64,000 nt of DNA from Microvirga lotononidis (lineage in GTDB: Bacteria; Pseudomonadota; Alphaproteobacteria; Rhizobiales; Beijerinckiaceae), in assembly GCF_034627025.1 (NCBI RefSeq), contig NZ_CP141048.1, positions 2,120,001 through 2,184,000 on the forward strand, read 5' to 3'. The stretch's first letter is position 1. Every line of letters begins with the position of its first letter. The translations under genes and the position numbers were made by a program. The notes beneath the pieces were generated by a model. The model was not told where the DNA came from and did not search any database. It saw nothing but the letters and a program-made list of their open reading frames with translations. Below are positions 1 through 64,000 of the stretch, one piece after another.

Positions 1-402
1 GGAGATTTCCTGGAAGCGCCTGTATCCCTCGCCGGCATTCTTTCCGGGCGCAAAGCGATCCATGGTCTCGGCCATGGCGTCGATGTTTTCCTGCAGGTCG
101 ATCTGGGTGCCGTCGTCGAAGAAGCAGCGCCATTGCGGATCGAGCCGCACGAGGTCGAGATAGTCGGAGAGATTGCGGCCGGCCTCTGCGAAGATGCGCT
201 CCAGAACCCGCGGCACCGTCAGTATCGTCGGCCCCATGTCGAAGCGAAAGCCGTCACCATGCAGGACCGCCGCCTTGCCGCCGATCCAGGGGTTCTTGTC
301 ATAGAGGGTGACCTTGTGCCCGCGGGCCGCTGCGACGCAGGCGGCCGCCAATCCGCCCAATCCTCCGCCGATGACCGCAACCGAAGTGCCTTGAGCGTTC
401 AC
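1..402 (-). CDS. CrtI-family carotenoid desaturase, N-terminal part (runs off window)
   Basis: The 134 visible codons begin at a GTG and continue past base 1, so the C-terminal part is missing. Residues 8-17 (VAVIGGGLGG) form the GxGxxG dinucleotide-binding loop of an FAD-linked desaturase, followed by an acidic/glycine turn and the GFRFDMGPTI segment typical of phytoene and diapophytoene desaturases. These enzymes introduce conjugated double bonds into C30/C40 carotenoid precursors, usually at the membrane. The GTG was chosen because GGGAGGA lies just upstream and no residues of the FAD fold are lost. A CrtF-like methyltransferase and a second CrtI homologue lie directly upstream on the same strand, so this looks like the end of a carotenoid operon. 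Which step it catalyses (CrtI, CrtD or a C30 CrtN-type reaction) cannot be told from the N-terminus. Confidence 0.8.
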   Translation of the reverse strand, partial: MNAQGTSVAVIGGGLGGLAAACVAAARGHKVTLYDKNPWIGGKAAVLHGDGFRFDMGPTILTVPRVLERIFAEAGRNLSDYLDLVRLDPQWRCFFDDGTQIDLQENIDAMAETMDRFAPGKNAGEGYRRFQEIS

Positions 403-483
403 GCATTCCTCCCGCGAGGCACGAGCCTGTCCGTCATTCGCCCATGTCCAATCGTGATGGTTCTAGGAAGCCCATGGGCCAGT

Positions 484-1578
484 TCAAGACGGATCACGAA
501 GGATTGGGCGGCGGGCGCAGATCATGCGGAGCGAGTGCCGGCCGGGCGCGCGGATCACCGGACCGAACCCGGCGGCGGCCAGGAGGGGCATCAGGTGGTG
601 CACGGCGCGCGTATTGCCGCCCCAGAGCAGGTTCTTCAGCCGGTTGACGGCGGAGACCGTTCCGCCGCCTTCCTGGGCCAGGGCGGCCACGAGAAGCCAT
701 CCTCCCGGCCGCAACGCCCGGAAGATCCGCTCGATGGCCTCCCGGATGATTGCATCCGGCAGGAACATCTGCGGCAGGAAAGCGAGGTCGAAGGCCCGCT
801 CGTCGACCAGGTCCTCCGCGCGCTGCCGGCGCATGACGACACGATCCTCCAGCCCGGCTTCCCGCACATGGCGTTCGCCGATCTCGGCCGGATGCGGCGC
901 GGGCTCGAGGGCCACGGCCTTCAGATGAGGAAAATGCCTGCAGAGCACAATCGAAAGACCCGCGGCTCCCGCGCCCACGTCGAGAAGGGCCGCGCCGGGT
1001 TTCTCGAGGCGCGGGACGAGGCCCGGCAGGAATTTCAGTTTCGGCAGGGCCCGGGTAGTCCAGAGCCGGGTCAGGGTGCCCTGGGACTCGATGATGGCGT
1101 CGTCCGTATGGGTCCAGCCATCGAGGGACAGCCTGCGGTCGGCGAGGTTGCGCCGGAAGCTGTCGGCCTGAAGGAGAGGAGCCCGCAGCGACGCACGGAA
1201 GGTCGCCACGCCCTCGGGGGTCGTGAAAGGCATGAGGGCAGGGGCCGCCTGCACCCGGTCCTGCTCCCACACCACGAACCTGTGGCTGGCGAGCACGTCG
1301 ATCAGCGTCCGGACAAGCGCTGGCGACAGCGAGGCGGCGTCCGCCAGCGTGTCGATCGTCGCCGGCTTGTCGAGATGGGCGAGAAGACCTGTCTCGGCGC
1401 AGGCCGAGAGGGCGCTCGCCGACCAGATGGCCGTGTCGGCCTCTTCGAGCACCTTCAGCACGTCGCCCGTTCGCTGGAACGACGGAGCGGCCGGACCGTG
1501 CCAGGACGGCAGGCCGATGGAGCCGAGGCCTATGCGGTCTCCCCCGTGGGACAGAAGAGCATAGGCGCGCCACAGCAT
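484..1578 (-). CDS. CrtF-like SAM-dependent O-methyltransferase
   Basis: 364 residues with the two-part build of class I small-molecule O-methyltransferases: a winged-helix dimerisation domain at about residues 40-135 and a Rossmann SAM domain from about 190. The SAM loop is LLDVGAGAAG near residue 197, and FDLAFLPQMFLP is the post-motif strand. Bacterial relatives include the demethylspheroidene methyltransferase CrtF. Placement between two CrtI-family desaturases suggests that it methylates a hydroxyl on a carotenoid; this is inference from context. The ATG is preceded by GAGG, and only 8 bp separate it from the DUF2141 gene, so the two are probably on one transcript. The substrate is not predictable from sequence. 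Confidence 0.75.
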   Translation of the reverse strand: MLWRAYALLSHGGDRIGLGSIGLPSWHGPAAPSFQRTGDVLKVLEEADTAIWSASALSACAETGLLAHLDKPATIDTLADAASLSPALVRTLIDVLASHRFVVWEQDRVQAAPALMPFTTPEGVATFRASLRAPLLQADSFRRNLADRRLSLDGWTHTDDAIIESQGTLTRLWTTRALPKLKFLPGLVPRLEKPGAALLDVGAGAAGLSIVLCRHFPHLKAVALEPAPHPAEIGERHVREAGLEDRVVMRRQRAEDLVDERAFDLAFLPQMFLPDAIIREAIERIFRALRPGGWLLVAALAQEGGGTVSAVNRLKNLLWGGNTRAVHHLMPLLAAAGFGPVIRAPGRHSLRMICARRPILRDPS

Positions 1579-1586
1579 GGGGACCT

Positions 1587-2006
1587 CTATCGGATCGGGA
1601 TTACGACGGTCGTCGCAGGCTCCCTGACGACGATGCGGGCGGCGTCGAAATTCGGAGGTCCGCGGCGGCCCACATCGTTCGAGAACCCGTAGGGTTCGCT
1701 CGGAAGGCCGATGAGGTTGCGGTCGAGCTTGCCGTTGCCGTTCACGTCATGAAAAACCGCAATGGCATAGGCGCCCGGCTTCACGTTCCTGATGCGCAGC
1801 TCCACGGTTGCTGCCGTGGCTTGGCCGCGGTCCTTGTAGGGGCAGGTGGACTCCTCGAAGCTGGTGTCGCAGACCCCGGCATAGACCATGTTCCCGTCCG
1901 GCTGAACGCCCTGTGCGCGGATCGTCAGCGTTGCCGCGTGGGCGGATGAGACGGAAAGGAGAAGAAAAGCGGTCAGTCCAGCGCGTCTCATCCGGTACCC
2001 CATCAT
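1587..2006 (-). CDS. DUF2141 family exported protein
   Basis: 139 residues with a cleavable signal peptide (basic MRRAG, hydrophobic TAFLLLSVSS, then AHA) and a compact beta-rich domain. The segment GAYAIAVFHDVNGNGKLD, followed by GLPSEPYGFSND, is the hallmark of DUF2141 (PF09912), a periplasmic or secreted family of unknown function. Two cysteines (VCDTSF, STCPY) could form a disulfide after export. The start overlaps the stop of the upstream CrtI homologue by 4 bp (ATGA), so translation is probably coupled. As I recall, DUF2141 genes often sit beside carotenoid genes, as here, but no biochemical role is established. Confidence 0.85.
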   Translation of the reverse strand: MMGYRMRRAGLTAFLLLSVSSAHAATLTIRAQGVQPDGNMVYAGVCDTSFEESTCPYKDRGQATAATVELRIRNVKPGAYAIAVFHDVNGNGKLDRNLIGLPSEPYGFSNDVGRRGPPNFDAARIVVREPATTVVIPIR

Positions 2007-3583
2007 AGAGCGGCTTCGCCAAGCGGTGCGACGGCGGGTTTCGCTTCGTGGTCGCCCGCGCGTCGACGCTCGCGATCCTCCAGCAGCAGCCGCGTCGTGA
2101 TGCGCGCTCCTTCATAAATCACGGGAAGCCCGCTGCCGGGGTGCGTGCCGCCGCCGACGAGATACACGTTGCGGCCGAAGCGGTTGTGCGGACGGAAATA
2201 GAGCATCTGCGTCAGGTTGTGGGCGAGGTTGAAGGTGGCGCCCTCGAACACGGAGAACTCGCTCTCCCAACCGCGTGGCGTGACCACGCGCTCGTAACGG
2301 ATGCGGCTTTCGATGTCGGTCAATCCGAGCACCTTCAGCCGATCGAGCGCAAGCCCGCGATAACGCGGCGCCTCGCGCGCCCAATCGATCCCGCAGCGCA
2401 GGTTCGGCACGGGCACGAGCACGTAAAGGCTGGTGTGGCCGTCAGGAGCCATCGTCGCATCGGTCGCGCCGGCGTGCTGCACGTAAATAGACGGTTCTTC
2501 GGGCAGGATGCCGTTCGTGATCTCGTGAATATTGCGTTCATAGTCCCGCGACAGCAGGATCGTGTGGTGGGCGAGATTGCCGACATCGCCTTCGATGCCG
2601 AGATAGAGCATGAAAGTGGAGCAGGAGATCTTCGCGCGATCGAGCTTCCTGTCCGTCCAGCGCGGGCGCATGTCTTCCGGCACGAGGTGACGCATGGCGT
2701 GACCGAAATCGCCGTTGATCACCACGGAACCCGCCGCGAAGCGCTCGCCGCCCGCCTCCAAGCCGACGGCCTCGCCGTTCTCGTAAACGATGCACTCGAC
2801 GGGCGTGTTGAGGCGGATGTCGACACCCATCTTGCGTGCGACTTTCGCCATGGCTTCCGAAACCGCGCCGCAGCCGCCCATGGGATGGAAGACGCCGTGC
2901 TCGTATTCGAGGAACGACAGAATGGTGAAGAGGCTCGGGCACTGGAACGGCGACATGCCGAGATATTTAGTCTGGAACGAAAAGGCGAGGCGCACGCGCG
3001 GATCGGCGAAGTAGCGCTTGAGATCGCTGTCGACGCTGGAAAAAGGTCTCAGCTTCGGCAAAGCGGCCAGCATCGCCGGCGAGAAGAGATCGGCCGGGCT
3101 CGAAAAGGCTTGTTCCAGCACTGGGCGGAAGGCTTCGAGCTTGTCGCGGTTATCGTCGAGAAAACGGCGCACGTTGCGTGCATCGGCGGGGGCCAGACGG
3201 GCGATTTCCTGTTCGAGTCGGTTAAGATCGTAAGTGGCCCGAATGGAGCCGCCGCCCTCGAAGATCACATGATACTGCGGGTCGAGGCGCTTGAGTTCGA
3301 CATGGTCTTCCAGCCGCTCCCCGCAGGCCTCGAAGATGTCCCGCAGGACGCGGGGATACAGGAAGAAGGTCGGGCCGATATCGAACTTGTAGCCGCCGGG
3401 CGCATGGACGGTCCGGGTGCGGCCGCCGACGGCAGGTTCCCGTTCGAACACCGTGACGGGGACGCCCTCGCGCGCCAGCAGCATGGCGGAAGCCAATCCT
3501 CCGGGCCCCGCCCCAACGACGGCGACCTGCGGTGATCGGGCGGATTCGCGCATGAGCCGGCAGCCCTGACTAGCGTGGAACAT
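2003..3583 (-). CDS. CrtI/CrtN-family phytoene (diapophytoene) desaturase
   Basis: 526 residues, full length for the family. The FAD-binding motif VAVVGAGPGGLASAM spans about residues 20-34. GYKFDIGPTFFLYP follows, and the C-terminal FAD-contacting segment is YLVGGGTHPGSGLPVIYEGA, the classic carotenoid-desaturase signature. It should desaturate a linear carotenoid precursor at the inner membrane. It is the first gene of an operon that continues with DUF2141, a CrtF-like methyltransferase and a second desaturase. Two starts are possible: the ATG at 3583, with AGG a few bases upstream, or the ATG at 3553, ten codons on and closer to the FAD fold. No phytoene synthase is present in the window. 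C30 versus C40 specificity is not decidable here. Confidence 0.85.
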   Translation of the reverse strand: MFHASQGCRLMRESARSPQVAVVGAGPGGLASAMLLAREGVPVTVFEREPAVGGRTRTVHAPGGYKFDIGPTFFLYPRVLRDIFEACGERLEDHVELKRLDPQYHVIFEGGGSIRATYDLNRLEQEIARLAPADARNVRRFLDDNRDKLEAFRPVLEQAFSSPADLFSPAMLAALPKLRPFSSVDSDLKRYFADPRVRLAFSFQTKYLGMSPFQCPSLFTILSFLEYEHGVFHPMGGCGAVSEAMAKVARKMGVDIRLNTPVECIVYENGEAVGLEAGGERFAAGSVVINGDFGHAMRHLVPEDMRPRWTDRKLDRAKISCSTFMLYLGIEGDVGNLAHHTILLSRDYERNIHEITNGILPEEPSIYVQHAGATDATMAPDGHTSLYVLVPVPNLRCGIDWAREAPRYRGLALDRLKVLGLTDIESRIRYERVVTPRGWESEFSVFEGATFNLAHNLTQMLYFRPHNRFGRNVYLVGGGTHPGSGLPVIYEGARITTRLLLEDRERRRAGDHEAKPAVAPLGEAAL

Positions 3584-3841
3584 TGGCTACCTGAACTAGA
3601 CCGGCCACGGCCTTCGACCAGAGGCGATGATTCAAAATTGCGGGAAGGGCAAAATTCAACCTGTAATATCGTAGCGTTTAATCAGGCTATCTAGGAGGAA
3701 CGCTGAAAATGTCCAGGCTATATCTCGGTATAGTTTCACATCTCTGAAGAGTGAGTGAACGTATAAAAAATCCGATCGCCTTATTCTTGCCTTCTTAAGG
3801 CTCAGTTTCACTTCCAATCGAAACGGAAGCGGAGACTGTCG
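3584..3841. other. AT-richer divergent intergenic region
   Basis: This gap lies between the minus-strand carotenoid operon and the plus-strand rlpA-like gene and should hold both promoters. It is visibly more AT-rich than its surroundings. The only gene-like signal is a 12-codon mini-ORF at 3709-3747 (MSRLYLGIVSHL), preceded by AGGAGG 10 bp upstream. It is not similar to any leader peptide I know. No terminator or known riboswitch was recognised. Confidence 0.4.
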
Positions 3842-4261
3842 TTGAAGAACATCCTCACCCGGGCATCTGCAATTGTGCCTATTCTTCTCGTAGCAGCCTG
3901 CAATACAACCGCCTCGAACGACCCACACATCACAGGATCCATCTCGCAAGCCAATATCGACGCCGGTCCCGCCATTCAGCGCGGTACCGCCTCCTGGTAC
4001 GGCCCAGGGTTTCATGGCCGCAAAACCGCCAGCGGCGAGCGCTTCAATTCCTCCGACATGACGGCCGCCCATCGCTCCCTGCCGTTCGGAACGAAGCTCA
4101 AGGTCGTAAACGAGTCCAATGGCCGCTCCGTCGTCGTCCGGGTGAACGACCGCGGTCCCTTCGCCCATCGTCGGATCATCGATCTCGCAAAAGGGCCCGC
4201 CCAGGCGCTTGGCTTGACCTCCGAGGGCACGGCCTACGTGTCGCTCCATCTCCTCGATTAG
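3842..4261 (+). CDS. RlpA-like lipoprotein (septal ring lytic transglycosylase family)
   Basis: 139 residues. The N-terminus is a lipoprotein signal with the lipobox LVAAC, so the mature protein should be lipid-anchored in the periplasm. The rest is one double-psi beta-barrel: GTASWYGPGFHGRKTASGE, then LPFGTKLKVVN, and VRVNDRGPF carrying the conserved aspartate, followed by RIIDLAKGPAQALGL. In Pseudomonas, RlpA cleaves peptidoglycan glycan strands lacking stem peptides. This protein lacks the C-terminal SPOR domain of longer RlpAs, so septal targeting is doubtful. The start codon is TTG; it was chosen because the lipoprotein signal begins there and GGAG lies about 9 bp upstream. Confidence 0.88.
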   Translation: MKNILTRASAIVPILLVAACNTTASNDPHITGSISQANIDAGPAIQRGTASWYGPGFHGRKTASGERFNSSDMTAAHRSLPFGTKLKVVNESNGRSVVVRVNDRGPFAHRRIIDLAKGPAQALGLTSEGTAYVSLHLLD

Positions 4262-4319
4262 GCGCTTCTTAATTCCTTCCGGCGATTCTGGCCCCGATTC
4301 GGGACCAAGGGTTGCTTAC

Positions 4320-4676
4320 ATGGAATCGAGATCGTCTCAGCCGACGAATGTCATACGCTTTCCGGGCGCACGCTCGTCGGCGAATCCGCACCGCGATCAA
4401 CGAAGCCTGATGGATGCGGTCTATGCCGCGGGCTCGTTGCCGATTGCGGCGGACGATCGCGCCACCAAGGTCATGGCGACTCGACTCACGATTTTCGGCT
4501 TCGTCACGATCGACGAGGTTCAGGCCGACGGTACTGTGCGCCGTCTCCGGCCTTCCGAGGCGTTCCATGCGTCGACGGCATACCCATGGCGCGTATCGAA
4601 GCCGTCGGGCCGCTATCGGCTTGCCGACGATTGGCCCGAATCGGATCGCGAGTTGTTCGCTGCCCTGCAAGCCTGA
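4320..4676 (+). CDS. hypothetical protein, 118 aa
   Basis: I do not recognise this protein. It has a polar N-terminus (ESRSSQPTNVIRFPGARSS) and a central helical stretch, and it ends in LADDWPESDRELFAALQA. There is no signal peptide, membrane segment or cysteine cluster. AAGGG precedes the ATG. The short segment NVIRFPG is common at the start of small rhizobial cytoplasmic proteins of unknown function. It is counted as real because it fills the gap between two same-strand genes and has a plausible ribosome site. Confidence 0.6.
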   Translation: MESRSSQPTNVIRFPGARSSANPHRDQRSLMDAVYAAGSLPIAADDRATKVMATRLTIFGFVTIDEVQADGTVRRLRPSEAFHASTAYPWRVSKPSGRYRLADDWPESDRELFAALQA

Positions 4677-4745
4677 AGGCCTCGCCTTTTCCATTCCCTG
4701 AACTATTTTCCTGCGCCAGCCGATGGCGCTTGTCAGGGGATGCCG

Positions 4746-5051
4746 ATGCATCTGGTTCAGATTCTGCTGCCGCTCGCCGACAACAAAGGCCGCCGCCTCG
4801 ACGGGGCGGCCTATGCACGGGTCCGCAAGGAATTGTCAGAGCGGTTCGGCGGAATTACGAGCTTCACGCGCGCGCCCGCCGAAGGCGTCTGGAAGGAGGG
4901 CGGCCATACGTCCCACGACGACATCGTCGTGTTCGAGGTGATGGCCCGCGAGCTCGATCACGCCTGGTGGGAGCGCTATCGCGCCGACCTGGAGCGGCGG
5001 TTCGAGCAGGAGACCATCGTGATGCGGGCGATCAAGGTGGAAATGCTGTAA
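4746..5051 (+). CDS. hypothetical small soluble protein, 101 aa
   Basis: 101 residues beginning MHLVQILLPLADNKG. The pattern of an N-terminal strand, an amphipathic helix (YARVRKELSERFGG), a strand (DDIVVFEVMA) and a helix (WWERYRADLERRFEQ), ending in IVMRAIKVEML, resembles a small ferredoxin-like fold. No catalytic motif is visible and no function can be given. The ATG at 4746 was chosen over the one at 4740 because AGGGG sits directly against 4740 but six bases before 4746. It lies between an unknown gene and a PHA-system protein on the same strand. Confidence 0.7.
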   Translation: MHLVQILLPLADNKGRRLDGAAYARVRKELSERFGGITSFTRAPAEGVWKEGGHTSHDDIVVFEVMARELDHAWWERYRADLERRFEQETIVMRAIKVEML

Positions 5052-5105
5052 CGAGGGAACCCGACCCGCACTGCTTCGCTTGTCGTTGAAAAGTGGAGCA
5101 TTCCC

Positions 5106-5417
5106 ATGGCCAAGCCCCTCGTAGTTTCGATTCCCCATAATCTCGGCCAAGCCGAAGCGATGCGGCGGCTTCACGGCGGCATGTCGGGTCTGAAGTCGCA
5201 GTTCGGCGACAAGGTCGCGTCGATCGATGAGACCTGGGACGGCAACCGCATGGATTTTCGCGTCGGCGCCATGGGACAGAATGTGAGCGGCCATCTGGAA
5301 GTCATGCAGGATCAGGTGCGTGTCGAAGTGCAGCTGCCGTGGATCCTCGCGATGGTTGCAGAGAAGGCCAAGACCTTCATCCAAAAGCAAGGCACTTTGC
5401 TGCTCGAGAAGAAATGA
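5106..5417 (+). CDS. polyhydroxyalkanoic acid system family protein (PF09650-like)
   Basis: 103 residues matching in length and pattern the small PHA-granule-region family (PF09650): SIPHNLGQAEAMRRLHGG at the start, WDGNRMDFRVGAMGQNVSGHL in the middle and VQLPWILAMVAEKAKTFIQ near the end. The family has a START/SRPBCC-like small fold and is often encoded near polyhydroxyalkanoate genes. Its role is uncertain and no PHA synthase lies in this window. GGAG precedes the ATG by 7 bp. About 195 bp without a gene follow before the glycosyltransferase. Confidence 0.8.
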   Translation: MAKPLVVSIPHNLGQAEAMRRLHGGMSGLKSQFGDKVASIDETWDGNRMDFRVGAMGQNVSGHLEVMQDQVRVEVQLPWILAMVAEKAKTFIQKQGTLLLEKK

Positions 5418-5612
5418 GTCTGGCTATATTCCATGAATAGACGTTCATAAAGGTGAACGCGGAGGGAACCAAAACGCCCCATCTGCGTTCTACAATCGAT
5501 TGCGACCACGACCCAACGCTGGTGCGCTTCACTTAAGACATCGCATTTATTCACCACGGGCCGTGTTCTTCCGTCCGATCGCGACAACACACCTGTATTT
5601 GAGGATGGCGCT

Positions 5613-6830
5613 ATGCATGAGCGTTTGATGACGCACTCCTATGCCCTTCGTTCGCCTGTCAAAGCCGGTTCAGAAAAACCTCTCCTCGTCTGTTTCTCCC
5701 ATCTCCGTTGGGATTTCGTCTGGCAGCGGCCGCAGCATCTCCTCAGCCGCGCGGTCAAGCACTACGACGTGCTGATCATCGAAGAACCGGTTTTCAAGGC
5801 GGGCGCGAAGCCTCATATGGACGTGAGTGATCGGCCGCAGGGCGTCACCATTGCCGTTCCGGTCCTGCCTGAGGGGCTCTCGCATGAAGATATTCTTGCC
5901 GAGCAGCATGATCTGATCGAAGAGCTGATCGGTCGTGAGGCCACCGGTCCGCGGGTGTTCTGGTACTACACGCCGATGGCGATGGCCTTCACCAGCGATC
6001 TCGAATGCGATCTGTGCGTGTACGACAACATGGACGAGCTTTCGCTTTTCCGCGGTGCGTCGCAGGAACTGCTCGACCTGGAGAGCGCTCTCTTCGCCCG
6101 TTGCGATCTGGTCTTCACGGGCGGCATGAGCCTCTACGAGGCTAAGCGTCATCGTCACCGCAGCGTTCACGGCTTCCCGTCATCCATCGACTTCAACCAC
6201 TTCTCCCAGGCGCGCTCCATCGACACGGATCCCGACGATCAGGCGCAGATCCCGCATGTCCGCCTCGGCTTCTTCGGTGTCGTCGACGAGCGCATGGACA
6301 TCGATCTCCTGGCCGAGGTCGCCGAATTGCGGCCCGACTGGCAGTTCGTGATGATCGGACCGGTCGTGAAGATCGACCCATCCACATTGCCGCAGCGGCC
6401 CAACATCCATTGGCTCGGCGGAAAATCCTACAATGAGCTGCCGAACTATCTTTCGGGCTGGGACGTAGGATTCATGAACTTCGCCTTGAACGAGGCGACG
6501 AAGTTCATCAGCCCGACGAAGACGCCGGAATTCCTGGCGGCCGGCGTGCCGGTCGTCTCGACGCCGATCACCGACGTGGTGCGGCCATACGGCGAGAAGG
6601 GCCTTGTCGAAATCGCCAAGGATGCGAAGGAAGTCGTGGCCAAGGTCGAGACGATCCTCGCCCGGCCGAAGGATGCGTGGCTCGCCAAGGTCGACCGTCA
6701 CCTCGCGGCCGGATCCTGGGACAAGACCTGGTCCTCCATGCACAAGCTCATGCTGGACGCCACCGGCGATGCCGCGATCGATCGACCCGCCTCATCTCTT
6801 CCCATTTACGCTACCACGCCTGCGGAGTGA
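5613..6830 (+). CDS. glycosyltransferase, GT4-like family
   Basis: 405 residues of the GT-B type. The N-terminal half opens with PLLVCFSHLRWDFVWQRPQH, a signature of glycosyltransferases commonly paired with UDP-galactopyranose mutase, and contains CVYDNMDEL. The C-terminal half has a nucleotide-sugar binding region ending in ISPTKTPEFLAAGVPVVSTP, where the glutamate of PEFLAAG is the usual donor-phosphate contact. It probably transfers a sugar (possibly galactofuranose or a hexose) to a surface glycan from the cytoplasmic face; this is inference. No transmembrane segment is seen. It lies 6 bp upstream of glf and is almost certainly co-transcribed with it. GAGG precedes the ATG. Confidence 0.82.
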   Translation: MHERLMTHSYALRSPVKAGSEKPLLVCFSHLRWDFVWQRPQHLLSRAVKHYDVLIIEEPVFKAGAKPHMDVSDRPQGVTIAVPVLPEGLSHEDILAEQHDLIEELIGREATGPRVFWYYTPMAMAFTSDLECDLCVYDNMDELSLFRGASQELLDLESALFARCDLVFTGGMSLYEAKRHRHRSVHGFPSSIDFNHFSQARSIDTDPDDQAQIPHVRLGFFGVVDERMDIDLLAEVAELRPDWQFVMIGPVVKIDPSTLPQRPNIHWLGGKSYNELPNYLSGWDVGFMNFALNEATKFISPTKTPEFLAAGVPVVSTPITDVVRPYGEKGLVEIAKDAKEVVAKVETILARPKDAWLAKVDRHLAAGSWDKTWSSMHKLMLDATGDAAIDRPASSLPIYATTPAE

Positions 6831-6836
6831 TCTCGA

Positions 6837-7991
6837 ATGTATGATTGGTTGATTGTCGGCGCCGGCTTTGCGGGCAGCGTCCTGGCTGAGCGCTTGGCCA
6901 CGGAGCGAAACGAGCGCGTCCTTCTGATCGATCGTCGCAATCACATCGGCGGCAATGCCTATGATCGATACGACGATGACGGCCTGCTCATCCACCAGTA
7001 TGGACCTCACATCTTCCACACCAATTCCAAGCAGATCTTCGACCATCTGTCCCGATTCACGGAGTGGCGCTTCTACGAGCACCGGGTTCTCGCCGAAGTG
7101 GACGACATGCTGGTGCCGATTCCGATCAACCTCGACACGGTCAACAAGCTCTATGGACTGAACCTCACCTCCGAGCAGCTGCAGGATTGGTTCGCCGAGC
7201 GGGCGGAAAAGAACGGCGAGATCAAGACCTCGGAAGACGTGGTGGTCTCCGCCGTCGGCCGTGAGCTCTACGAAAAATTCTTCCGCGGCTATACCCGCAA
7301 GCAATGGGGGCTCGACCCGTCGGAGCTCGACAAGTCGGTCACCTCGCGGGTGCCGACGCGCACGAACCGGGACGACCGCTATTTCACGGACGAATTCCAG
7401 TTCATGCCCAAGCACGGCTACACCCGGATGTTCGAGAAGATGGTGAGCCATCCCAACATCCACGTGATGACGCAGACCGATTACGACGACGTCAAGCACG
7501 TCGTCCCCCATCGCCGCGTGATCTATACGGGCCCGATCGACGAGTACTTCAATTTTCAGTTCGGCAAGCTGCCCTATCGCTCGCTTCGCTTCGAGCATGT
7601 CACCCTCGACAAGGCCTGGCATCAGCCCGTGGGTGTGGTGAACTACCCGCAGACGCACGACTACACCCGCGTCACGGAATACAAGCATCTCACCGGCCAG
7701 GACCACGCCAAGACGGCGCTCACATACGAGTATCCGTCCGCCGAAGGTGATCCCTACTACCCGATCCCGAAGGCGGAGAACCAGGAGCTGTTCAAGAAAT
7801 ACGAGCGCCTTGCCCTCTCCACCCCCGACGTGTGGTTCGTCGGCCGGCTCGCGACCTACCGGTATTACAACATGGACCAGATCGTCGGTCAGGCTCTCGC
7901 CACCTTCCGGCGCATCAACGAATCTCTTCCGGTCGGTGCGGACACGAGTTCAGTGAAAGTCGTGCCGAATTCAGCCGCCATGGTCTCCTAG
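6837..7991 (+). CDS. glf: UDP-galactopyranose mutase
   Basis: 384 residues, the normal length for bacterial Glf. The FAD-binding loop VGAGFAGSVLAERLA starts near residue 6. RNHIGGNAYDRYDDDG and QYGPHIFHTNS form the substrate-side signature, and IYTGPIDEYFNF plus the C-terminal GRLATYRYYNMDQ segment are also typical. The enzyme interconverts UDP-galactopyranose and UDP-galactofuranose by a flavin-adduct mechanism in the cytoplasm, supplying galactofuranose for surface glycans. It is tightly coupled to the preceding glycosyltransferase (6-bp gap) and followed by the GH1-RmlD fusion, so the three form one operon for a galactofuranose-containing polymer. Confidence 0.95.
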   Translation: MYDWLIVGAGFAGSVLAERLATERNERVLLIDRRNHIGGNAYDRYDDDGLLIHQYGPHIFHTNSKQIFDHLSRFTEWRFYEHRVLAEVDDMLVPIPINLDTVNKLYGLNLTSEQLQDWFAERAEKNGEIKTSEDVVVSAVGRELYEKFFRGYTRKQWGLDPSELDKSVTSRVPTRTNRDDRYFTDEFQFMPKHGYTRMFEKMVSHPNIHVMTQTDYDDVKHVVPHRRVIYTGPIDEYFNFQFGKLPYRSLRFEHVTLDKAWHQPVGVVNYPQTHDYTRVTEYKHLTGQDHAKTALTYEYPSAEGDPYYPIPKAENQELFKKYERLALSTPDVWFVGRLATYRYYNMDQIVGQALATFRRINESLPVGADTSSVKVVPNSAAMVS

Positions 7992-8062
7992 TCGCAATGC
8001 ATCGAACAATCCGCGCTAAGCATAGTTGTTGAGTGCCTGTCAGTAATAGCTCGGAGTGTATG

Positions 8063-10234
8063 ATGAATCGACCGCTGGAACTCTGGGGCGGCCTGGAATG
8101 TACCGTCGCGAGAGTTGGTGACGACTACCGCGATCAGAGCCTGGAGACCGGTCATTACGATCGAATCGCGGATCTCGACCGCATTGCCGAACTCGGGATC
8201 CGCACGTTGCGCTACCCGGTGCTCTGGGAGAGGATTTCTCCCGAGAGCCCGAATCGCACGGACTTTTCCTGGCATGACGAGCGTCTGGCTCACCTTCAGA
8301 AGCTCGACATCCGTGCTATTGCCGGCCTGTGCCATCATGGCAGCGGCCCGCACTACACCCACATGCTCGATCCCGCCTGGCCGGAGCTTCTGGCGCGACA
8401 TGCCGCCAATGTGGCGCAGCGCTATCCGCATCTGGATCTCTATACGCCCGTCAACGAGCCGCTCACGACGGCGCGCTTCTCGGGTCTGTATGGCCATTGG
8501 TACCCGCATGGCACGAGTTACGAAGCCTTCCTCAAGATCCTCGTCAACGAGTGCAAGGCCACCGTCCTGTCCATGCGCGCCATCCGCAAGGTCCGGCCCG
8601 ATGCGCAGCTCGTTCAGACGGACGACATGGGCAAGACCTTTTCGACCCCGACACTCGCCTATCAGGCCGAGCACGAGAATCAGCGGCGCTTCCTGAGCTT
8701 CGACCTTCTCTGCGGCATGGTCGACCGGGACCATCCCTGGTGGAACATCTTCCTGGAGAACGGTGTCGCGCAGGACGATCTCGAGCTTCTTCTCGAAGCG
8801 GATGCCGCGCCCGATATCATCGGCATCAATCATTATCTCACAAGCGAGCGTTATCTCGACGAGCGCATGGCGCGCTATCCCGAGCATCATTGGGGCGGCA
8901 ACGGCAGGCATCGCTATGCGGATGCGGAGGCCGTCCGCATGCCCCTGCCGCCGTCCGAGCTCGGACCCGCCGCCCGCCTGCGGGAGGTGTGGGAACGCTA
9001 TAAGCGACCCATGGCCGTCACGGAGGCGCATCACGGCAGCTCCCGCGACGATCAGCTGCGCTGGCTCACGGAAATCTGGAAAGACGTCAACACGCTGCGC
9101 AACGAGGGCGCGGATATCCGGGCCGTGACCGTCTGGTCCCTCTATGGCGCCGTCGATTGGAACAGCCTGCTCACTCGCCGCAATGGTTTCTACGAGCCGG
9201 GACCCTTCGATGTGCGGGCTCCCGAGCCGCGCCGCACGGCGCTCGCGCATGCGGCGGAAGCACTCGCCAGGACCGGCACCTTCGATCATCCGGTGCTTGA
9301 TCGCGCAGGCTGGTGGAAGCGGGACATCCGATTCTACAAGCCGCCGGCGCGGCAGTCGAAATCCTGCTGGCTCGCCGATGCGCCGCGACAAATCCTGATC
9401 ACGGGCGCCACGGGAACGCTCGGCCGAGCCTATTCCCGCCTGTGCGATTTCCGCGGGCTCAATCATGTGCTGCTCTCGCGCCAGGAGATGGACATCGCCG
9501 ATCCGAAGAGCGTCTCCGAGGCTCTCGCGTGCTATCGTCCCTGGGCCGTGATCAACACAGCCGGCTATGTCCGCGTGGTGGAGGCCGAGAACGACAGGGA
9601 AGCCTGCTTCCGGGAGAACGTCATCGGGGCGGAGATACTGGCGAGGGCCTGTGCCGATCTCGGCATTCCCCTCGTGACCTTTTCATCCGATCTCGTGTTC
9701 GACGGGACGCTGGGGCAGCCTTACGTCGAGAGCGACGAGGTCAATCCCACGACCGTCTATGGCGAGAGCAAAGCCGAGGCGGAGCGCAGGGTGCTGGCGG
9801 CGCACGACAAGGCTCTCGTCCTGCGCACGAGTGCCTTCTTCGGTCCGTGGGACCGCTACAATTTCGTCTGGTCGATCCTGAATACCCTCAGCAAGGGCGA
9901 GGGCGTGCGGGCGAGCCTCGATGTCGTGTCGCCCACCTATGTGCCCGATCTCGTGAACACCTCGCTCGATCTCCTGATCGACGGCGGCACGGGCATCTGG
10001 CACATGGCCAATATCGGCGAAACGTCGTGGCGCGACCTCGCCGCCATGGCGGCGGAGCGTGCAGGGTTCGATCCGGGCCTCGTGACCGATGCGGGCGATC
10101 TTCCGGCGCTCAATACGGCTCTGTTCACGGAGCGCGGCATTCTCATGCCGCGGCTCGACAGCGCCCTCGACCGGTTCTTCATCGACAGCGAAGTGGAATG
10201 GTCCGACGACGCGTTGAAGATAGCCGCCGAGTAG
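8063..10234 (+). CDS. fusion protein: GH1-like glycosidase + RmlD-type dTDP-4-dehydrorhamnose reductase
   Basis: 723 residues in two domains. Residues about 1-390 look like a glycoside hydrolase family 1 barrel: TPVNEPL (acid/base Glu near 132) and VTEAHHGS (nucleophile-position Glu). From about residue 425 a short-chain-dehydrogenase domain starts with ILITGATGTLGRAYSRLC, then INTAGYVRVVEAE, TFSSDLVFDG and TVYGESKAEAE (YxxxK), as in RmlD, which makes dTDP-L-rhamnose. The protein may act on a deoxysugar-containing glycan or may have lost one activity. The ATG at 8063 was preferred because GGAG lies 6 bp upstream; in-frame starts at 8033 and 8060 have poorer spacing. A terminator follows. The fusion is unusual, but both halves keep their key motifs. 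Confidence 0.8.
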   Translation: MNRPLELWGGLECTVARVGDDYRDQSLETGHYDRIADLDRIAELGIRTLRYPVLWERISPESPNRTDFSWHDERLAHLQKLDIRAIAGLCHHGSGPHYTHMLDPAWPELLARHAANVAQRYPHLDLYTPVNEPLTTARFSGLYGHWYPHGTSYEAFLKILVNECKATVLSMRAIRKVRPDAQLVQTDDMGKTFSTPTLAYQAEHENQRRFLSFDLLCGMVDRDHPWWNIFLENGVAQDDLELLLEADAAPDIIGINHYLTSERYLDERMARYPEHHWGGNGRHRYADAEAVRMPLPPSELGPAARLREVWERYKRPMAVTEAHHGSSRDDQLRWLTEIWKDVNTLRNEGADIRAVTVWSLYGAVDWNSLLTRRNGFYEPGPFDVRAPEPRRTALAHAAEALARTGTFDHPVLDRAGWWKRDIRFYKPPARQSKSCWLADAPRQILITGATGTLGRAYSRLCDFRGLNHVLLSRQEMDIADPKSVSEALACYRPWAVINTAGYVRVVEAENDREACFRENVIGAEILARACADLGIPLVTFSSDLVFDGTLGQPYVESDEVNPTTVYGESKAEAERRVLAAHDKALVLRTSAFFGPWDRYNFVWSILNTLSKGEGVRASLDVVSPTYVPDLVNTSLDLLIDGGTGIWHMANIGETSWRDLAAMAAERAGFDPGLVTDAGDLPALNTALFTERGILMPRLDSALDRFFIDSEVEWSDDALKIAAE

Positions 10235-10260
10235 GCCCTTCAGCATCAGAACGAAAGAAA

Positions 10261-10290
10261 GGCGGCCGGATCGCTCCGGCCGCCTTTGTT
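10261..10290. terminator. bidirectional Rho-independent terminator
   Basis: A 10-bp perfect GC stem (GGCGGCCGGA / TCCGGCCGCC) with a TCGC loop is followed by TTTGTT on the plus strand and by TTTCTTTC on the minus strand. It lies between the convergent GH1-RmlD and GH2 genes and can serve both. Confidence 0.85.
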
Positions 10291-10311
10291 GATATCGTGC
10301 GACCTGAAGTG

Positions 10312-13062
10312 TTAAGCCGCAGCCTCCGCCGCCCGGACGGCTTCCTCGAGGCGCGCGGCCCGGGATTCCACGGCCAGCTCCACCAGCGCGTCCGTCAGCA
10401 CCGTGGCGGTCGGGTCGGCCAGAGCCTCGTCCCGGAACAGGCGCAGGGTCGAGGCAACCAAGCGGCCGCGGCCGTAGGAACGTTCGACGCCGAGCGCGAC
10501 CGGCTTGTGGATCCAGCCGACCACGAGGCCGGAGAACACGCGGGCCTGGAAATCGAGCAGGTTGCAGTTGGCGATCACGTAGTCCGGCAGCACCCGGTCC
10601 ATCGTCTCGTCGAGCAGCGGGCCCGACGGGAAGCGGGCGAAGTGGCCCTGGCGCCGCAGCCAGCCGAAGGACGACGCCCAGTCGCCCGACCAGAGGGTGC
10701 CGGCGCGCGCCTGCACCTTCACGGCCTGCCAGTGCGGGAAGAACGGATAAAGGCTCATATCCTCTTCCGGCAGGAGCAGAAGCTTGGCGCCCGCCCGCAC
10801 GTGATCCGCGATGGCCTTGTTGTGCGTGCGCGACACGATCAGGGTTGATTCCTCGAAGGCGCGGGCCAGGGTGTAGCCCAGGGCCTGGAAGCGCTCGCGG
10901 ATGTCCTCGTCCGGCGACCACACCAGTTCGCGGGCATGAACCGGTCGGGTACGCTTGGGATGAATCGCTATGTCGTGGTGGTTATGCGCGACCACGCGTC
11001 CGTCCGCCGTGCGCAGGTCCAAGCTGATGCGCCGCAGCGAGGGCTCGCTCATGTCCGGCAGGCGGATCTCGATAAGGCCGAGATCGAGCACGTTCGGTGC
11101 CTCGATCCGCGGTAGATCGATCACCTGGCTCTCGCCGCAGAGGGAGATCTCCAGCTTGCAGTCCTCAAGAACCTGTCCGGCTCCATGGGCGATGGCCAGG
11201 CCGAGGGACGCCGTCTCGCCCGCCCAGTAGGACGCGCGCTCCCATTTCGGCACGATCACCGTGTCGGAATTGATGATGTGAAACAGCTCATGGAACACGC
11301 GCGGGTTCCGGCGCATGTCGAGAAGGCCGTTGGATTCCCAATGGCAATCGTGCAGTTCGGTGATGACGTAGCCGGCGAGGTTCGGCTTCCGTCGCATGGC
11401 CTCGATCTCATATTTCAAGGCGCGGAACTGCTGCCACTGGGCCGCGATGACGAAGCGGCGCAGGTCGCCGAAGACACGGTCGAGGCTCCAGTCGGAAAAC
11501 CTGTTCTCGACGCCGTGAGCATACATCACGCCCTCGCCCCAGTCGTGCCCCGTCTCGAACCACCAGGGCTCCTCGCCCTTGGCGTCGCGCAGGTCCTTCG
11601 GATAGGGCAGGCCCCAATTGCCGAACTCGGAGCACATCAGCGGCTCGCGCCCCGTGATGACTGCATCGCCGTGAGGCGAGTAGAGCCATGAGGCCCGGTT
11701 CGAGAGTTCGTCGACGAACTGGTCCCACGCCGCGCGGTGATCGGGATAGGCGGCATAGAAGTGATAATCCGCGATGTCGGATTCCACGTGGAAGCTCGGC
11801 GCGAGCGGCGAGTTGTCGACCACGAGGCGCGTCGGGTCGTAGGCCTTCAGCCACGCGAAGGTGCGCTTGAGCCAGTCGCGATGATCCGCGTCGTTGACGA
11901 GATCGACGCCCCAGTTCTCGTTGATGATCGTCCAGATCACGATGGACGGATGATTTCCGTCGCGGTCGACGATGCCTTTCAGCAGCTTTTCCTTGCGCCC
12001 GCGGGAGCGGTCCGTGGCCATGCCGCCGTTCGGCAGCTCGGTCCAGATGAGCATGCCCATCCGGTCCGCCACTTCGTAGTAGCGCGGATCGGCCGCCTTG
12101 ATGTGGCAGCGCAGGCAGTTGAGGCCGAGTTCCTTGGCCTTGCGGAACTGATCTTCCAGGAATTCCACGGAAGGCACTGTGCAGATCGTGTCCGGGTAAT
12201 AGTCCTGGTCGAGAGCGGAGCGCAGGTAGAGCGGCTCTCCGTTAAGATAGAACTTGCCGTTGCGCGTCTCGATCGAGCGGAAGCCGAAATTGTCCGCGAT
12301 CTCGTCCTTCACCTCGCCGTTGCGGATGAACTCGAGGCGAATGCGGTAGAGGTTCGGATGGTCCGGCGACCAAGCGCGCACGTCGTCGATGATGAATTCG
12401 AACGGCATGGAGGTGACGCCCACCTGCGTCTCGTGCATCTCATCGAGCACGACGTCGCCCGATGGGTCCATCACCGCGATGCGGATCTGGGTCGCGTCGG
12501 TGAGCGGACGTGCGAAGAACACGCCGGAACTCACCTTTCCCGTGGTCAGGTTGGGCACGAGGCGGACGCGGTTCATGTGATCGGGGATGCGACGCTCGAA
12601 ATACACCGGCTGCCAGATGCCGGAGAGGGGGCCATACCAGCTCTGCTTGCCGAACGGGATTTCGGCGAAGGGCGAATCCGGAAACTCGGCCGGGTTGTCG
12701 GTCGGGCTATCGACGCGGACCTTGATCTCGTTGGCGCCGGGCTTGAGATGCGGCGTCACGTCGAACGAGAAGGGCAGGAAACCACCCTCGTTGTGGCCCA
12801 CCACCTCGCCGTTGATGAACACCTTGGTGTTGTGAAAGACGGCGCCGAAGCGGATCCAGACGCTGTCGCGCAGCCAAGCTTCGTCGATCTCGATCGTCCT
12901 GCGATAGATGCCGATGCCGGCACGCATGCGCAGATCCGCGAACTGGGCCTGCCACGGACTGGGAACGGTGATCTGGCGAACCTCCGCAGGGCCCGACAGA
13001 CGATCGTCGGCCACGTGCAAAAATTCCCAATTCCCATCCAGACTGATGCGATTGTCCTGCAT
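10312..13062 (-). CDS. glycoside hydrolase family 2 protein (beta-glucuronidase/galactosidase-like)
   Basis: 916 residues. The N-terminal jelly-roll sugar-binding domain (about 1-165) begins ISLDGNWEFLHVAD, with YRRTIEIDEAW and VFINGEVVGHNEGGFLPF. An immunoglobulin-like domain follows, then the TIM barrel with FGFRSIETRNGKFYLNGEPL. The acid/base glutamate is in TIINEN (about 379) and the nucleophile candidate in MCSEFGNWG (about 480). The last 200 residues are an extra C-terminal region ending in an alanine-rich helix. The fold retains beta-glycosides; the specific sugar is unknown. There is no signal peptide, so it appears cytoplasmic. AGGAG lies 7 bp before the ATG. It is convergent with the GT-glf-GH1/RmlD operon and probably belongs to the same glycan system. 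Confidence 0.85.
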   Translation of the reverse strand: MQDNRISLDGNWEFLHVADDRLSGPAEVRQITVPSPWQAQFADLRMRAGIGIYRRTIEIDEAWLRDSVWIRFGAVFHNTKVFINGEVVGHNEGGFLPFSFDVTPHLKPGANEIKVRVDSPTDNPAEFPDSPFAEIPFGKQSWYGPLSGIWQPVYFERRIPDHMNRVRLVPNLTTGKVSSGVFFARPLTDATQIRIAVMDPSGDVVLDEMHETQVGVTSMPFEFIIDDVRAWSPDHPNLYRIRLEFIRNGEVKDEIADNFGFRSIETRNGKFYLNGEPLYLRSALDQDYYPDTICTVPSVEFLEDQFRKAKELGLNCLRCHIKAADPRYYEVADRMGMLIWTELPNGGMATDRSRGRKEKLLKGIVDRDGNHPSIVIWTIINENWGVDLVNDADHRDWLKRTFAWLKAYDPTRLVVDNSPLAPSFHVESDIADYHFYAAYPDHRAAWDQFVDELSNRASWLYSPHGDAVITGREPLMCSEFGNWGLPYPKDLRDAKGEEPWWFETGHDWGEGVMYAHGVENRFSDWSLDRVFGDLRRFVIAAQWQQFRALKYEIEAMRRKPNLAGYVITELHDCHWESNGLLDMRRNPRVFHELFHIINSDTVIVPKWERASYWAGETASLGLAIAHGAGQVLEDCKLEISLCGESQVIDLPRIEAPNVLDLGLIEIRLPDMSEPSLRRISLDLRTADGRVVAHNHHDIAIHPKRTRPVHARELVWSPDEDIRERFQALGYTLARAFEESTLIVSRTHNKAIADHVRAGAKLLLLPEEDMSLYPFFPHWQAVKVQARAGTLWSGDWASSFGWLRRQGHFARFPSGPLLDETMDRVLPDYVIANCNLLDFQARVFSGLVVGWIHKPVALGVERSYGRGRLVASTLRLFRDEALADPTATVLTDALVELAVESRAARLEEAVRAAEAAA

Positions 13063-13382
13063 GACATCTCCTTGAATCAGAGATTACCCAAGGGTTTCGA
13101 AAGCGGCGAAAACATGACTGAAGGCAGGCCACGCGGGAAGGTATCCCGCCTGCGACATCGCGCGTCACCGAGCCGTGCTCGTCTCATCGCCCCTCGTCTC
13201 TGACCGTGGTTGGTGGTCCGTTTCGAACAACGGTGAAAAGCTTCATTGGATCCAAGGTGACGAGCGGCTCCGGCACCTCGATCCAGCTGGGGTGACAGGA
13301 ACCGGCTCTTCCATCTCGCGTTGCCCTGACAATGCCGAGCCTCGCCGCTCGCCCGACACCCTGTTTCTCAAAGAGGCTACAG
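13063..13382. other. divergent intergenic region, 320 bp
   Basis: This stretch separates the GH2 gene (minus) from a small membrane protein gene (plus). I see no coding region, hairpin terminator or known regulatory RNA in it. It must carry the two divergent promoters, but no hexamer pair is convincing by eye. Confidence 0.5.
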
Positions 13383-13673
13383 ATGGCTCAACAGATTCCA
13401 GACGATCGCGCCCGACAGGGAGGATCAGGCCGCCCGGTTCTGGGCGTTCTGATCGGTTCGCTCCTGCTCCTCGCCGTGGCCGTTTCCGGCTATCTCATCT
13501 GGGCGGGCTCCACGTCCCCCGACGATCCGGGAACCGATGCGGCTCGCGCCAATGTGACGGGCTCGACGACCGGATCGTCCAATGCCAACCCCACCAATCG
13601 GACATCGCCGGCCAACCCGGCTTATCCGGCCCCGGGCGCGCGGCCTTCGGCCAACGACGCGCCGAAGCCATAA
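13383..13673 (+). CDS. small single-pass membrane protein, 96 aa
   Basis: 96 residues: a polar cytoplasmic head (AQQIPDDRARQGGSGRP), one clear transmembrane helix (VLGVLIGSLLLLAVAVSGYL) and a periplasmic tail rich in Ser, Thr, Asn, Pro and Ala that looks disordered. No enzymatic motif is present and I do not recognise a named family. The ATG at 13383 was chosen because GAGG lies 10 bp upstream and the longer frame adds only unlikely residues. A strong terminator follows, so the gene is monocistronic. Confidence 0.75.
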   Translation: MAQQIPDDRARQGGSGRPVLGVLIGSLLLLAVAVSGYLIWAGSTSPDDPGTDAARANVTGSTTGSSNANPTNRTSPANPAYPAPGARPSANDAPKP

Positions 13674-13690
13674 TCAAATTCCCTAACGGA

Positions 13691-13727
13691 AGCCGGGAGA
13701 GGCGCTCGTGCCCTCCCGGCTTTTTTG
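13691..13727 (+). terminator. Rho-independent terminator
   Basis: The stem AGCCGGGAG / CTCCCGGCT with a 13-base loop is followed by TTTTTTG. It lies 18 bp after the stop codon of the small membrane protein gene. Confidence 0.85.
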
Positions 13728-13890
13728 TTGCGCTTCGTCGATGAGGCGGCGACTTTTCGCCGTAATGATTCGCAAAGAACCGGCCCGCTGACGCATCCTG
13801 CTGCGAAGATGTGCCGGTCTTGATCGCCCGCGCGGACGTCCCGTTCGCGCCGGGCGATGCACTCATGAGAATGCGACGGGGTTGGACTGA

Positions 13891-16434
13891 ATGACGAGGA
13901 TTGGCATGAAGGGGCTCTTCCGGGCCGCTGCGATCGTGTTGAGCATGGCAGCGGGCGGCGCGTCCTATGCGCAGCAGGCTCAGACCTCTCCCAATGCCCA
14001 GCCCCCGGCACAAGCCCCGGCCACGCCCCAGATCCAGGCGCCCGCTCCGGCCGTGGCCCCGGCACCGGTGTCGCCGGAGACGAAGGCCGCCCGCGCCAAG
14101 CTCGACGGCTTCAAGGCCGATCTCGAACAGAAGGAGGCTGCGATCCAGGGCCGTGTCATGGCTGACGCGGACCTGCAGAATATCCGTCAGCAGCTCGAGC
14201 CGATCATCGCCGAGATCCGCAAGGTCATCGAGGAGCAGGCGCCCAAGCTCGATGCCAGCAAGCAGCGCCTGAGCCAGCTCGGGCCGAAGCCCGACAAAGG
14301 ACAGCCGGAGGAAAGCGCCGACGTGGCCCGCGATCGTGCCGAGCGCGAGGCCGCCGTGGCGGAACTCGACGAGACCCAGCGGCTCGGGCGCGCCCTCCTG
14401 GTCCAGGCCGAGCAGCTGAGCACCCAGATCGGCGACCTGCGGCGCTCGGGTTTCACCCGCGCCCTGTTCGAGCAGAGCGACGGTCTCATCAGCCCCAGCC
14501 TCTGGATGAATGTGGTCCAGGCCGTTCCGCGGGAGTTGCGGTCGTTGGGAATCGTCATGGGCGATGCCCTGGAGCAGCTCCAGCGGACCACCTCGCTCGG
14601 GGTCCTGCTGCTCATGGGATTGGCCATTGGCGTGGCGATCGCCCTTTATGCCGGGCGGCGCTCCATCGCGCCGCGCCTGGTCCGGCGCGATCCCGCCATC
14701 GTCGATCCGGCGCGCCGCAGCCGTCTCCTGGCCGCTCTGGGCGTTCTGATCCTGGGGGCCGGCCCGGCCATCGCGGGCAGCTGGATCGTCTGGGTGGCCT
14801 TCGATTCCGTCGATATCGTCCCGTCGCGGATCGAGCAAGTCGGCAAGGCCATCCTGAGCGGCCTCGCCTTCATCGCCTTCGTGCGGGCCCTGATCGACGC
14901 GATCCTGGCGCCGGACCATACGTCCTGGCGGCTGATCCCGGTCCGGGATGCCTCCGCCGCCCGGATCATGAGCTTCTCCGTCACCCTGGCGACCGTCATG
15001 GTCGTCGGCAAGGTCATCGAGTCGTTCAACGCCGCCATCGCGGCAGCCTTGCCCATCACCGTCATGACCCGGGCGGTCTTCGCCCTGGCATGGGCCCTCG
15101 TCTTCGCCGAACTCCTGCGGCGCTTCGCGGCTCGCGAGAACCAGGACGAAGCCTGTCTCGGTCCTTACGTCTCGCAGGACGTAGACATCGGCGGGCCTCT
15201 GCGCAGCCTCGGCTGGTTCCTCGTCGCCCTCATCGTCGGCAGCGTGCTCGGCGGCTATGTGGCGCTGGCCTCCTTCCTGGTCGATCAGGCCGCCTGGATC
15301 TCCATCGTGGTCGCGCTGGTTGGGCTGTGCGTCGCACTCGCGGACGAATTCATTGGCGGTTCCTTACGCGGGCAGACGAGGCTTGCCACCACGCTCCAGG
15401 CCAATACGGGTCTGCGCCGCCGCTCCCTGGAGCAGATCGGCGTCCTCGGCAGCGGCTTTGCGCGGCTGGCCCTCATCGTCATCGGCTTCCTGCTGGTGCT
15501 GGCGCCGTGGGGCATCGAATCCACCGACGTGACGGGCTCCCTGCGGGCCATGTTCTTCGGGTTCAGCGTGGGCGACGTCACGATCTCCCTGTCGTCGATC
15601 CTCATCGCGGCCGCGCTGTTCGCCGCGGGCTTCGCGGTCACGCGCATGGTCCAGCGCTGGCTCAACAACACCTTCCTCCCGGCGACGGACCTCGATGCGG
15701 GCCTGCGCAACTCGATCAGCACGGCGGCGGGTTATGTGGGCGTCATCATCGCGGGCGTGCTCGCCTTCACCTACCTGGGCCTCAGCCTGGAGCGGGTGAC
15801 CATCGTGGCCGGCGCGCTCTCGGTCGGTATCGGTTTCGGCCTGCAATCCATCGTCAACAACTTCATCTCGGGCCTGATCCTGCTCTGGGAGCGTCCGATC
15901 CGCGTCGGCGACCTCGTGGTCGTGGGCGACGGGGAGGGCTACGTGCGCCGGATCAACGTGCGCTCGACGGAAATCCAGGCCTTCGACCGCTCGACGATCA
16001 TCGTGCCGAACTCGAACCTGATCTCCGGCATCGTCCGCAACCGCGTGCGCAACGACCGGGTCGGCCGCGTGCTCGTCTCGGTTCCCGTTCCCCGGGCCTC
16101 GGATCCGGACCAGGTCGCGGAGATCATGCGCAAGGCGGCGCTCGCCCACCGCGAGATCATGAGCGAGCCGACGCCCCGGGTTCTGTTCAAGAAGGTCACG
16201 GAAAACACCATCGATTTCGATCTCGTCTGCTTCGTGGACGACATTGATTCCGCTGGCCGCGTCTCCAGCGACATCTATTTCGAGATCTTCCGCGGCCTGC
16301 GGAAGGCCGGCATCGGCGTTCCTGCGCCGGCGCCTGCTCCCGCGCCGGACGAAGAGCCGCAGGACAAGGCCCCGAAGGCGGACGAGAAAGAGGACGAAAC
16401 CTTAACCCTTCTCAAGGATAAGACGCCCGCATGA
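13891..16434 (+). CDS. MscS-family mechanosensitive channel with DUF3772 N-terminus
   Basis: 847 residues. A signal peptide (ending ASYAQQ) is followed by a Pro/Ala-rich linker, a helical periplasmic DUF3772-type region to about residue 200, roughly ten hydrophobic membrane segments, and the MscS core: the pore-lining helix region (VTIVAGALSVGIGFGLQ), the SGLILLWERPIRVGDLV beta domain and the cytoplasmic cage. This is the layout of the large MscK-like channels that release solutes on hypo-osmotic shock. The C-terminal tail is Pro/Ala- then Glu/Lys-rich. The ATG at 13906 is an equally good start, with GAGGA five bases before it. The CAP lipoprotein gene overlaps the stop by 4 bp, so the two proteins are probably made together. 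Confidence 0.9.
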   Translation: MTRIGMKGLFRAAAIVLSMAAGGASYAQQAQTSPNAQPPAQAPATPQIQAPAPAVAPAPVSPETKAARAKLDGFKADLEQKEAAIQGRVMADADLQNIRQQLEPIIAEIRKVIEEQAPKLDASKQRLSQLGPKPDKGQPEESADVARDRAEREAAVAELDETQRLGRALLVQAEQLSTQIGDLRRSGFTRALFEQSDGLISPSLWMNVVQAVPRELRSLGIVMGDALEQLQRTTSLGVLLLMGLAIGVAIALYAGRRSIAPRLVRRDPAIVDPARRSRLLAALGVLILGAGPAIAGSWIVWVAFDSVDIVPSRIEQVGKAILSGLAFIAFVRALIDAILAPDHTSWRLIPVRDASAARIMSFSVTLATVMVVGKVIESFNAAIAAALPITVMTRAVFALAWALVFAELLRRFAARENQDEACLGPYVSQDVDIGGPLRSLGWFLVALIVGSVLGGYVALASFLVDQAAWISIVVALVGLCVALADEFIGGSLRGQTRLATTLQANTGLRRRSLEQIGVLGSGFARLALIVIGFLLVLAPWGIESTDVTGSLRAMFFGFSVGDVTISLSSILIAAALFAAGFAVTRMVQRWLNNTFLPATDLDAGLRNSISTAAGYVGVIIAGVLAFTYLGLSLERVTIVAGALSVGIGFGLQSIVNNFISGLILLWERPIRVGDLVVVGDGEGYVRRINVRSTEIQAFDRSTIIVPNSNLISGIVRNRVRNDRVGRVLVSVPVPRASDPDQVAEIMRKAALAHREIMSEPTPRVLFKKVTENTIDFDLVCFVDDIDSAGRVSSDIYFEIFRGLRKAGIGVPAPAPAPAPDEEPQDKAPKADEKEDETLTLLKDKTPA

Positions 16435-16928
16435 AGCGTCTCATCCCGTTGATCCTCCCCGCCCTCGCTCTGGCCGCCTGCCAGAGCGAGAAGCCTGCCC
16501 AGCGCAGCCAGACCCCGAGCTTCTACGTCTCCATGGCGAGCGCCGATGCCCGGGTGGACGCCGCCATGGCGCGCGACATGATTGGCGCCTATCGCGGCAA
16601 CAACGGCTTGCGTCCCCTGACCCTCGATCCTGATCTTCAGGCCGCCGCCCAGGCGGAGGCCGATGCGATGGCTCGCGCCGACAAGCCGAGCTCGGCCGAA
16701 ACCTTCAAGGCCCGTCTGAGCTCCAGAGGATTTGCGGCACCGGCCGCCAATATTTCGGCCGGCTACCACACCTTGGCCGAGGCCTTCTCCGGCTGGCGCG
16801 AGAGCCCGCAGCACAACCGGGTTCTCCTCGATTCCAAGGCGACCCGGATCGGGATCGCGACGGCCTATGCGCCGAACTCCAAGTACAAGGTCTATTGGGT
16901 TCTGGCGGTTGCCGCCGACAGGCGCTGA
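16431..16928 (+). CDS. CAP (SCP/PR1)-domain lipoprotein
   Basis: 165 residues. The lipoprotein signal has lipobox LAAC at about residues 14-17. A CAP domain follows: YRGNNGLRPLTLDPDLQAAAQAEADAMARAD, NISAGYHTLAEAFSGWRESPQHNRVLLD and the C-terminal YWVLAVA. The conserved histidine of SPQHN is present. Bacterial CAP proteins are secreted or anchored and of mostly unknown function. The start overlaps the MscS-type channel stop (ATGA), which suggests a functional link with the channel at the envelope. Confidence 0.88.
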   Translation: MKRLIPLILPALALAACQSEKPAQRSQTPSFYVSMASADARVDAAMARDMIGAYRGNNGLRPLTLDPDLQAAAQAEADAMARADKPSSAETFKARLSSRGFAAPAANISAGYHTLAEAFSGWRESPQHNRVLLDSKATRIGIATAYAPNSKYKVYWVLAVAADRR

Positions 16929-17030
16929 CGACATGCCGCGTCCCGGAGCGCGGCCATTCCGGAACCTAACCTATGTGAACGCGCTTTAGCTTGAGGAACT
17001 CTCAAGCTCAACGAGTACGCGTTTCGTCAC

Positions 17031-18998
17031 ATGCCGGATTTCGACCCTAAACTGGGCAAGCAGCTACCCCCGCCGCCGGCGTTGGGGAGCGAGCAGGAGG
17101 TCGGACCCGGCCAAGGTACTACCCTGGCGAAGGAGGCTGCCACTGCGGCGGCCCATCACCCGGAAACGCCGCATTCCCCCGAGATGACGCCCAGCATCGT
17201 GCGGGAGCTTTTTCAGCTCTTTCGCGACATGTTCCGGAAAGGGAAGGGCTGGCCCATGCTCCGTCTCGGAGCGGCCATCCTCGTCATCCTCGTCTTCAAC
17301 ATGTTCGGCCAGGTCCGGCTCAATCAGTGGAACGGCGCCTTCTTCGATGCGGTGGAGAAGCGCGACACCTCCGCGTTCTTCCATCAGCTCCTGGTCTTCA
17401 TGGTCATCGTCGGCGTGCTGCTGGCCCTCGTGGTGGCGCAAACCTGGCTGCAGGAGCGCCTGAAGATCCGGCTCCGGCAGCGCCTGACCCAGGTCCTGCT
17501 CGACATCTGGCTCAAGCCCAACCGCGCCTACCAGATGGGCTTCATGGGCGAGAACGGCGCCCAGCCCGACCAGCGGATGCAGGAGGATTGTCGCCTCTTT
17601 TCCGAACTCTCCACAGAGCTCGGAGTCGGCATGCTCCAGGCCTTCCTGCTCCTCGTAAGCTTCATCGGCGTCCTGTGGGCCCTGTCCGGACCCGTCAGCT
17701 TCACCCTCGGGGGGCGCGAGATCACGATTTCCGGCTACATGGTCTGGGTCGCCGTGGGCTATGCGGGAATTGGCTCCGGGCTCACCTGGCTCGTCGGCCG
17801 CCCGATGATCCGGCTGAATACGCTCCGCTATGCCCGGGAGGCGGAGCTGCGTTTCGCCCTCGTGCGCGTGAACGAGAGCGCCGAGAGCGTCGCCCTCTAT
17901 AACGGGGAACCGGACGAGCGCCGCAACCTCGACGAGTTCGTCGAGGCCGTCCTCAAGGCCTCCCGGCGTCTCTCCGGCGGCCTGGCCCGCCTGACCTGGA
18001 TCACCTCCGGGTACGGCTGGCTCGCCATCGTCGTGCCGATCCTCGCCGCCGCGCCGGATTACTTCGCGGGACGCCTGTCTTTCGGCGAGATGATGATGGT
18101 GGTCGGCGCCTTCAATCAGGTGCAGTCGGCCCTGCGCTACTTCGTCGACAACTTCCCGAAGATCGCCGATTGGCGCTCCGCGGTCCTGCGCGTCGCCACC
18201 TTCCGGCAGGCCGCCATCGACCTCGACGAGGTCACGGCCGAGAGCCGCAAGATCGAGATCGGCCCTCATCCCAAGGGCTGGCTCAGCTTCGAGAGCGTCT
18301 CCATCGCGCTCAACGACGGCAGCATCCTCATCGAGGATGCGACGGCCGAGATCCAGCCCGGCGAGCGGGTGCTGATCATGGGCGAATCGGGCGCCGGCAA
18401 GAGCACGCTGTTCCGGGCCATTTCCGGTCTCTGGCCTTGGGGTTCCGGCAAGGTCCGCATTCCCAAGGCGGAGGAGATGATGTTCCTGCCGCAGCGTCCC
18501 TATCTTCCCTTGGGGTCGCTCAGGGCCGCGATCAGCTACCCGGCCTCGCCCAACACGTTCGACGATGCCCGGATCCGTGAGGCTCTTGAACGCTGCGGCC
18601 TGGGTGAGTTCGTCGATATGCTCGACAAGCATGAGCGCTGGGACCGCAGCCTGTCGCTGGGCCAGCAGCAGCGGGTGGCTTTTGCCCGGGTGCTGCTGCA
18701 CCGGCCGAAATGGGTGTTCATGGATGAGGCGACCTCCGCCCTCGACGAGGAGAACCAGGCCTCCATGCTTGCGCTGTTCGAGAACGAGCTGAAGGGCGCG
18801 AGCGTCCTGTCGATCGGTCACCGGCCCGGCCTCGAGGAGTTCCACACCCGCACCCTTCACATTCGCAAGACCAGGGAAGGGGCTATTCTCCTGGCCCGGC
18901 CCCGGACTCGGCAGAACGGGACCTCTTCGTCGAAGCTCGGTCCGAAATGGATCGGACGCTTTCGCCGGAGCCTGAAGTCGGTACGGAGCCGCGCATGA
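17031..18998 (+). CDS. SbmA/BacA-like ABC transporter, fused permease and ATPase
   Basis: 655 residues. A polar N-terminal tail is followed by an SbmA_BacA-type membrane domain with about six segments (LGAAILVILVFNMFGQVRLNQWNGAFFDAVEKRD at its start). The C-terminal ATPase has Walker A GESGAGKST near residue 450, signature SLGQQQR and Walker [15 protein letters not shown]. Relatives (YddA, Rv1819c) take up peptides, bleomycin or cobalamin; the substrate here is unknown. After the ATPase there is an Arg/Lys/Ser-rich tail of about 50 residues that looks unstructured. In rhizobia BacA-type proteins matter for host interaction, but they lack the ATPase domain. It sits on the same strand upstream of ndvA. 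Confidence 0.88.
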   Translation: MPDFDPKLGKQLPPPPALGSEQEVGPGQGTTLAKEAATAAAHHPETPHSPEMTPSIVRELFQLFRDMFRKGKGWPMLRLGAAILVILVFNMFGQVRLNQWNGAFFDAVEKRDTSAFFHQLLVFMVIVGVLLALVVAQTWLQERLKIRLRQRLTQVLLDIWLKPNRAYQMGFMGENGAQPDQRMQEDCRLFSELSTELGVGMLQAFLLLVSFIGVLWALSGPVSFTLGGREITISGYMVWVAVGYAGIGSGLTWLVGRPMIRLNTLRYAREAELRFALVRVNESAESVALYNGEPDERRNLDEFVEAVLKASRRLSGGLARLTWITSGYGWLAIVVPILAAAPDYFAGRLSFGEMMMVVGAFNQVQSALRYFVDNFPKIADWRSAVLRVATFRQAAIDLDEVTAESRKIEIGPHPKGWLSFESVSIALNDGSILIEDATAEIQPGERVLIMGESGAGKSTLFRAISGLWPWGSGKVRIPKAEEMMFLPQRPYLPLGSLRAAISYPASPNTFDDARIREALERCGLGEFVDMLDKHERWDRSLSLGQQQRVAFARVLLHRPKWVFMDEATSALDEENQASMLALFENELKGASVLSIGHRPGLEEFHTRTLHIRKTREGAILLARPRTRQNGTSSSKLGPKWIGRFRRSLKSVRSRA

Positions 18999-19099
18999 GG
19001 GGAACCGGTCCGGAGCGTCCCGGCTTTTCAAGCCGAGTGAAGTGCGCAACTCTTGGCCGGAGACGAAGTGCCCGACGTCACGTTCGCAGGTAGATCCCC

Positions 19100-20896
19100 A
19101 TGCGGCTGATCAGGTTGTATATCCGCGTTCTGGGCCAGCTCGGGTCCGACATGAGAATCGGCGCCCTGCTGGCTCTGGCCAACATCGCGCTTGCGATCTC
19201 GGCCTTCGCAGAGCCCATTCTGTTCGGGCGCATCATCGACGTGCTGACCCGGGCCCAGATCCCGAATTCGCCGCCCGTGACCTTCGGCGTCCTCACGCCG
19301 CTCATCCTCGCCTGGGTGGCGTTCGGGTTATTCTCCATTGGGGCGGGAGCGCTCGTGGCGCTGCATGCGGACCGCCTCGCCCATCGCCGCAGGCTCGCCG
19401 TCGTGGCGAATTATTTCGAGCATGTGCTCGAACTGCCGCTCGCCTTCCACACCTCGACCCATTCCGGCCGCGTGCTGAAGGTCATGCTCGAAGGCTCCGG
19501 CGCCATGTCCTGGCTCTGGCTCGGCTTCTTCCGCGAGCATCTCTCGGCGCTCATCGCGCTTGTCGTCCTCCTGCCGCTCACCGTGTTCCTGAACTGGCGC
19601 CTGGGGCTTCTTCTCGTGGCGCTTGTGGCGGTCTTCGCCCTTCTCACCGCCATCGTGCTGCGCAAGACGGAGACCCTGCAGGGGTCCGTGGAGCGCTACC
19701 ATTCGAGCCTTGCCGAGCATGCTTCCGACGCGCTCGGCAACGTGCCGGTGATCCAGTCCTTCACCCGCATCGAGGCCGAGAGCCGCTCCTTGCGGACCAT
19801 CATCCAGCAACTGCTCCAGGCGCAGAACCCGGTTCTGTCCTGGTGGGCACTGGCCTCCGTCGCGTCGCGCGCCTCGGCGACGATCACGGTCACGGCGATC
19901 TTCCTCATGGGCACATGGCTGCACCTCAACGGGCTCGCCACCATCGGCGAAGTCGTCATGTTCATGAGCATGGCCACCATGCTGATCGGCCGGCTGGAAC
20001 AGGCGGTGAGCTTCATCAACCAGCTCTTCATGCAGGCGCCGAAGCTGCAGGAATTCTTCGAGATCCTGGACACGACGCCCGCCGTCCACGACCGCGCCAA
20101 TGCCAGGAACATAGAGCGCTATCGCGGCGACGTGGTCTTCGACAATGTGAGCTTCTCCTACGACGGCAAGCGCCCTGCCGTGCAGGATGTGTCGTTTGGT
20201 GTGCAGTCCGGCGAGAACGTGGCGCTGGTCGGCGCGACGGGCTCCGGCAAGTCGACGACCCTGGGGCTCCTCCATCGCGCCTTCGATCCGCAATCGGGCT
20301 GCATCCGCATCGACGAGCTCGACATCCGCGACGTGACCCTCTCGTCCCTGCGGCGCAACATCGGCGTGGTGTTCCAGGAGCCGATGCTGTTCGCCCGCAC
20401 CATCCGCGAGAACCTCCAGGTCGGGCGGCCCGACGCCACCGACGCGGAAATGATCGAAGCGCTGGAACGGGCCCAGGCCATCGAGTTCATCTCGCGCCAG
20501 TCGGAGGGGCTCGACACGGTCATCGGCGAGCGCGGGCGCTCCCTCTCCGGCGGCGAGCGCCAGCGACTGTCGATCGCGCGCGCGCTCCTGAAGAACCCGC
20601 CGATCCTCATCCTCGACGAGGCCACGAGCGCGCTCGACGCCGCGACAGAACGCAAGCTCCAGCTCGCGCTGGACGAGGTGATGAAGGGCCGCACGACCTT
20701 CGTCATCGCCCATCGCCTCGCCACCATCCGCAACGCCAACCGCATCCTCGTCTTCGACCAGGGCCGCGTGATCGAGACCGGCACCTTCGACGAGCTCGTG
20801 GCGAAGGGCGGCCGTTTCGCGGAACTCGCGAAGGCGCAGTTCATGGCCGTCGAGGAGCCTCCGCCGAAGCGCGTGAGGGTATCGGCACACGCATGA
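19100..20896 (+). CDS. ndvA: cyclic beta-1,2-glucan ABC exporter NdvA/ChvA
   Basis: 598 residues, the family's normal size. The start [19 protein letters not shown] and the first membrane segment with [17 protein letters not shown] match NdvA/ChvA. An exporter-type ABC membrane domain spans about 1-320. The ATPase has Walker [10 protein letters not shown] near residue 378, Q-loop [15 protein letters not shown], signature [16 protein letters not shown] and Walker [13 protein letters not shown]. It exports cyclic beta-1,2-glucans to the periplasm, which serve in osmotic adaptation and, in rhizobia, in host interaction. No glucan synthase (ndvB) is in the window. The stop overlaps the start of the next hydrolase gene by 4 bp. 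Confidence 0.93.
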
Positions 20897-21762
20897 AACA
20901 GGCCTTCGATCCACGGATCCCGGGCACCCGTTATCAGATCGACGGCGTGACGCTTCATGCCATCGAGGCGGGAGCGCAAGATGGGCCCCTCATCATTTTG
21001 CTCCACGGCTTTCCCGAGTTCTGGTGGGGCTGGCGCTACCAGATCGGCCCTCTGGCGGACGCGGGCTTTCGTGTGCTCGTGCCCGACCAGCGCGGCTACA
21101 ACCTCAGCGACAAGCCCGAGGGGCGGCGCGCCTACGATCTCGAGAGATTGGCGAGGGACGTCGTGGGGCTGGCAGATGCGCTTGGACGCGAGAAGTTTTC
21201 CGTCGTCGGCCACGACTGGGGCGGGCTCGTCGCCTGGTGGACGGCCTCGCGCTATCCGGATCGCGTCGAGAAACTCGTCGTGCTCAATGCGCCTCATCCG
21301 GCCGTTGCGGGATCCTATATGCGCTCGCATCCGAGCCAGATGGTGCGAAGCCTCTATGTGGGGTTTTTCCAGATCCCGTTTCTGCCCGAGGCCATGCTCT
21401 CGGCCAACGGCCATCGCAGCCTCAAGGACGCGCTTCGGCGCACGAGTCGGCCCGGCACGTTCTCCGACGAGGATCTCGCACGATACGAGACAGCCTGGGT
21501 GCAGCCCGGCGCAGTCACGGCCATGCTCAACTGGTACCGGGCACTGCCGTTCAAGCCCGACATGAAGGATCCCACGGTCCGCGCCCCGACGTTCGTCATC
21601 TGGGGCACGCGCGACCGGTTTCTCGAACGGGGCTTGGCGGAGGCGAGCCTTGCCCTGTGCCGCTCAGGCGACGTTCGCTGGATCGAGACCGCCACCCATT
21701 GGGTCCAGCACGAGGAGCCGGAGGCCGTGAACGCGGCCATGGTGGAGTTTTTGAAAGCCTGA
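20893..21762 (+). CDS. alpha/beta hydrolase, epoxide hydrolase-like
   Basis: 289 residues. The oxyanion motif [11 protein letters not shown] is followed by the nucleophile elbow [11 protein letters not shown]. The acid at the elbow is aspartate, as in epoxide hydrolases and haloalkane/haloacetate dehalogenases rather than serine esterases. The catalytic histidine candidate lies in [13 protein letters not shown] near the C-terminus, and [12 protein letters not shown] carries the charge-relay acid. A cap domain lies between. It probably hydrolyses small epoxides or C-halogen bonds; the substrate is unknown. The start overlaps the ndvA stop (ATGA), so translation is coupled, although a metabolic link to glucan export is not obvious. 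Confidence 0.88.
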
Positions 21763-21788
21763 AAGTTAAGTCCATCAATCTCTGACTT

Positions 21789-21881
21789 CATCCTGAGGCG
21801 CAGCGCAGCTGCGTCTCGAAGGAGGGTCCGGAGAGCGCTGAAAGCGCCCTGATCCTTCGAGACGCTTCGCTCCTCAGGATG
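21789..21881. repeat. palindromic intergenic repeat, family C
   Basis: The outer arms CATCCTGAGG and CCTCAGGATG enclose inner arms TCTCGAAGGA and TCCTTCGAGA, so the 93-bp unit can fold into a long stem. It sits between two convergent genes. This kind of element is widespread in Rhizobiales genomes; only one copy is present here. Confidence 0.8.
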
Positions 21882-21909
21882 AGGGCTTAGGCGGGTGCGA
21901 GTCTCGATC

Positions 21910-23208
21910 TCACTCGACCCGGGGGCGCACCAGGGCGAGCGGCGTGATTCTCAACGCCATGATCCGGTTGCGCGACTTGCGCAGGACCTGGAAACGGAAG
22001 CCGTGGAAGGTGAAGATCTGGCCCGTGTCGGGAATGGTCTGCGCCTCGTGGATGACGAGGCCCGCGATGGTGGTCGCCTCCTCGTCGGGCAAGTTCCAGT
22101 CCATGGCCCGGTTGAGGTCGCGGATCGGCACCGAGCCGTCCACGTTCACCGAGCCGTTCGGCTGCGGCCGCACGCCCTGGACCGAGAGGTCGTGCTCGTC
22201 CTTGATGTCGCCGACGATCTCTTCGAGGATGTCCTCCAGGGTCACCAGTCCCATCACCTCGCCGTATTCGTCGACCACGAGGGCGAAGTGGGTCTTCTTG
22301 GCGAGGAAGGCCTTCAGCTGGTCGCGCAGGGACGTGGTGTCGGGCACGAACCAGGTTTCAAGCGCGATCGCCTCGACCCTCAGCTTGCTCGCATCGCCGC
22401 CGACCGCGTCGAGGGCGCGCAGGAGATCCTTGGCATGGAGCACGCCGACGATGTTCTCCTGGCTCCCGCGCCAGAGCGGCATGCGGGTATAGGGCGAGGA
22501 GAGCACCTCGCGGACGATCTCTTCCGACGAGAGATCCGCGTTGATGGTGCGCATCTTGGTGCGGTGGACCATGACCTCCGAGACCGTCAGGTCCTCGAGG
22601 TCGAGGAGGCCGCCCAGCATGTCGCGCTCGACCTTCGCGACGCCGCCTTCCTTGTGCAGCAGCGCCACCTGTCCGCGGATCTCTTCCGAGGCGGAGAGGA
22701 TCGGCGTGTTCGCCCCGATCCGGATGCCGAAGGGGAGCAGCATGAGCCGCACGATCCGCTCGATGGCGAGCGCGAGCGGTCCGATAAACGCCACGGCCCA
22801 TGTCATGGGGCGCGAGAGAGCGAGAGACACGGTCTCGGGTGACGAGATGGCAAGGGTCTTCGGCAGCACCTCGGCGAAGACGATCACCAGGATCGACATG
22901 AGCACGGTGGCGTAGATCGCGCCCTCGTGGCCGAAGATCGCCACGAGCACGCTGGTGGCGAAGGACGAGACGCCGATATTGACGATGTTGTTGCCGATCA
23001 GCACCGTGCCGATGAAGCGCTCGCGCATTTCGAGAAGGCGGTTGACCAACTTGGCGCGCTTGTCGCCGCCTCTCTCGAGAACCAGCATGCGGGAGCGCGA
23101 CGAGCCCGTGAAGGCCGTCTCCCCGGCCGAGAAGAAGGCCGAGAGCAGAAGGCAGAAGATGACCACCAGGGCGGCAAACCAGAGATCGCCGGAGGATTCT
23201 TCGATCAT
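21910..23208 (-). CDS. hemolysin/CorC-type protein: CNNM + CBS pair + CorC_HlyC domain
   Basis: 432 residues. Three to four N-terminal hydrophobic segments with LSAFFSAGETAFTGSSRSR form the CNNM (DUF21) domain. A CBS pair follows (VMVHRTKMRTINAD and HFALVVDEYGEVMGLVTLEDILEEIVG), then the C-terminal CorC_HlyC domain with AGLVIHEAQTIPDTG. The family comprises inner-membrane proteins implicated in magnesium/cobalt efflux; hemolysin is only a historical name. The ATG at 23208 overlaps the aroB stop by 4 bp, and the frame upstream of it lies inside aroB and is not coding. It is the last gene of the aroK-aroB operon. Confidence 0.92.
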   Translation of the reverse strand: MIEESSGDLWFAALVVIFCLLLSAFFSAGETAFTGSSRSRMLVLERGGDKRAKLVNRLLEMRERFIGTVLIGNNIVNIGVSSFATSVLVAIFGHEGAIYATVLMSILVIVFAEVLPKTLAISSPETVSLALSRPMTWAVAFIGPLALAIERIVRLMLLPFGIRIGANTPILSASEEIRGQVALLHKEGGVAKVERDMLGGLLDLEDLTVSEVMVHRTKMRTINADLSSEEIVREVLSSPYTRMPLWRGSQENIVGVLHAKDLLRALDAVGGDASKLRVEAIALETWFVPDTTSLRDQLKAFLAKKTHFALVVDEYGEVMGLVTLEDILEEIVGDIKDEHDLSVQGVRPQPNGSVNVDGSVPIRDLNRAMDWNLPDEEATTIAGLVIHEAQTIPDTGQIFTFHGFRFQVLRKSRNRIMALRITPLALVRPRVE

Positions 23209-24353
23209 GAGCGTGACGGGTCGAGTTCGCTGTCCAGGAAGCTGCGGACCTTGTCGGCCTCGATGCCGGGAGCGATGAAGCTCTGCCCGATGCCCCGGGC
23301 CAGGATGAAGGTCAGGGCGCCGCCCTTCACCTTCTTGTCCTGGGCCATGGCGTCGAGAAGATCGTCGACCGTGCCGCAGCCACCGGGAACATGGGCGAGG
23401 CGCGTCGGAAGTCCAGCGGCCGACAGGTGCGCCTCCACGCGCTCGGCATCCGACGGCGGGCACAGGCCGAGCGCGGCGGAGAAGCGGAAGGCGAGGGCCA
23501 GCCCGATGGCGACGCCCTCGCCATGGACGAGGCGGGCGGAATCGTAAGCCGTGATCCGCTCGAGGGCGTGGCCGAAGGTATGGCCGAGATTGAGCAGGGC
23601 GCGGTCGCCGTTCTCATGCTCGTCGCGCACCACCACGGCGGCCTTGGCCCGGCAGCTCTGGGCCACGGCCTCGTCCCGCTCCGGGCCGCCGGCGAAGACG
23701 CCCTGCCAGTTGGCCTCGCACCACGAAAAGAAGCGCTCGTCGTCGATGAGCCCGTATTTCGCCACCTCGGCATAACCGGCGCGCATCTCGCGGACCGGCA
23801 GGGTGTCGAGGAGGGCCGTGTCGGCCAGGACCAGGCTCGGCTGGTGGAACGCCCCGACGAGATTCTTGCCGTGGCGGGAATTGATGCCGGTCTTGCCGCC
23901 GACGGAGGAATCGACCTGGGACAGCAGGGTGGTCGGCACCTGGACGAAGCGCACGCCCCGGCGCGCGACGGCGGCCGCGAAGCCCGCCAGGTCCCCGATC
24001 ACGCCCCCGCCGAGCGCCACCACCAAGTCGCCGCGCTCGATCTTCGCGGCGAGCACCGCGTCGCAGACCCGTTCCAGGCTGGCATAGGATTTGGTGGCCT
24101 CGCCGGGAGGCAACGTGACCACGGACGTGCGCAGTCCCTGGGCCTCCAGGGCGCCCGCGAGAAGCCCGGCATAAAGCGGCCCCACATGCTCGTCCGTCAC
24201 GATGGCGGCTGCGCGGGCGCCCAAACGCGCGATCCGCGTCCCGGCCGTTTCGATCAGGCCGCGCCCGACCAGGATGTCGTAGGCCCGGTCGCCGAGCGGG
24301 ACCGGGACCGTGATGAAGGAGGCGCCCTCCGTAAGGGCGGCGAGGGGCGTCAT
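23205..24353 (-). CDS. aroB: 3-dehydroquinate synthase
   Basis: 382 residues. It contains the NAD-binding GDLVVALGGGVIGDLAGF, the substrate loop PTTLLSQVDSSVGGKTGIN, the metal ligands GYAEVAKYG (Glu) and LNLGHTFGHALE (His), and a further histidine in VHGEGVAIG. It converts DAHP to 3-dehydroquinate in the cytosolic shikimate pathway. The ATG at 24353 gives a 4-bp overlap with the aroK stop and removes an arginine-rich, unconserved extension, so it was preferred over the GTG further upstream. The aroK-aroB order is the usual one in proteobacteria. Confidence 0.96.
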   Translation of the reverse strand: MTPLAALTEGASFITVPVPLGDRAYDILVGRGLIETAGTRIARLGARAAAIVTDEHVGPLYAGLLAGALEAQGLRTSVVTLPPGEATKSYASLERVCDAVLAAKIERGDLVVALGGGVIGDLAGFAAAVARRGVRFVQVPTTLLSQVDSSVGGKTGINSRHGKNLVGAFHQPSLVLADTALLDTLPVREMRAGYAEVAKYGLIDDERFFSWCEANWQGVFAGGPERDEAVAQSCRAKAAVVVRDEHENGDRALLNLGHTFGHALERITAYDSARLVHGEGVAIGLALAFRFSAALGLCPPSDAERVEAHLSAAGLPTRLAHVPGGCGTVDDLLDAMAQDKKVKGGALTFILARGIGQSFIAPGIEADKVRSFLDSELDPSRS

Positions 24354-25000
24354 GGTTCGGCGTTCCCTTGTGTTTCGCGGGCGAGCCACTCGGTGAGCGC
24401 CTTGACGGCGTCGGCGACCACCCGGTCGTGCGGCGCCTCGTGGGAATCGAGGGTGATGTCCGCCGTGGCATAGACCGGGTAGCGCAGCTCCATCAGGCGG
24501 CGCATGGTGCCTTCGGGATCGGGGTTCTGCAGCAGCGGGCGGGTCGCGCGCTTGCGGACGCGACGCATGAGGATGTCGAGATCGGCCTTGAGCCAGAGCG
24601 AGATGCCGTGCTCGGCGATGCGCCGGCGGGTCTCCTCGTTCATGAAGGCTCCGCCGCCGGTGGCGAGCACGATCGGGCCGTCCTGGAGCAGGCGCGCGAT
24701 CACGCGGCGCTCGCCGTCGCGGAAATGCTCCTCGCCGTGGATGGCGAAGATCTCGGGGATGGTCATGCCGGCCGCGGCCTCGATCTCGTGATCGGCGTCA
24801 CGGAAAGGCAGCTTGAGCGCCTGCGCGAGCCGCCGGCCCACGGTGCTCTTTCCGGCGCCCATGAGCCCGACGAGCACAATCGATCGCGTGCCGAGCAGGC
24901 GGCTGACGGGATGGCCGCGCTGGCTTGCCTGGTTTTGCCCGCCGACTTCATCGAGCGAATTGAAGCGGCTGATAGTGTTCATGTGAATGTCGTAGAGCAT
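24350..25000 (-). CDS. aroK: shikimate kinase
   Basis: 216 residues. The P-loop is VGLMGAGKSTVGRRLA. The shikimate-binding acid and arginine lie in FRDADHEIE and EEHFRDGERRVI, ATGGGAF is the second substrate loop, and RKRATRPLL carries the lid arginine. It phosphorylates shikimate in aromatic biosynthesis. About 35 polar residues precede the P-loop. The ATG at 24982 is an alternative to the one at 25000, and neither has a clear ribosome site. It is the first gene of an operon with aroB and the CorC-like gene, each junction overlapping by 4 bp. Confidence 0.94.
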   Translation of the reverse strand: MLYDIHMNTISRFNSLDEVGGQNQASQRGHPVSRLLGTRSIVLVGLMGAGKSTVGRRLAQALKLPFRDADHEIEAAAGMTIPEIFAIHGEEHFRDGERRVIARLLQDGPIVLATGGGAFMNEETRRRIAEHGISLWLKADLDILMRRVRKRATRPLLQNPDPEGTMRRLMELRYPVYATADITLDSHEAPHDRVVADAVKALTEWLARETQGNAEP

Positions 25001-25181
25001 CGGGCCAGAAAGTGGAATGCACTTTCGGAAGCTATCCGGAGCTCATTGCCCGCCTGAATCGGGCGCGGCGCCCTGTCACAACGATGTTATCCTGTTTTCC
25101 CCGTCAAACTTAACCGAAGTCAAGGACTTGCCTTCCCGGCGCAGGCATGGTTGTAGCGACCTAACGCTTCAAGAGGCTCAC

Positions 25182-25331
25182 GTGCCCACCCTGTTCCGAT
25201 TTCTCTTCGTCGTCGCCGTCCTCGCGGGCCTTGGCTTTGCCGCCATGATCGCCCTGGCGACCTTCGTCCAGCCCGATCCGCGCGAGATCTCGGTTCCGGT
25301 GCATACCAGCAAGACGCCCTCGTCTTCATGA
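25182..25331 (+). CDS. 49-aa single-pass membrane protein coupled to xerD
   Basis: The 49 codons start at GTG with AGAGG six bases upstream. A hydrophobic helix (FRFLFVVAVLAGLGFAAMIA) is followed by a short polar tail (QPDPREISVPVHTSKTPSSS). Its stop overlaps the xerD ATG by 4 bp, which argues that it is translated and coupled to xerD. As far as I recall, small proteins of this type precede xerD in many Rhizobiales and are often mis-labelled as histidine kinases; no kinase feature exists here. Function unknown. Confidence 0.72.
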   Translation: MPTLFRFLFVVAVLAGLGFAAMIALATFVQPDPREISVPVHTSKTPSSS

Positions 25332-26263
25332 GCGGCGCACGCCACGCCAGCCTCTTCCTCGACATGCTCGCCGCCGAGCGCGGCGCCTCCAAGAACACGC
25401 TCGATGCCTATCGGCGCGACCTCGACGATTATCTCGCTTACCTAAAGGAAATCGGCGGCCAGCCGGACAACGCCACTTCCACGGCGATCCGGGGCTTCAT
25501 GGCCAGCCTGGAGGAGCGGGGCCTGAAGGCCTCCTCGGCGGCCCGCCGCCTCTCGGCGGTGCGCCAGTTCCACAAGTTCCTCTACGTGGAAGGCTATGCC
25601 CCGGCCGATCCCACGGCTGCCGTCTCGGCTCCGAAGCGGGGCAGGGTGCTTCCGAAAGTCCTGTCCGTCGCCGAGGTCGACCGCCTGCTGCAGGTCGCCT
25701 ATGACGGTGTCCGGAACCCGGAGGCCACGCCCGGCGACCGGCTGCGGGCCGCCCGCATGGCCTGCCTGCTGGAGCTGCTCTACGCCACAGGCCTGCGCGT
25801 CTCGGAGCTTATCGCCCTGCCGAGCAGCGCCGCCAGGACCCGCGACCGCTTTCTCGTCGTGCGGGGGAAGGGCGCGAAGGAGCGGCTCGTTCCGCTCACC
25901 GATGCGGCCCGGGATGCGGCGCGCGCCTATATCGCCCTTCTGGAGGAGCAGAGAAAACCCGTCGGCCCCTGGCTTTTTCCGGCCGACAGCGAGAGCGGGC
26001 ATCTCACCCGCCAGGCCTTCGCCCGCGACCTGAAGGCGGTCGCCGGGGCGGCGGGCTTGAGGGCCGACAAGGTCAGCCCCCACGTGCTCCGCCACGCCTT
26101 CGCCAGCCACCTGCTCCAGAACGGGGCCGACCTGCGCATCGTGCAGGAGCTGCTGGGCCATTCCGACATCTCGACGACCCAGATCTACACCCACGTGCTC
26201 GACGAGCGCCTGAAGAGCATGGTGCGCGACCTCCATCCGCTGGCGGAAACCGGGGAGGGGTAG
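25328..26263 (+). CDS. xerD: site-specific tyrosine recombinase XerD
   Basis: 311 residues. The N-terminal SAM-like core-binding domain (SLFLDMLAAERGASKNTLDAY) spans about 1-100, and the catalytic domain has Arg in ATGLRVSEL (about 157), the HxLR box in SPHVLRHAFASHLL, the second His in LGHSDISTTQ and the nucleophile Tyr in QIYTHV (about 286). With XerC it resolves chromosome dimers at dif. The length and residues fit XerD rather than a phage integrase. The start overlaps the small membrane protein gene upstream. After its stop a 0.9-kb non-coding, repeat-rich stretch begins. Confidence 0.95.
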   Translation: MSGARHASLFLDMLAAERGASKNTLDAYRRDLDDYLAYLKEIGGQPDNATSTAIRGFMASLEERGLKASSAARRLSAVRQFHKFLYVEGYAPADPTAAVSAPKRGRVLPKVLSVAEVDRLLQVAYDGVRNPEATPGDRLRAARMACLLELLYATGLRVSELIALPSSAARTRDRFLVVRGKGAKERLVPLTDAARDAARAYIALLEEQRKPVGPWLFPADSESGHLTRQAFARDLKAVAGAAGLRADKVSPHVLRHAFASHLLQNGADLRIVQELLGHSDISTTQIYTHVLDERLKSMVRDLHPLAETGEG

Positions 26264-26275
26264 GGTTCTCCCACT

Positions 26276-26410
26276 GTCATTCTGGGGCGCCGAAGGCGAG
26301 TCCGGAACCCATAAACACCACGGTCCAGGAAGAGGCTCCCGGCGGCACAAGCATGTCTGCGCTGTCAGCGGTTATGGGTTCCGGGTTCCGCTACGCGGCC
26401 CCGGAATGAC
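26276..26410. repeat. palindromic intergenic repeat, family D
   Basis: The 135-bp inverted repeat has outer arms GTCATTCTGGGGC and GCCCCGGAATGAC and inner arms GGAACCCATAA and TTATGGGTTCC, giving a long interrupted stem. It lies 12 bp after xerD. It is a single copy here, but its outer ends (GTCATTC...GAATGAC) resemble those of family B. Confidence 0.8.
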
Positions 26411-26530
26411 GGCGCGGGGCGTGTTACCGCCGCTTCCGGAGAGAACGACGCCATCCCTGCCGTGAGGGCGGACGATCCCGGGGTCAAGTTCGGGGTGACC
26501 ATGACGGCGCGGAGTGCTGATCGGTTCCTG

Positions 26531-26797
26531 TCAAAGAGCAGCACCTTGGGGCCCGCAGCTTGCGCTGCGAGCCTTTACAGGAGATCGAGGGTGGCGCGAC
26601 GGGCCGTCCGGCTCGCTTGTGAGTGAGAATGGAAGAGCCGAACTGCTCGTCCCGCACGGTACTTTTAGGCGTTTAGACTTGGACCAGCACAGGGCTGCCA
26701 AGGGCCTCCCGTCGCAGGTGTGCGAGACCTGCGACCGGACCGTTCCCCACCCCACAACTGCGACGCCTCGCGAGCGCGCCCCTCGTCAGGCGGGGAT
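26531..26797 (-). ncRNA. candidate structured transcript, identity unknown
   Basis: A strong minus-strand promoter would start transcription near 26797. The downstream sequence folds well: a perfect 9-bp hairpin at 26711-26735 (GTCGCAGGT / ACCTGCGAC, 7-base loop), then CTTGGCAGC / GCTGGTCCAAG just after it, and GC-rich pairings near the 5' end. A 74-codon GTG frame also exists (26531-26755), but it has no ribosome site and an unprotein-like composition. Key motifs of tmRNA, RNase P RNA and SRP RNA were looked for and not found; 6S RNA cannot be excluded by eye. The 3' end is not defined. Treat this as a candidate only. Confidence 0.25.
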
Positions 26798-26803
26798 GGT
26801 AAC

Positions 26804-26832
26804 GATATAGCCAAGGTTCATCCCCCTGTCAA
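26804..26832 (-). promoter_or_regulatory. strong sigma70-type promoter, minus strand
   Basis: Read on the minus strand, TTGACA (26832-26827), a 17-base spacer and TATATC (26809-26804) form a near-consensus promoter pointing at the candidate structured transcript. Nothing coding on that strand lies close downstream. Confidence 0.55.
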
Positions 26833-26847
26833 GAACAAAGTGGGAAC
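26833..26847. promoter_or_regulatory. LexA-type (SOS) box candidate
   Basis: GAAC-N7-GAAC is the reverse form of the alphaproteobacterial LexA consensus GTTC-N7-GTTC. It abuts the -35 hexamer of the minus-strand promoter. A motif of eight fixed bases is expected about twice by chance in 64 kb, so position rather than sequence makes it notable. Confidence 0.4.
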
Positions 26848-26869
26848 ATAACGTTGCTCTCGGAGCCTT

Positions 26870-26904
26870 GCCGTCATGGCCGGGCGTGTCCCGGCCATGA
26901 CGGC
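26870..26904. repeat. perfect 15-bp hairpin, family A related
   Basis: GCCGTCATGGCCGGG and its exact complement flank a CGTGT loop. The arm sequence shares the CGTCATG...CCGG core with the longer family A elements nearby, so this may be a shortened copy. Confidence 0.75.
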
Positions 26905-26950
26905 AGTGAGGGTTAGAGCTGGAGCACAAAGTGCCGGGGCGGCAATACTA

Positions 26951-27056
26951 CCCTCCCACGTCATGACCGGCCTCGTGCCGGTGATCCCGACCGGAAAGGC
27001 GCGGCGCTTCACACAATCGGGATGGCCGGCACAAGGCCGGTCATGACGTGGGAGGG
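26951..27056. repeat. palindromic intergenic repeat, family A copy 1
   Basis: The arms begin CCCTCCCACGTCATGACCGG and end with the complementary CCGGTCATGACGTGGGAGGG, with inner TGATCCCGA / TCGGGAT pairing. Related copies lie at 38843-38938 and 49481-49570. Confidence 0.85.
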
Positions 27057-27156
27057 TGTCATCCTCAGGCTGAGCAAAGCGAGGAAAGGGGATCCATGCT
27101 CAAGCGCTGCGCGACGGAATCCCTTCCCCTCTACGGCGGGTCCCTCCGGGAATGAC
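27057..27156. repeat. palindromic intergenic repeat, family B copy 1
   Basis: The left part is TGTCATCCTCAGGCTGAGC, then GCGAGGAAAGGGGATCC; the right part is GGAATCCCTTCCCCTC, then CCGGGAATGACA. It is directly next to family A copy 1. Two more copies flank the GIY-YIG gene at 37407-37504 and 37850-37949. Confidence 0.8.
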
Positions 27157-27168
27157 ATCGAGAGGCGA

Positions 27169-27813
27169 TTACCGCCGCTTCAGCAGGAACACACCCTGGT
27201 CGCCGAGCAGGTTCCAGACCCACCAGGGCAGGGTGACGCGGATGGGCTGGCCGCCGGCATTGAGCGCGACGGCCTTTTCCATCTGGGCGCCGACCTCGCG
27301 ACACAGCTCCACGAAATCCCGGATGGTGCAGAAATGGATGTTCGGCGTGTCGTACCAGGAATAGGGCAGGTTCTCGGTCATGGGCATGCGACCGCGGAAG
27401 CCGAGGTCGAAACGCACGCGCCAATGGCCGAAATTGGGGAAGGACACGATGGCCCGGCGGCCGATGCGCAGGAGATGCTCCAGCACGACCTTGGGCTGGC
27501 GCGTCGCCTGGATGGTCTGCGAGAGGATCACGTAATCGAAGGCGTCGTCGGGATAATCGGCCAAGTCCGTGTCGGCGTCGCCCTGGATGACCGGCAGGCC
27601 CTTGGCGAGGCACGCGTTCACCCCCTCCCGCGAGATCTCGATTCCGCGTCCGTCGACTTGCCTGCGGTCGCGCAGGATGGCGAGCAGGGAACCGTCGCCG
27701 CAGCCGATGTCGAGCACGCGGGAGCCCGGCTCGACCATGTCGGCCACCATCAGGAAGTCCAGGCGGTGTCCGGTCTCGCTGTCGGTCAGGGGCAGGGTGG
27801 CAGGCAGGTTCAT
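27169..27813 (-). CDS. metW: methionine biosynthesis protein MetW
   Basis: 214 residues. The SAM-type loop [15 protein letters not shown] lies at about residues 34-48, followed by [19 protein letters not shown] and the MetW-typical [10 protein letters not shown] and [18 protein letters not shown]. MetW accompanies MetX in proteobacteria and is required for or stimulates homoserine acetylation/succinylation; a methyltransferase reaction has not been shown. The ATG at 27813 overlaps the metX stop by 4 bp, giving the usual metXW operon. The frame upstream of this start lies inside metX and is not coding. Confidence 0.95.
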
Positions 27814-28982
27814 GCGATTCCCCGCACCCGCGCGGCCGCGTCGATGAAGCCGCGGGCGGCCGCGAACATTTCGGGCTCTTCGAGCAGGAAGGCGTCGTGC
27901 CCCTTGTCGCTCTCCACCTCGACGAAGCCGACGGAGGCCGCCGCCGCATTGAGCGCATGGACGATGGCCCGCGAGTCGGAGGTGGGGAAGAGCCAGTCGG
28001 AGGTGAAGGAGATCACGCAGAAGCGCGTGGCGGAACCCTTGAAGGCTTTCGCAAGCGAGCCGCCATGCTCCGCCGCGATGTCGAAATAATCCATCGCCCG
28101 GGTGACGTAGAGATAGGAATTGGCGTCGAACCGCTCGACGAAGGCGATGCCCTGGTAGCGCAGGTAGCTCTCGATCTGGAAATCGGCGTCGAAGGAGAAG
28201 GTCGGGGCGCTGCGGTCCTGGAAGTTGCGTCCGAACTTCCGGTGCAGGGCCATCTCGGAGAGATAAGTGATATGCGCGCCCATGCGGGCGACCGCGAGGC
28301 CCTTGGAAGGCCGCGTGCCCTCGACGAGGTAGCGCCCGCTGCGCCATTCCGGATCGGCCATCACGGCCTGACGGCCGACTTCGTGGAAGGCGATGTTCTG
28401 GGCGGAATGGCGGGCGGCCGTCGCGATGGGCAGGGCGGAAAACACCCGGTTGGAATAGCTCACCGCCCATTGCAGCACCTGCATGCCGCCCATGGAGCCG
28501 CCGACGACGCAGAACAGGCTTTCGATGCCGAGCTTGTCGATCAAGGCGGCCTGGGCCCGCACCATGTCCCGGATGGTGACGACCGGGAAGTCGAGCGCAT
28601 AGGGCTCGCCCGTGGCCGGGTTGATCGAGGCCGGGCCCGTGGTGCCCATGCAGCCGCCGATCACGTTGGCGCAGATCACGAAGAAGCGGTCCGTGTCCAC
28701 CGGCTTGCCGGGCCCCACCATTGTCAGCCACCAGCCAGGCTTGCCCGTCACCGGGTTGTCGTTCGCCACGTGCTGGTCGCCGGTCAGGGCATGGCAGATG
28801 AGCACGGCGTTGGACTTGTCAGCGTTAAGGGTGCCGTAGGTCTGGTAGGCGATCTGCCAGGGGGACAAGGCCACCCCGGAATCCATCATCAAGGGCTCGT
28901 CCGCGCCAAAGCGCATCACGAGGCTCGACGGGTCGTCGACCTGGCTTCGCGGTTCGGAGGACAGGGGCGCAAATGACATCAT
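27810..28982 (-). CDS. metX: homoserine O-acetyltransferase (MetX)
   Basis: 390 residues, alpha/beta-hydrolase fold. The nucleophile elbow is [10 protein letters not shown] (Ser near 160); the acid is in [13 protein letters not shown] and the histidine in [13 protein letters not shown]. It also has [13 protein letters not shown] and the GMTIRDMV-like region [13 protein letters not shown], which are typical of MetX. It acylates homoserine for methionine synthesis; some alphaproteobacterial MetX enzymes use succinyl-CoA instead, which sequence alone does not settle. Two adjacent ATGs mark the start. An inverted repeat lies upstream (28992-29047), and no SAM-II riboswitch pattern was found there. 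Confidence 0.94.
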
Positions 28983-28991
28983 TGAGCGGAA

Positions 28992-29047
28992 ATGTTCGTT
29001 CTTTCGAACAACCGGTACTGCGGAGCGGCTGTCGCGTCAACGAACAT
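28992..29047. promoter_or_regulatory. inverted repeat in metX upstream region
   Basis: ATGTTCGTT (28992-29000) and AACGAACAT (29039-29047) are perfect 9-bp complements 38 bp apart, and GTTCTTTCGAAC lies inside the left part. This could be an operator or a leader stem-loop for metXW. Its role is inferred from position only. Confidence 0.4.
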
Positions 29048-29108
29048 AACGTCTCGCCGGGGCCTGTAAGTCCCTGGGATAAGGTTGTCGACGACCTTCC
29101 ATTTCGCG

Positions 29109-29140
29109 AAAAGCCCGCCTCATGGCGAGAGGCGGGCTTT
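29109..29140 (-). terminator. Rho-independent terminator of the GST gene
   Basis: AAAGCCCGCCTC and GAGGCGGGCTTT pair around a 7-base loop. On the minus strand the stem ends in TTTTCG. It lies 11 bp beyond the GST stop codon. Confidence 0.8.
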
Positions 29141-29150
29141 CAACTCTTGA

Positions 29151-29858
29151 TCAGGCTGCGAGCGCTTGCTGGCGCAGGAAGTCGTCCAGGGACATCTCTC
29201 CCCTGAACCCGCCGGTGCCGGCGGCCTTCTCGCCTCGCTCGATCGCGTGAGCGAACTGGACCGCCGGGTCCGCCTCCAGCTTCTCGAAGAGGCGCTGCAA
29301 GCCGGGATAGTCGCGCCGGTCGACGACGTCGTGATATTTGGTCCAGCGGGCAATGCCGATGAAATAGGCATCGGCCAATGTGCGCTGTTCACCCAGAAGC
29401 CATTCCTTGCTCCCGAGCAGCGCATTCAGGTTGGTATGGGCTTTCGTGACCTGCGCCGCCCCATAGGCTCTGAGAACATCCTTTTCGCTCCCCACCGCGC
29501 CGTGCTCGAGGGCATGCCAGAGCGGGCCGAAGGCGGCGAAGAAGCTGGTGTTGAGAAAGGCCAGCATCTGGTTGAGGCGATCGAACCCTGACGTCCCCTG
29601 CGGGAAGGATAATCCCTTGTCGATGCCCCGTGCACCAAGATGATTGAGGATGGCCATGCTCTCGTTGATCCGCTCGCCCTTGGCGGTGACCAGGGTCGGG
29701 GTTTCTCCGAGCGGATTGATCGTCCGATAGGCGTCGCTCGTTACGACGGCGGGCATTTCGATGCGGCAGAGGCGATAGGGTTCCCCAAGCCATTCCAGGG
29801 CAACGATCGAGCCGAACGAGCATCCCGAGGGAACGCCGTACATGAGGGTCTGAATCAT
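29151..29858 (-). CDS. glutathione S-transferase family protein
   Basis: 235 residues. The N-terminal thioredoxin-like domain has YGVPSGCSFGSIVALEWLG, with a serine/cysteine pair near the usual catalytic position, INPLGETPTL with the cis-proline, and NESMAILNHLG as the glutathione-binding strand-helix. The C-terminal helical domain contains EWLLGEQRTLADAYFIGI, a conserved GST N-capping box. It probably conjugates or reduces an electrophile; the substrate is unknown. It is divergent from a LysR gene with an 11-bp inverted repeat between them, so that regulator is the likely controller. GGAG lies 8 bp before the ATG. Confidence 0.9.
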   Translation of the reverse strand: MIQTLMYGVPSGCSFGSIVALEWLGEPYRLCRIEMPAVVTSDAYRTINPLGETPTLVTAKGERINESMAILNHLGARGIDKGLSFPQGTSGFDRLNQMLAFLNTSFFAAFGPLWHALEHGAVGSEKDVLRAYGAAQVTKAHTNLNALLGSKEWLLGEQRTLADAYFIGIARWTKYHDVVDRRDYPGLQRLFEKLEADPAVQFAHAIERGEKAAGTGGFRGEMSLDDFLRQQALAA

Positions 29859-29896
29859 GGTGTGTCTCCGTTCTTGATGACGTCACCACGATGCCA

Positions 29897-29946
29897 TTGT
29901 GGACTTTAGGTCTGTAGATGATAGTTTTGAGACTCAAAGTCCACAA
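29897..29946. promoter_or_regulatory. putative LysR operator between GST and lysR genes
   Basis: TTGTGGACTTT (29897-29907) and AAAGTCCACAA (29936-29946) are perfect 11-bp complements separated by 28 bp in the 103-bp divergent promoter region. The symmetry and placement fit a binding site for the neighbouring LysR protein, possibly two half-sites of a tetramer. Confidence 0.55.
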
Positions 29947-29961
29947 TTGTGAACGATAGGG

Positions 29962-30843
29962 ATGAGGTTCAGCTTCAACGATCTGCATGTCTTCGTCCAG
30001 GCCGTGGAGCACGGAGGTTTCGCCGCCGCCGCACGGCAGTTGAACATGCCCAAATCGACCATCAGCAAACGCGTCGCCGAGCTCGAGGCCGATCTCGGTA
30101 TTCGCCTGATCCACCGGACCTCGCGCAGCTTCGTGTTGACCGATGTCGGCCGGGATTTCTACGACCATGCCCGGGCGGCCGTCATCGAGGCGGAGGCGGC
30201 CGAGAGCGTGGTGCAGCGGCGGCGGGAAGAGCCCCAGGGCCTCGTTCGGATCACCGCTTCCGTTCCGGTGGCGCAGTACCACCTTGCCCACCGTCTGCCC
30301 GCTCTTGCGCGTGCCTATCCCAGGCTCGATCTGCAGCTCCACATCACGGATCGCTTCGTCGACCTGGTTCGGGAAGGCTTCGACATCGCGATCCGAAGCC
30401 ATTTCTCGCCTTTACCCGATTCCGACCTTGTCCAGCGCCGGATGGCGGTCGAGCGCATCATACTGGTCGCAGCGCCGGACTACCTGGCTCTTCAGGGCGT
30501 GCCGAAGCACCCCGAGGACATCGTTCGCCATGACGGGCTGTTGACGGGACCCACGACAAGGACCTGGCGCCTGACGCACAAGGACGGCCGGGACGTGCAG
30601 GTCACCCCGGCACCGCGGCTCGTTGCCGATGAATCCCTGGTGCTGTTGAGGGCCGCGGCCGCCGGGCTTGGGATCGCATGCCTTCCCGAATCCATCCCGG
30701 CGGCGGCCATGGAAGCCGGAGAACTGACAGGGGTGCTGCCGGACTGGTCGGCCGGAAGCGTAACCTCCACGATCCTGACGCCCCATCGGCGCAGCGAGCT
30801 TTCATCCGTCAGGGCCGTCATCGATTTCCTGGCCGGGACCTGA
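29962..30843 (+). CDS. LysR-family transcriptional regulator
   Basis: 293 residues. An N-terminal winged helix (FNDLHVFVQAVEHGGFAAAARQLNMPKSTISKRVAELEADLG, residues about 4-46) leads into a linker helix and a substrate-binding domain with ITASVPVAQYHLAHRLPALA and FDIAIRSHFSPLPDSDL, as in the CrbR/AaeR-like LysR branch. It probably activates or represses the divergent GST gene in response to an unknown ligand. The start codon has only a weak ribosome site (AGGG very close). Confidence 0.92.
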   Translation: MRFSFNDLHVFVQAVEHGGFAAAARQLNMPKSTISKRVAELEADLGIRLIHRTSRSFVLTDVGRDFYDHARAAVIEAEAAESVVQRRREEPQGLVRITASVPVAQYHLAHRLPALARAYPRLDLQLHITDRFVDLVREGFDIAIRSHFSPLPDSDLVQRRMAVERIILVAAPDYLALQGVPKHPEDIVRHDGLLTGPTTRTWRLTHKDGRDVQVTPAPRLVADESLVLLRAAAAGLGIACLPESIPAAAMEAGELTGVLPDWSAGSVTSTILTPHRRSELSSVRAVIDFLAGT

Positions 30844-30929
30844 TGGCCCGTAAAACCCCCAGTGCAATCGGTGATGACAAGGCCGGGCAAAACCGTCAAA
30901 GAAAGGGCCCGACCGAAGGATGACGTGAC

Positions 30930-31769
30930 ATGTCCGCCGAGAAGCCCGCCCCCTCCCTTGCCGAGCTGCGCCAGGAGATCGACCGGATCGACGAGGCGAT
31001 GCACCGGCTGCTCATGGAGCGCGGCACCATCATCGACCGGCTGATCGCCTCCAAGAAGGCCTCCCAGACAGGCATAAGCTCCGCCTTCCGGCCCGGCCGC
31101 GAGGCCTCGATGATGAAGGCTCTGGCCGAGCGTCATGAGGGGCTGCTGCCCCTCGACACGGTGGAGAGCATCTGGCGGGTGATCATCGGCACCTTCACCT
31201 ACGTCCAGTCCAACTACTCGGTCCATGCCGACATTTCGGGCGGGGACGCGCCCATGCGCGACTCGGCCCGGTTCCATTTCGGCTTCACGGTGCCTTACGT
31301 CACCCATCCGAGCGCCGCGGCCGTGATCGAGGCGGTGGCTGCTTCGCGAGGCGATCTTGGCATCTTCCGGCTCGACCAGGGCGCGACCAGCGGCGCCTGG
31401 TGGCGCACGCTGGCCGACAAGCGCCGCCCGAAGATCATCGCGCGCCTGCCCTTCATCGAGCGGCCCGACCACCCGGCCGGAACGCCGGTCTTCGTCATCT
31501 CCAAGCCCCTGACCGACGCGGCCGTGCGGGACGTGGTGCTCTATGCCGCCCAGTTCGAGCGCTGGCACAAGGGCGCCAACGAAGCGCTGATCCAGCTCGG
31601 CGGCGAGGTGGTGGCGAGCGCGGCCGACACGAACGGCCTGTCCGAGCTCATCGCCGTGCCCGGCGCCGTCGAGCCCGCGCAGCTGCGCCAGGCCCTCACC
31701 AAGGCGGGCGCGAGCCTCGCCCAGCTCGCCGAGATCGGCAGCCATGCCGAACGTTTCCACGTGAAATGA
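30930..31769 (+). CDS. chorismate mutase with C-terminal prephenate dehydratase-like region
   Basis: 279 residues. Residues about 9-95 are an AroQ-type chorismate mutase: LAELRQEIDRIDEAMHRLLMER, IDRLIASKKAS with the catalytic Arg/Lys positions, and VESIWRVIIGTFTYVQ. The following 180 residues have a periplasmic-binding-like pattern (HFGFTVPYVTHPSAAAVIEAV, GDLGIFRLDQG) that resembles a degenerate prephenate dehydratase core; the usual TRF motif is not seen. It makes prephenate for Phe/Tyr synthesis. hisC and a prephenate dehydrogenase follow on the same strand, so chorismate-to-tyrosine chemistry is clustered here. Confidence 0.85.
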   Translation: MSAEKPAPSLAELRQEIDRIDEAMHRLLMERGTIIDRLIASKKASQTGISSAFRPGREASMMKALAERHEGLLPLDTVESIWRVIIGTFTYVQSNYSVHADISGGDAPMRDSARFHFGFTVPYVTHPSAAAVIEAVAASRGDLGIFRLDQGATSGAWWRTLADKRRPKIIARLPFIERPDHPAGTPVFVISKPLTDAAVRDVVLYAAQFERWHKGANEALIQLGGEVVASAADTNGLSELIAVPGAVEPAQLRQALTKAGASLAQLAEIGSHAERFHVK

Positions 31770-31822
31770 ACATGAAGCTGCGCTAGAGCATCCGCCAACA
31801 GACCGATTGCTAGGAAGTGAAG

Positions 31823-32923
31823 ATGTCCACCCGTCCCCAGCCCCGTCCCGGCGTGATGCAGATCGACGCCTATGTGCCCGGCAAGAGCAAGGCCGCAGGG
31901 GTTGCCAAGGTCCATAAGCTCTCCTCGAACGAGACACCCCTCGGCCCCTCGCCGAAGGCCATGGAAGCGTTCCGGTCCTTCGACCATCTCGAGCTTTATC
32001 CGGACGGCGCGGCGACGAAGCTGCGCGAGGCGATCGGGGCGAAATACGGCCTCGATCCGAGCCGCATCATCTGCGGCGCGGGCTCGGACGAGCTGCTCGC
32101 GATGATCACCCATGCCTATGTGGGCCCGGGCGACGAGGGCATCTTCACCGAGCACGGTTTCCTGGTCTACCGCATCGCGATCCTGGCCGCCGGAGGGACG
32201 CCCGTGGTGGCGCCGGAAAAGGACCTGCGCACCGACGTGGATGCGATCCTTAGCCGGGTGACGGAGAAGACCAAGATCGTCTTCCTGGCCAATCCCAACA
32301 ACCCGACCGGCACCTACATTCCCTTCGACGAGGTGAAGCGCCTGCATGCGGGACTGCCGCCCCATGTGGTGCTGGTGCTCGACGCGGCCTATGCGGAATA
32401 CGTCCGCCGCAACGACTACGAATCGGGCCTCGAGCTCGTCGCCACGTCCGAGAACGTGGTGATGACGCGCACCTTCTCGAAGATCTACGGCCTCGCCAAC
32501 CTTCGTCTCGGCTGGATGGTGGCGCCCGCCCACATCGCCGACGCGGTCAACCGCATTCGCGGACCGTTCAACGTCAGCGGCCCGGCCATGGCGGCCGGCG
32601 TCGCGGCGATCCAGGACGAGGCCCATCTGGCGAAGGCCATCGAGCACAACGAGCGCTGGCTCGCATGGCTCACCCGCGAGATCGAGGCCCTGGGCCTGAC
32701 GGTCACGCCGAGCGTCGGCAATTTCCTGATGGTCCACTTCCCGAAGGAAGCGGGCCGGACCGCGCAGGATGCCGATGCGTTTCTCTCCGGCCGCGGCCTG
32801 ATCCTGCGCCGGATCGACGCCTATGGCCTGCCGAACGCGCTTCGCCTGACCGTGGGCGACGAGGAGGCGAACGGCCTCGTGGTGGCGGCCCTGCGCGATT
32901 TTCTCGGGGGGCAGCATGCCTGA
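31823..32923 (+). CDS. hisC: histidinol-phosphate / aromatic aminotransferase
   Basis: 366 residues, fold type I. It has [13 protein letters not shown] near the N-terminus, [21 protein letters not shown] and the PLP lysine in [15 protein letters not shown]. HisC makes histidinol phosphate. Placed between chorismate mutase and prephenate dehydrogenase, it may also or mainly transaminate phenylpyruvate, 4-hydroxyphenylpyruvate or prephenate, as this branch often does. The ATG at 31823 was chosen because AGGA lies 8 bp upstream; a GTG at 31817 is the alternative. The stop overlaps the next start by 8 bp. Confidence 0.92.
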
Positions 32924-33866
32924 GCGTCTCGGTCCTCCGCGCGACACGCCGCTCTTCGAGCGCGTGACCCTCATCGGCCTCGGGCTGATTGGCTCGTCCA
33001 TCGCCCGCGCGGCGCGCCATCTCAACCTCGCGCGCACCATCGTGGCCGTCGATGCGAGCGAGGCCGTGGTCGAACGGGTCAAGGAACTCGGGATCGCCGA
33101 CGAGGCGACGACCGACGTTGTGGCGGGCGTGCGGGATGCGGATCTCGTGATCCTCTGCGTGCCCGTGGGCGTCTGCGGGACGGTGGCCGAGGCCATGCGC
33201 TCGGGCCTCAAGCCCGGCTGCATCGTGTCGGATGTGGGTTCGGTGAAGGCCTCCGTCATCGCGCAGGTGCAGCCGCATCTGCCCGAGGGCGTGTCGTTCG
33301 TGCCCGCCCATCCCGTGGCCGGCACGGAGCATTCAGGCCCGGATGCGGGCTTCGTGACGCTCTTCCACAATCGCTGGTGCATCCTCACGCCGCCGGACGG
33401 CACGGACGAGGCGGCCGTCGCGCGCGTGCGCGCCTTCTGGGAAGCGATGGGCTCCAATGTCGAGGTGATGAGCGCGCAGCACCATGATCTCGTGCTCGCC
33501 ATCACCAGCCACGTGCCGCACCTGATCGCCTACAACATCGTCGGCACGGCGGCGGATCTGGAGACCGTCACGCAAGGCGAGGTGATCAAGTTCTCCGCCG
33601 GCGGCTTCCGCGACTTCACCCGCATCGCCGCCTCCGACCCGACCATGTGGCGCGACGTCTTCCTGCACAACCGGGAAGCCGTGCTGGAGATGCTGGGCCG
33701 CCTCAACGAGGACATCGCGCTGCTCGCCCGCGCCATCCGCTGGGGCGAGGGCGACAAGCTCTTCGACCTCTTCACCCGCACCCGCGCCATCCGCCGCGGC
33801 ATCATCTCGTCGGGCCAGGAAACCCCGGAGCCGGATTTCGGCCGCCGCCGCGAGGACAAGGCGTAA
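32916..33866 (+). CDS. tyrC: prephenate/arogenate dehydrogenase family protein
   Basis: 316 residues. The NAD(P)-binding motif is [20 protein letters not shown] (about 11-30), [13 protein letters not shown] follows, and the catalytic-site segment is [18 protein letters not shown] with the conserved His, as in TyrA-type dehydrogenases. The C-terminal helical dimerisation domain contains [22 protein letters not shown]. It decarboxylates prephenate or arogenate toward tyrosine. It overlaps hisC by 8 bp, so the two are translationally coupled. The gene name depends on whether prephenate or arogenate is used, which cannot be seen here. Confidence 0.92.
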
Positions 33867-33873
33867 CGGGCAC

Positions 33874-33903
33874 AAAAAAATGGCCGGGCTTCGCGCCCGG
33901 CCA
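33874..33903. terminator. bidirectional terminator between tyrC and clpB
   Basis: TGGCCGGGC and GCCCGGCCA pair around TTCGC. Seven As before the stem provide a T-run on the minus strand for clpB; on the plus strand the tail is only CGTCTTTG, so it is stronger for clpB. Confidence 0.8.
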
Positions 33904-33930
33904 TCGTCTTTGTCGCTATAGGCAACCCGC

Positions 33931-36552
<2,622 letters not shown>

Positions 36553-36726
36553 TCTCATCCCTCCTCAGATCCGCCCGCCCTTCTGGAGGCACGGGCCGAT
36601 CCTGCGATGTCGGACCTCCTTCTGGAGCATCCGCAAACCTTAGGTGGGAGCATGGATCAGGAACAACAAGAGGGGAACCGGCATGTCCTCCTGGCATTGA
36701 CCCAGCAACAGTTTGAGGAGGTCTTC

Positions 36727-37053
36727 ATGACACGTGACCCGCGCTCGGACGCCGAGAAAGCCCGCGCAGACCTTGCCCGCAACGCGGAGCTTGGCCTTGC
36801 GGTCCCGGAAAGCCCGGTCGAGGAAGGACCGTCGGTCACGCCGGAAACCTTCGGCGACACCACCGAGAACGGGCGGGTGCCCCCCTTGCCCGGCCAGACG
36901 TCCGCCGAGGTCGAAGCAGGCCGGGACATCGGTGATTCCACCGGAAGCATCGCCACGTCCCGGGACATCCCGGTCGATCCCAAGCACGTGAAGGCCCCTC
37001 CGACTCATCGCAGCGACGAAGAAGACGGCGTGCTCACCCGCGCCAAGGAGTGA
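36727..37053 (+). CDS. small hydrophilic protein, probably disordered, 108 aa
   Basis: 108 residues with high Asp, Glu, Arg, Ser, Thr and Pro content and almost no hydrophobic core (TRDPRSDAEKARADLARNAE at the start, RDIPVDPKHVKAPPTHRS late). No known domain is recognised. GAGGAGG lies six bases before the ATG, a strong ribosome site that decides this start over in-frame upstream starts inside the clpB promoter region. Another small charged gene begins 4 bp after its stop, so they form a two-gene unit. Such proteins are common stress-related unknowns in this order; no function is claimed. Confidence 0.72.
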   Translation: MTRDPRSDAEKARADLARNAELGLAVPESPVEEGPSVTPETFGDTTENGRVPPLPGQTSAEVEAGRDIGDSTGSIATSRDIPVDPKHVKAPPTHRSDEEDGVLTRAKE

Positions 37054-37056
37054 CGA

Positions 37057-37341
37057 ATGATGGCCCTATCCGATCTTATCGCCCGTCTGAGCCCGAAGAA
37101 GCGCAAGGCCGAACAGGCCGAGAAGGCGCGCGAGGAACTGAAGGCCAATGCCGAGAAGGCCCTGCGCATGAAGCAGGAGGCCGGCCCGCAAACGAAGATT
37201 CCTGAGCATCAGACCTCGCACGAAGGTATGCACCAGCAGGATCCGCACCAGGTGGAGGTCGACGCCACCCGCGGCCGCGAAGCCGGTTTCACCCCCCAAC
37301 TCAAGCGCTCGAAGGTGGCCCGCTCGGGCGACGCTTCGTAA
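37057..37341 (+). CDS. small Lys/Glu-rich protein, 94 aa
   Basis: 94 residues. The first half is a charged amphipathic helix (SPKKRKAEQAEKAREELKAN) that may form a coiled coil; the rest is polar with repeated Gln/His (HEGMHQQDPHQVEVD). No family is recognised. GGAG precedes the ATG, which follows the upstream stop by 3 bases, so the pair is co-translated. A strong terminator ends the unit. Both members lack any membrane segment or signal peptide and are likely cytoplasmic. Confidence 0.72.
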   Translation: MMALSDLIARLSPKKRKAEQAEKAREELKANAEKALRMKQEAGPQTKIPEHQTSHEGMHQQDPHQVEVDATRGREAGFTPQLKRSKVARSGDAS

Positions 37342-37361
37342 GAGTTGCGTACGCGCCTGAG

Positions 37362-37391
37362 AAAAGCCCCGCCGAAACGGCGGGGCTTTTT
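37362..37391 (+). terminator. Rho-independent terminator
   Basis: AAAAGCCCCGCCG / CGGCGGGGCTTTT with an AAA loop is followed by TTG. It ends the two-gene charged-protein unit. Confidence 0.88.
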
Positions 37392-37406
37392 TGTTTGTAG
37401 CCCCGG

Positions 37407-37504
37407 TGTCATCCCCGGCCGGAGCGTAGCGAAGGGGAAGGGGATCCATAGCGCAGCGCTTGGGAGTGGATCCCCTTCCCTCGCTGCGCTCGCCGGGGAT
37501 GACA
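37407..37504. repeat. palindromic intergenic repeat, family B copy 2
   Basis: The outer arms TGTCATCCCCGG and CCGGGGATGACA and the inner arms GGGGAAGGGGATCCA and TGGATCCCCTTCCC fold over 98 bp. Its end lies 8 bp from the GIY-YIG stop codon. Confidence 0.85.
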
Positions 37505-37511
37505 CAGCGGG

Positions 37512-37802
37512 TCAGCGCGCCGTCGGATCAAGTTCTATCCAATCAGGATTGGAGCGCTCGATGAGCTTGATCTTCCATGCTCTGTTCCAACCTTTGAGCT
37601 GCTTTTCTCGCGCAATCGCATCGATCACATCTGCAAACATCTCTACATAGACGAGGCGAGTGACCCGGTACCGCCTCGTAAATCCAGGAATAGCCAGGGA
37701 TTTATGCTGCTCCACCCGTTGTACCAGATTACCGGTCACGCCGATGTACAGCGTGCCGTTCTTCTGACTGGCCAGAATGTAGACGGCGTAGCGTTCGTGC
37801 AT
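37512..37802 (-). CDS. GIY-YIG nuclease-family protein (UPF0213-like)
   Basis: 96 residues. The variant motif YAVYILASQ...LYIGVTGNL replaces GIY...YIG, followed by VQRVEQHK, TRRYRVTRLVYVEMFADVIDAIAREKQLKGW with the conserved Glu, and the terminal NPDWIEL. This is the short stand-alone GIY-YIG class (YhbQ-like), which is widespread and often mobile; its nuclease targets are unknown. The ATG at 37802 starts right at the fold, and longer in-frame starts run into the family B repeat. The gene is bracketed by two copies of that repeat (37407-37504 and 37850-37949), an unusual arrangement. Confidence 0.85.
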   Translation of the reverse strand: MHERYAVYILASQKNGTLYIGVTGNLVQRVEQHKSLAIPGFTRRYRVTRLVYVEMFADVIDAIAREKQLKGWNRAWKIKLIERSNPDWIELDPTAR

Positions 37803-37849
37803 CGTAACAGTCTCAGTTTTTTGATACTCTATAACAAAATGTACTGTCG

Positions 37850-37949
37850 TTGTCATCCCTGGTGAGCGAAGCGAGGGAAGGGGATCCACCTACACGCTCA
37901 GCGCTCTGGATTCCCTTCCCCTCCGCTACGCTCCGGCCGGGAATGACAA
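37850..37949. repeat. palindromic intergenic repeat, family B copy 3
   Basis: The outer arms TTGTCATCCC and GGAATGACAA enclose AGGGAAGGGGATCCA and TGGATTCCCTTCCCCT-like inner arms. The same GTAGCG/CGCTAC-type motifs occur as in copy 2. Confidence 0.83.
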
Positions 37950-38008
37950 TGAGGTCGGCGCTCTGTCATCCTCTTGCCCCGCATCGCCGCGCCCATTATC
38001 GCTACGCC

Positions 38009-38791
38009 ATGAGCATCCGCATCGCTTCCCTCCAGCGCTATCCGGTCAAGGGCCTGTCTCCCGAGCCACTGACCCAGGTCTCCCTCACGAAGGGCGATTA
38101 CTTTCCCGGTGACCGGCTGTTCGCCATCGAGAACGGCCCGGCCGGGTTCGACCCGGACAACCCGCAGCATCAGCCCAAGATCAAGTTCCTGATGCTGATG
38201 CGCAACGAGAGCCTGGCGCGGCTCAGGACCCGTTATCTCGATTCGATCACGACCCTTTTCATCGAGCAGGGCGGGCGCGAGGTGGCGCGGGGCGATCTCT
38301 CGACGAAGGAAGGGCGGCTCGCCATCGAGGCCTTCTTCCGCCGCTTCATGCCGAAGGAGCTGCGCGGCGCACCGAAGCTGCTGACAGCGCCGCAGGGCTT
38401 CCGCTTCACGGATTCCCGGCGCGGCTTCGTCTCGCTGATCAATCTCGCGAGCGTACGCGAGCTGGAGAAGGTGGTCGGCTCGGCCGTCGATCCGCTGCGC
38501 TTTCGCGGCAACATCCACATCGAGGGGCTCGACCCTTGGGCGGAGTTCGACCTCGTCGGCCAGGTGCTGACCACGCCCTCGGGCGCGCGCCTGAAAGTGA
38601 CCAAGCGCATCGAGCGCTGCGCCGCCACCAACGTGGATCCGCAGACCGGCCTCCGCGACCTGCAGATTCCGAAAAGCCTCATGGCGGCCTATGGCCATTT
38701 CGATTGCGGCATCTATGCCGAGGTGCTGGACGGGGGAACGCTCGAAATCGGCGAGGATCTCGAGGCGGAGCAGACGACGCTGGCGTTGTGA
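38009..38791 (+). CDS. MOSC domain-containing protein
   Basis: 260 residues. The N-terminal MOSC_N beta-barrel begins IASLQRYPVKGLSPEPLTQV and contains GDYFPGDRLFAIENG. The C-terminal MOSC domain has SVRELEKVVGSAVDPLRFRGNIHIEGLDPWAE and the molybdenum-ligand cysteine region ERCAATNVDPQTGLRD. Relatives (mARC, YcbX, YiiM) reduce N-hydroxylated compounds with a molybdenum cofactor. The ATG at 38009 is where homology to the family starts; the frame upstream lies in the family B repeat. It is transcribed away from the IS element, which lies 185 bp downstream. Confidence 0.9.
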   Translation: MSIRIASLQRYPVKGLSPEPLTQVSLTKGDYFPGDRLFAIENGPAGFDPDNPQHQPKIKFLMLMRNESLARLRTRYLDSITTLFIEQGGREVARGDLSTKEGRLAIEAFFRRFMPKELRGAPKLLTAPQGFRFTDSRRGFVSLINLASVRELEKVVGSAVDPLRFRGNIHIEGLDPWAEFDLVGQVLTTPSGARLKVTKRIERCAATNVDPQTGLRDLQIPKSLMAAYGHFDCGIYAEVLDGGTLEIGEDLEAEQTTLAL

Positions 38792-38842
38792 TCTTCGTCC
38801 TCTTCCGGGCGGAAGGGGGCGCCCGCACAGGGGCATACTCTC

Positions 38843-38938
38843 CACGTCATCACCGGCCTTGTGCCGGTGATCTGGATGGATTGAAGCGCCGAGCCTCACC
38901 GGATCGGGATGGCCGGGACAAGCCAGGCCATGACGTTG
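38843..38938. repeat. palindromic intergenic repeat, family A copy 2
   Basis: CACGTCATCACCGGCCTTGT, then GCCGGTGATC on the left, and GATCGGGATGGCCGGGACA, then GCCATGACGT on the right. The arms are less perfect than in copy 1. It lies between the MOSC gene and the left end of the transposon. Confidence 0.78.
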
Positions 38939-38975
38939 CGGATGTCCATCCCGACAGGCACCGGGACAACAAAAA

Positions 38976-39001
38976 GGCGATATTATACTTGACGTACCCA
39001 A
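38976..39001 (+). repeat. left terminal inverted repeat of the IS1595-family element
   Basis: 26 bp, beginning GGCGATATTATACTTGACG and ending TACCCAA. It contains TTGACG, which could act as a -35 hexamer for transcription into the element. The target-site copy AACAAAAA abuts its outer end. Confidence 0.95.
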
Positions 39002-39034
39002 GGAGTAGACTCCTAAGCGCGGGCATGCTTCGAT

Positions 39035-39063
39035 GCCCCTCTCAATCACCTAGAGGGAGGGGC
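39035..39063 (+). promoter_or_regulatory. stem-loop covering the ribosome site of the Cas2-like gene
   Basis: GCCCCTC (39035-39041) can pair with GAGGGGC (39057-39063), which is the ribosome-binding sequence two bases before the ATG at 39066. An alternative stem, CCCTCT (39037-39042) with AGAGGG (39052-39057), would leave it open. The two are mutually exclusive, so translation may be structure-controlled. Confidence 0.45.
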
Positions 39064-39065
39064 AA

Positions 39066-39344
39066 ATGGCACAGTACTTGATTAGCTACGATCTTCATTG
39101 GAGGCGCGACTACGAGCCGATGTGGAATTTCTTAACCAACCAGGGCGGGGTGCGCCTTCTGGAGTCGCTGTGGCTGCTTTCGTCAACGGCCACCATAGCT
39201 CAGGTTTCTCAGGTACTTACGACCTTGATAGATAATGATGACAGCTTCGCTTTAATCGAGTTGAAGCAAGGATCAGAGTGGGGCACCATGCGAGCCAAGC
39301 CGGAAGGTGCACAGTGGCTCCAGAATAATATCCGCCGCTACTAG
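39066..39344 (+). CDS. Cas2-like (SinR-family) small protein, transposon cargo
   Basis: 92 residues with the ferredoxin-like pattern of Cas2-type proteins: QYLISYDLHWRRDYEPMWNF gives the first strand (with the conserved Asp of the SYDL motif) and helix, then RLLESLWLLSS, DNDDSFALIELK and a C-terminal helix ending NNIRRY. Small stand-alone relatives are annotated as SinR-family or Cas2-like and have no proven role; Cas2 and VapD relatives can be ribonucleases or structural adaptors. There is no CRISPR array or cas gene nearby. It is the only plus-strand gene of the element, with its own ribosome site (GGGAGGGG) inside a potential stem-loop. Downstream (39345-39453) no gene is seen. Confidence 0.75.
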   Translation: MAQYLISYDLHWRRDYEPMWNFLTNQGGVRLLESLWLLSSTATIAQVSQVLTTLIDNDDSFALIELKQGSEWGTMRAKPEGAQWLQNNIRRY

Positions 39345-39453
39345 TGCCCTAGCCAATAGGACTCGCGCGCTCTGATTGGCACTCGCAACAATGCGGCCAC
39401 TGCGAATACTATACGCAGCCTCACGATTTTCATTCTCATCTCCTACCAAGGAA

Positions 39454-39480
39454 AAACCCGGCTCACTGGCCGGGTTTCTT
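39454..39480 (-). terminator. terminator of the transposon's minus-strand operon
   Basis: AAACCCGG / CCGGGTTT around CTCACTGG; on the minus strand the stem runs into TTTTTCC. The ORF71 stop codon lies inside the loop, so the gene's last codons form part of the hairpin. Confidence 0.8.
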
Positions 39481-39678
39481 AGTTTCGGGCTTATCGCCCT
39501 TCTCTCGTTTGTCTGGTCGTTTCGGCGGCACAACCTTGCCAAATGCCTTCTCAAAGGCTTCGCCCGTTTCGTCGCACCCCGCTGCTTTAGCGGCAGCAAC
39601 AAAGCGCGCCGCCTGATCCGCCTTTAGATGTTCAGGGCTGTTTGCACGGCGCGAGGTCTTTCGATCCGAAGAGGCCAT
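39463..39678 (-). CDS. small basic protein, transposon cargo, 71 aa
   Basis: 71 residues, rich in Lys and Ala: ASSDRKTSRRANSPEHLK, then ARFVAAAKAAGCDETGEAF, then a Lys/Pro-rich tail ending KKPGQ. The middle part (ARFVxxAKxxGCDExxExFExAF) is a helix-turn pattern that I recall from short unknown proteins in alphaproteobacterial accessory DNA. It overlaps the 3' end of the PIN gene by 55 bp and has no clear ribosome site, so translation may depend on the PIN gene. The operon terminator overlaps its stop. Function unknown. Confidence 0.6.
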   Translation of the reverse strand: MASSDRKTSRRANSPEHLKADQAARFVAAAKAAGCDETGEAFEKAFGKVVPPKRPDKREKGDKPETKKPGQ

Positions 39679-40145
39679 AGGTTCGCAACCATTCCGTTGA
39701 GTTCTAAAGGAGATAGATGCTTGGAGTCCATTCGCCCCGCATCTGAAGTTACCATGTAATCACAGCCAGCATGAATAGCCGTTGCGATGTGAATAGTATC
39801 TGGAACTTGGGGAGCCTTCTTTGTGATGGCTCCTGCATCTTTTTGAGCCTGATAGAAGTTCCTAATCTTGTACGCGCAGTCTCCGATGCGATCTAAGACG
39901 GGGAGAACTTGAAAGTTACTCCTCGCTTGCAGTCTTTGCCAAACAGCCCACATAGTGGGATCGTTTTTGCATTCGAGTACCTCAAGTTTAGTTATTACAG
40001 AGGTTACGCCGATAAACCTGTCGCTGCATAACTCAGATATAATGCCGCCAACATCGTGCGCATCTCCTCGGCCCTGATTGCCGGTCAGCCAATCAAGAAC
40101 AAAGCACGTATCAAGGTATATTTTTGGCTTATTCTGTCCAGCCAT
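39624..40145 (-). CDS. PIN-domain protein (VapC-like), transposon cargo
   Basis: 173 residues. The PIN active-site acids are present in order: KIYLDTCFVLDWL (first Asp), VITKLEVLEC (Glu), QVPDTIHIATAIHAGC (Asp) and CDYMVTSDAGRM (last Asp). This acidic tetrad makes it a likely metal-dependent ribonuclease, as in VapC toxins. The ATG at 40145 was chosen because the PIN strand starts five residues later. It overlaps the 3' end of the 272-aa gene by 17 bp, which takes the place a VapB antitoxin would have but is much larger than any VapB. Toxin activity is inference. Confidence 0.85.
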   Translation of the reverse strand: MAGQNKPKIYLDTCFVLDWLTGNQGRGDAHDVGGIISELCSDRFIGVTSVITKLEVLECKNDPTMWAVWQRLQARSNFQVLPVLDRIGDCAYKIRNFYQAQKDAGAITKKAPQVPDTIHIATAIHAGCDYMVTSDAGRMDSKHLSPLELNGMVANLWPLRIERPRAVQTALNI

Positions 40146-40947
40146 CGCGTATCTTCGCCAACTGCTCGAATATTTCCCTGCGAGAGTCGGCGAATACGCC
40201 CCCAAACTCCATAAGGTCTAAGCTTTCTACTTCGTCCAACACGGTTACTTCCTCAACGAATATTCGATGAGGATACCGTGCATTGGGACGGTATACGGCT
40301 TTGCCGTACACAGATGCCTTATGGGTCAACGCCCGCTTGTGCTTTTCAATCTCGTCGCGAGCGAACTCGCAAGTTATCCACTTCGGTCCAACAGCCGGAT
40401 AGAGCCGGAATGTTGGCTTGGCGGAATGAACATTGATTTCTTCGATTAGGCCCTGCCACTCTTCCGTATGAGCCTCGTTGCGGAAAGTCACCTTCTCAAA
40501 GGCGGACTTAAGCTCAATTCCTATTTCTACGGCCTGATCCAGCCAGCGTAGCTTGGTGGCGCGAACGGAATGGCCAACTGGCTTTAGGGCGCTGCGGATA
40601 CCCTCAAGGGCGGAGTTGCTCAACTCCTCCGCATCGACGCCTCTCGCAAGCTGATTGACCCCGCCAAAGAACCGCTGAAGCACGTTACTCGCAGAATTGA
40701 AGCTGGACGCTTGGTCGAGAGCAATACCGCCTAGGACCACGGTAGCATCGGAGTGATGGAGGTCCACAACCTTCCAGGTGAGGGTCTTATGAGCGTGTAG
40801 ATCCTCATCAATGGCTTCTAGGACTTGGCCAATAGCCTCAAGCTCCGCAATGAAGTCATCTAAAGACACATCTGTGCCTTCGCCGCCCAATGCTGCAACG
40901 ACGATCTCTAACTTCTGGGGCAGAGGCGTATCTAATCGCTGTTCCAT
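40129..40947 (-). CDS. 272-aa protein of unknown function, transposon cargo, upstream partner of PIN
   Basis: The first 150 residues are mostly alpha/beta with DDFIAELEAIGQVLEAIDEDL and WKVVDLHHSDATVVLGGIAL. The second half looks like a small beta-barrel: EWQGLIEEINVHSAKPTFRL, KWITCEFARDEIEKHKRAL, KASVYGKAVYRPNARYPHRI and FVEEVTVLDE. I recall proteins with this C-terminal pattern beside PIN genes in many bacteria, but they have no established name or role. It begins 8 bp after the transposase stop with AGG upstream, so it is probably made from the transposase transcript. It could be an antitoxin, a nucleic-acid-binding partner of PIN or a regulator of the element. Confidence 0.75.
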   Translation of the reverse strand: MEQRLDTPLPQKLEIVVAALGGEGTDVSLDDFIAELEAIGQVLEAIDEDLHAHKTLTWKVVDLHHSDATVVLGGIALDQASSFNSASNVLQRFFGGVNQLARGVDAEELSNSALEGIRSALKPVGHSVRATKLRWLDQAVEIGIELKSAFEKVTFRNEAHTEEWQGLIEEINVHSAKPTFRLYPAVGPKWITCEFARDEIEKHKRALTHKASVYGKAVYRPNARYPHRIFVEEVTVLDEVESLDLMEFGGVFADSRREIFEQLAKIRDGWTE

Positions 40948-40955
40948 TGGAGAAC

Positions 40956-41879
40956 CTACGCGGCCAACGAGTCCCGGTACATTAACCGTTTACCCACGAT
41001 GCCAACCAAGACCTTATCAGATCGTTCCTGATCTCCAAGGCCGAGAGCGGCGCGGTGATTATATCTAAAGTCGAACTCAGCAAGATAGCGGTGAAGGTGC
41101 TTCTCTCCGCAATGTTGGTAAACGCCCTTCATTCCCCGCTTGAATACGGAGAAATAACCCTCAATCGTGTTCGTATGAACTGTGCGATCTTCAAGGGAGA
41201 CATACTCACCCTGTCCATGACGCACGAACCGATGCTCTGCGAAGTCCTTGCTCAGATGGTAGTAGTGTCCGGCTTCGTCCGTCATGACGCTGGCCTCTTT
41301 GGCAAGGTTTTGGCGCAGGATCGGGGTAATGGTAGCGGGCTTTAGGTCGTCCACGACCATGCTTGTGGCCCTGCCCGTATTCCGCTCAACCAGCGTCAGC
41401 ACCTTCATTTTGTGATGGTACGCCCGCTTTTTGGGTGCGCCCTTCTTGCGGCCGATGAAGGTCTCATCGACTTCAACCACGCCGCCGTCAGCCCCAAAAG
41501 GGGACAGGTCGCCCTCCCTCATAGCCTCGCGGATGCGGTGAGACATGAACCAGGCCGTCTTGAGCGTCACCCCAAGGGTGCGGTGAAGCTGGTTGGAGCT
41601 GATACCCTTCTTACTGGAGCAGAGAAGGTACATGGCCTGAAGCCAGACATGCAACGGAACATGGCTGCTCTCAAAGACCGTCCCAACCTTCACCGTGAAG
41701 GGTTTACGGCACTGGTAGCACTTGTAGGCCCCGATCCGGGTGCTCTTACCGCCCATCTTGGAGATGCGCTCGAAGCCACCGCAGTGAGGGCACACTGGGC
41801 CTTCCGGCCACACCCGCGCTTCGACGAAGGCGTAAGCGGCCTCTTCATCATGGAAGTGAGGGGCGGAAAGGATGGACAC
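40956..41879 (-). CDS. IS1595-family ISXO2-like transposase
   Basis: 307 residues. The N-terminal zinc ribbon has CPHCGG and CYQCRKPF (two CxxC pairs), then the helix-turn-helix-like KKGISSNQLHRTLGVTLKTAW. The catalytic DDE-type domain has VEVDETFIGRKKG (first Asp), VMTDEAGHY (second Asp) and HTNTIEGYFSVFKRGM (Glu), as in ISXO2-like transposases. The GTG at 41879 is the likely start because GAGG lies six bases upstream; a TTG at 41891 is the longer option. The gene is intact. Three cargo genes follow in the same direction with no terminator between, so transposase and cargo share a transcript. Confidence 0.93.
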   Translation of the reverse strand: MSILSAPHFHDEEAAYAFVEARVWPEGPVCPHCGGFERISKMGGKSTRIGAYKCYQCRKPFTVKVGTVFESSHVPLHVWLQAMYLLCSSKKGISSNQLHRTLGVTLKTAWFMSHRIREAMREGDLSPFGADGGVVEVDETFIGRKKGAPKKRAYHHKMKVLTLVERNTGRATSMVVDDLKPATITPILRQNLAKEASVMTDEAGHYYHLSKDFAEHRFVRHGQGEYVSLEDRTVHTNTIEGYFSVFKRGMKGVYQHCGEKHLHRYLAEFDFRYNHRAALGLGDQERSDKVLVGIVGKRLMYRDSLAA

Positions 41880-41921
41880 GACGGACCTCAAACTGTTGAT
41901 ACGCTTAAGGTATCACGGTCT

Positions 41922-41947
41922 TTGGGTACGTCAAGTATAATATCGCC
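41922..41947 (-). repeat. right terminal inverted repeat of the IS1595-family element
   Basis: The exact complement of the left 26-bp end. The outer flank is AACAAAAA, the second copy of the target duplication. The outward-facing strand contains TATAAT, a possible -10 hexamer, but with no good -35 at proper spacing. Confidence 0.95.
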
Positions 41948-41950
41948 AAC

Positions 41951-41979
41951 AAAAAAGGGAGGGCCAAGCCCTCCCTTTT
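41951..41979. terminator. bidirectional terminator at the end of the DUF4167 operon
   Basis: GGGAGGGC and GCCCTCCC pair around CAA. The plus-strand tail is TTTT; on the minus strand the stem is followed by TTTTTTGTT. Most of that minus-strand T-run is the right target-duplication copy, so the transposon sits at the very edge of this terminator. Confidence 0.85.
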
Positions 41980-42000
41980 CGTATCGTCTGTCATGAAGCC

Positions 42001-43071
42001 TTACTCGGCCGCCGGGGTCTCGGCCGGATCGGGCGCGAAACCGGCTTTCTCGGCATTGGCCGCGTCGAGCATCTCCTGGCGGGTGCGGCGGCGACGGCGG
42101 GGGCGGGGAGCCTCCTCGTCGTTGGCCGCTTCCTGCACCACCGGAGGGGCGGGCGGAGCCTCCTCGACGGCCACCGGGGGAGCCGGGGAGCGGACGGGGT
42201 TGGTCAGGAAGGCCGGCAGGGTGCCCTGCTCGGGCGCCTCGGCTTCCTCACGACGGCGTTCGCGCTGGAAGCGCTCACGGCGCTCGGGACGCTCAGAACG
42301 CTCGCTGCGCTCGAAACGGTCGCTCCGCTCCTGGCGCTCCGGCCGGTCGCCCCGGTCGTTGCGCTCGAAACGGGCAGGGCGCTCATTGCGCTCGCCGCTG
42401 TCCTGGCGCGCCTCGTAGGGCAGCTCGTCCTGACGCTGCGAGTCCTGACGCGAATCCTGGCGCTGGTAATCCTGGCGCTGGTAATCCTGGCGCGGGCCTC
42501 GGTCGCGCTGGAAGCGCTCGCGACGGTCGCCGCGATCGTTCCGATCGCCACGATCCTGGCGGTCGTTCCGGTCCTGCCGGTCGCCGCGATCTTGGCGGTC
42601 ACCACGATCCTGCCGGTCGAAGCGGCTCGGGCGGTCGTTGCGCTCGCCGCGGGATTCGTAGGGCTGCGGCTGTGAGCCGAAATCCTGGTCGTCGCCGTTG
42701 CCGAAATCCTGACCGCCGGACCGGTCGAAGCCCTGGCGCTCACCTTGGGAGAAGCCCTCGTCCTCGCCGCCCTCCTCGTCGAAGGGCCGCTGCTGGTAGC
42801 CGTACTGCTCGCGCAGCTGCTCCTGGGCGGCGGCGATGATGCGGAAATAGTGCTCGGCGTGCTGGAAATAGTTCTCGGCCGCCACCGGGTCGCCGCTCGA
42901 TTGCGCGTCGCGGGCGAGCTGGCTGTATTTCTCGGCGATATGCTGAGCCGTGCCGCGGATCTTCACGTCCGGGCCGTTCGACTCATAGCTCTTCGTGAGG
43001 GGATTGGGCCCCTTGTTGTTGCGGTTGTTGTTGTTACGACCGCGCATCCGCCTGTTTTGTCCTGGTCTCAT
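42001..43071 (-). CDS. DUF4167 protein with long Arg/Asp/Gln repeat region
   Basis: 356 residues. The N-terminal DUF4167 domain is clear: MRPGQNRRMRGRNNNNRNNK, PLTKSYESNGPDVKIRGTAQ, HIAEKYSQLARDAQSSGDPV and ENYFQHAEHYFRIIAAAQEQ. After about residue 110 the protein becomes a low-complexity tract of RQDRGD/RNDR/RSERPER-type repeats, then a Pro/Ala-rich tail. This suggests a disordered, RNA-binding-like protein; the family has no proven function. The ATG at 43071 matches the family start and removes 18 unlikely residues. It is the last gene downstream of prmC, beyond a 360-bp gap. Confidence 0.92.
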   Translation of the reverse strand: MRPGQNRRMRGRNNNNRNNKGPNPLTKSYESNGPDVKIRGTAQHIAEKYSQLARDAQSSGDPVAAENYFQHAEHYFRIIAAAQEQLREQYGYQQRPFDEEGGEDEGFSQGERQGFDRSGGQDFGNGDDQDFGSQPQPYESRGERNDRPSRFDRQDRGDRQDRGDRQDRNDRQDRGDRNDRGDRRERFQRDRGPRQDYQRQDYQRQDSRQDSQRQDELPYEARQDSGERNERPARFERNDRGDRPERQERSDRFERSERSERPERRERFQRERRREEAEAPEQGTLPAFLTNPVRSPAPPVAVEEAPPAPPVVQEAANDEEAPRPRRRRRTRQEMLDAANAEKAGFAPDPAETPAAE

Positions 43072-43431
43072 TGTTCGCTCTACGAGCCTCGCTGGTTCTT
43101 CATGCCCACGCGATATGCAAGCCAATATTCACCGAACGGGCTCAACGCCCACCGTTCGCGTGGCAACCGTCTGACATTCAGCCATAGCCCTGCAAGGCTT
43201 CCGGCCATCCTTCAGTGTCGGGTTCAGGTGATCGCGCCAGGCTGTTTCTGTTTCAAAAGCCCCTGCCTGCGCGATTGATATCGTTTGGTCTTCCGGCATG
43301 TCCCCGGGGGACTGCCGATTTGTTTAGACCGAGGACGATCTCTAGACCCGAATCTAGCGGGTTCCTCTCGGTCCAACAAGGGGTAATTCCGACTTTATCC
43401 CGCCCTGGGACACAAAAGACGCATCCGTTCA
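43072..43431. other. 360-bp gap between prmC and DUF4167 genes
   Basis: No coding region is supported. A nested stem-loop is visible at 43327-43373: GACCGAG / CTCGGTC outside and ACCCG / CGGGT inside, with no T-run. The promoter of the DUF4167 gene is presumably here, but I cannot identify its hexamers. Confidence 0.45.
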
Positions 43432-44280
43432 TCACGATCGCTTCATGGCGATACAGCGGGGGTTCCCTGATAGATCGGGGGCGATCCGCAGGATTTCAAG
43501 GCCGCGAGCCTCCGCCAGAGCGGTTAAATCCTCGGCTTGGTCGTAGCCGATCTCGAACACGATCAGGCCGCCGGGCACGAGCAGCCGCCCGGCTTCCAGC
43601 AAGAGGACCCGGTAGGGCTCCAGGCCGTCCGGGCCTCCGTCGAGGGCGAGCCTCGGATCGTGCTCCCGCACCTCCTCGTCGAGGCTCGGGATCACCCCGG
43701 AGGCGATGTAGGGCGGGTTCGAGACGATCAGGTCGAAGGACCCCGAAACCCCGTCGGCCCAGCGCGAGAGGGCGAAACGGCTGCGGCTGCCGACTCCGTT
43801 GTCGGTTGCATTGATGCGGGCGGTCCTGAGGGCCCCGAGGGACAGGTCGACCCCCAGGCCCGTAGCATTGGGCAGCTCGTGGAGGAGCGCCACCAGGATG
43901 CAGCCCGAACCGGTGCCGAAATCCACGATCCTGAGGGGCGCCTGCCGGTCCGGGATCAGGTCGAGCGCGGTCTCGACCACGGTTTCCGTGTCGGGCCGGG
44001 GCACCAGGGTCTCGGGAGAGAGGCGGAAGGGCAGGCCCCAGAACTCCCGTGTTCCGACGATCCGGGCGACCGGCTCATGGGCGAGGCGGCGCCGGGTGAA
44101 TCCCGCGAGGGTCTCGGCCTCGGCCGCCGACAGGGGGCTGTCCGGCCGGGTGATCAGCTCCGTGGCCGAAATCCCCAGCGCCGAAAGAAGGAGAAGGCGG
44201 GCATCGAGCGCCGCGGTCTCGAACCCGGCCTCGGTCAGGGCCTGGCGCAGGTTCTTCAGAGCGTCCGAGCGGGTCTTCAA
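43432..44280 (-). CDS. prmC: release factor glutamine N5-methyltransferase PrmC
   Basis: 282 residues. The helical N-terminal domain ends in the family motif EPVARIVGTREFWGLPF, followed by LVPRPDTETVVE, the SAM loop IVDFGTGSGCILVALL and the substrate-Gln motif IVSNPPYI (near 185). It methylates the glutamine of the GGQ loop of RF1/RF2 encoded by prfA and prfB. The start is TTG, overlapping the fosX stop (TTGA). No better start exists, so it is probably translated by coupling to fosX. Elsewhere prmC follows prfA directly; here fosX separates them. Confidence 0.94.
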   Translation of the reverse strand: MKTRSDALKNLRQALTEAGFETAALDARLLLLSALGISATELITRPDSPLSAAEAETLAGFTRRRLAHEPVARIVGTREFWGLPFRLSPETLVPRPDTETVVETALDLIPDRQAPLRIVDFGTGSGCILVALLHELPNATGLGVDLSLGALRTARINATDNGVGSRSRFALSRWADGVSGSFDLIVSNPPYIASGVIPSLDEEVREHDPRLALDGGPDGLEPYRVLLLEAGRLLVPGGLIVFEIGYDQAEDLTALAEARGLEILRIAPDLSGNPRCIAMKRS

Positions 44281-44690
44281 GGCGTCGGACCCCGGCGGTA
44301 GCGTTCGAGCCGCTCCTCCAGTGTGCCGGTATGCAGCTCGAACAGGTGGTTGTCATCGTCGTAGAAATACAGCGAATGGCCCTCGCCCTCGACCCGTGGG
44401 CGGGATTCGCGGATCTCCAGCCCCAGCGCCTCGATCCGGGTCCGGTAGTCCTCGACGGCAGAGGCCGGGATCTTGAAGGCGATGTGGTTGTATGTCCGGG
44501 ACGGGAGACTCTCGCCTTCCATGACGGCGATCCAGAGACCGCCCACATCGAAGAACTTTTCCCGCGACAGGGAGAAAGTCTCGTTACCGGAGGCGTAGAT
44601 TTCCAGGCCTCCCAGCGCTCCTTCGATGATGACGGTCATGCGATCGAGGTCGCGGGTGATGAGCGTGATGTGGCTGAGGCCCTCGATCAT
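44277..44690 (-). CDS. fosX: FosX-type fosfomycin epoxide hydrolase
   Basis: 137 residues of the vicinal-oxygen-chelate superfamily. It has the metal ligands His7 (GLSHITLI), His69 (RTYNHIAF) and Glu118 ([15 protein letters not shown]), and Glu44 ([10 protein letters not shown]), the general base that distinguishes FosX from the thiol-transferring FosA and FosB. The segments [20 protein letters not shown] and [11 protein letters not shown] also match FosX closely as remembered from Listeria. FosX adds water to the epoxide of fosfomycin. The start overlaps prfA's stop (ATGA) and its stop overlaps prmC's start. Resistance in vivo is inferred, not shown. Confidence 0.88.
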
Positions 44691-45775
44691 GCCGCCTGGT
44701 CCTGGGCGGCGAGCTGGGCGGCCTGGTGCTCGGTGATGAGCGCGTCGATCAGCTCGTCCAGGGCGTTGCCGCTGATCACCTCTTCCAGCTTGTAGAGGGT
44801 CAGGTTGATCCGGTGGTCGGTCACGCGGCCCTGCGGGAAGTTGTAGGTGCGGATGCGCTCGGAGCGGTCGCCGGAACCGACCTGGGCCTTGCGGTCGGCC
44901 GCACGCGCCGCGTCCTTGGCGGTGCGCTCGGCGTCGTAGAGGCGGGCGCGCAGCAGCGCCATGGCGCGGGCGCGGTTCTTGTGCTGGGAGCGCTCGTCCT
45001 GGACGAACACCACCGTGCCGGTCGGGATGTGGGTGATGCGGATCGCCGATTCGGTCTTGTTCACGTGCTGGCCGCCGGCGCCTTGCGCCCGCATGGTATC
45101 GATCTTCAGGTCCGCGTCGTTGAGCACCACGTCCACGTCCTCGGCCTCCGGCAGCACGGCCACGGTCGCCGCGGAGGTGTGGATCCGGCCTTGGGTTTCC
45201 GTGTCCGGCACGCGCTGGACCCGGTGGACGCCGCTCTCGAACTTGAGCCTTGCGAAGACCCCGCGCCCCTTGATCTCGGCCACCACTTCCTTGTAGCCGC
45301 CGGCCGTGCCCTCGCTCTCGGACACGATCTCGACCTTCCAGCCCTTCAGGTCGGCGTAGCGGGTGTACATGCGCAGCAGGTCGCCGGCGAAGAGGGCGGC
45401 CTCGTCGCCGCCGGTGCCGGCGCGGATTTCCAGGATGGCGCTCTTCTCGTCCGCCTCGTCCTTGGGGAGCAGCATGATGCGCAGGTCCTGCGCGGCTCTC
45501 TCCAGATCCTCGCGGGCCTGAGGCAGCTCGTCCTCGGCGAGCGAGCGCATCTCGGCGTCGGTCGAAGCGTCGTCGATGAGGGCCTGGAGGCCGTTCAGGT
45601 TGTCCTCCATGGCCCGGTAGGCGCGGATGGCGGACACGACGCCGTCGAGCTCGGCGAGCTCGCGGGAGAGGGCGACGAAGGTTTCGGGATCTGGGCCTGC
45701 ATTGAGCGTCGCCGTGATGATGTCATGGCGGGCAAGAATGGCGTTCAGGCGGTCGGAGGGAGGCGCAATCGACAT
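44687..45775 (-). CDS. prfA: peptide chain release factor 1
   Basis: 362 residues. The N-terminal helical domain, then the anticodon-like region, the GGQ catalytic loop in [16 protein letters not shown] (near 231) and [18 protein letters not shown] are all typical of RF1. RF1 terminates at UAA/UAG. The start and the ptsP stop share one base (TGATG), and the stop overlaps fosX by 4 bp, so it lies in the middle of a tightly coupled operon. The GGQ glutamine is the substrate of PrmC, encoded two genes downstream. Confidence 0.97.
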
Positions 45776-48042
45776 CAGACCGGGATACCACGGGTTTCCG
45801 CAAAATGGGCGAGCTTGGGACGCAGCGTTTCGCCGCCCCCGGCGTTCTTCAGCTCCTCACGGATCAGGGTGCTGAGTTCCGCGACGTTCATTTCCAGCAG
45901 CATGGCCTTGACCGGACCGATGGAGGCCGGGGACATGGAGAGCGAGCGGAAGCCGAGGCCGATCAGCGCCATCGCCTCGAGGGGCCGTCCGCCGATCTCG
46001 CCGCAGACGGTGGCGACGCAGCCGGCCGCCTGGGCCTGCTCGGCCACCATGTTGAGGGCGCGCAGCATGGGCGCGCTCAAGGGGTCGAAGCGGTCCGCCA
46101 CGCGCCGGTTCTCCCGGTCGATGGCGAAGAAGAACTGCATCAGGTCGTTGGTGCCGAGCGAAATGAAATCGGCGCTCTGGCAGATTTCCTCGAGCTGGAA
46201 CAGGAGGGAGGGCACCTCCAGCATGAGGCCGAGCTTCAGGTCCGAGGGCAGCGGATGGCCGTGATTGGCGAGATGCGCCTTCTCGCGCTCGACGATCTGC
46301 TTGGCGCGCTCGAACTCGTCGCAGGTCGCCACCATGGGGAACATGATCTTGAGCGGGCGCCCGGCCGCGGCCTTGAGGAGGGCACGCACCTGGGCGCGCA
46401 GAAGGCCCGGACGGTCGAGGCCGATGCGGATCGCCCGCCAGCCGAGCGCCGGGTTCTCCTCCTCGACGGATTGCATGTAGGGCAGGACCTTGTCGCCGCC
46501 GATGTCGAGGGTGCGGAAGGTGACGGGGCGGCCGCCCGCCTCGGCGAAGACGGTGCTGTAGAGCGCCTGCTGCTCGGACGCCGAGGGCATCCGCTCGGCG
46601 ATCATGAACTGCAGCTCGGTGCGGAACAGGCCGACGCCCGCCGCCCCGGTCTCGTCCAGATGCGGCAGGTCGACCACGAGGCCGGCATTGATCTGCAGGG
46701 TGACCTCGACCCCGTCCTTGGTGACGGAGGGCACGTCACGCAGCTTGAGGTATTGCTCCTGCCGGCGGGCGCGCAGGCGCGCCTTCTCGGCATAGGCGGC
46801 CTCCACGTCGGGATTGGGCCTGATCTGCACGTCGCCGGCCGCGCCGTCGACGATGATGGCGTCGCCCTGCTCCGTCAGGGAGGTGGCGTTCGACACCTCG
46901 CCCACGGCGGGAATGCCGAGGGCGCGGGCCACGATGGCGATGTGGCTCGTGGGCCCGCCCTCTTCGAGCACGAGGCCTCGCAGGCGCGAGCGGTCGTAGT
47001 CGAGGAGCGCCGCCGGGCCCATGGACCGGGCCACCAGGATGGCGTTCTCGGGCAGGTGCTTGCGCTCGACCACCAGGTCGCGTCCGACGAGGCGGTGCAG
47101 CAGGCGGTTGGCGAGGTCGTCGAGATCGTGCAGGCGCTCGCGCAGATAGGGGTCGGTCTGGCGCAGCATTCGGGCCCGGTTGTCGGACTGCACCCGCTCG
47201 ACGGCGGCTTCCGCCGTCAGGCCGGAGGTCACGGCCTCGCGCATGCGCCGGAGCCAGCCCTGATCGTGGGCGAACATGCGGAAGGTCTCCAGGACCTCCC
47301 GGTGCTCCCCGTGATGGGCCACGTCGCCGCGCTCGATCAGCTCGTCGATGGACAGGCGCACCTCGGCGATGGCCGAATCGAGCCGCTGGAGCTCCGCCTC
47401 GATGTTCTCGGCGATGAGGTTCTTGACGACCACGCGGGGCTCGTGGAGCACCACATGGCCGAGGCCCACGCCGTCGGCGAGCGCGACGCCCTTCTGGTAG
47501 ACGGGGCGGCGGAGCGCGATGCCCGTGTCCACGGGCGCCAGGGCCTGCAGCTCGCCGGTGGCGAGCATCTCGGCCACCACCATGGCGGTGGTCTGGAGCG
47601 CCTCGACCTCTTCCTCGGTATAGACCCGGTAGGTGCGGTTCTGGACGACCAGGACGCCCAGGGTATTGCCGGCGCGCAGCAGCGGCACGCCCAGGAAGGC
47701 GTGGTAGATCTCTTCGCCCGTCTCGGGCTTGTAGGAGAAGGACGGGTGGCTTTGCGCGTCCGAGAGCGCCAGGGGCTCGGCCGTGGAGGCGATGAGACCC
47801 ACCAGGCCCTCGCCCGAGCGCATGATCGTGAGGTGGACGGCCTCCCGGTTGAGGCCCTCGGTGGCGAACAGTTCGAGCACGCCGTCGCCGCGCATCACGT
47901 AGACGGAGCACACCTCCGCCACCATGTTGGCGGCGATCTGGGTGACGATCTTGTCAAGGCGGTCCTGCGCCCCGACCGGCTCCGCCATGATCTCGCGGAG
48001 GCGGCGCAGCAGAAGGCGCGGACCGCCGGGAGCACTTGGCAT
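45775..48042 (-). CDS. ptsP: PTS-Ntr enzyme I (phosphoenolpyruvate-protein phosphotransferase)
   Basis: 755 residues. An N-terminal GAF domain (about 15-165; [20 protein letters not shown]) is followed by a PEP-utilising N-domain, the phosphohistidine segment [19 protein letters not shown] (near 360) and the C-terminal TIM barrel with [15 protein letters not shown] and [12 protein letters not shown]. It starts the nitrogen PTS relay (EI-Ntr to NPr to EIIA-Ntr), which regulates potassium, carbon storage and nitrogen responses rather than sugar uptake. Its stop shares a base with the prfA start. lysC lies 88 bp upstream. Confidence 0.96.
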
Positions 48043-48130
48043 GAGCTACAGTTCCCGTCCTTCGTGAGCCGGCGAAGCGAACCGGCGGCTACATACTATA
48101 AATGTCGCAGCCCGACGGTTCCTTCGTCAA

Positions 48131-49369
48131 TCAGGCTTGATCAAGGCCGTATAGCGAGTGGAGCGTGCGCACCGCAAGCTCCGTATAGGCCGATTCGATC
48201 AGGACTGAGAATTTGATCTCGGACGTGGTGATCGCCCGGATGTTGATGCCCTTGTCGGCCAAGGCCTTGAAGGCCCGCGCGGCGACGCCCGCATGGCTGC
48301 GCATGCCGACCCCGATGGCCGAGACCTTGACCACGTCGGTCGCTCCCTGGAGCTCCTTGAAGGCGATTTCGTCCCGGTGGGAGTTGAGGATCGCGCAGGC
48401 CCGCTCGTAATCGGCGGTGGGCACCGTGAAGGTCAGGTCCGTGGTGGCGGCGTTGTCGGACACGACCTGGATGATCATGTCCACGTTGATGTTGGCGTCG
48501 GCCAGGGGCACGAAGATCGAAGCGGCGATGCCCGGCTTGTCCGCAATGTCCCGCAGCGTGATCTGGGCTTCGTCGCGCGAATAGGCGATGCCCGTGACAA
48601 CCTGCTGTTCCATGATGTCTTCCTCGTCGCAGATGAGGGTGCCGAGCTTGGGATCGGCGGGATCGTCGAAGCTGGAGCGCACATAAGTGGGCACGCGGTG
48701 CATCATGGCGAGCTCCACCGAGCGCACCTGGAGCACCTTGGCCCCCAGCGAGGCCATTTCCAGCATTTCCTCGTAGGATACCTTGTCCAGGCGCCGGGCC
48801 TTGGGCACGATGCGCGGATCGGTGGTGTAGACGCCGTCCACGTCCGTGTAGATGTCGCAGCGCTCGGCCTGGATGGCGGCCGCCAGCGCCACGGCGCTGG
48901 TGTCCGATCCGCCGCGGCCCAGGGTGGTCACGCGGCCCGTGGGCTGATGCACGCCCTGGAAGCCGGACACGACGGCCACTTCCTTCGCATCCGCGAAGCC
49001 CTTGATGATCCCGGTGCCGTCGATGGCGGCGATTCGCGCCGAGCCATGGGCGTCGGAGGTCATGATCGGGATCTGCCAGCCCTGCCACGAGCGGGCCTTC
49101 AGACCCATCTCCTGCAGGGCGATGGCGAGCAGACCCGAGGTCACCTGCTCGCCCGAGGCGACGACCACGTCGTATTCCTTCGAATCGTAGAAGGCGTGGG
49201 CCTCTTTCACCCAGCCGACGAGCTCGTTGGTCTTGCCCGCCATCGCGGACACGACGACGGCGACGTCATAGCCGGCCTCGACCTCGCGTTTGACATGCCG
49301 CGCCACATTGCGGATGCGCTCTACGGTGGCGACGGATGTTCCGCCGAACTTCATGACAAGACGGGGCAT
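48131..49369 (-). CDS. lysC: aspartate kinase
   Basis: 412 residues, a monofunctional class. The kinase domain begins MPRLVMKFGGTSVATVERI, with TTLGRGGSDTSAVALAAAI and IYTDVDGVYTTDPRIVPKA. Two C-terminal ACT domains (from about 265; AQITLRDIADKPGIAASIF and VKVSAIGVGMRSHAGVAARA) bind the feedback effectors lysine and/or threonine. It commits aspartate to the Lys/Thr/Met pathway. It is the first gene of the minus-strand operon. Upstream lie about 110 bp and then a family A repeat before divergent ubiG. Confidence 0.97.
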   Translation of the reverse strand: MPRLVMKFGGTSVATVERIRNVARHVKREVEAGYDVAVVVSAMAGKTNELVGWVKEAHAFYDSKEYDVVVASGEQVTSGLLAIALQEMGLKARSWQGWQIPIMTSDAHGSARIAAIDGTGIIKGFADAKEVAVVSGFQGVHQPTGRVTTLGRGGSDTSAVALAAAIQAERCDIYTDVDGVYTTDPRIVPKARRLDKVSYEEMLEMASLGAKVLQVRSVELAMMHRVPTYVRSSFDDPADPKLGTLICDEEDIMEQQVVTGIAYSRDEAQITLRDIADKPGIAASIFVPLADANINVDMIIQVVSDNAATTDLTFTVPTADYERACAILNSHRDEIAFKELQGATDVVKVSAIGVGMRSHAGVAARAFKALADKGINIRAITTSEIKFSVLIESAYTELAVRTLHSLYGLDQA

Positions 49370-49480
49370 GGACGAAGAAGGCCGTGGTGAGATTGGAGAG
49401 ATTCAGCCCCTTCGCGCCGCGAAAAGGCGCGTATACATGACGGTAGGGACTCTCGCTGTCAACGCGCAGTTTTGCCCTCA

Positions 49481-49570
49481 GGTCGTCCCCGGTCTTGTGC
49501 CGGTGTTCCCGATGTGAGAAGCGCAAGGCTCTTCGAAGCGGGATGGCCGGGACACGCCCGGCCATGACGT
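49481..49570. repeat. palindromic intergenic repeat, family A copy 3
   Basis: GGTCGTCCCCGGTCTTGTGC, then CGGTGTTCCCGA on the left; GCGGGATGGCCGGGACACG, then CCCGGCCATGACGT on the right. The arms have diverged more than in copy 1. It lies in the lysC/ubiG divergent gap. Confidence 0.75.
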
Positions 49571-49638
49571 GAAGGTCTCACCCGGTCGAGCCACCCTTAA
49601 TCCTCCCTGCATGGGAGAGAATCTCCGCGGAGGATCTC

Positions 49639-50367
49639 ATGACCACCATCGACCCGGCCGAGGTCGCCCGCTTCGAGAAGATCGCCGAGACCTGGTGGGA
49701 CCCGAAGGGGCCCATGAAGGTCCTGCACAAGTTCAACCCGGTGCGGCTGGCCTATATCCGGGACGAGGCCTGCCGCCGGTTCGGGCGCGATCCGCGCTCG
49801 GCCCGCTCCCTGGACGGGATCACGATCCTGGACGTGGGCTGCGGCGGCGGCGTGCTGTCGGAGCCGCTGGCGCGGCTCGGCGCCAGGGTGACCGGGCTCG
49901 ATCCGGCGCCTACCAATATCTCGGTGGCACGGCTCCATGCGGAGCGGGCCGGCCTCCCGGTCGATTACCGCAACGAGACCGTCGAGGAGGTGGTCGCCCG
50001 CGGCGAGACCTTCGACATGGTGCTGGCCATGGAGGTGGTGGAGCATGTGGCGGACCGGCAGGCTTTCGTGAACGCCTGCGCGCAAGGGGTGAAGCCCGGC
50101 GGGTGCCTCGTCATGGCGACCATCAACCGGACCCTGCGCTCCTTCGCGTCCGCCATCGTGGGCGCCGAGTACATCCTCGGCTGGCTGCCCAAGGGCACCC
50201 ACGAATGGGACAAGTTCGTCACCCCGGACGAGCTGACCGACGCCATCCGGGCGGCGGGCTTTGCCGTCAACGACCTCATGGGCGTGGCCTACAACCCGCT
50301 GCGGGACAGCTGGTCCCTGTCCCACGATACGGCCGTCAATTACATGCTGCTGGCCGCGAGGGCTTGA
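49639..50367 (+). CDS. ubiG: ubiquinone biosynthesis O-methyltransferase UbiG
   Basis: 242 residues. The typical N-terminus is [20 protein letters not shown] with [12 protein letters not shown], then the SAM loop [28 protein letters not shown] and [19 protein letters not shown]. It performs both O-methylations in ubiquinone synthesis at the inner membrane face. GGAGG precedes the ATG by 6 bp. Its last 32 bp overlap the 3' end of convergent nhaA. Confidence 0.96.
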
Positions 50368-51556
50368 GGGGCTGTTCCCGGGGCGCGACGCTGAGCACGA
50401 GGTAGCCGGCGAGCGCCGACAGGGCGGATCCCATGAGCACGCCGACCTTGGTCGCGTTCATCAGGTTCTCCTGGCCCGGGAAGGCGAGGGCGCCGATGAA
50501 CAGGCTCATGGTGAAGCCGATGCCGCAAAGCAGGGCGACGCCGTAGCATTGAAGACGCGTCGCGCCTGCGGGCACATCGGCGAAGCCGAGATGGATGGCC
50601 GCGTGGGAAAAGGCATAGACGCCGACCTGCTTGCCGATGAACAGGCCCAGGGCAATGCCCAGCGGCAGGGGGTCCATGAGGTAGCCGAACGACAGGCCTG
50701 AGAGCGGCACGCCCGCATTGGCGAAGCCGAAGATCGGGATGATCGCATAAGCGACCGAGGGCTGGATGGCATGCTCCAGCCGATGCAGGGGCGAATCCTC
50801 GGCCCTGGTCTTCTTCGGTGCGGCATGAAGCGGGATCGTGAGGGCAAGCGCCACGCCCGCGAGGGTCGCGTGGATGCCGGATTGAAGCACGAAGAACCAC
50901 AGGATCGCCCCGACGGCCAGATAGGGCAGGAGCGCCGTCACGTTGAAGCGGTTGAAGGCGACGAGCACGAGAAGGCAGAGGGCGGCGGCACCGAGCATCG
51001 CGAGCGAGAGGTCGCTCGTGTAGAAGAGCGCGATGATGATGATCGCCCCGAGATCGTCCAGGATGGCGAGCGCCGTCAGGAAGATCGTGAGGGATTTCGG
51101 CACCCTCGGGCCGAGGATCGCCAGCACGCCGAGCGCAAAGGCGATGTCGGTGGCGGTCGGGATCGCCCAGCCGTGACGCAGCTGCGGCTCGTTCGACGTG
51201 ATGATGAGATAAATCAGGGCCGGCACCACCATGCCGCCGAGGGCCGCGATGCCGGGCAGGATCCGGCGCGGCCAGGTGGAGAGCTGCCCGTCCAGCATCT
51301 CGCGCTTGATCTCGAGGCCTACCAGCAGGAAGAACACGGCCATGAGGGCGTCGTTGATCCAGTGCAGGACGCTCAGGCCCAGGATGTAGGATTTCAGGAC
51401 ACCGAAATAGATGTCCGCCAGGGGCGAGTTGGCGACCGCCAGGGCGATCACCGTCACGCCCATGAGGATCATGCCGCCGGAGGCTTCGCTGTCGAAGAAC
51501 CGGCGCATCAACGAGATGCGTCGCGTGGGCCTCAAATCGCTTTTCGGCAGATCCAT
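50336..51556 (-). CDS. nhaA: Na+/H+ antiporter NhaA
   Basis: 406 residues with about 12 membrane helices. It has [36 protein letters not shown], and the ion-binding aspartate pair in [20 protein letters not shown], all hallmarks of NhaA. It exchanges two protons for one sodium and supports pH and salt homeostasis. The C-terminal end overlaps the 3' end of ubiG by 32 bp on the other strand. It looks monocistronic. Confidence 0.96.
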
Positions 51557-51655
51557 TCCTGTCTCCCGTTCGAACGCAACCCGTCATAGGCGGAAATGTT
51601 CGCGGGAAAAGTCGGAAACGGCATTCTCCCATCACAAAACCAGGAGCAACTCTGC

Positions 51656-52561
51656 TCAACTGAGCCGGGCGTTCTCGACGAGGTAGTCGAGGAAGGCGCG
51701 GACCCGGGCGGGCAGGTGGCCGCCGCCCACATAGACGGCATGGACGCTCTCCGTGTCGCCGGGATTGTAGGCCTCCAGCACGGGGACGAGCCGCCCGGCT
51801 GCGATGTCGGGCGCCACATGGAGCACCGAGAGGCGGCTGATGCCGAGGCCGGCGAGCACGAGAAGCCGCATGGACTCGCCGTCGCTCACCTGGGCATTGC
51901 CGGTCGGCACGACGGCGCTCACATGACCGTTCCCGTCCTGGAACGGCCAGCCGTTGCTCTGACGGGCGAAGCTGAAGCCGAGAAGGTTGTGGCGGGCGAG
52001 GTCCTCAGGGCTTTGCGGCATGCCGCGCCGGTCCAGGTAGGAGGGAGCCGCCACCAGCATCATCCGGCTCTCGCCGAGCTTGCGCGCCACGAGCTGGGAG
52101 GATTTCAGCGGCCCGACGCGGATCGCCACGTCGGCCCGGTCCTCGATCAGGTCGACCACCGTGTCCGTCAACGTGATCTCGACCGTGACCTCGGGATGCC
52201 GCTCGAGAAAATCCGGCAGCAGGGGGATCAGGCGGTGCGTGCCGAACGGGACGCTCGTATTGACCCGCAGGCGGCCGCGCGGCGCGGCTCCCGCCGCGGC
52301 GCTGCGCTCGGCCTCGTCGAGATCCGCCAGGATGCTCACCGCCCGATCGTAGTAGGCGGCGCCCTCCGGCGTCAGCTGGAGCTTGCGGGTCGAGCGGTTG
52401 ACGAGGCGGGCGCCCAGGCGCGCCTCCAGCCGGGCCATGAGCTTGCTTACGGCCGAAGGCGTCATCCGGAGAGCCCGGGCGGCGGCGGAAAACCCGCCGA
52501 GATCCACGGCCCGGACGAAGACCTCCATCTCGCCGGACCGGTTGATGTCCATTCGGGCCAT
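51656..52561 (-). CDS. LysR-family transcriptional regulator
   Basis: 301 residues. The winged helix (GEMEVFVRAVDLGGFSAAARALRMTPSAVSKLMARLEARLG) spans about residues 10-50. The effector domain has LRVNTSVPFGTHRLIPLLPDFLERHPEV and DRADVAIRVGPLKSSQLVARKLGESRMML. It is divergent from an MFS transporter gene 98 bp away and is the likely regulator of it. The shared gap contains AATTCATAAATT and a second TTCATAA, which could be half-sites. The effector is unknown. Confidence 0.92.
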   Translation of the reverse strand: MARMDINRSGEMEVFVRAVDLGGFSAAARALRMTPSAVSKLMARLEARLGARLVNRSTRKLQLTPEGAAYYDRAVSILADLDEAERSAAAGAAPRGRLRVNTSVPFGTHRLIPLLPDFLERHPEVTVEITLTDTVVDLIEDRADVAIRVGPLKSSQLVARKLGESRMMLVAAPSYLDRRGMPQSPEDLARHNLLGFSFARQSNGWPFQDGNGHVSAVVPTGNAQVSDGESMRLLVLAGLGISRLSVLHVAPDIAAGRLVPVLEAYNPGDTESVHAVYVGGGHLPARVRAFLDYLVENARLS

Positions 52562-52659
52562 TGTGACTTCAATTCATAAATTCTGTTCCCGATGGCAGGC
52601 TAGTTCATAAGCGACAGGGCGTCCATCTTGCGGCCGGTGTTCGTCAAAGGACCTCTCCC

Positions 52660-53850
52660 ATGCCTCTTGCCCTCTACGCCCTGACGGCCGGTGCCTTCGG
52701 CATCGGCGTCACGGAATTCGTCATCATGGGCCTGCTTCTCCAGGTGAGCGCCGATCTCGGCGTCTCGATCTCGGCCGCGGGCCTGCTCATTTCCGGCTAT
52801 GCCCTCGGCGTCGTGGTCGGGGCGCCGCTGCTCACCACCCTGACGGGACGCTGGTCGCGCAAGACCGTGCTTCTCGCCCTCATGATCGTCTTCACCCTCG
52901 GCAATCTCGCCTGCGCGGTCGCGCCGGACTACGCGACGCTCATGGCCGCCCGGGTCCTGACGGCCTTCGCGCACGGCACCTTCTTCGGCGTCGGCTCCGT
53001 CGTGGCGACGAGCCTCGTGCCCGCGGACAAGAGGGCCTCGGCCATCGCGGTCATGTTCACGGGCCTCACGGTCGCCAACATCCTCGGCGTCCCGTTCGGC
53101 ACCTGGCTCGGCCAGGCCTATGGCTGGCGCGCGACCTTCTGGGCCGTGACCTTCGTCGGCCTCGCGGCGCTGGCGGTCATCGCGCTTTTCGTCCCCAAGG
53201 GCCGCCACGAGAAGGCCGAGGGCGGCAGCCTTCGCGACGAGCTGAAGGTGCTCTCCCGCCGGCCCGTGCTGCTCGGGCTCCTCACCACGGTGCTCGGCTA
53301 TGCGGGCGTGTTCGCGGTCTTCACCTATATCGCGCCAATCCTGACCGAGATCACCGGCTTCTCGGAGGCCGCCGTCTCGCCGATCCTGCTCGTCTTCGGC
53401 GGCGGCTTGGTGCTGGGCAACCTCCTCGGCGGCCGGCTCGCCGACCGGCACCTCATGGCGACCCTGCTCGGGTCCCTCGGGGTCCTGGCCCTGGTCCTCG
53501 CCGCGATGACCTTAGGGATTCACGACAAGGCCACGGCCATCGTGTTCGTGGGCCTGCTCGGCGCCGCCGCCTTCGCGACCGTGCCGCCGCTGCAGATGTG
53601 GGTTCTGGAAAAGGCCGACGGTGCCGGCCAGAGCCTGGCCTCCAGCCTCAACATCGCAGCCTTCAACCTCGGCAACGCGCTCGGCGCCTGGCTCGGGGGC
53701 TTCGTGATCGATCACGGATTGGGCCTGGGCTCTGTCCCGTGGGTCGCCGCCCTGCTGCCGGCCTCGGGCCTCCTCCTGGCGCTCTGGAGCCGCAGGCTCG
53801 ATCGCGCCGGCAGTCCGATGAATTGGAAGCCGGTGAAGGCTCCTGTCTGA
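52660..53850 (+). CDS. MFS transporter, DHA1 (AraJ/YdhP-like)
   Basis: 396 residues and 12 predicted helices. ALTAGAFGIGVTEFVIMGLL at the N-terminus and SAAGLLISGYALGVVVGAPLL with GRWSRKTVLLALMI (the loop 2-3 motif) are typical of the AraJ/YdhP sugar- or drug-efflux group; FTGLTVANILGVPFGTWLGQ follows. It probably exports a small compound under control of the divergent LysR regulator. The substrate is unknown. Confidence 0.92.
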   Translation: MPLALYALTAGAFGIGVTEFVIMGLLLQVSADLGVSISAAGLLISGYALGVVVGAPLLTTLTGRWSRKTVLLALMIVFTLGNLACAVAPDYATLMAARVLTAFAHGTFFGVGSVVATSLVPADKRASAIAVMFTGLTVANILGVPFGTWLGQAYGWRATFWAVTFVGLAALAVIALFVPKGRHEKAEGGSLRDELKVLSRRPVLLGLLTTVLGYAGVFAVFTYIAPILTEITGFSEAAVSPILLVFGGGLVLGNLLGGRLADRHLMATLLGSLGVLALVLAAMTLGIHDKATAIVFVGLLGAAAFATVPPLQMWVLEKADGAGQSLASSLNIAAFNLGNALGAWLGGFVIDHGLGLGSVPWVAALLPASGLLLALWSRRLDRAGSPMNWKPVKAPV

Positions 53851-53859
53851 TCGTGCCTA

Positions 53860-54393
53860 TCAGTCGGATACCATGTCGGCACTGGCCTTCCGGCGTCTCG
53901 TCCGGGAGGCCAGAATCGTCTCGAGCGTGACCGGGCGATAATCGAACGCATCCACGCCCACGTCGTATTGCCGTGTCTGCGGCTTCAGCTTGGCGTGCGA
54001 ATGGCCGTGCAGGTCGATCCAGCCGCGGCCCATGTTCTTCCAGGTGCGGAAGGCATAGTGGCACATCACCAGGGCATGGCCTTCCAGCATGAGTTCCGCA
54101 TAGGCCTGAACGCTCGCCCAGCCTTGCGCCGCAAGGGTTGCCGAGCCGTCATTGTTGCCGGTGATCAGGTGCTTGCGGCCGTTGAGAATCCCAAGCAGTT
54201 CGTCGATCCGCTCCGGCTTCACGTGCAGGGCGAAATCGCCCAGGTGCCAGACCTCGTCCTCCGGCGAGACCACCTCGTTCCAGTTGGCGATGAGGGCGTC
54301 GTCGTGGGCGGCGATCGTCTTGAATGGACGCTTGTCGATCCGCAGGACCCGGGGGTCGCCGAAATGCGTGTCGCTGGTGAAGAAAACCGTCAA
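53860..54393 (-). CDS. calcineurin-like metallophosphoesterase
   Basis: 177 residues. The five metallophosphoesterase motifs are present: FFTSDTHFGDP (D-x-H), VWHLGDFAL (GD), ITGNNDG (GNND replacing GNHD), VMCHYAFRTW (H) and LHGHSHAK (GHxH). The GNND variant occurs in a known short subfamily. Substrate unknown. The start appears to be TTG with a poor ribosome site, and no better start exists upstream. It is convergent with the MFS gene. Confidence 0.88.
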   Translation of the reverse strand: MTVFFTSDTHFGDPRVLRIDKRPFKTIAAHDDALIANWNEVVSPEDEVWHLGDFALHVKPERIDELLGILNGRKHLITGNNDGSATLAAQGWASVQAYAELMLEGHALVMCHYAFRTWKNMGRGWIDLHGHSHAKLKPQTRQYDVGVDAFDYRPVTLETILASRTRRRKASADMVSD

Positions 54394-54465
54394 GAGAAGC
54401 CCGTCTCGATCATCGTCTCGGATGAGACATAAGCCCAGAACCCCGGGCTCGTTCCGGTCAGGCTC

Positions 54466-54921
54466 CTACTTGAACATGCCTTCCCGCAGGTTGATGCCGT
54501 ATTCCTTGTAGGCCTTGAGAGCGCAGAGCATCTGCATCCAGCCCTGGCAATTGCCATAGGACGCCTTCAGGCCGTCTTTCGTTTCGCGCCAGCCTTCCTC
54601 GGAAATCGAAACCAGGGTCCGCCCGTCGTCGAGCGGCTCGAAGGTCATCGTCACGGTGGTTCTGTAGCTGGCCATCGAGTCGCCCTCATTGGCCTCCCAT
54701 TGAAGGACGATCCGCCTTTCCGGCACCACCTCGACGACCCAGACCGGGAAGGCTCCCGGAAAGTCGTGGAAATCCCACGAGACGGTCGCGCCGGTTTCGA
54801 GGCGGCCCTTGGCCCCGCCGGTCGTGAAGTAGCGCGACAGCTCGTCCGGATTGGCGACCGCCTCGAACACCTCGGCCACCGGCTTCGCAATCCTTGCAGA
54901 CACCTTGAACGTCAGATCCAT
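54466..54921 (-). CDS. SRPBCC (AHSA1-like) family protein
   Basis: 151 residues. The START-like fold of the Aha1 C-terminal group is seen in VSARIAKPVAEVFEAVANPDEL, WDFHDFPGAFPVWVVEVVPERRIVLQWEAN and a long C-terminal helix starting GWMQMLCALKAYKEYGINLR. These proteins bind hydrophobic ligands and in this setting are typically regulated by an adjacent ArsR repressor. AGGAG lies 6 bp before the ATG. It is divergent from the ArsR gene with a shared palindrome in the 45-bp gap. Confidence 0.9.
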   Translation of the reverse strand: MDLTFKVSARIAKPVAEVFEAVANPDELSRYFTTGGAKGRLETGATVSWDFHDFPGAFPVWVVEVVPERRIVLQWEANEGDSMASYRTTVTMTFEPLDDGRTLVSISEEGWRETKDGLKASYGNCQGWMQMLCALKAYKEYGINLREGMFK

Positions 54922-54947
54922 GGCGCTCTCCTTGAAGGTTCGGCCAT

Positions 54948-54969
54948 CATGTTATAAAAACATAACATG
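54948..54969. promoter_or_regulatory. palindromic operator over the ArsR start codon
   Basis: CATGTTAT and ATAACATG are perfect 8-bp arms around AAAAAC. The right arm covers the ArsR ATG (54967) and the left lies 27 bp from the SRPBCC start, so one bound repressor could block both divergent genes. Confidence 0.65.
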
Positions 54970-55299
54970 TCAAGCGACGAGGACAACGACCGGATCTTCA
55001 AGGCCCTGTCGGCCGCGACCCGCCGCGACATTCTCGATGCGTTGAAGGACAAGCCCCAGACCACGGGCGAGTTGTGCGCCCGGTTCCCGGCGCTCGACCG
55101 CTGCACCGTGATGCAGCACCTGAAGGTCCTGGAGGGAGCGGATCTCGTGATCGTCAGGCGCGAGGGGCGGGAACGCTGGAACCATCTCAACCCGCTCCCG
55201 ATCAAGCAGATCTACGACCGCTGGATCGGCGCCTATGCGGGCCGTGCCGTGGAAATGCTCGACCGCCTGAAGTCGGATCTCGAAAGCAAAGGAAACTAG
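54967..55299 (+). CDS. ArsR-family HTH repressor
   Basis: 110 residues. The winged helix has RIFKALSAATRRDILDALKDKPQTTGELCARFPALDRCTVMQHLKVLEGADLVIVRREGRERW, typical of ArsR regulators that pair with AHSA1/SRPBCC proteins. No metal-binding CxC motif is present, so the signal is probably not a metal. The start codon is embedded in a palindrome, suggesting autorepression. The message may be leaderless or nearly so, because no ribosome site precedes the ATG. Confidence 0.93.
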   Translation: MSSDEDNDRIFKALSAATRRDILDALKDKPQTTGELCARFPALDRCTVMQHLKVLEGADLVIVRREGRERWNHLNPLPIKQIYDRWIGAYAGRAVEMLDRLKSDLESKGN

Positions 55300-55742
55300 T
55301 TCCGGTCGTCCGGCACGGCGGGCAGGGGCAGCACGTCGATGCCTTCCTCGAGCAGGGCCCGCGCCTCGGCCAGATCCGCCTCGCCGTAGATCGAGCGCTC
55401 TTCCGCCTCGCCGTAATGCATCTTGCGCGCTTCCTCGACGAAGCCTTTGCCGACATTCTCGGAGTTCTTCATCACATGCTCGCGCAGGGCCCGCAACGCG
55501 GCGCGCATCCCTCGCTCGCGCTCCGACAGGACGGCGACGGGCTGCGGCTCCGGCGCCGGCACCTTCGGGGTCTTGTCCGTCCGCGCCACGGACGGGGCCA
55601 TGATCTGCTTCTCGACCTTGGCCGAGTTGCAGTAAGGGCAGGTCACGAAGCCGCGCTTGCGCTGCGTCTCGAACGCCTCACTCGACGGGAACCAACTCTC
55701 GAACTCATGGGCCTGCTCGCAGGCCAAGGCATACTTGATCAT
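55296..55742 (-). CDS. DUF1178 family zinc-ribbon-like protein
   Basis: 148 residues. The DUF1178 N-terminus is MIKYALACEQAHEFESWFPS with VTCPYCNSAKVEKQIMAPSV, which carries a CxxC pair; the C-terminal half contains REHVMKNSENVGKGFVEEAR and MHYGEAEERSIYGEA. The family is conserved in proteobacteria with unknown function, and one cysteine of the usual second pair is replaced (ACEQAHEF). The start at 55742 is supported by AGGA and family conservation. It overlaps the ArsR 3' end by 4 bp on the opposite strand. Confidence 0.92.
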   Translation of the reverse strand: MIKYALACEQAHEFESWFPSSEAFETQRKRGFVTCPYCNSAKVEKQIMAPSVARTDKTPKVPAPEPQPVAVLSERERGMRAALRALREHVMKNSENVGKGFVEEARKMHYGEAEERSIYGEADLAEARALLEEGIDVLPLPAVPDDRN

Positions 55743-55785
55743 GTCCTGTGGAGATTTAAGGATTGAAGCGCGGAATGGGAAGGGA

Positions 55786-56649
55786 TCAGGCGCTGGCCGC
55801 CCGATCCGTCTCGATGAAGGGGACGACCTCGACCTTGAAGGGCCGGGCGTTCTTGAGGGTCGGGATACGGCCGCGCACATCGGCCACGAGGGCGGTGTCG
55901 ATCTCGGCCAGGAAGACGCCGGGTTCCGTTCCGCCTTCCGCCAGCACCCGGCCCCAGGGATCGATGATGACTGAGTGCCCGAAGGTCTCGCGGCCGTCCT
56001 CGTGCAGGCCGCCCTGCGCGGCGGAGATCATGAAGGAGCCGGTCTCGATCGCTCGTGCCCGGTGCAGGACGTGCCAATGGGCTTCGCCGGTCTGCTTGGT
56101 GAAGGCCGCCGGGGCCGAGAGGAACGAGGCGCCGTTCTCGGCCAGCGCCTTGTAGAGGGCGGCGAAGCGCACGTCGTAGCAGATGGTCATGCCGAGATAG
56201 CCCCAGGGGGTCTCGGCCGCCACAGCCGAGGCTCCGCCCGTATAGGTGGCCGATTCGCGCCAGCTCTCGCCGTTCGGCAGGTCCACGTCGTAGAGGTGGA
56301 TCTTGTCGTAGGAGGCGATGATGTCGCCGTCCTGGCCGATCAGGAAGGCGCGGTTGGCGACCTTGTCGCCTTCTTTCACGGCGATCGAGCCGATCTGAAC
56401 GACGACGCCCTTCTCCCGCGCCACCTCGCGCAGGGCCGCCAGCACGGGGTCCTGCGCCTCCGGCCCCACCTTGTCGAACAGCTCCGCCCGGTCCCGGCAG
56501 ACGAGGGAGGTCATCTCCGGCGTCTGGGCGAAATGCGCGCCCTGGGAAGCGGCCTCGCGAACGAGCGCGACCGCATCGTCGCGGTTCTTTAGAACGTCGC
56601 GTCCGGAGCGCATCTGGACGCAGGCGGCGGTGAAGCGAGTCGAGGTCAT
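55786..56649 (-). CDS. carbon-nitrogen hydrolase (Nit1/deaminated-glutathione amidase-like)
   Basis: 287 residues. The nitrilase triad is visible: TPEMTSLV (Glu), DKIHLYDVDLPNG (Lys) and GMTICYDVRFAALYKALA (Cys). FGHSVIIDPWGRVLAEG closes the fold. The closest described group hydrolyses deaminated glutathione, a transaminase side product (metabolite repair). Its location next to grxC in a glutathione-related cluster fits this role. grxC lies 15 bp upstream, so they are co-transcribed. Confidence 0.92.
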   Translation of the reverse strand: MTSTRFTAACVQMRSGRDVLKNRDDAVALVREAASQGAHFAQTPEMTSLVCRDRAELFDKVGPEAQDPVLAALREVAREKGVVVQIGSIAVKEGDKVANRAFLIGQDGDIIASYDKIHLYDVDLPNGESWRESATYTGGASAVAAETPWGYLGMTICYDVRFAALYKALAENGASFLSAPAAFTKQTGEAHWHVLHRARAIETGSFMISAAQGGLHEDGRETFGHSVIIDPWGRVLAEGGTEPGVFLAEIDTALVADVRGRIPTLKNARPFKVEVVPFIETDRAASA

Positions 56650-56664
56650 GAAGTCTGGTCTCCG

Positions 56665-56922
56665 TCAGGCCTGCAATAAAGGCTCAAGCTGGCCCCTGTC
56701 ATCAAGAGCATACAGATCATCGCAGCCGCCGACATGCTTTTCGCCGATGAAGATCTGCGGGACGGTCGATCGGCCGTTCGCCTTCTGCATCATCTCGGCG
56801 CGGGCTTCCGGCTTCTTCTCGATGTCGATCTCGGTGAAGGCGGCGCCTTTCTCGGTGAGGAGCTTCTTGGCGGCCGAGCAATAGGGGCACCAGCTCTTCG
56901 TGTAGATCGTGATGGACGGCAT
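56665..56922 (-). CDS. grxC: glutaredoxin 3
   Basis: 85 residues. The dithiol active site CPYC is in YTKSWCPYCSAAKKLL, TVPQIFIGEKHVGGCDDLYAL carries the cis-Pro and glutathione-binding segment, and KGAAFTEIDIEK is typical of GrxC. It reduces protein disulfides with glutathione. The ATG at 56922 is preferred to the TTG at 56931 because AGGAG is too close to the TTG. It is followed by the nitrilase-like gene. Confidence 0.95.
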   Translation of the reverse strand: MPSITIYTKSWCPYCSAAKKLLTEKGAAFTEIDIEKKPEARAEMMQKANGRSTVPQIFIGEKHVGGCDDLYALDDRGQLEPLLQA

Positions 56923-56973
56923 GGGGGACAATTCTCCTTGGATGGCGAGGATATAGGAAGCCTTGGGCTATCT

Positions 56974-57756
56974 TCACAACTCCTGGACAACTCGGGCGAA
57001 GGCCAGAATATCCACGGCGGTCGCGCCGCCGCGCAGGAGTGCCCGCGAGGCCGCATTGGCCGTGGACCCGGTGGTCAGCACGTCGTCGATCAGGAGCACC
57101 CGCTTGCCCTTGAGCCTGGCCCGGGCGTCCAGGGGCACACGGAAAGCGCCCTGGAGATTTTCCTGCCTCTGCGCCTTGGTGAGCCCCACTTGGCGGCGGG
57201 TGTGCTTGACGCGGGCGAGCAGGAACGGGTCGCAGGCGACGCAGCTCTCCACCGAGACGATCCTGGCGAGAGCCATGGCCTGATTGAACCGTCGCCGCCA
57301 AAGCCGCCAGCGATGCAGCGGCACCGGCACGATCACATCCGCTTCGGCGAGAAGCTCGGCGCCGGCCCGGGCCATCATGCCGCCGAGCGCCCGGGCGAGT
57401 TCCAGGCGGTCGTTGTATTTCAGCCGGTGGACGAGCAGGCTCGCCGTGCCGTCATACTCCGCCACCGCCCGGGCGCGCTGAAAGACCGGCGGGTCCGCAA
57501 TGGCGGCCGGCGAGAGAAGCGGCTGGCCGAGATCGACCGTAAAGGGCGTCCCCAGCCGCTCGCAGAAGGGACGCTCGATGAACCGGATCTGCGACCAGCA
57601 GGCCGCGCACAGGGCATGGGGCTCACCCGTGGCCGCCTGGCAGGCGATGCAGGTCGGCGGATAGATCAGGCCGAGGGCCGATCGCCATGCCGCGCGCGCT
57701 CCCGCACGGAAGCGGGCGCTCGGCGGGATCGGTTCGACTTCGGCAGGCTCGCTCAT
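56974..57756 (-). CDS. ComF-family phosphoribosyltransferase-like protein
   Basis: 260 residues. An N-terminal zinc-ribbon-like region (CIACQAATGEPHALCAACW) is followed by a type I phosphoribosyltransferase fold with HRWRLWRRRFNQAMALARIV, TRRQVGLTKAQRQENLQGAF and the PRPP loop VLLIDDVLTTGSTANAASRAL. ComF is needed for DNA uptake in naturally competent species; elsewhere its role is unclear. It is the first gene of a minus-strand run with grxC, the nitrilase-like gene and DUF1178, divergent from a methyltransferase. Confidence 0.92.
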   Translation of the reverse strand: MSEPAEVEPIPPSARFRAGARAAWRSALGLIYPPTCIACQAATGEPHALCAACWSQIRFIERPFCERLGTPFTVDLGQPLLSPAAIADPPVFQRARAVAEYDGTASLLVHRLKYNDRLELARALGGMMARAGAELLAEADVIVPVPLHRWRLWRRRFNQAMALARIVSVESCVACDPFLLARVKHTRRQVGLTKAQRQENLQGAFRVPLDARARLKGKRVLLIDDVLTTGSTANAASRALLRGGATAVDILAFARVVQEL

Positions 57757-57857
57757 GAGCGAAGCTTAGCGGAAGGCTGCCGCCTTGGCATCTCCGTCGC
57801 TGAGACGGATAAAAAATCCTTGGTTCTTGGACTCGCACACGCCATATCGAGCGCCTC

Positions 57858-58742
57858 ATGACCACGCCCCTCGTTTTCGACCGTCCCCTCGTCCGCCGCC
57901 GCCTGACCCGCGCGCTCGACCAAGGCTATGCCGATTTCCTTCTGGTCCGCGCCGTCGAGGATCTGGAGGAGCGGCTGTCCACGGTGCTGCGGAGCTTCGA
58001 TCTCGCGCTCGATGTGGGTACGCCGACGCCGATCGCCGCCGAGGCCCTGCGCCGAAGCGGGCACGTCGGGACCGTCATCCGACTGGCCCCGGTGCCGGAG
58101 CGTGGGAGCGTGGTCGGAGACGAAGAGCGCCTGCCGTTCTCGGGCGAGCGCTTCGATCTCGCGGTGTCGCTCCTGGCCCTGCACGGCGTCAACGACCTGC
58201 CCGGATCCCTCATCCAGATCCGCCGGGCGCTGAAGGCCGACGGCCTCTTCATCGGCGCGCTCCTGGGCGGTTCGACCCTGACGGAGCTGCGTCAGTCCCT
58301 GACCCAGGCCGAAGCGGAGGTCGAGGGCGGCGTGAGCCCTCGCGTGGCGCCGTTCGCCGACCTACGCGACATCGGCGGCCTGCTGCAGCGCGCAGGCTTT
58401 GCCCTCCCGGTCACCGATACGGATGTGGTCCGGGTGCGCTATGCCAATGCCTTCGCGCTCATGCGGGACCTGCGCCGGATGGGGCTGACCAACGCCCTGC
58501 TCGACCGCCGGAGGACGCCTCTGCGGCGCGCGACCCTGATGCGGGCGGCCGAGATCTATGCGGAGCGCTTCGGCGACGCGGACGGCCGCATCCCGGCAAC
58601 CTTCGAGATCGTCTGGCTCTCCGGCTGGACCCCGCATGAAAGCCAGCAGAAGCCTCTGCGTCCCGGCTCCGCCAAGGCGCGATTGGCCGATGCTTTGGGC
58701 GTGAAGGAGGGAGACCCCGCGCCCCGGCCCGACAAGACGTGA
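57858..58742 (+). CDS. class I SAM methyltransferase, NDUFAF5/BioC-like
   Basis: 294 residues. LVFDRPLVRRRLTRALDQGY at the start and a Rossmann domain with LALDVGTPTPIAAEALR, GDEERLPFSGERFDLAVSLLALHGVNDLPGSLIQIRRALK and LFIGALLGGSTLTELRQSL match the NDUFAF5-type group. In eukaryotes NDUFAF5 hydroxylates a complex I subunit arginine; the bacterial role is not settled. The SAM loop is slightly degenerate (DVGTPTP rather than DxGxGxG). It is divergent from comF. Confidence 0.87.
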   Translation: MTTPLVFDRPLVRRRLTRALDQGYADFLLVRAVEDLEERLSTVLRSFDLALDVGTPTPIAAEALRRSGHVGTVIRLAPVPERGSVVGDEERLPFSGERFDLAVSLLALHGVNDLPGSLIQIRRALKADGLFIGALLGGSTLTELRQSLTQAEAEVEGGVSPRVAPFADLRDIGGLLQRAGFALPVTDTDVVRVRYANAFALMRDLRRMGLTNALLDRRRTPLRRATLMRAAEIYAERFGDADGRIPATFEIVWLSGWTPHESQQKPLRPGSAKARLADALGVKEGDPAPRPDKT

Positions 58743-58820
58743 TTCTCATCCCGTCTTGGGCCGCAACCGGGTTGCCCTATCTTCTCACTTGAGAAGACTT
58801 CTCTGGAAAGCGGTGACCCC

Positions 58821-59186
58821 ATGAAAGAGCCCGGCCCGGATCATCCGATCACGATTACGAAGAACCCGCACCGCATCCGGGTCATGCTCGGCGGCTTCAT
58901 CGTCGCCGAGACGACGAAGGGCCTAACCCTCCGAGAGGCCACTCTTCCGCCGGTGCATTACATCCCCCGCGAGGATGTGCGGATGGATCTGCTTGATTCC
59001 ACCGAGCACAGGACCCATTGCCCCTACAAGGGCGACGCCTCGTATTTCACCGTGAACGGCGGCGGGCTTGTGCGCGAGAACGCGGCATGGAGCTACGAGG
59101 AGCCTGCCCCCGCCGTCGCGGCCATCAAGGAGCACTTGGCGTTCTATCCGGAGAAGGTCGACGCCATCGAGGAATTCCAGGATTAG
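58821..59186 (+). CDS. DUF427 domain protein
   Basis: 121 residues containing the whole DUF427 (NTP_transf_9-like) fold: IRVMLGGFIVAETTKGLTLREATLPPVHYIPREDVRM, then STEHRTHCPYKGDASYFTVN and NAAWSYEEPAPAVAAIKEHLAFYPEKVDAI. The HCPYKG motif is the family's hallmark. Function is unknown. It is on the same strand as the methyltransferase 78 bp upstream and the alcohol dehydrogenase downstream, with modest gaps, so shared transcription is possible but not shown. Confidence 0.93.
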   Translation: MKEPGPDHPITITKNPHRIRVMLGGFIVAETTKGLTLREATLPPVHYIPREDVRMDLLDSTEHRTHCPYKGDASYFTVNGGGLVRENAAWSYEEPAPAVAAIKEHLAFYPEKVDAIEEFQD

Positions 59187-59279
59187 CCCCTCGTTCTAAT
59201 GGCTGAAGCGCAGGCGGGTTGCTGGCCCCTTCGGCTCGCGGCACTCTGGGCGCAGAGGAACCCACTTTTGGGACAGTCC

Positions 59280-60428
59280 ATGTCGCCGTTCACTTTCAAC
59301 ACCGCACCCTCGCTTATCGTCGGCTCCGGCAGCATCGCGCGCCTGGGCGAGATCGCGGCTCAGCGCCTCGGGCCCCGCGTACTCGTGGTCACCGATGCGG
59401 GCCTCGTGAAAGCCGGGCTGATCGAACCGGCCCTCCATGTGCTGGAGGAGGCGGGCATCGCGGTCGACGTCTTCGACGCGGTCGTGGCCGATCCGCCCGA
59501 GGATGTGGTGCTGGCCGCCGTTGCGAAAGCCAAGGATTTCGAGGCAAGGGCGGTGATCGGATTCGGCGGCGGCTCCTCCATCGACGTGGCGAAGCTCGTC
59601 GCGCTTCTCGCGGCGAGCGATGAGAAACTTCCCGAGATCTACGGCGTCGGCATCGCGAAAGGTCCCCGGCTGCCGCTGCTCGCCATTCCTACGACGGCCG
59701 GAACGGGATCGGAGGTGACGCCGATCTCCATCGTGACCACCGGGAGGCACGAGAAGAAGGGCGTCGTCTCGCCGCTCATCATTCCCGACATTGCGCTGCT
59801 CGATCCGGATCTGACCGTGAATCTGCCGCCCCACGTGACGGCGGCGACCGGCATCGACGCGATGGTCCATGCGATCGAGGCCTATACCTCGACGAGCCCC
59901 AACAACAATCCGGTCTCGCGGACATTGGCGAAGGAGGCCCTGCGCCTGCTCGGCCGCAACATCGAGCGCGCCGTGCATCACGGCCACGATATCGAGGCCC
60001 GCTCCGCCATGCTGCTCGGCTCCATGCTGGCCGGGCAGGCCTTCGCCAATTCGCCCGTGGCCGCCGTTCACGCGCTGGCCTATCCCATCGGCGGGCATTT
60101 CGGCGTGCCGCACGGGTTGTCCAATGCGCTCGTCCTGCCGCACGTGCTGCGCTTCAATGCGAGCGCCTGCGAGGCGGCTTATGCGGAGCTTGCGCCCCAT
60201 GCCTTCCCGGAGCTTGAAGGCTCTGCGTCGGGCGCGGCTTTCGTAGAAGCGCTTGCCGCCTTGTGCGGGAAAGTCGGTCTTCAGCCGCGCTTGCGCGACG
60301 TGGGAATTCCCCAGGAGGCCGTTCCGATGATGGCCGAGGATGCCATGAAGCAGACGCGGCTACTCGTGAACAACCCGCGTCCGCTCACCCTCGAGGATGC
60401 GCGCGCCATCTACGAAGCGGCCTGGTGA
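59280..60428 (+). CDS. iron-containing alcohol dehydrogenase
   Basis: 382 residues. The N-terminal NAD-binding domain has IVGSGSIARLGEIA and AVIGFGGGSSIDVAKLVALL with the GGGS loop. The metal-binding domain has PTTAGTGSEVTPISIVT, GIDAMVHAIEAYTS and FGVPHGLSNALVLPHVLRFN, carrying the conserved histidines. It oxidises alcohols or reduces aldehydes with NAD(P) and Fe(II); the substrate is unknown. The ATG at 59280 starts directly before the fold. Its stop overlaps the GTG start of the thioesterase gene (GTGA), so the two are coupled. Confidence 0.92.
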   Translation: MSPFTFNTAPSLIVGSGSIARLGEIAAQRLGPRVLVVTDAGLVKAGLIEPALHVLEEAGIAVDVFDAVVADPPEDVVLAAVAKAKDFEARAVIGFGGGSSIDVAKLVALLAASDEKLPEIYGVGIAKGPRLPLLAIPTTAGTGSEVTPISIVTTGRHEKKGVVSPLIIPDIALLDPDLTVNLPPHVTAATGIDAMVHAIEAYTSTSPNNNPVSRTLAKEALRLLGRNIERAVHHGHDIEARSAMLLGSMLAGQAFANSPVAAVHALAYPIGGHFGVPHGLSNALVLPHVLRFNASACEAAYAELAPHAFPELEGSASGAAFVEALAALCGKVGLQPRLRDVGIPQEAVPMMAEDAMKQTRLLVNNPRPLTLEDARAIYEAAW

Positions 60429-60871
60429 CGATCCCGATGTCGGACCGCCCCACGCGCCTTCACCGCTCCGCCTTCAGGCTGTTTCGCCCCGTCGCGACGC
60501 GGTGGATGGACAACGATGCCTACGGGCACGTGAACAACGTGCATTACTACTCGTATTTCGACAGCGCCGTGAACGGGTGGCTCGTGGAGAAAGGGCAGCT
60601 TGCCATCGCCGAGAGTCCGGTCATCGGCCTCGTGGTGGAATCGGGCTGCACCTATTTCGAGAGCGTCGCCTTTCCAGAAGCCCTGGAGGCCGGCATCGCC
60701 GTCGCGCATCTCGGCCGTTCCTCGGTGCGCTACCAGATCGGAATCTTCAGGAGCGGCGCCGAGCAGGCCGCAGCCCAGGGCCATTTCGTCCATGTCTATG
60801 TGGACCGCGCCACCCAGCGCCCGGTTGAGATTCCTCCCGAGACGCGGGGCCTGCTCAGCGAATGGCTTTGA
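60425..60871 (+). CDS. hotdog-fold acyl-CoA thioesterase (4HBT-like)
   Basis: 148 residues. FRPVATRWMDNDAYGHVNNVHYYSYFDSAVN is the 4HBT active-site helix with the catalytic Asp in RWMDNDAYGHVNN, and ESGCTYFESVAFPEALEAGI is the central strand. It hydrolyses acyl-CoA or another thioester. The GTG at 60425 overlaps the alcohol dehydrogenase stop; the ATG at 60437 is an alternative. Coupling to a dehydrogenase hints at a shared aldehyde/acyl pathway. The 3' end overlaps the convergent DMT gene by 17 bp. Confidence 0.9.
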   Translation: MTIPMSDRPTRLHRSAFRLFRPVATRWMDNDAYGHVNNVHYYSYFDSAVNGWLVEKGQLAIAESPVIGLVVESGCTYFESVAFPEALEAGIAVAHLGRSSVRYQIGIFRSGAEQAAAQGHFVHVYVDRATQRPVEIPPETRGLLSEWL

Positions 60872-61781
60872 CCCGTCCGCTGAAGGACACGAGCGCCACA
60901 CCGGTCAGCACCACCACGCCTCCGGTGAGCTCCCGCAGGCCGATGCTCTCGCCGAGGAACAGCACGGCCATGATGGTCGTCCAGACCGGCTGGAGATAGC
61001 CGACCATCGAGGCCCTGGTGGGACCGGCGCGGCGAATGAGCCGCATGAAGAGCAGGATCGGCAGGGCGGTCGAGACGATGCCGAGCGCCAGCAGCGAGGC
61101 TGCGCTGCCCGGCACTGCGGCGAAGGCGGAAGGCCCTGCAACAACGAGCGCCAGCGTGGTCGCCGGGATGCCGGAGCAGATCTGCTGGCCGAGAGCGAGG
61201 CGGGCGGGATCCGCATGTCTGATCGAGCGGACATAGAGGTTCGCGGCCGCATAGCTGAGGGCAGTCGCCACCATGGTCAGCGCGCCCCAAGGGCTGATGC
61301 CGCTGTCCGGCAGGGCCGTAGGTCCGATGAGAATACCCATGCCCGCAAGGCCGATGACGACGCCCACGAAGCGCCGCGGGGTCAGCCGCTCGTCCGCATA
61401 GAGCAGGTGCGACAGAACCGCGACGAGGAGCGGTCCTGAGGCCTGGATCATGGCCGCCGGCGCTGTTCCGATCTGGGTCAGCGCATGCGCCACGAGCACA
61501 TTCGGGATCCAGCCATTGAGGGCGCCCAGGACCACCCAATGGTGCCACTGGCCGTTGTCGGGGCGGAAGCTCTTGGCCTGCACAACGAACCACAGGGCGA
61601 GGGCGGATGCGCCGATGAGGCCGCGAATGGAGGCCAGTACGAAGGGGTTTATGCTTCCGCTCAGCTTGATGAACAGGAACGAGGTCGACCACAGCATCGA
61701 GCAGACAAGGAGGTTCGTCGCCATGAAGGCCGGGGTCGGAGCTGCAGGGAGCGTGGCGACTTCCCCGGATGCGGTGGACAT
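60855..61781 (-). CDS. DMT-family (EamA) transporter
   Basis: 308 residues with ten hydrophobic helices in two EamA repeats: ATNLLVCSMLWSTSFLFIKL and NPFVLASIRGLIGASAL in the first, GALTMVATALSYAAANLYVR and GYLQPVWTTIMAVLFLGE in the second. It probably exports amino acids or metabolites. The ATG at 61781 places the start 9 bp after the mutT stop, so these two are an operon; the longer frame lies inside mutT. Confidence 0.9.
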   Translation of the reverse strand: MSTASGEVATLPAAPTPAFMATNLLVCSMLWSTSFLFIKLSGSINPFVLASIRGLIGASALALWFVVQAKSFRPDNGQWHHWVVLGALNGWIPNVLVAHALTQIGTAPAAMIQASGPLLVAVLSHLLYADERLTPRRFVGVVIGLAGMGILIGPTALPDSGISPWGALTMVATALSYAAANLYVRSIRHADPARLALGQQICSGIPATTLALVVAGPSAFAAVPGSAASLLALGIVSTALPILLFMRLIRRAGPTRASMVGYLQPVWTTIMAVLFLGESIGLRELTGGVVVLTGVALVSFSGRVKAIR

Positions 61782-61789
61782 GCGTGACC

Positions 61790-62200
61790 TCAGACCAGAA
61801 GATCGACGAGGAACGGGATCAGCGGCTCGTCGGCAGGCGGCATGGGATAGCTGCGGAGTTCCTGAGCCTTGACCCATTTCAGGGCCTGCCCCTCGAGCGG
61901 CTGCACGAAGCCTTCCCAGCGTCGGCAGATGTAGAGCGGCATGAGCAGGTGGAAGGTCTCATAGGCGTGGCTCGCGAAGGTCAGAGGCGCCAGGCAGGGC
62001 TCCTTCACGGTGATGCCGAGCTCCTCGCGCAGCTCGCGGATCAGCGTCTCCTCCGGCCGCTCGCCGGGCTCCAGCTTGCCGCCGGGAAACTCCCACAGGC
62101 CGGCGAGCTGCTTCCCTTCAGGCCGTTGAGCCAGAAGGATGCGATTGTCCGTATCGATCAGGGCGACGGCAACGACGACGGTGAGCTTGAGAGGGGGCAC
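61790..62200 (-). CDS. mutT: 8-oxo-dGTP diphosphatase / MutT-type Nudix hydrolase
   Basis: 136 residues. The Nudix box GGKLEPGERPEETLIRELREELGI is complete (GX5EX7REUXEEXGU), preceded by LAQRPEGKQLAGLWEFPGG, a MutT signature. It removes oxidised dGTP from the nucleotide pool. The GTG at 62200 matches the usual family start; the frame extends upstream to 62338, but those residues are not typical and overlap the divergent promoter region. It is transcribed with the DMT gene. Confidence 0.88.
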   Translation of the reverse strand: MPPLKLTVVVAVALIDTDNRILLAQRPEGKQLAGLWEFPGGKLEPGERPEETLIRELREELGITVKEPCLAPLTFASHAYETFHLLMPLYICRRWEGFVQPLEGQALKWVKAQELRSYPMPPADEPLIPFLVDLLV

Positions 62201-62359
62201 GGGTGATCGAGTCGCCTGTGTGGGAGGAGCAACGCCGCTCTCATACCCTGCTTCGGCCCCAAAGCGAACCGGTTTCACCTCGCTTGACAAATGTAACTTT
62301 GAAACGCAACCTGAAGAAATAATTCCGGTTGGCAACACAACCGTTCTCCAGGGGCTTTC

Positions 62360-62752
62360 ATGATCCGCTCACTATGCATTGCGTCACTATGCATTGCGGC
62401 TTCCGCCGCACTCGCTTGCGTCCTCGGAACGGGATCGGCGCAGGCGCAGGACTGCTCAGGCGCCCCGATCTATTTCAACGGGGAACTGGCCGAGGTCGAG
62501 GGCGAATTGACCGTAAAATCCGGCAAGGGCTGTGTTTTCGGCCTCAACGGCATCCCGGGCGCCCTCAGGGAAACGGTGATCTCGCAGAAGCCGAAGTCGG
62601 GCCGGGCCGGTGTCGATGGGCTCAAACCCTATTATGTGTCCAAGCCTGGGTATCAGGGATCGGACGAGTTCGCCTACACGTTCATCGGGATGAGCCAGTA
62701 CGGCGGCCCGATGCGGATCACCGTCAAGCGCAAGGTTACCGTCGTTCCCTGA
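62360..62752 (+). CDS. secreted hypothetical protein, 130 aa
   Basis: 130 residues with a signal peptide (IRSLCIASLCIAASAALACV, cleavage likely after AQA) and a small beta-rich domain with two cysteines (QDCSG, KGCVFG) and the repeat-like pattern KSGRAGVDGLKPYYVSKPGYQGSDEFAYTF. I do not recognise a named family, but the segment resembles an Ig-like or cadherin-like strand arrangement. The signal-peptide coding DNA contains a short tandem repeat (CTATGCATTGCG twice). A TTGACA lies at 62284 upstream without a good -10. It is convergent with argJ. Confidence 0.75.
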   Translation: MIRSLCIASLCIAASAALACVLGTGSAQAQDCSGAPIYFNGELAEVEGELTVKSGKGCVFGLNGIPGALRETVISQKPKSGRAGVDGLKPYYVSKPGYQGSDEFAYTFIGMSQYGGPMRITVKRKVTVVP

Positions 62753-62758
62753 GCGGGA

Positions 62759-64000
62759 TCAGCTCCGGTAATCGCCGTTGATCTCCACATAGGCCTTGGT
62801 GAGGTCGCAGGTCCAGGCGGTGGCCTCGCCGCGGCCGAGGCCGAGGTCGACGCGGATCGTGATCTCGTCGCCCTGCATGTAGGTGGAGGTCCGGGCCTCG
62901 TCGTATTCCGGATCGCGGGCACCTTTGACGGCGACGCGGATGTCGCCGAACCAGATCGCGAGCTTGTCGCGCTCGGCCGGCTCGCCGGCCTTGCCCACGG
63001 CCATGACCACGCGGCCCCAATTGGCGTCCTCGCCGGCCACCGCCGTCTTCACCAGGGGGGAATTGGCGATCGCCATGGCGATCCGCTTGGCCGAGGTGGC
63101 GCCCGTGGCGCCGGTCACCTTCACCGTCACGAACTTGCGCGCGCCTTCGCCGTCGCGGGCGACCTGCTGGGCGAGGTCGGTCAGGAGACTCTCCAGCGCG
63201 CCGCGGAACTCCTTCAGGCGCCTGTCGCTCGGCAGGGAAATCGCAGGCGCGCCTTTGGCCGCGGCCGCGCCGGTCGCGAAGAAGAGCAGGGTATCGGACG
63301 TGGAGGTGTCGCTGTCCACGGTCACGCAGTTGAAGCTCTTGTCGGCGCCCTTCTTGAGCAGCGCCTGCAGCACCGGGGCGGCAATGGGCGCGTCGGTGAA
63401 GATGAAGGAGAGCATGGTCGCCATGTCCGGCGCGATCATGCCGGCGCCCTTGGCGATGCCGTTGATCGTGACCTCGACGCCGCCGATGGTGGCCGTGCGG
63501 GTCGCCACCTTGGGGAAGGTGTCGGTGGTCATGATCGCCTTGGCGGCGTCGAGCCAGGCGGTGGGCTTCGCCTTCTTCTCGCAGGCCGTGAGCACGTTCT
63601 CGAACTTCGTCGCATCGAGAGGCTCGCCGATCACGCCCGTGGAGGCGATGAAGACCTGGGACGCGCGGCAGCCGGCCGCCTCGGCGGCGATATCGGCCGT
63701 GAGCTTGACCGCCTCGGCGCCCTTCTTGCCCGTGAAGGCATTCGCGTTGCCGGAATTGACCACCAGGGCCCGGGCCGTGCCCTTGCTCAGGTTCTTGCGG
63801 CACCAGTCGACCGGGGCCGACGGGCATTTGGAGCGGGTGAACACGCCTGCCACGGTCGTGTCCTTGGGCAGCGTCACATAGAGAACGTCGGTTCGGTTCT
63901 TGTATCGGATGCCGGCCTCCGCCGTCGCAATCCTGACGCCGTCGATGGCGGGAAGCGCCGGAAACGACTTGGGCGCGAGCGGAGACACGGACTTGGACAT
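62759..64000 (-). CDS. argJ: bifunctional glutamate N-acetyltransferase / amino-acid acetyltransferase ArgJ
   Basis: 413 residues, complete; its ATG is the last codon position of the window. It has [15 protein letters not shown], the autocleavage site in [17 protein letters not shown] (Thr of ATM becomes the N-terminal nucleophile of the beta chain), [15 protein letters not shown] and [17 protein letters not shown]. It recycles the acetyl group from N-acetylornithine to glutamate in arginine synthesis; the bifunctional form also uses acetyl-CoA, but which form this is cannot be seen. Upstream sequence is outside the window. Confidence 0.96.

Follow-up and report, generated by a model that had tools for sequence, protein, structure and literature searches.

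The window, the whole stretch of 64,000 nucleotides of Microvirga lotononidis DNA analysed here, contains a transposon whose five genes and other features are collected in Table 1. Comparison of the 311-aa transposase with family models gave 121.5 bits for the IS1595 DDE domain (PF12762, cut-off 27), 41.5 bits for its zinc ribbon (PF12760, cut-off 25.4) and 203.8 bits for NF033547 (cut-off 75), so that the PF12762 and NF033547 scores bear out the description, in an earlier note on this DNA, of an intact ISXO2-like transposase. Both the terminal inverted repeats and the 8-bp target duplication expected of the IS1595 family are present and, as in a transporter IS (tIS), one IS transposase and a set of passengers lie between two ends. 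We ruled out a casposon, the transposase being of the IS1595 DDE type. A promoter scan found no sigma-70-type site.

Table 1 Features of the transposon and its insertion site (positions in the window).
Feature	Position	Strand	Remark
Left target-site duplication, AACAAAAA	38968..38975	.	One copy in congeners
Left terminal inverted repeat, 26 bp, perfect	38976..39001	+	
Slot B cargo, Cas2-like (SinR-like) gene, 92 aa	39066..39344	+	Convergent to main operon; sub-threshold PF09827
Terminator-like hairpin between Cas2-like and small genes	39454..39477	+	Such sites in the region are not above shuffles
Conserved small accessory gene of the element, 71 aa, pI 9.8	39463..39678	-	55-nt overlap with PIN gene
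Slot A cargo 2, PIN-domain protein, 173 aa	39624..40145	-	17-nt overlap with partner gene
Slot A cargo 1, partner protein of 272 aa with an alpha/beta N-terminal half and a predicted OB fold (residues about 157-243)	40129..40947	-	
IS1595-family (ISXO2-like) transposase, 311 aa	40956..41891	-	Stop 8 nt before partner start
Right terminal inverted repeat, 26 bp, perfect	41922..41947	-	
Right target-site duplication, AACAAAAA	41948..41955	.	
Intrinsic-terminator type GC hairpin and A/T tracts, between flanking convergent genes	41956..41979	.	Insertion in A-tract

The limits of the element, which the earlier note had given to the base, were confirmed by the 26-bp ends without a mismatch (97% identity over 29-bp arms) and the 8-bp duplication, as well as by alignments with congeners, which span an empty site with one AACAAAAA and no cargo. 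This cargo-free site also speaks against a possibility raised in that note, namely that relatives carry the same genes at this locus without inverted repeats. Since the 26-bp end has just two matches in the genome when up to 3 mismatches are permitted, and thus matches nothing besides this element, the element is present as a single copy, which rules out a multi-copy element in this host genome. The element inserted into an intrinsic terminator, within its A-tract, and insertion into such an A/T tract would do little harm. Rfam gave no matches at gathering scores in 38000-43000.

To place the element among its relatives we surveyed 60 loci, of which 16 without resolved ends (15 rejected, and L095, which has no ends) were left out of the element counts. 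A homologue of the small gene is found in 23 of the 60 loci and in the window, on the transposase strand in every case, and it tracks the transposase tree. The remaining genes fall into two places that we call slot A, between the transposase and the small gene and on their strand, and slot B, past the small gene toward the far end and on the opposite, convergent strand. In three close relatives the alignment with the window is limited to the transposase, the small gene and the right end, and the contents of both slots differ. These comparisons of sequence show a fixed core, made up of the inverted repeats, the transposase and the co-directional small gene, and two exchangeable cargo places, slots A and B. 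Because its strand is constant, its tree agrees with that of the transposase and it is retained while the slots differ, the small protein behaves as a conserved element gene and not as a passenger. The earlier note had counted it among four passengers; the PIN module and the Cas2-like gene keep that status, but the small basic protein behaves as part of the element. Nor is it an antitoxin of the PIN protein, a role ruled out by its presence where the PIN profile finds nothing (for example L047, L062 and L013). The layout has exceptions: the cargo of L059 breaks the slot rule, L046, of the same clade, has no small gene, and L107 has the PIN pair and lacks the small gene.

Passenger DNA is present in 45 of 45 related elements with resolved ends, which range from about 1.8 to 4.3 kb with a single transposase, so that cargo as such is normal here, contrary to the earlier note, which called a transposon with such a combination of passengers unusual. 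By our own judgement, the cargo of 17 of the 45 is recognisably of nuclease, toxin-antitoxin (TA) or restriction type, with DUF433 and RelA/SpoT proteins counted as TA parts; it includes HEPN, NYN, PIN_10, restriction-modification and GmrSD proteins. As the other 28 have no recognised cargo of these types, a "nuclease platform" is a trend and not a rule. Because a codon-score gene caller failed on the cargo genes, we chose cargo ORFs on their length, and some of these choices may be wrong. When scanned singly, 35 of 50 cargo ORFs had no family above cut-off, the 50 having been chosen by hand from 127 of at least 100 aa with the partner and PIN ORFs excluded; control ORFs, 20 of 43, were picked by rule. 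This diversity is what would be expected if the transposon had simply picked up unrelated host genes, and unrelated cargo does occur in related elements, as the earlier note had allowed. Its further suggestion that the genes could be chance neighbours did not hold, as other elements also carry the pair of 272-aa and PIN genes and the Cas2-like gene: the order transposase-partner-PIN-small gene is repeated in the window, L008, L010, L011, L049 and L050, and the Cas2-like gene lies in slot B of the window, L013 and L048. We therefore consider a chance origin of the cargo very improbable. Since relatives keep the transposase and the small gene and swap cargo, often for nucleases, the PIN and Cas2-like genes look like repeated cargo rather than a one-off.

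In VapBC systems a PIN-domain protein is encoded behind an upstream, overlapping partner gene, and the PIN gene of slot A is arranged in the same way. Its product matches PF01850 with 31.0 bits (cut-off 23.6) and, like a VapBC toxin, has conserved acidic residues (D12, E55, D116 and D135), which are common to related PIN proteins and invariant in 7 rows; its profile matched no PDB sequence at E <= 0.01. Where VapBC would have a small antitoxin of a known DNA-binding family, the partner here is a 272-aa protein with a predicted OB fold that contains neither an antitoxin domain of a known type nor any Pfam or NCBIfam family above cut-off. Partner and PIN genes occur together in 12 of 14 loci, and the AU test on the transposase tree did not reject a single origin for the two (p 0.085). 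This linkage and the overlap of the upstream partner gene with the PIN gene suggest an alternative in which the two form a toxin-antitoxin pair that serves retention of the transposon alone, the Cas2-like gene being incidental. Passages of a study of Tn3-family transposons describe a precedent, TA pairs with PIN, PIN_3 and HEPN toxins inside the transposition module (Lima-Mendez et al. 2020, PMC7157771), and nuclease-type toxins in such a module are the likeness to the present element. Unlike the Tn3 elements of those passages, which have tnpA/tnpR and known antitoxin families near res sites, this one combines an IS1595 transposase with a partner that has no VapB-like domain, and its cargo sits behind the transposase and in a convergent second slot. 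Moreover, the restriction-modification and GmrSD cargo of related elements points beyond addiction, and the Cas2-like gene recurs in slot B. We regard the addiction reading as a real possibility that falls somewhat short of even odds.

The predicted structure of the partner contains an OB barrel in its C-terminal half that is closest to SSB, PriB and tRNA-synthetase OB domains; the N-terminal half, modelled alone from three sequences, reached a pLDDT of 36, and we claim no fold for it. In Foldseek searches the best solved structure reached E 1.8e-3, so that none passed E <= 0.001, and BFVD held three phage proteins alike over most of the length (E 7.6e-10 to 9.6e-8), with a TM-score of only 0.40-0.46. 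No partner relatives were found in IMG/VR (tblastn) or, by single sequence, in plasmids; profiles linked the partner to Roseomonas and Methylobacterium plasmid proteins. The modelled OB fold and its phage resemblances, together with the restriction and nuclease cargo of sister elements, would fit a transposon-borne two-gene defence, with a partner that detects foreign single-stranded RNA or DNA and guides cleavage by the PIN protein. However, an OB fold, being common, identifies no target, and PADLOC matched the five element proteins to weak Cas2 models only (E 0.017 and 0.019), an absence that does not exclude defence. We therefore think a dedicated anti-invader system rather unlikely.

The Cas2-like protein scores 16.5 bits against PF09827, under the gathering cut-off of 23.8, and PF09827 is found in 6 of the 22 proteins retrieved with it as query. 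As a single protein it matched no PDB sequence at E <= 1; a 17-row profile reaches the solved Cas2 structure 7mi4_E (E 0.0053) and also 3exc_X (E 0.0017). A part in CRISPR adaptation is made improbable by this sub-threshold score and by the lack of a Cas1 among the five element proteins, which also set the protein apart from Cas2 itself; its likeness to Cas2, VapD and SinR-like proteins is a weak Cas2-superfamily similarity. Judged on sequence, it is probably a second RNase-type cargo. Passages of a survey of HEPN proteins mention, as unpublished observations, that the toxin RNases of integron cassettes include Cas2-like proteins (PMC3710099). Three of the 44 other elements carry the gene, and 411 kb of flanking DNA contains no copy; the three in-element places in our class scan are rows of the model, and the independent recurrence comes from a model built without them. 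At 15 of the 18 Cas2-like places in the class sample (E <= 1e-8), neither an IS1595 transposase nor the small gene lies within 1.5 kb, and a transposase is missing from the 5 kb around three of eight partner places, so that neither the Cas2-like nor the partner gene is confined to these elements.

Taken together, these findings favour, with a probability of about two in three, a modular IS1595-family transporter transposon in which a fixed core carries two exchangeable slots with nuclease-type cargo that aids persistence. The function of the cargo is plausibly toxin-antitoxin-like or directed against invaders. The slot A genes appear to overlap as one operon with the transposase, and this would couple the PIN gene to that operon; the PIN protein is most likely an RNase toxin that the OB partner restrains or directs. 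In common with the HEPN, NYN, PIN_10 and restriction cargo of related elements, the pair would help the element or its host to persist when attacked by other mobile DNA. The overlap of cargo genes in one operon with the transposase, and the co-inheritance of the small gene with it, might instead mean that the PIN, partner, small and Cas2-like proteins act on the element itself, regulating its transposition or mRNA. Yet the cargo is swapped while the core persists, so it is unneeded for transposition as such, and partner-PIN pairs occur without a transposase within 5 kb (L108, L109 and L111); such self-regulation seems to us unlikely.

Transporter IS elements of the IS1595 family are already in print (PMC8496243, PMC3129680, PMC5704250). 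The modular element resembles tIS such as tISCpe8 and MTnSag1 (Siguier et al. 2009) in combining an IS1595 transposase with passenger genes. In the tIS passages of the three papers (PMC8496243, PMC3129680, PMC5704250) the passengers confer lincomycin resistance or are unnamed, and neither a conserved small gene with two slots nor nuclease-rich cargo appears in those passages; the layout looks to be the new part. Tn7-like transposons, whose cargo is described in passages of Benler et al. (2021, PMC8649781) as enriched in TA modules and anti-MGE defence, differ in their Tn7-type transposition genes from these small elements with a single transposase.

More tentatively, and at less than even odds, the alphaproteobacterial IS1595 clade could be a standing two-slot carrier of nuclease-based TA or defence genes, in which the small gene marks the slot boundary and helps to keep or exchange cargo, the OB partner and PIN protein form an undescribed two-gene nuclease system, and terminators, an idea derived from the window itself, are favoured as targets. 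If this is right, distant bacteria exchange genes for toxin-antitoxin, nuclease and restriction functions on very small transposons of 2-4 kb. Such elements are usually annotated as a lone IS1595 transposase next to "hypothetical proteins"; their exact ends make the cargo readable and therefore offer a route to new nuclease systems. Our guess is that the small protein assists in transposition or in its control. In the class scan 17 small-gene places lie beside a strong transposase, all of them rows of the small-gene model itself. Among six other places with strong matches (E <= 2e-10), outside the model rows, three have no transposase nearby (L144, L145 and L148) and three lie by a transposase or a remnant of one (L143, L146 and L147).

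The IS1595-family (ISXO2-like) element of the window lies exactly where the earlier note had placed it, with terminal arms that match at 97%, an outer 26 bp free of mismatches, and the target-site duplication AACAAAAA on both flanks. Its transposase scored above both the Pfam and the NCBIfam cut-offs, which upholds the family assignment. A search allowing up to 3 mismatches found no further copies of the element ends in the genome. The element has a GC content of 53.6% vs 65.1% for the window, and its convergent gene ends (Cas2-like gene and small gene) are separated by a terminator-like hairpin.

To survey related elements we used a threshold of E <= 1e-60 and found strong transposase relatives at 54 places, including the window, in 40 of 385 genomes of the class; the other 53 places gave 52 loci, which with eight loci from named records made 60 (L-numbers). 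Ends counted as resolved when 17 or more of 24 bases matched and 6 or more of 8 bases were duplicated; 44 loci passed, and the window brings the set to 45 elements, which range in length from 1833 to 4306 bp (median 2509). Because every one exceeds a transposase gene by at least ~0.8 kb, all 45 contain passenger DNA. Passengers are therefore the rule in this group, in agreement with the known concept of IS1595 'transporter IS' as presented in PMC8496243, PMC3129680 and PMC5704250. One further relative, L147, has an internal deletion and a perfect 8-bp duplication, and is apparently a non-autonomous derivative.

Aligned pairwise with the window, L012 (whose ends lack a matching duplication), L013 and L051 share three blocks only, which match at 80-83% (transposase), 79-89% (small gene) and 80-96% (right end). 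DNA between transposase and small gene (slot A) and beyond the small gene (slot B) differs from the window in all three. From these alignments we take the elements to consist of a core that stays fixed and two slots whose cargo can be exchanged. Among 16 resolved small-gene elements that we tabulated, slot B is present in 14 (absent in L011 and L049). In 13 of these the longest ORF of slot B runs opposite to the transposase, and L048, the remaining one, has its Cas2-like gene on the opposite strand as well. L059 fits poorly, having an opposite-strand DUF3800 gene between transposase and small gene. IS1595 elements with passengers are already known; for the two-slot layout, we found no description in the titles and abstract openings searched, most subscription papers lying outside the search. 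Within the literature searched, one paper combined IS1595 and PIN domain, a Haemophilus parasuis genome comparison.

Homologues of the 71-aa small protein, sought by motif and then by profile, were found in 23 of the 60 loci in addition to the window, on the transposase strand in 24/24. In some elements, L047, L062 and L063 among them, the small gene follows the transposase immediately; in others it comes after slot A cargo, as in the window. In a 51-row tree of transposases, the window belongs to an 18-row clade (support 97/98) in which 17 rows have the small gene, and this label requires 4 changes vs 15.9 when shuffled (0 of 500 shuffles as low). The small proteins are short (median 50 aa) and mostly basic (median pI 9.45), but 7/24 are acidic, so that basic character is no family trait. 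Near the six strongest small-gene places outside the model rows in the 385 genomes, an IS1595 transposase or remnant is present in three and absent in three. The small gene probably helps transposition. In L049 its domain opens a longer ORF, the C-terminal extension of which may hint at its role.

The Cas2-like protein is weakly similar to Cas2, and one homologue carries the name SinR. VapD is a Cas2-like RNase. With a profile built without the element members that it found, three of the 44 elements besides the window proved to have the gene: L013 and L048 in slot B, and L078, which has no small gene, on the transposase strand. There were no matches in 411,430 bp of sequence flanking resolved elements. 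Of 18 places in the class sample (E <= 1e-8), 15 lie more than 1.5 kb from any IS1595 transposase or small gene; the gene is thus also a stand-alone one. A HEPN survey names Cas2-like proteins, in a passage citing unpublished observations, among toxin RNases in integron cassettes (PMC3710099). The window protein would be a second RNase-type cargo. The L013 element occurs at >=99% identity in 30 Pseudosulfitobacter plasmid records.

The PIN protein retains D12, E55, D116 and D135, and its partner, whose gene overlaps the PIN gene in an operon-like arrangement, is modelled with an OB fold; the PIN protein is probably an RNase under control of the partner, and the pair would serve persistence or defence. 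The PIN cluster comprises six elements. On the transposase tree the PIN pair shows no clustering (5 changes vs 5.8 shuffled; 100 of 500 shuffles as low), though a single clade is not rejected (AU p 0.085).

Counting Pfam matches, the PIN cluster and relatives of the HEPN protein (L047, L063, L070), 17 of the 45 elements carry nuclease, toxin-antitoxin (TA) or restriction cargo. We scanned 50 of 127 candidate cargo ORFs one by one: 15 scored above the cut-off of a Pfam family, and in 12 of the 15 the family was of nuclease, TA or restriction type. Of 20 flank ORFs, 15 had a family at E <= 1e-5 and two belonged to these types, one being an Eco57I-like methylase and the other an ArdC-like protein. 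The difference (Fisher p 0.0007) is between sets filtered differently, with kinds sorted by our own judgement. Eight BLAST-linked cargo ORFs form one cluster across L060, L066, L067, L078, L082, L084, L086 and L088; the three scanned singly (L060, L066, L067) matched no Pfam family at its cut-off, and the cluster may be a cargo family that recurs or may in part be an artefact of antisense ORFs.

Features of the window element and of related elements (cargo families: Pfam above cut-off, each protein alone)
Locus	Coordinates	Strand	Feature
Window	38840-38937		~95-bp dispersed repeat directly left of element; many copies in genome and other genomes of genus
Window	38976-39004		Left arm
Window	41919-41947		Right arm
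Window		minus	Transposase, then 8-nt gap
Window		minus	272-aa partner, 17-nt overlap with next
Window		minus	PIN gene, 55-nt overlap with next
Window		minus	Small gene, 71 aa
Window		plus	Cas2-like gene, 92 aa, convergent
L013	3932-5800		Little beyond transposase, small gene, Cas2-like gene
L048			DUF433 and PIN_10
L049	4330-4785		Small-gene domain, then longer C-terminal extension, one ORF
L050			N6 methylase with Mrr
L059			DUF3800
L062			HEPN
L069			NYN
L070			Nested transposase
L071			DUF1828
L073			GmrSD with HNH
L075	3933-6989		GmrSD (N-terminal domain) gene adjoining HEPN gene; looks like a pair
L084			RelA/SpoT
L096	4217-7015		Cytosine methylase and GIY-YIG; restriction-modification type; adjoining gene overlaps transposase by few bases
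L097	5871-8971		N6 methylase with HNH; restriction-modification type; adjoining gene overlaps transposase by few bases
L147	4364-5405		1042-bp relative; one ORF matching transposase and PIN profiles, small gene after

At the insertion site we compared 11 congener loci (L176-L186). The flanks form one continuous alignment over the junction in L176, L178, L179 and L186, a long aligned piece also covers it in L177, and in L180-L182 the flanks lie near each other without an insert of the element's size; ~1.3 kb separates them in L183, and the right flank was not found in L184 and L185. Since the inspected alignments of L176 and L178 show a single AACAAAAA with a GC hairpin directly after it, the element inserted at a site that is empty in these congeners, in the A-tract of a terminator-type hairpin that separates two convergent genes. 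The idea of such targets came from the window itself and was then tested on other sites. In 4/16 small-gene elements (window, L048, L070, L077) the 8-bp duplication falls within a T- or A-tract next to a strong hairpin, compared with 31 of 1164 flank positions matched for AT content (p 0.0009; window excluded, 3/15, p 0.008). Two of the remaining 30 sites are of this type: L046, which lies close to the window on the transposase tree, and L107, a PIN pair carrier. Over all 46 sites six qualify (p 0.002; window excluded, 5/45, p 0.009), which is suggestive of, but does not firmly establish, a preference for terminator-type targets.
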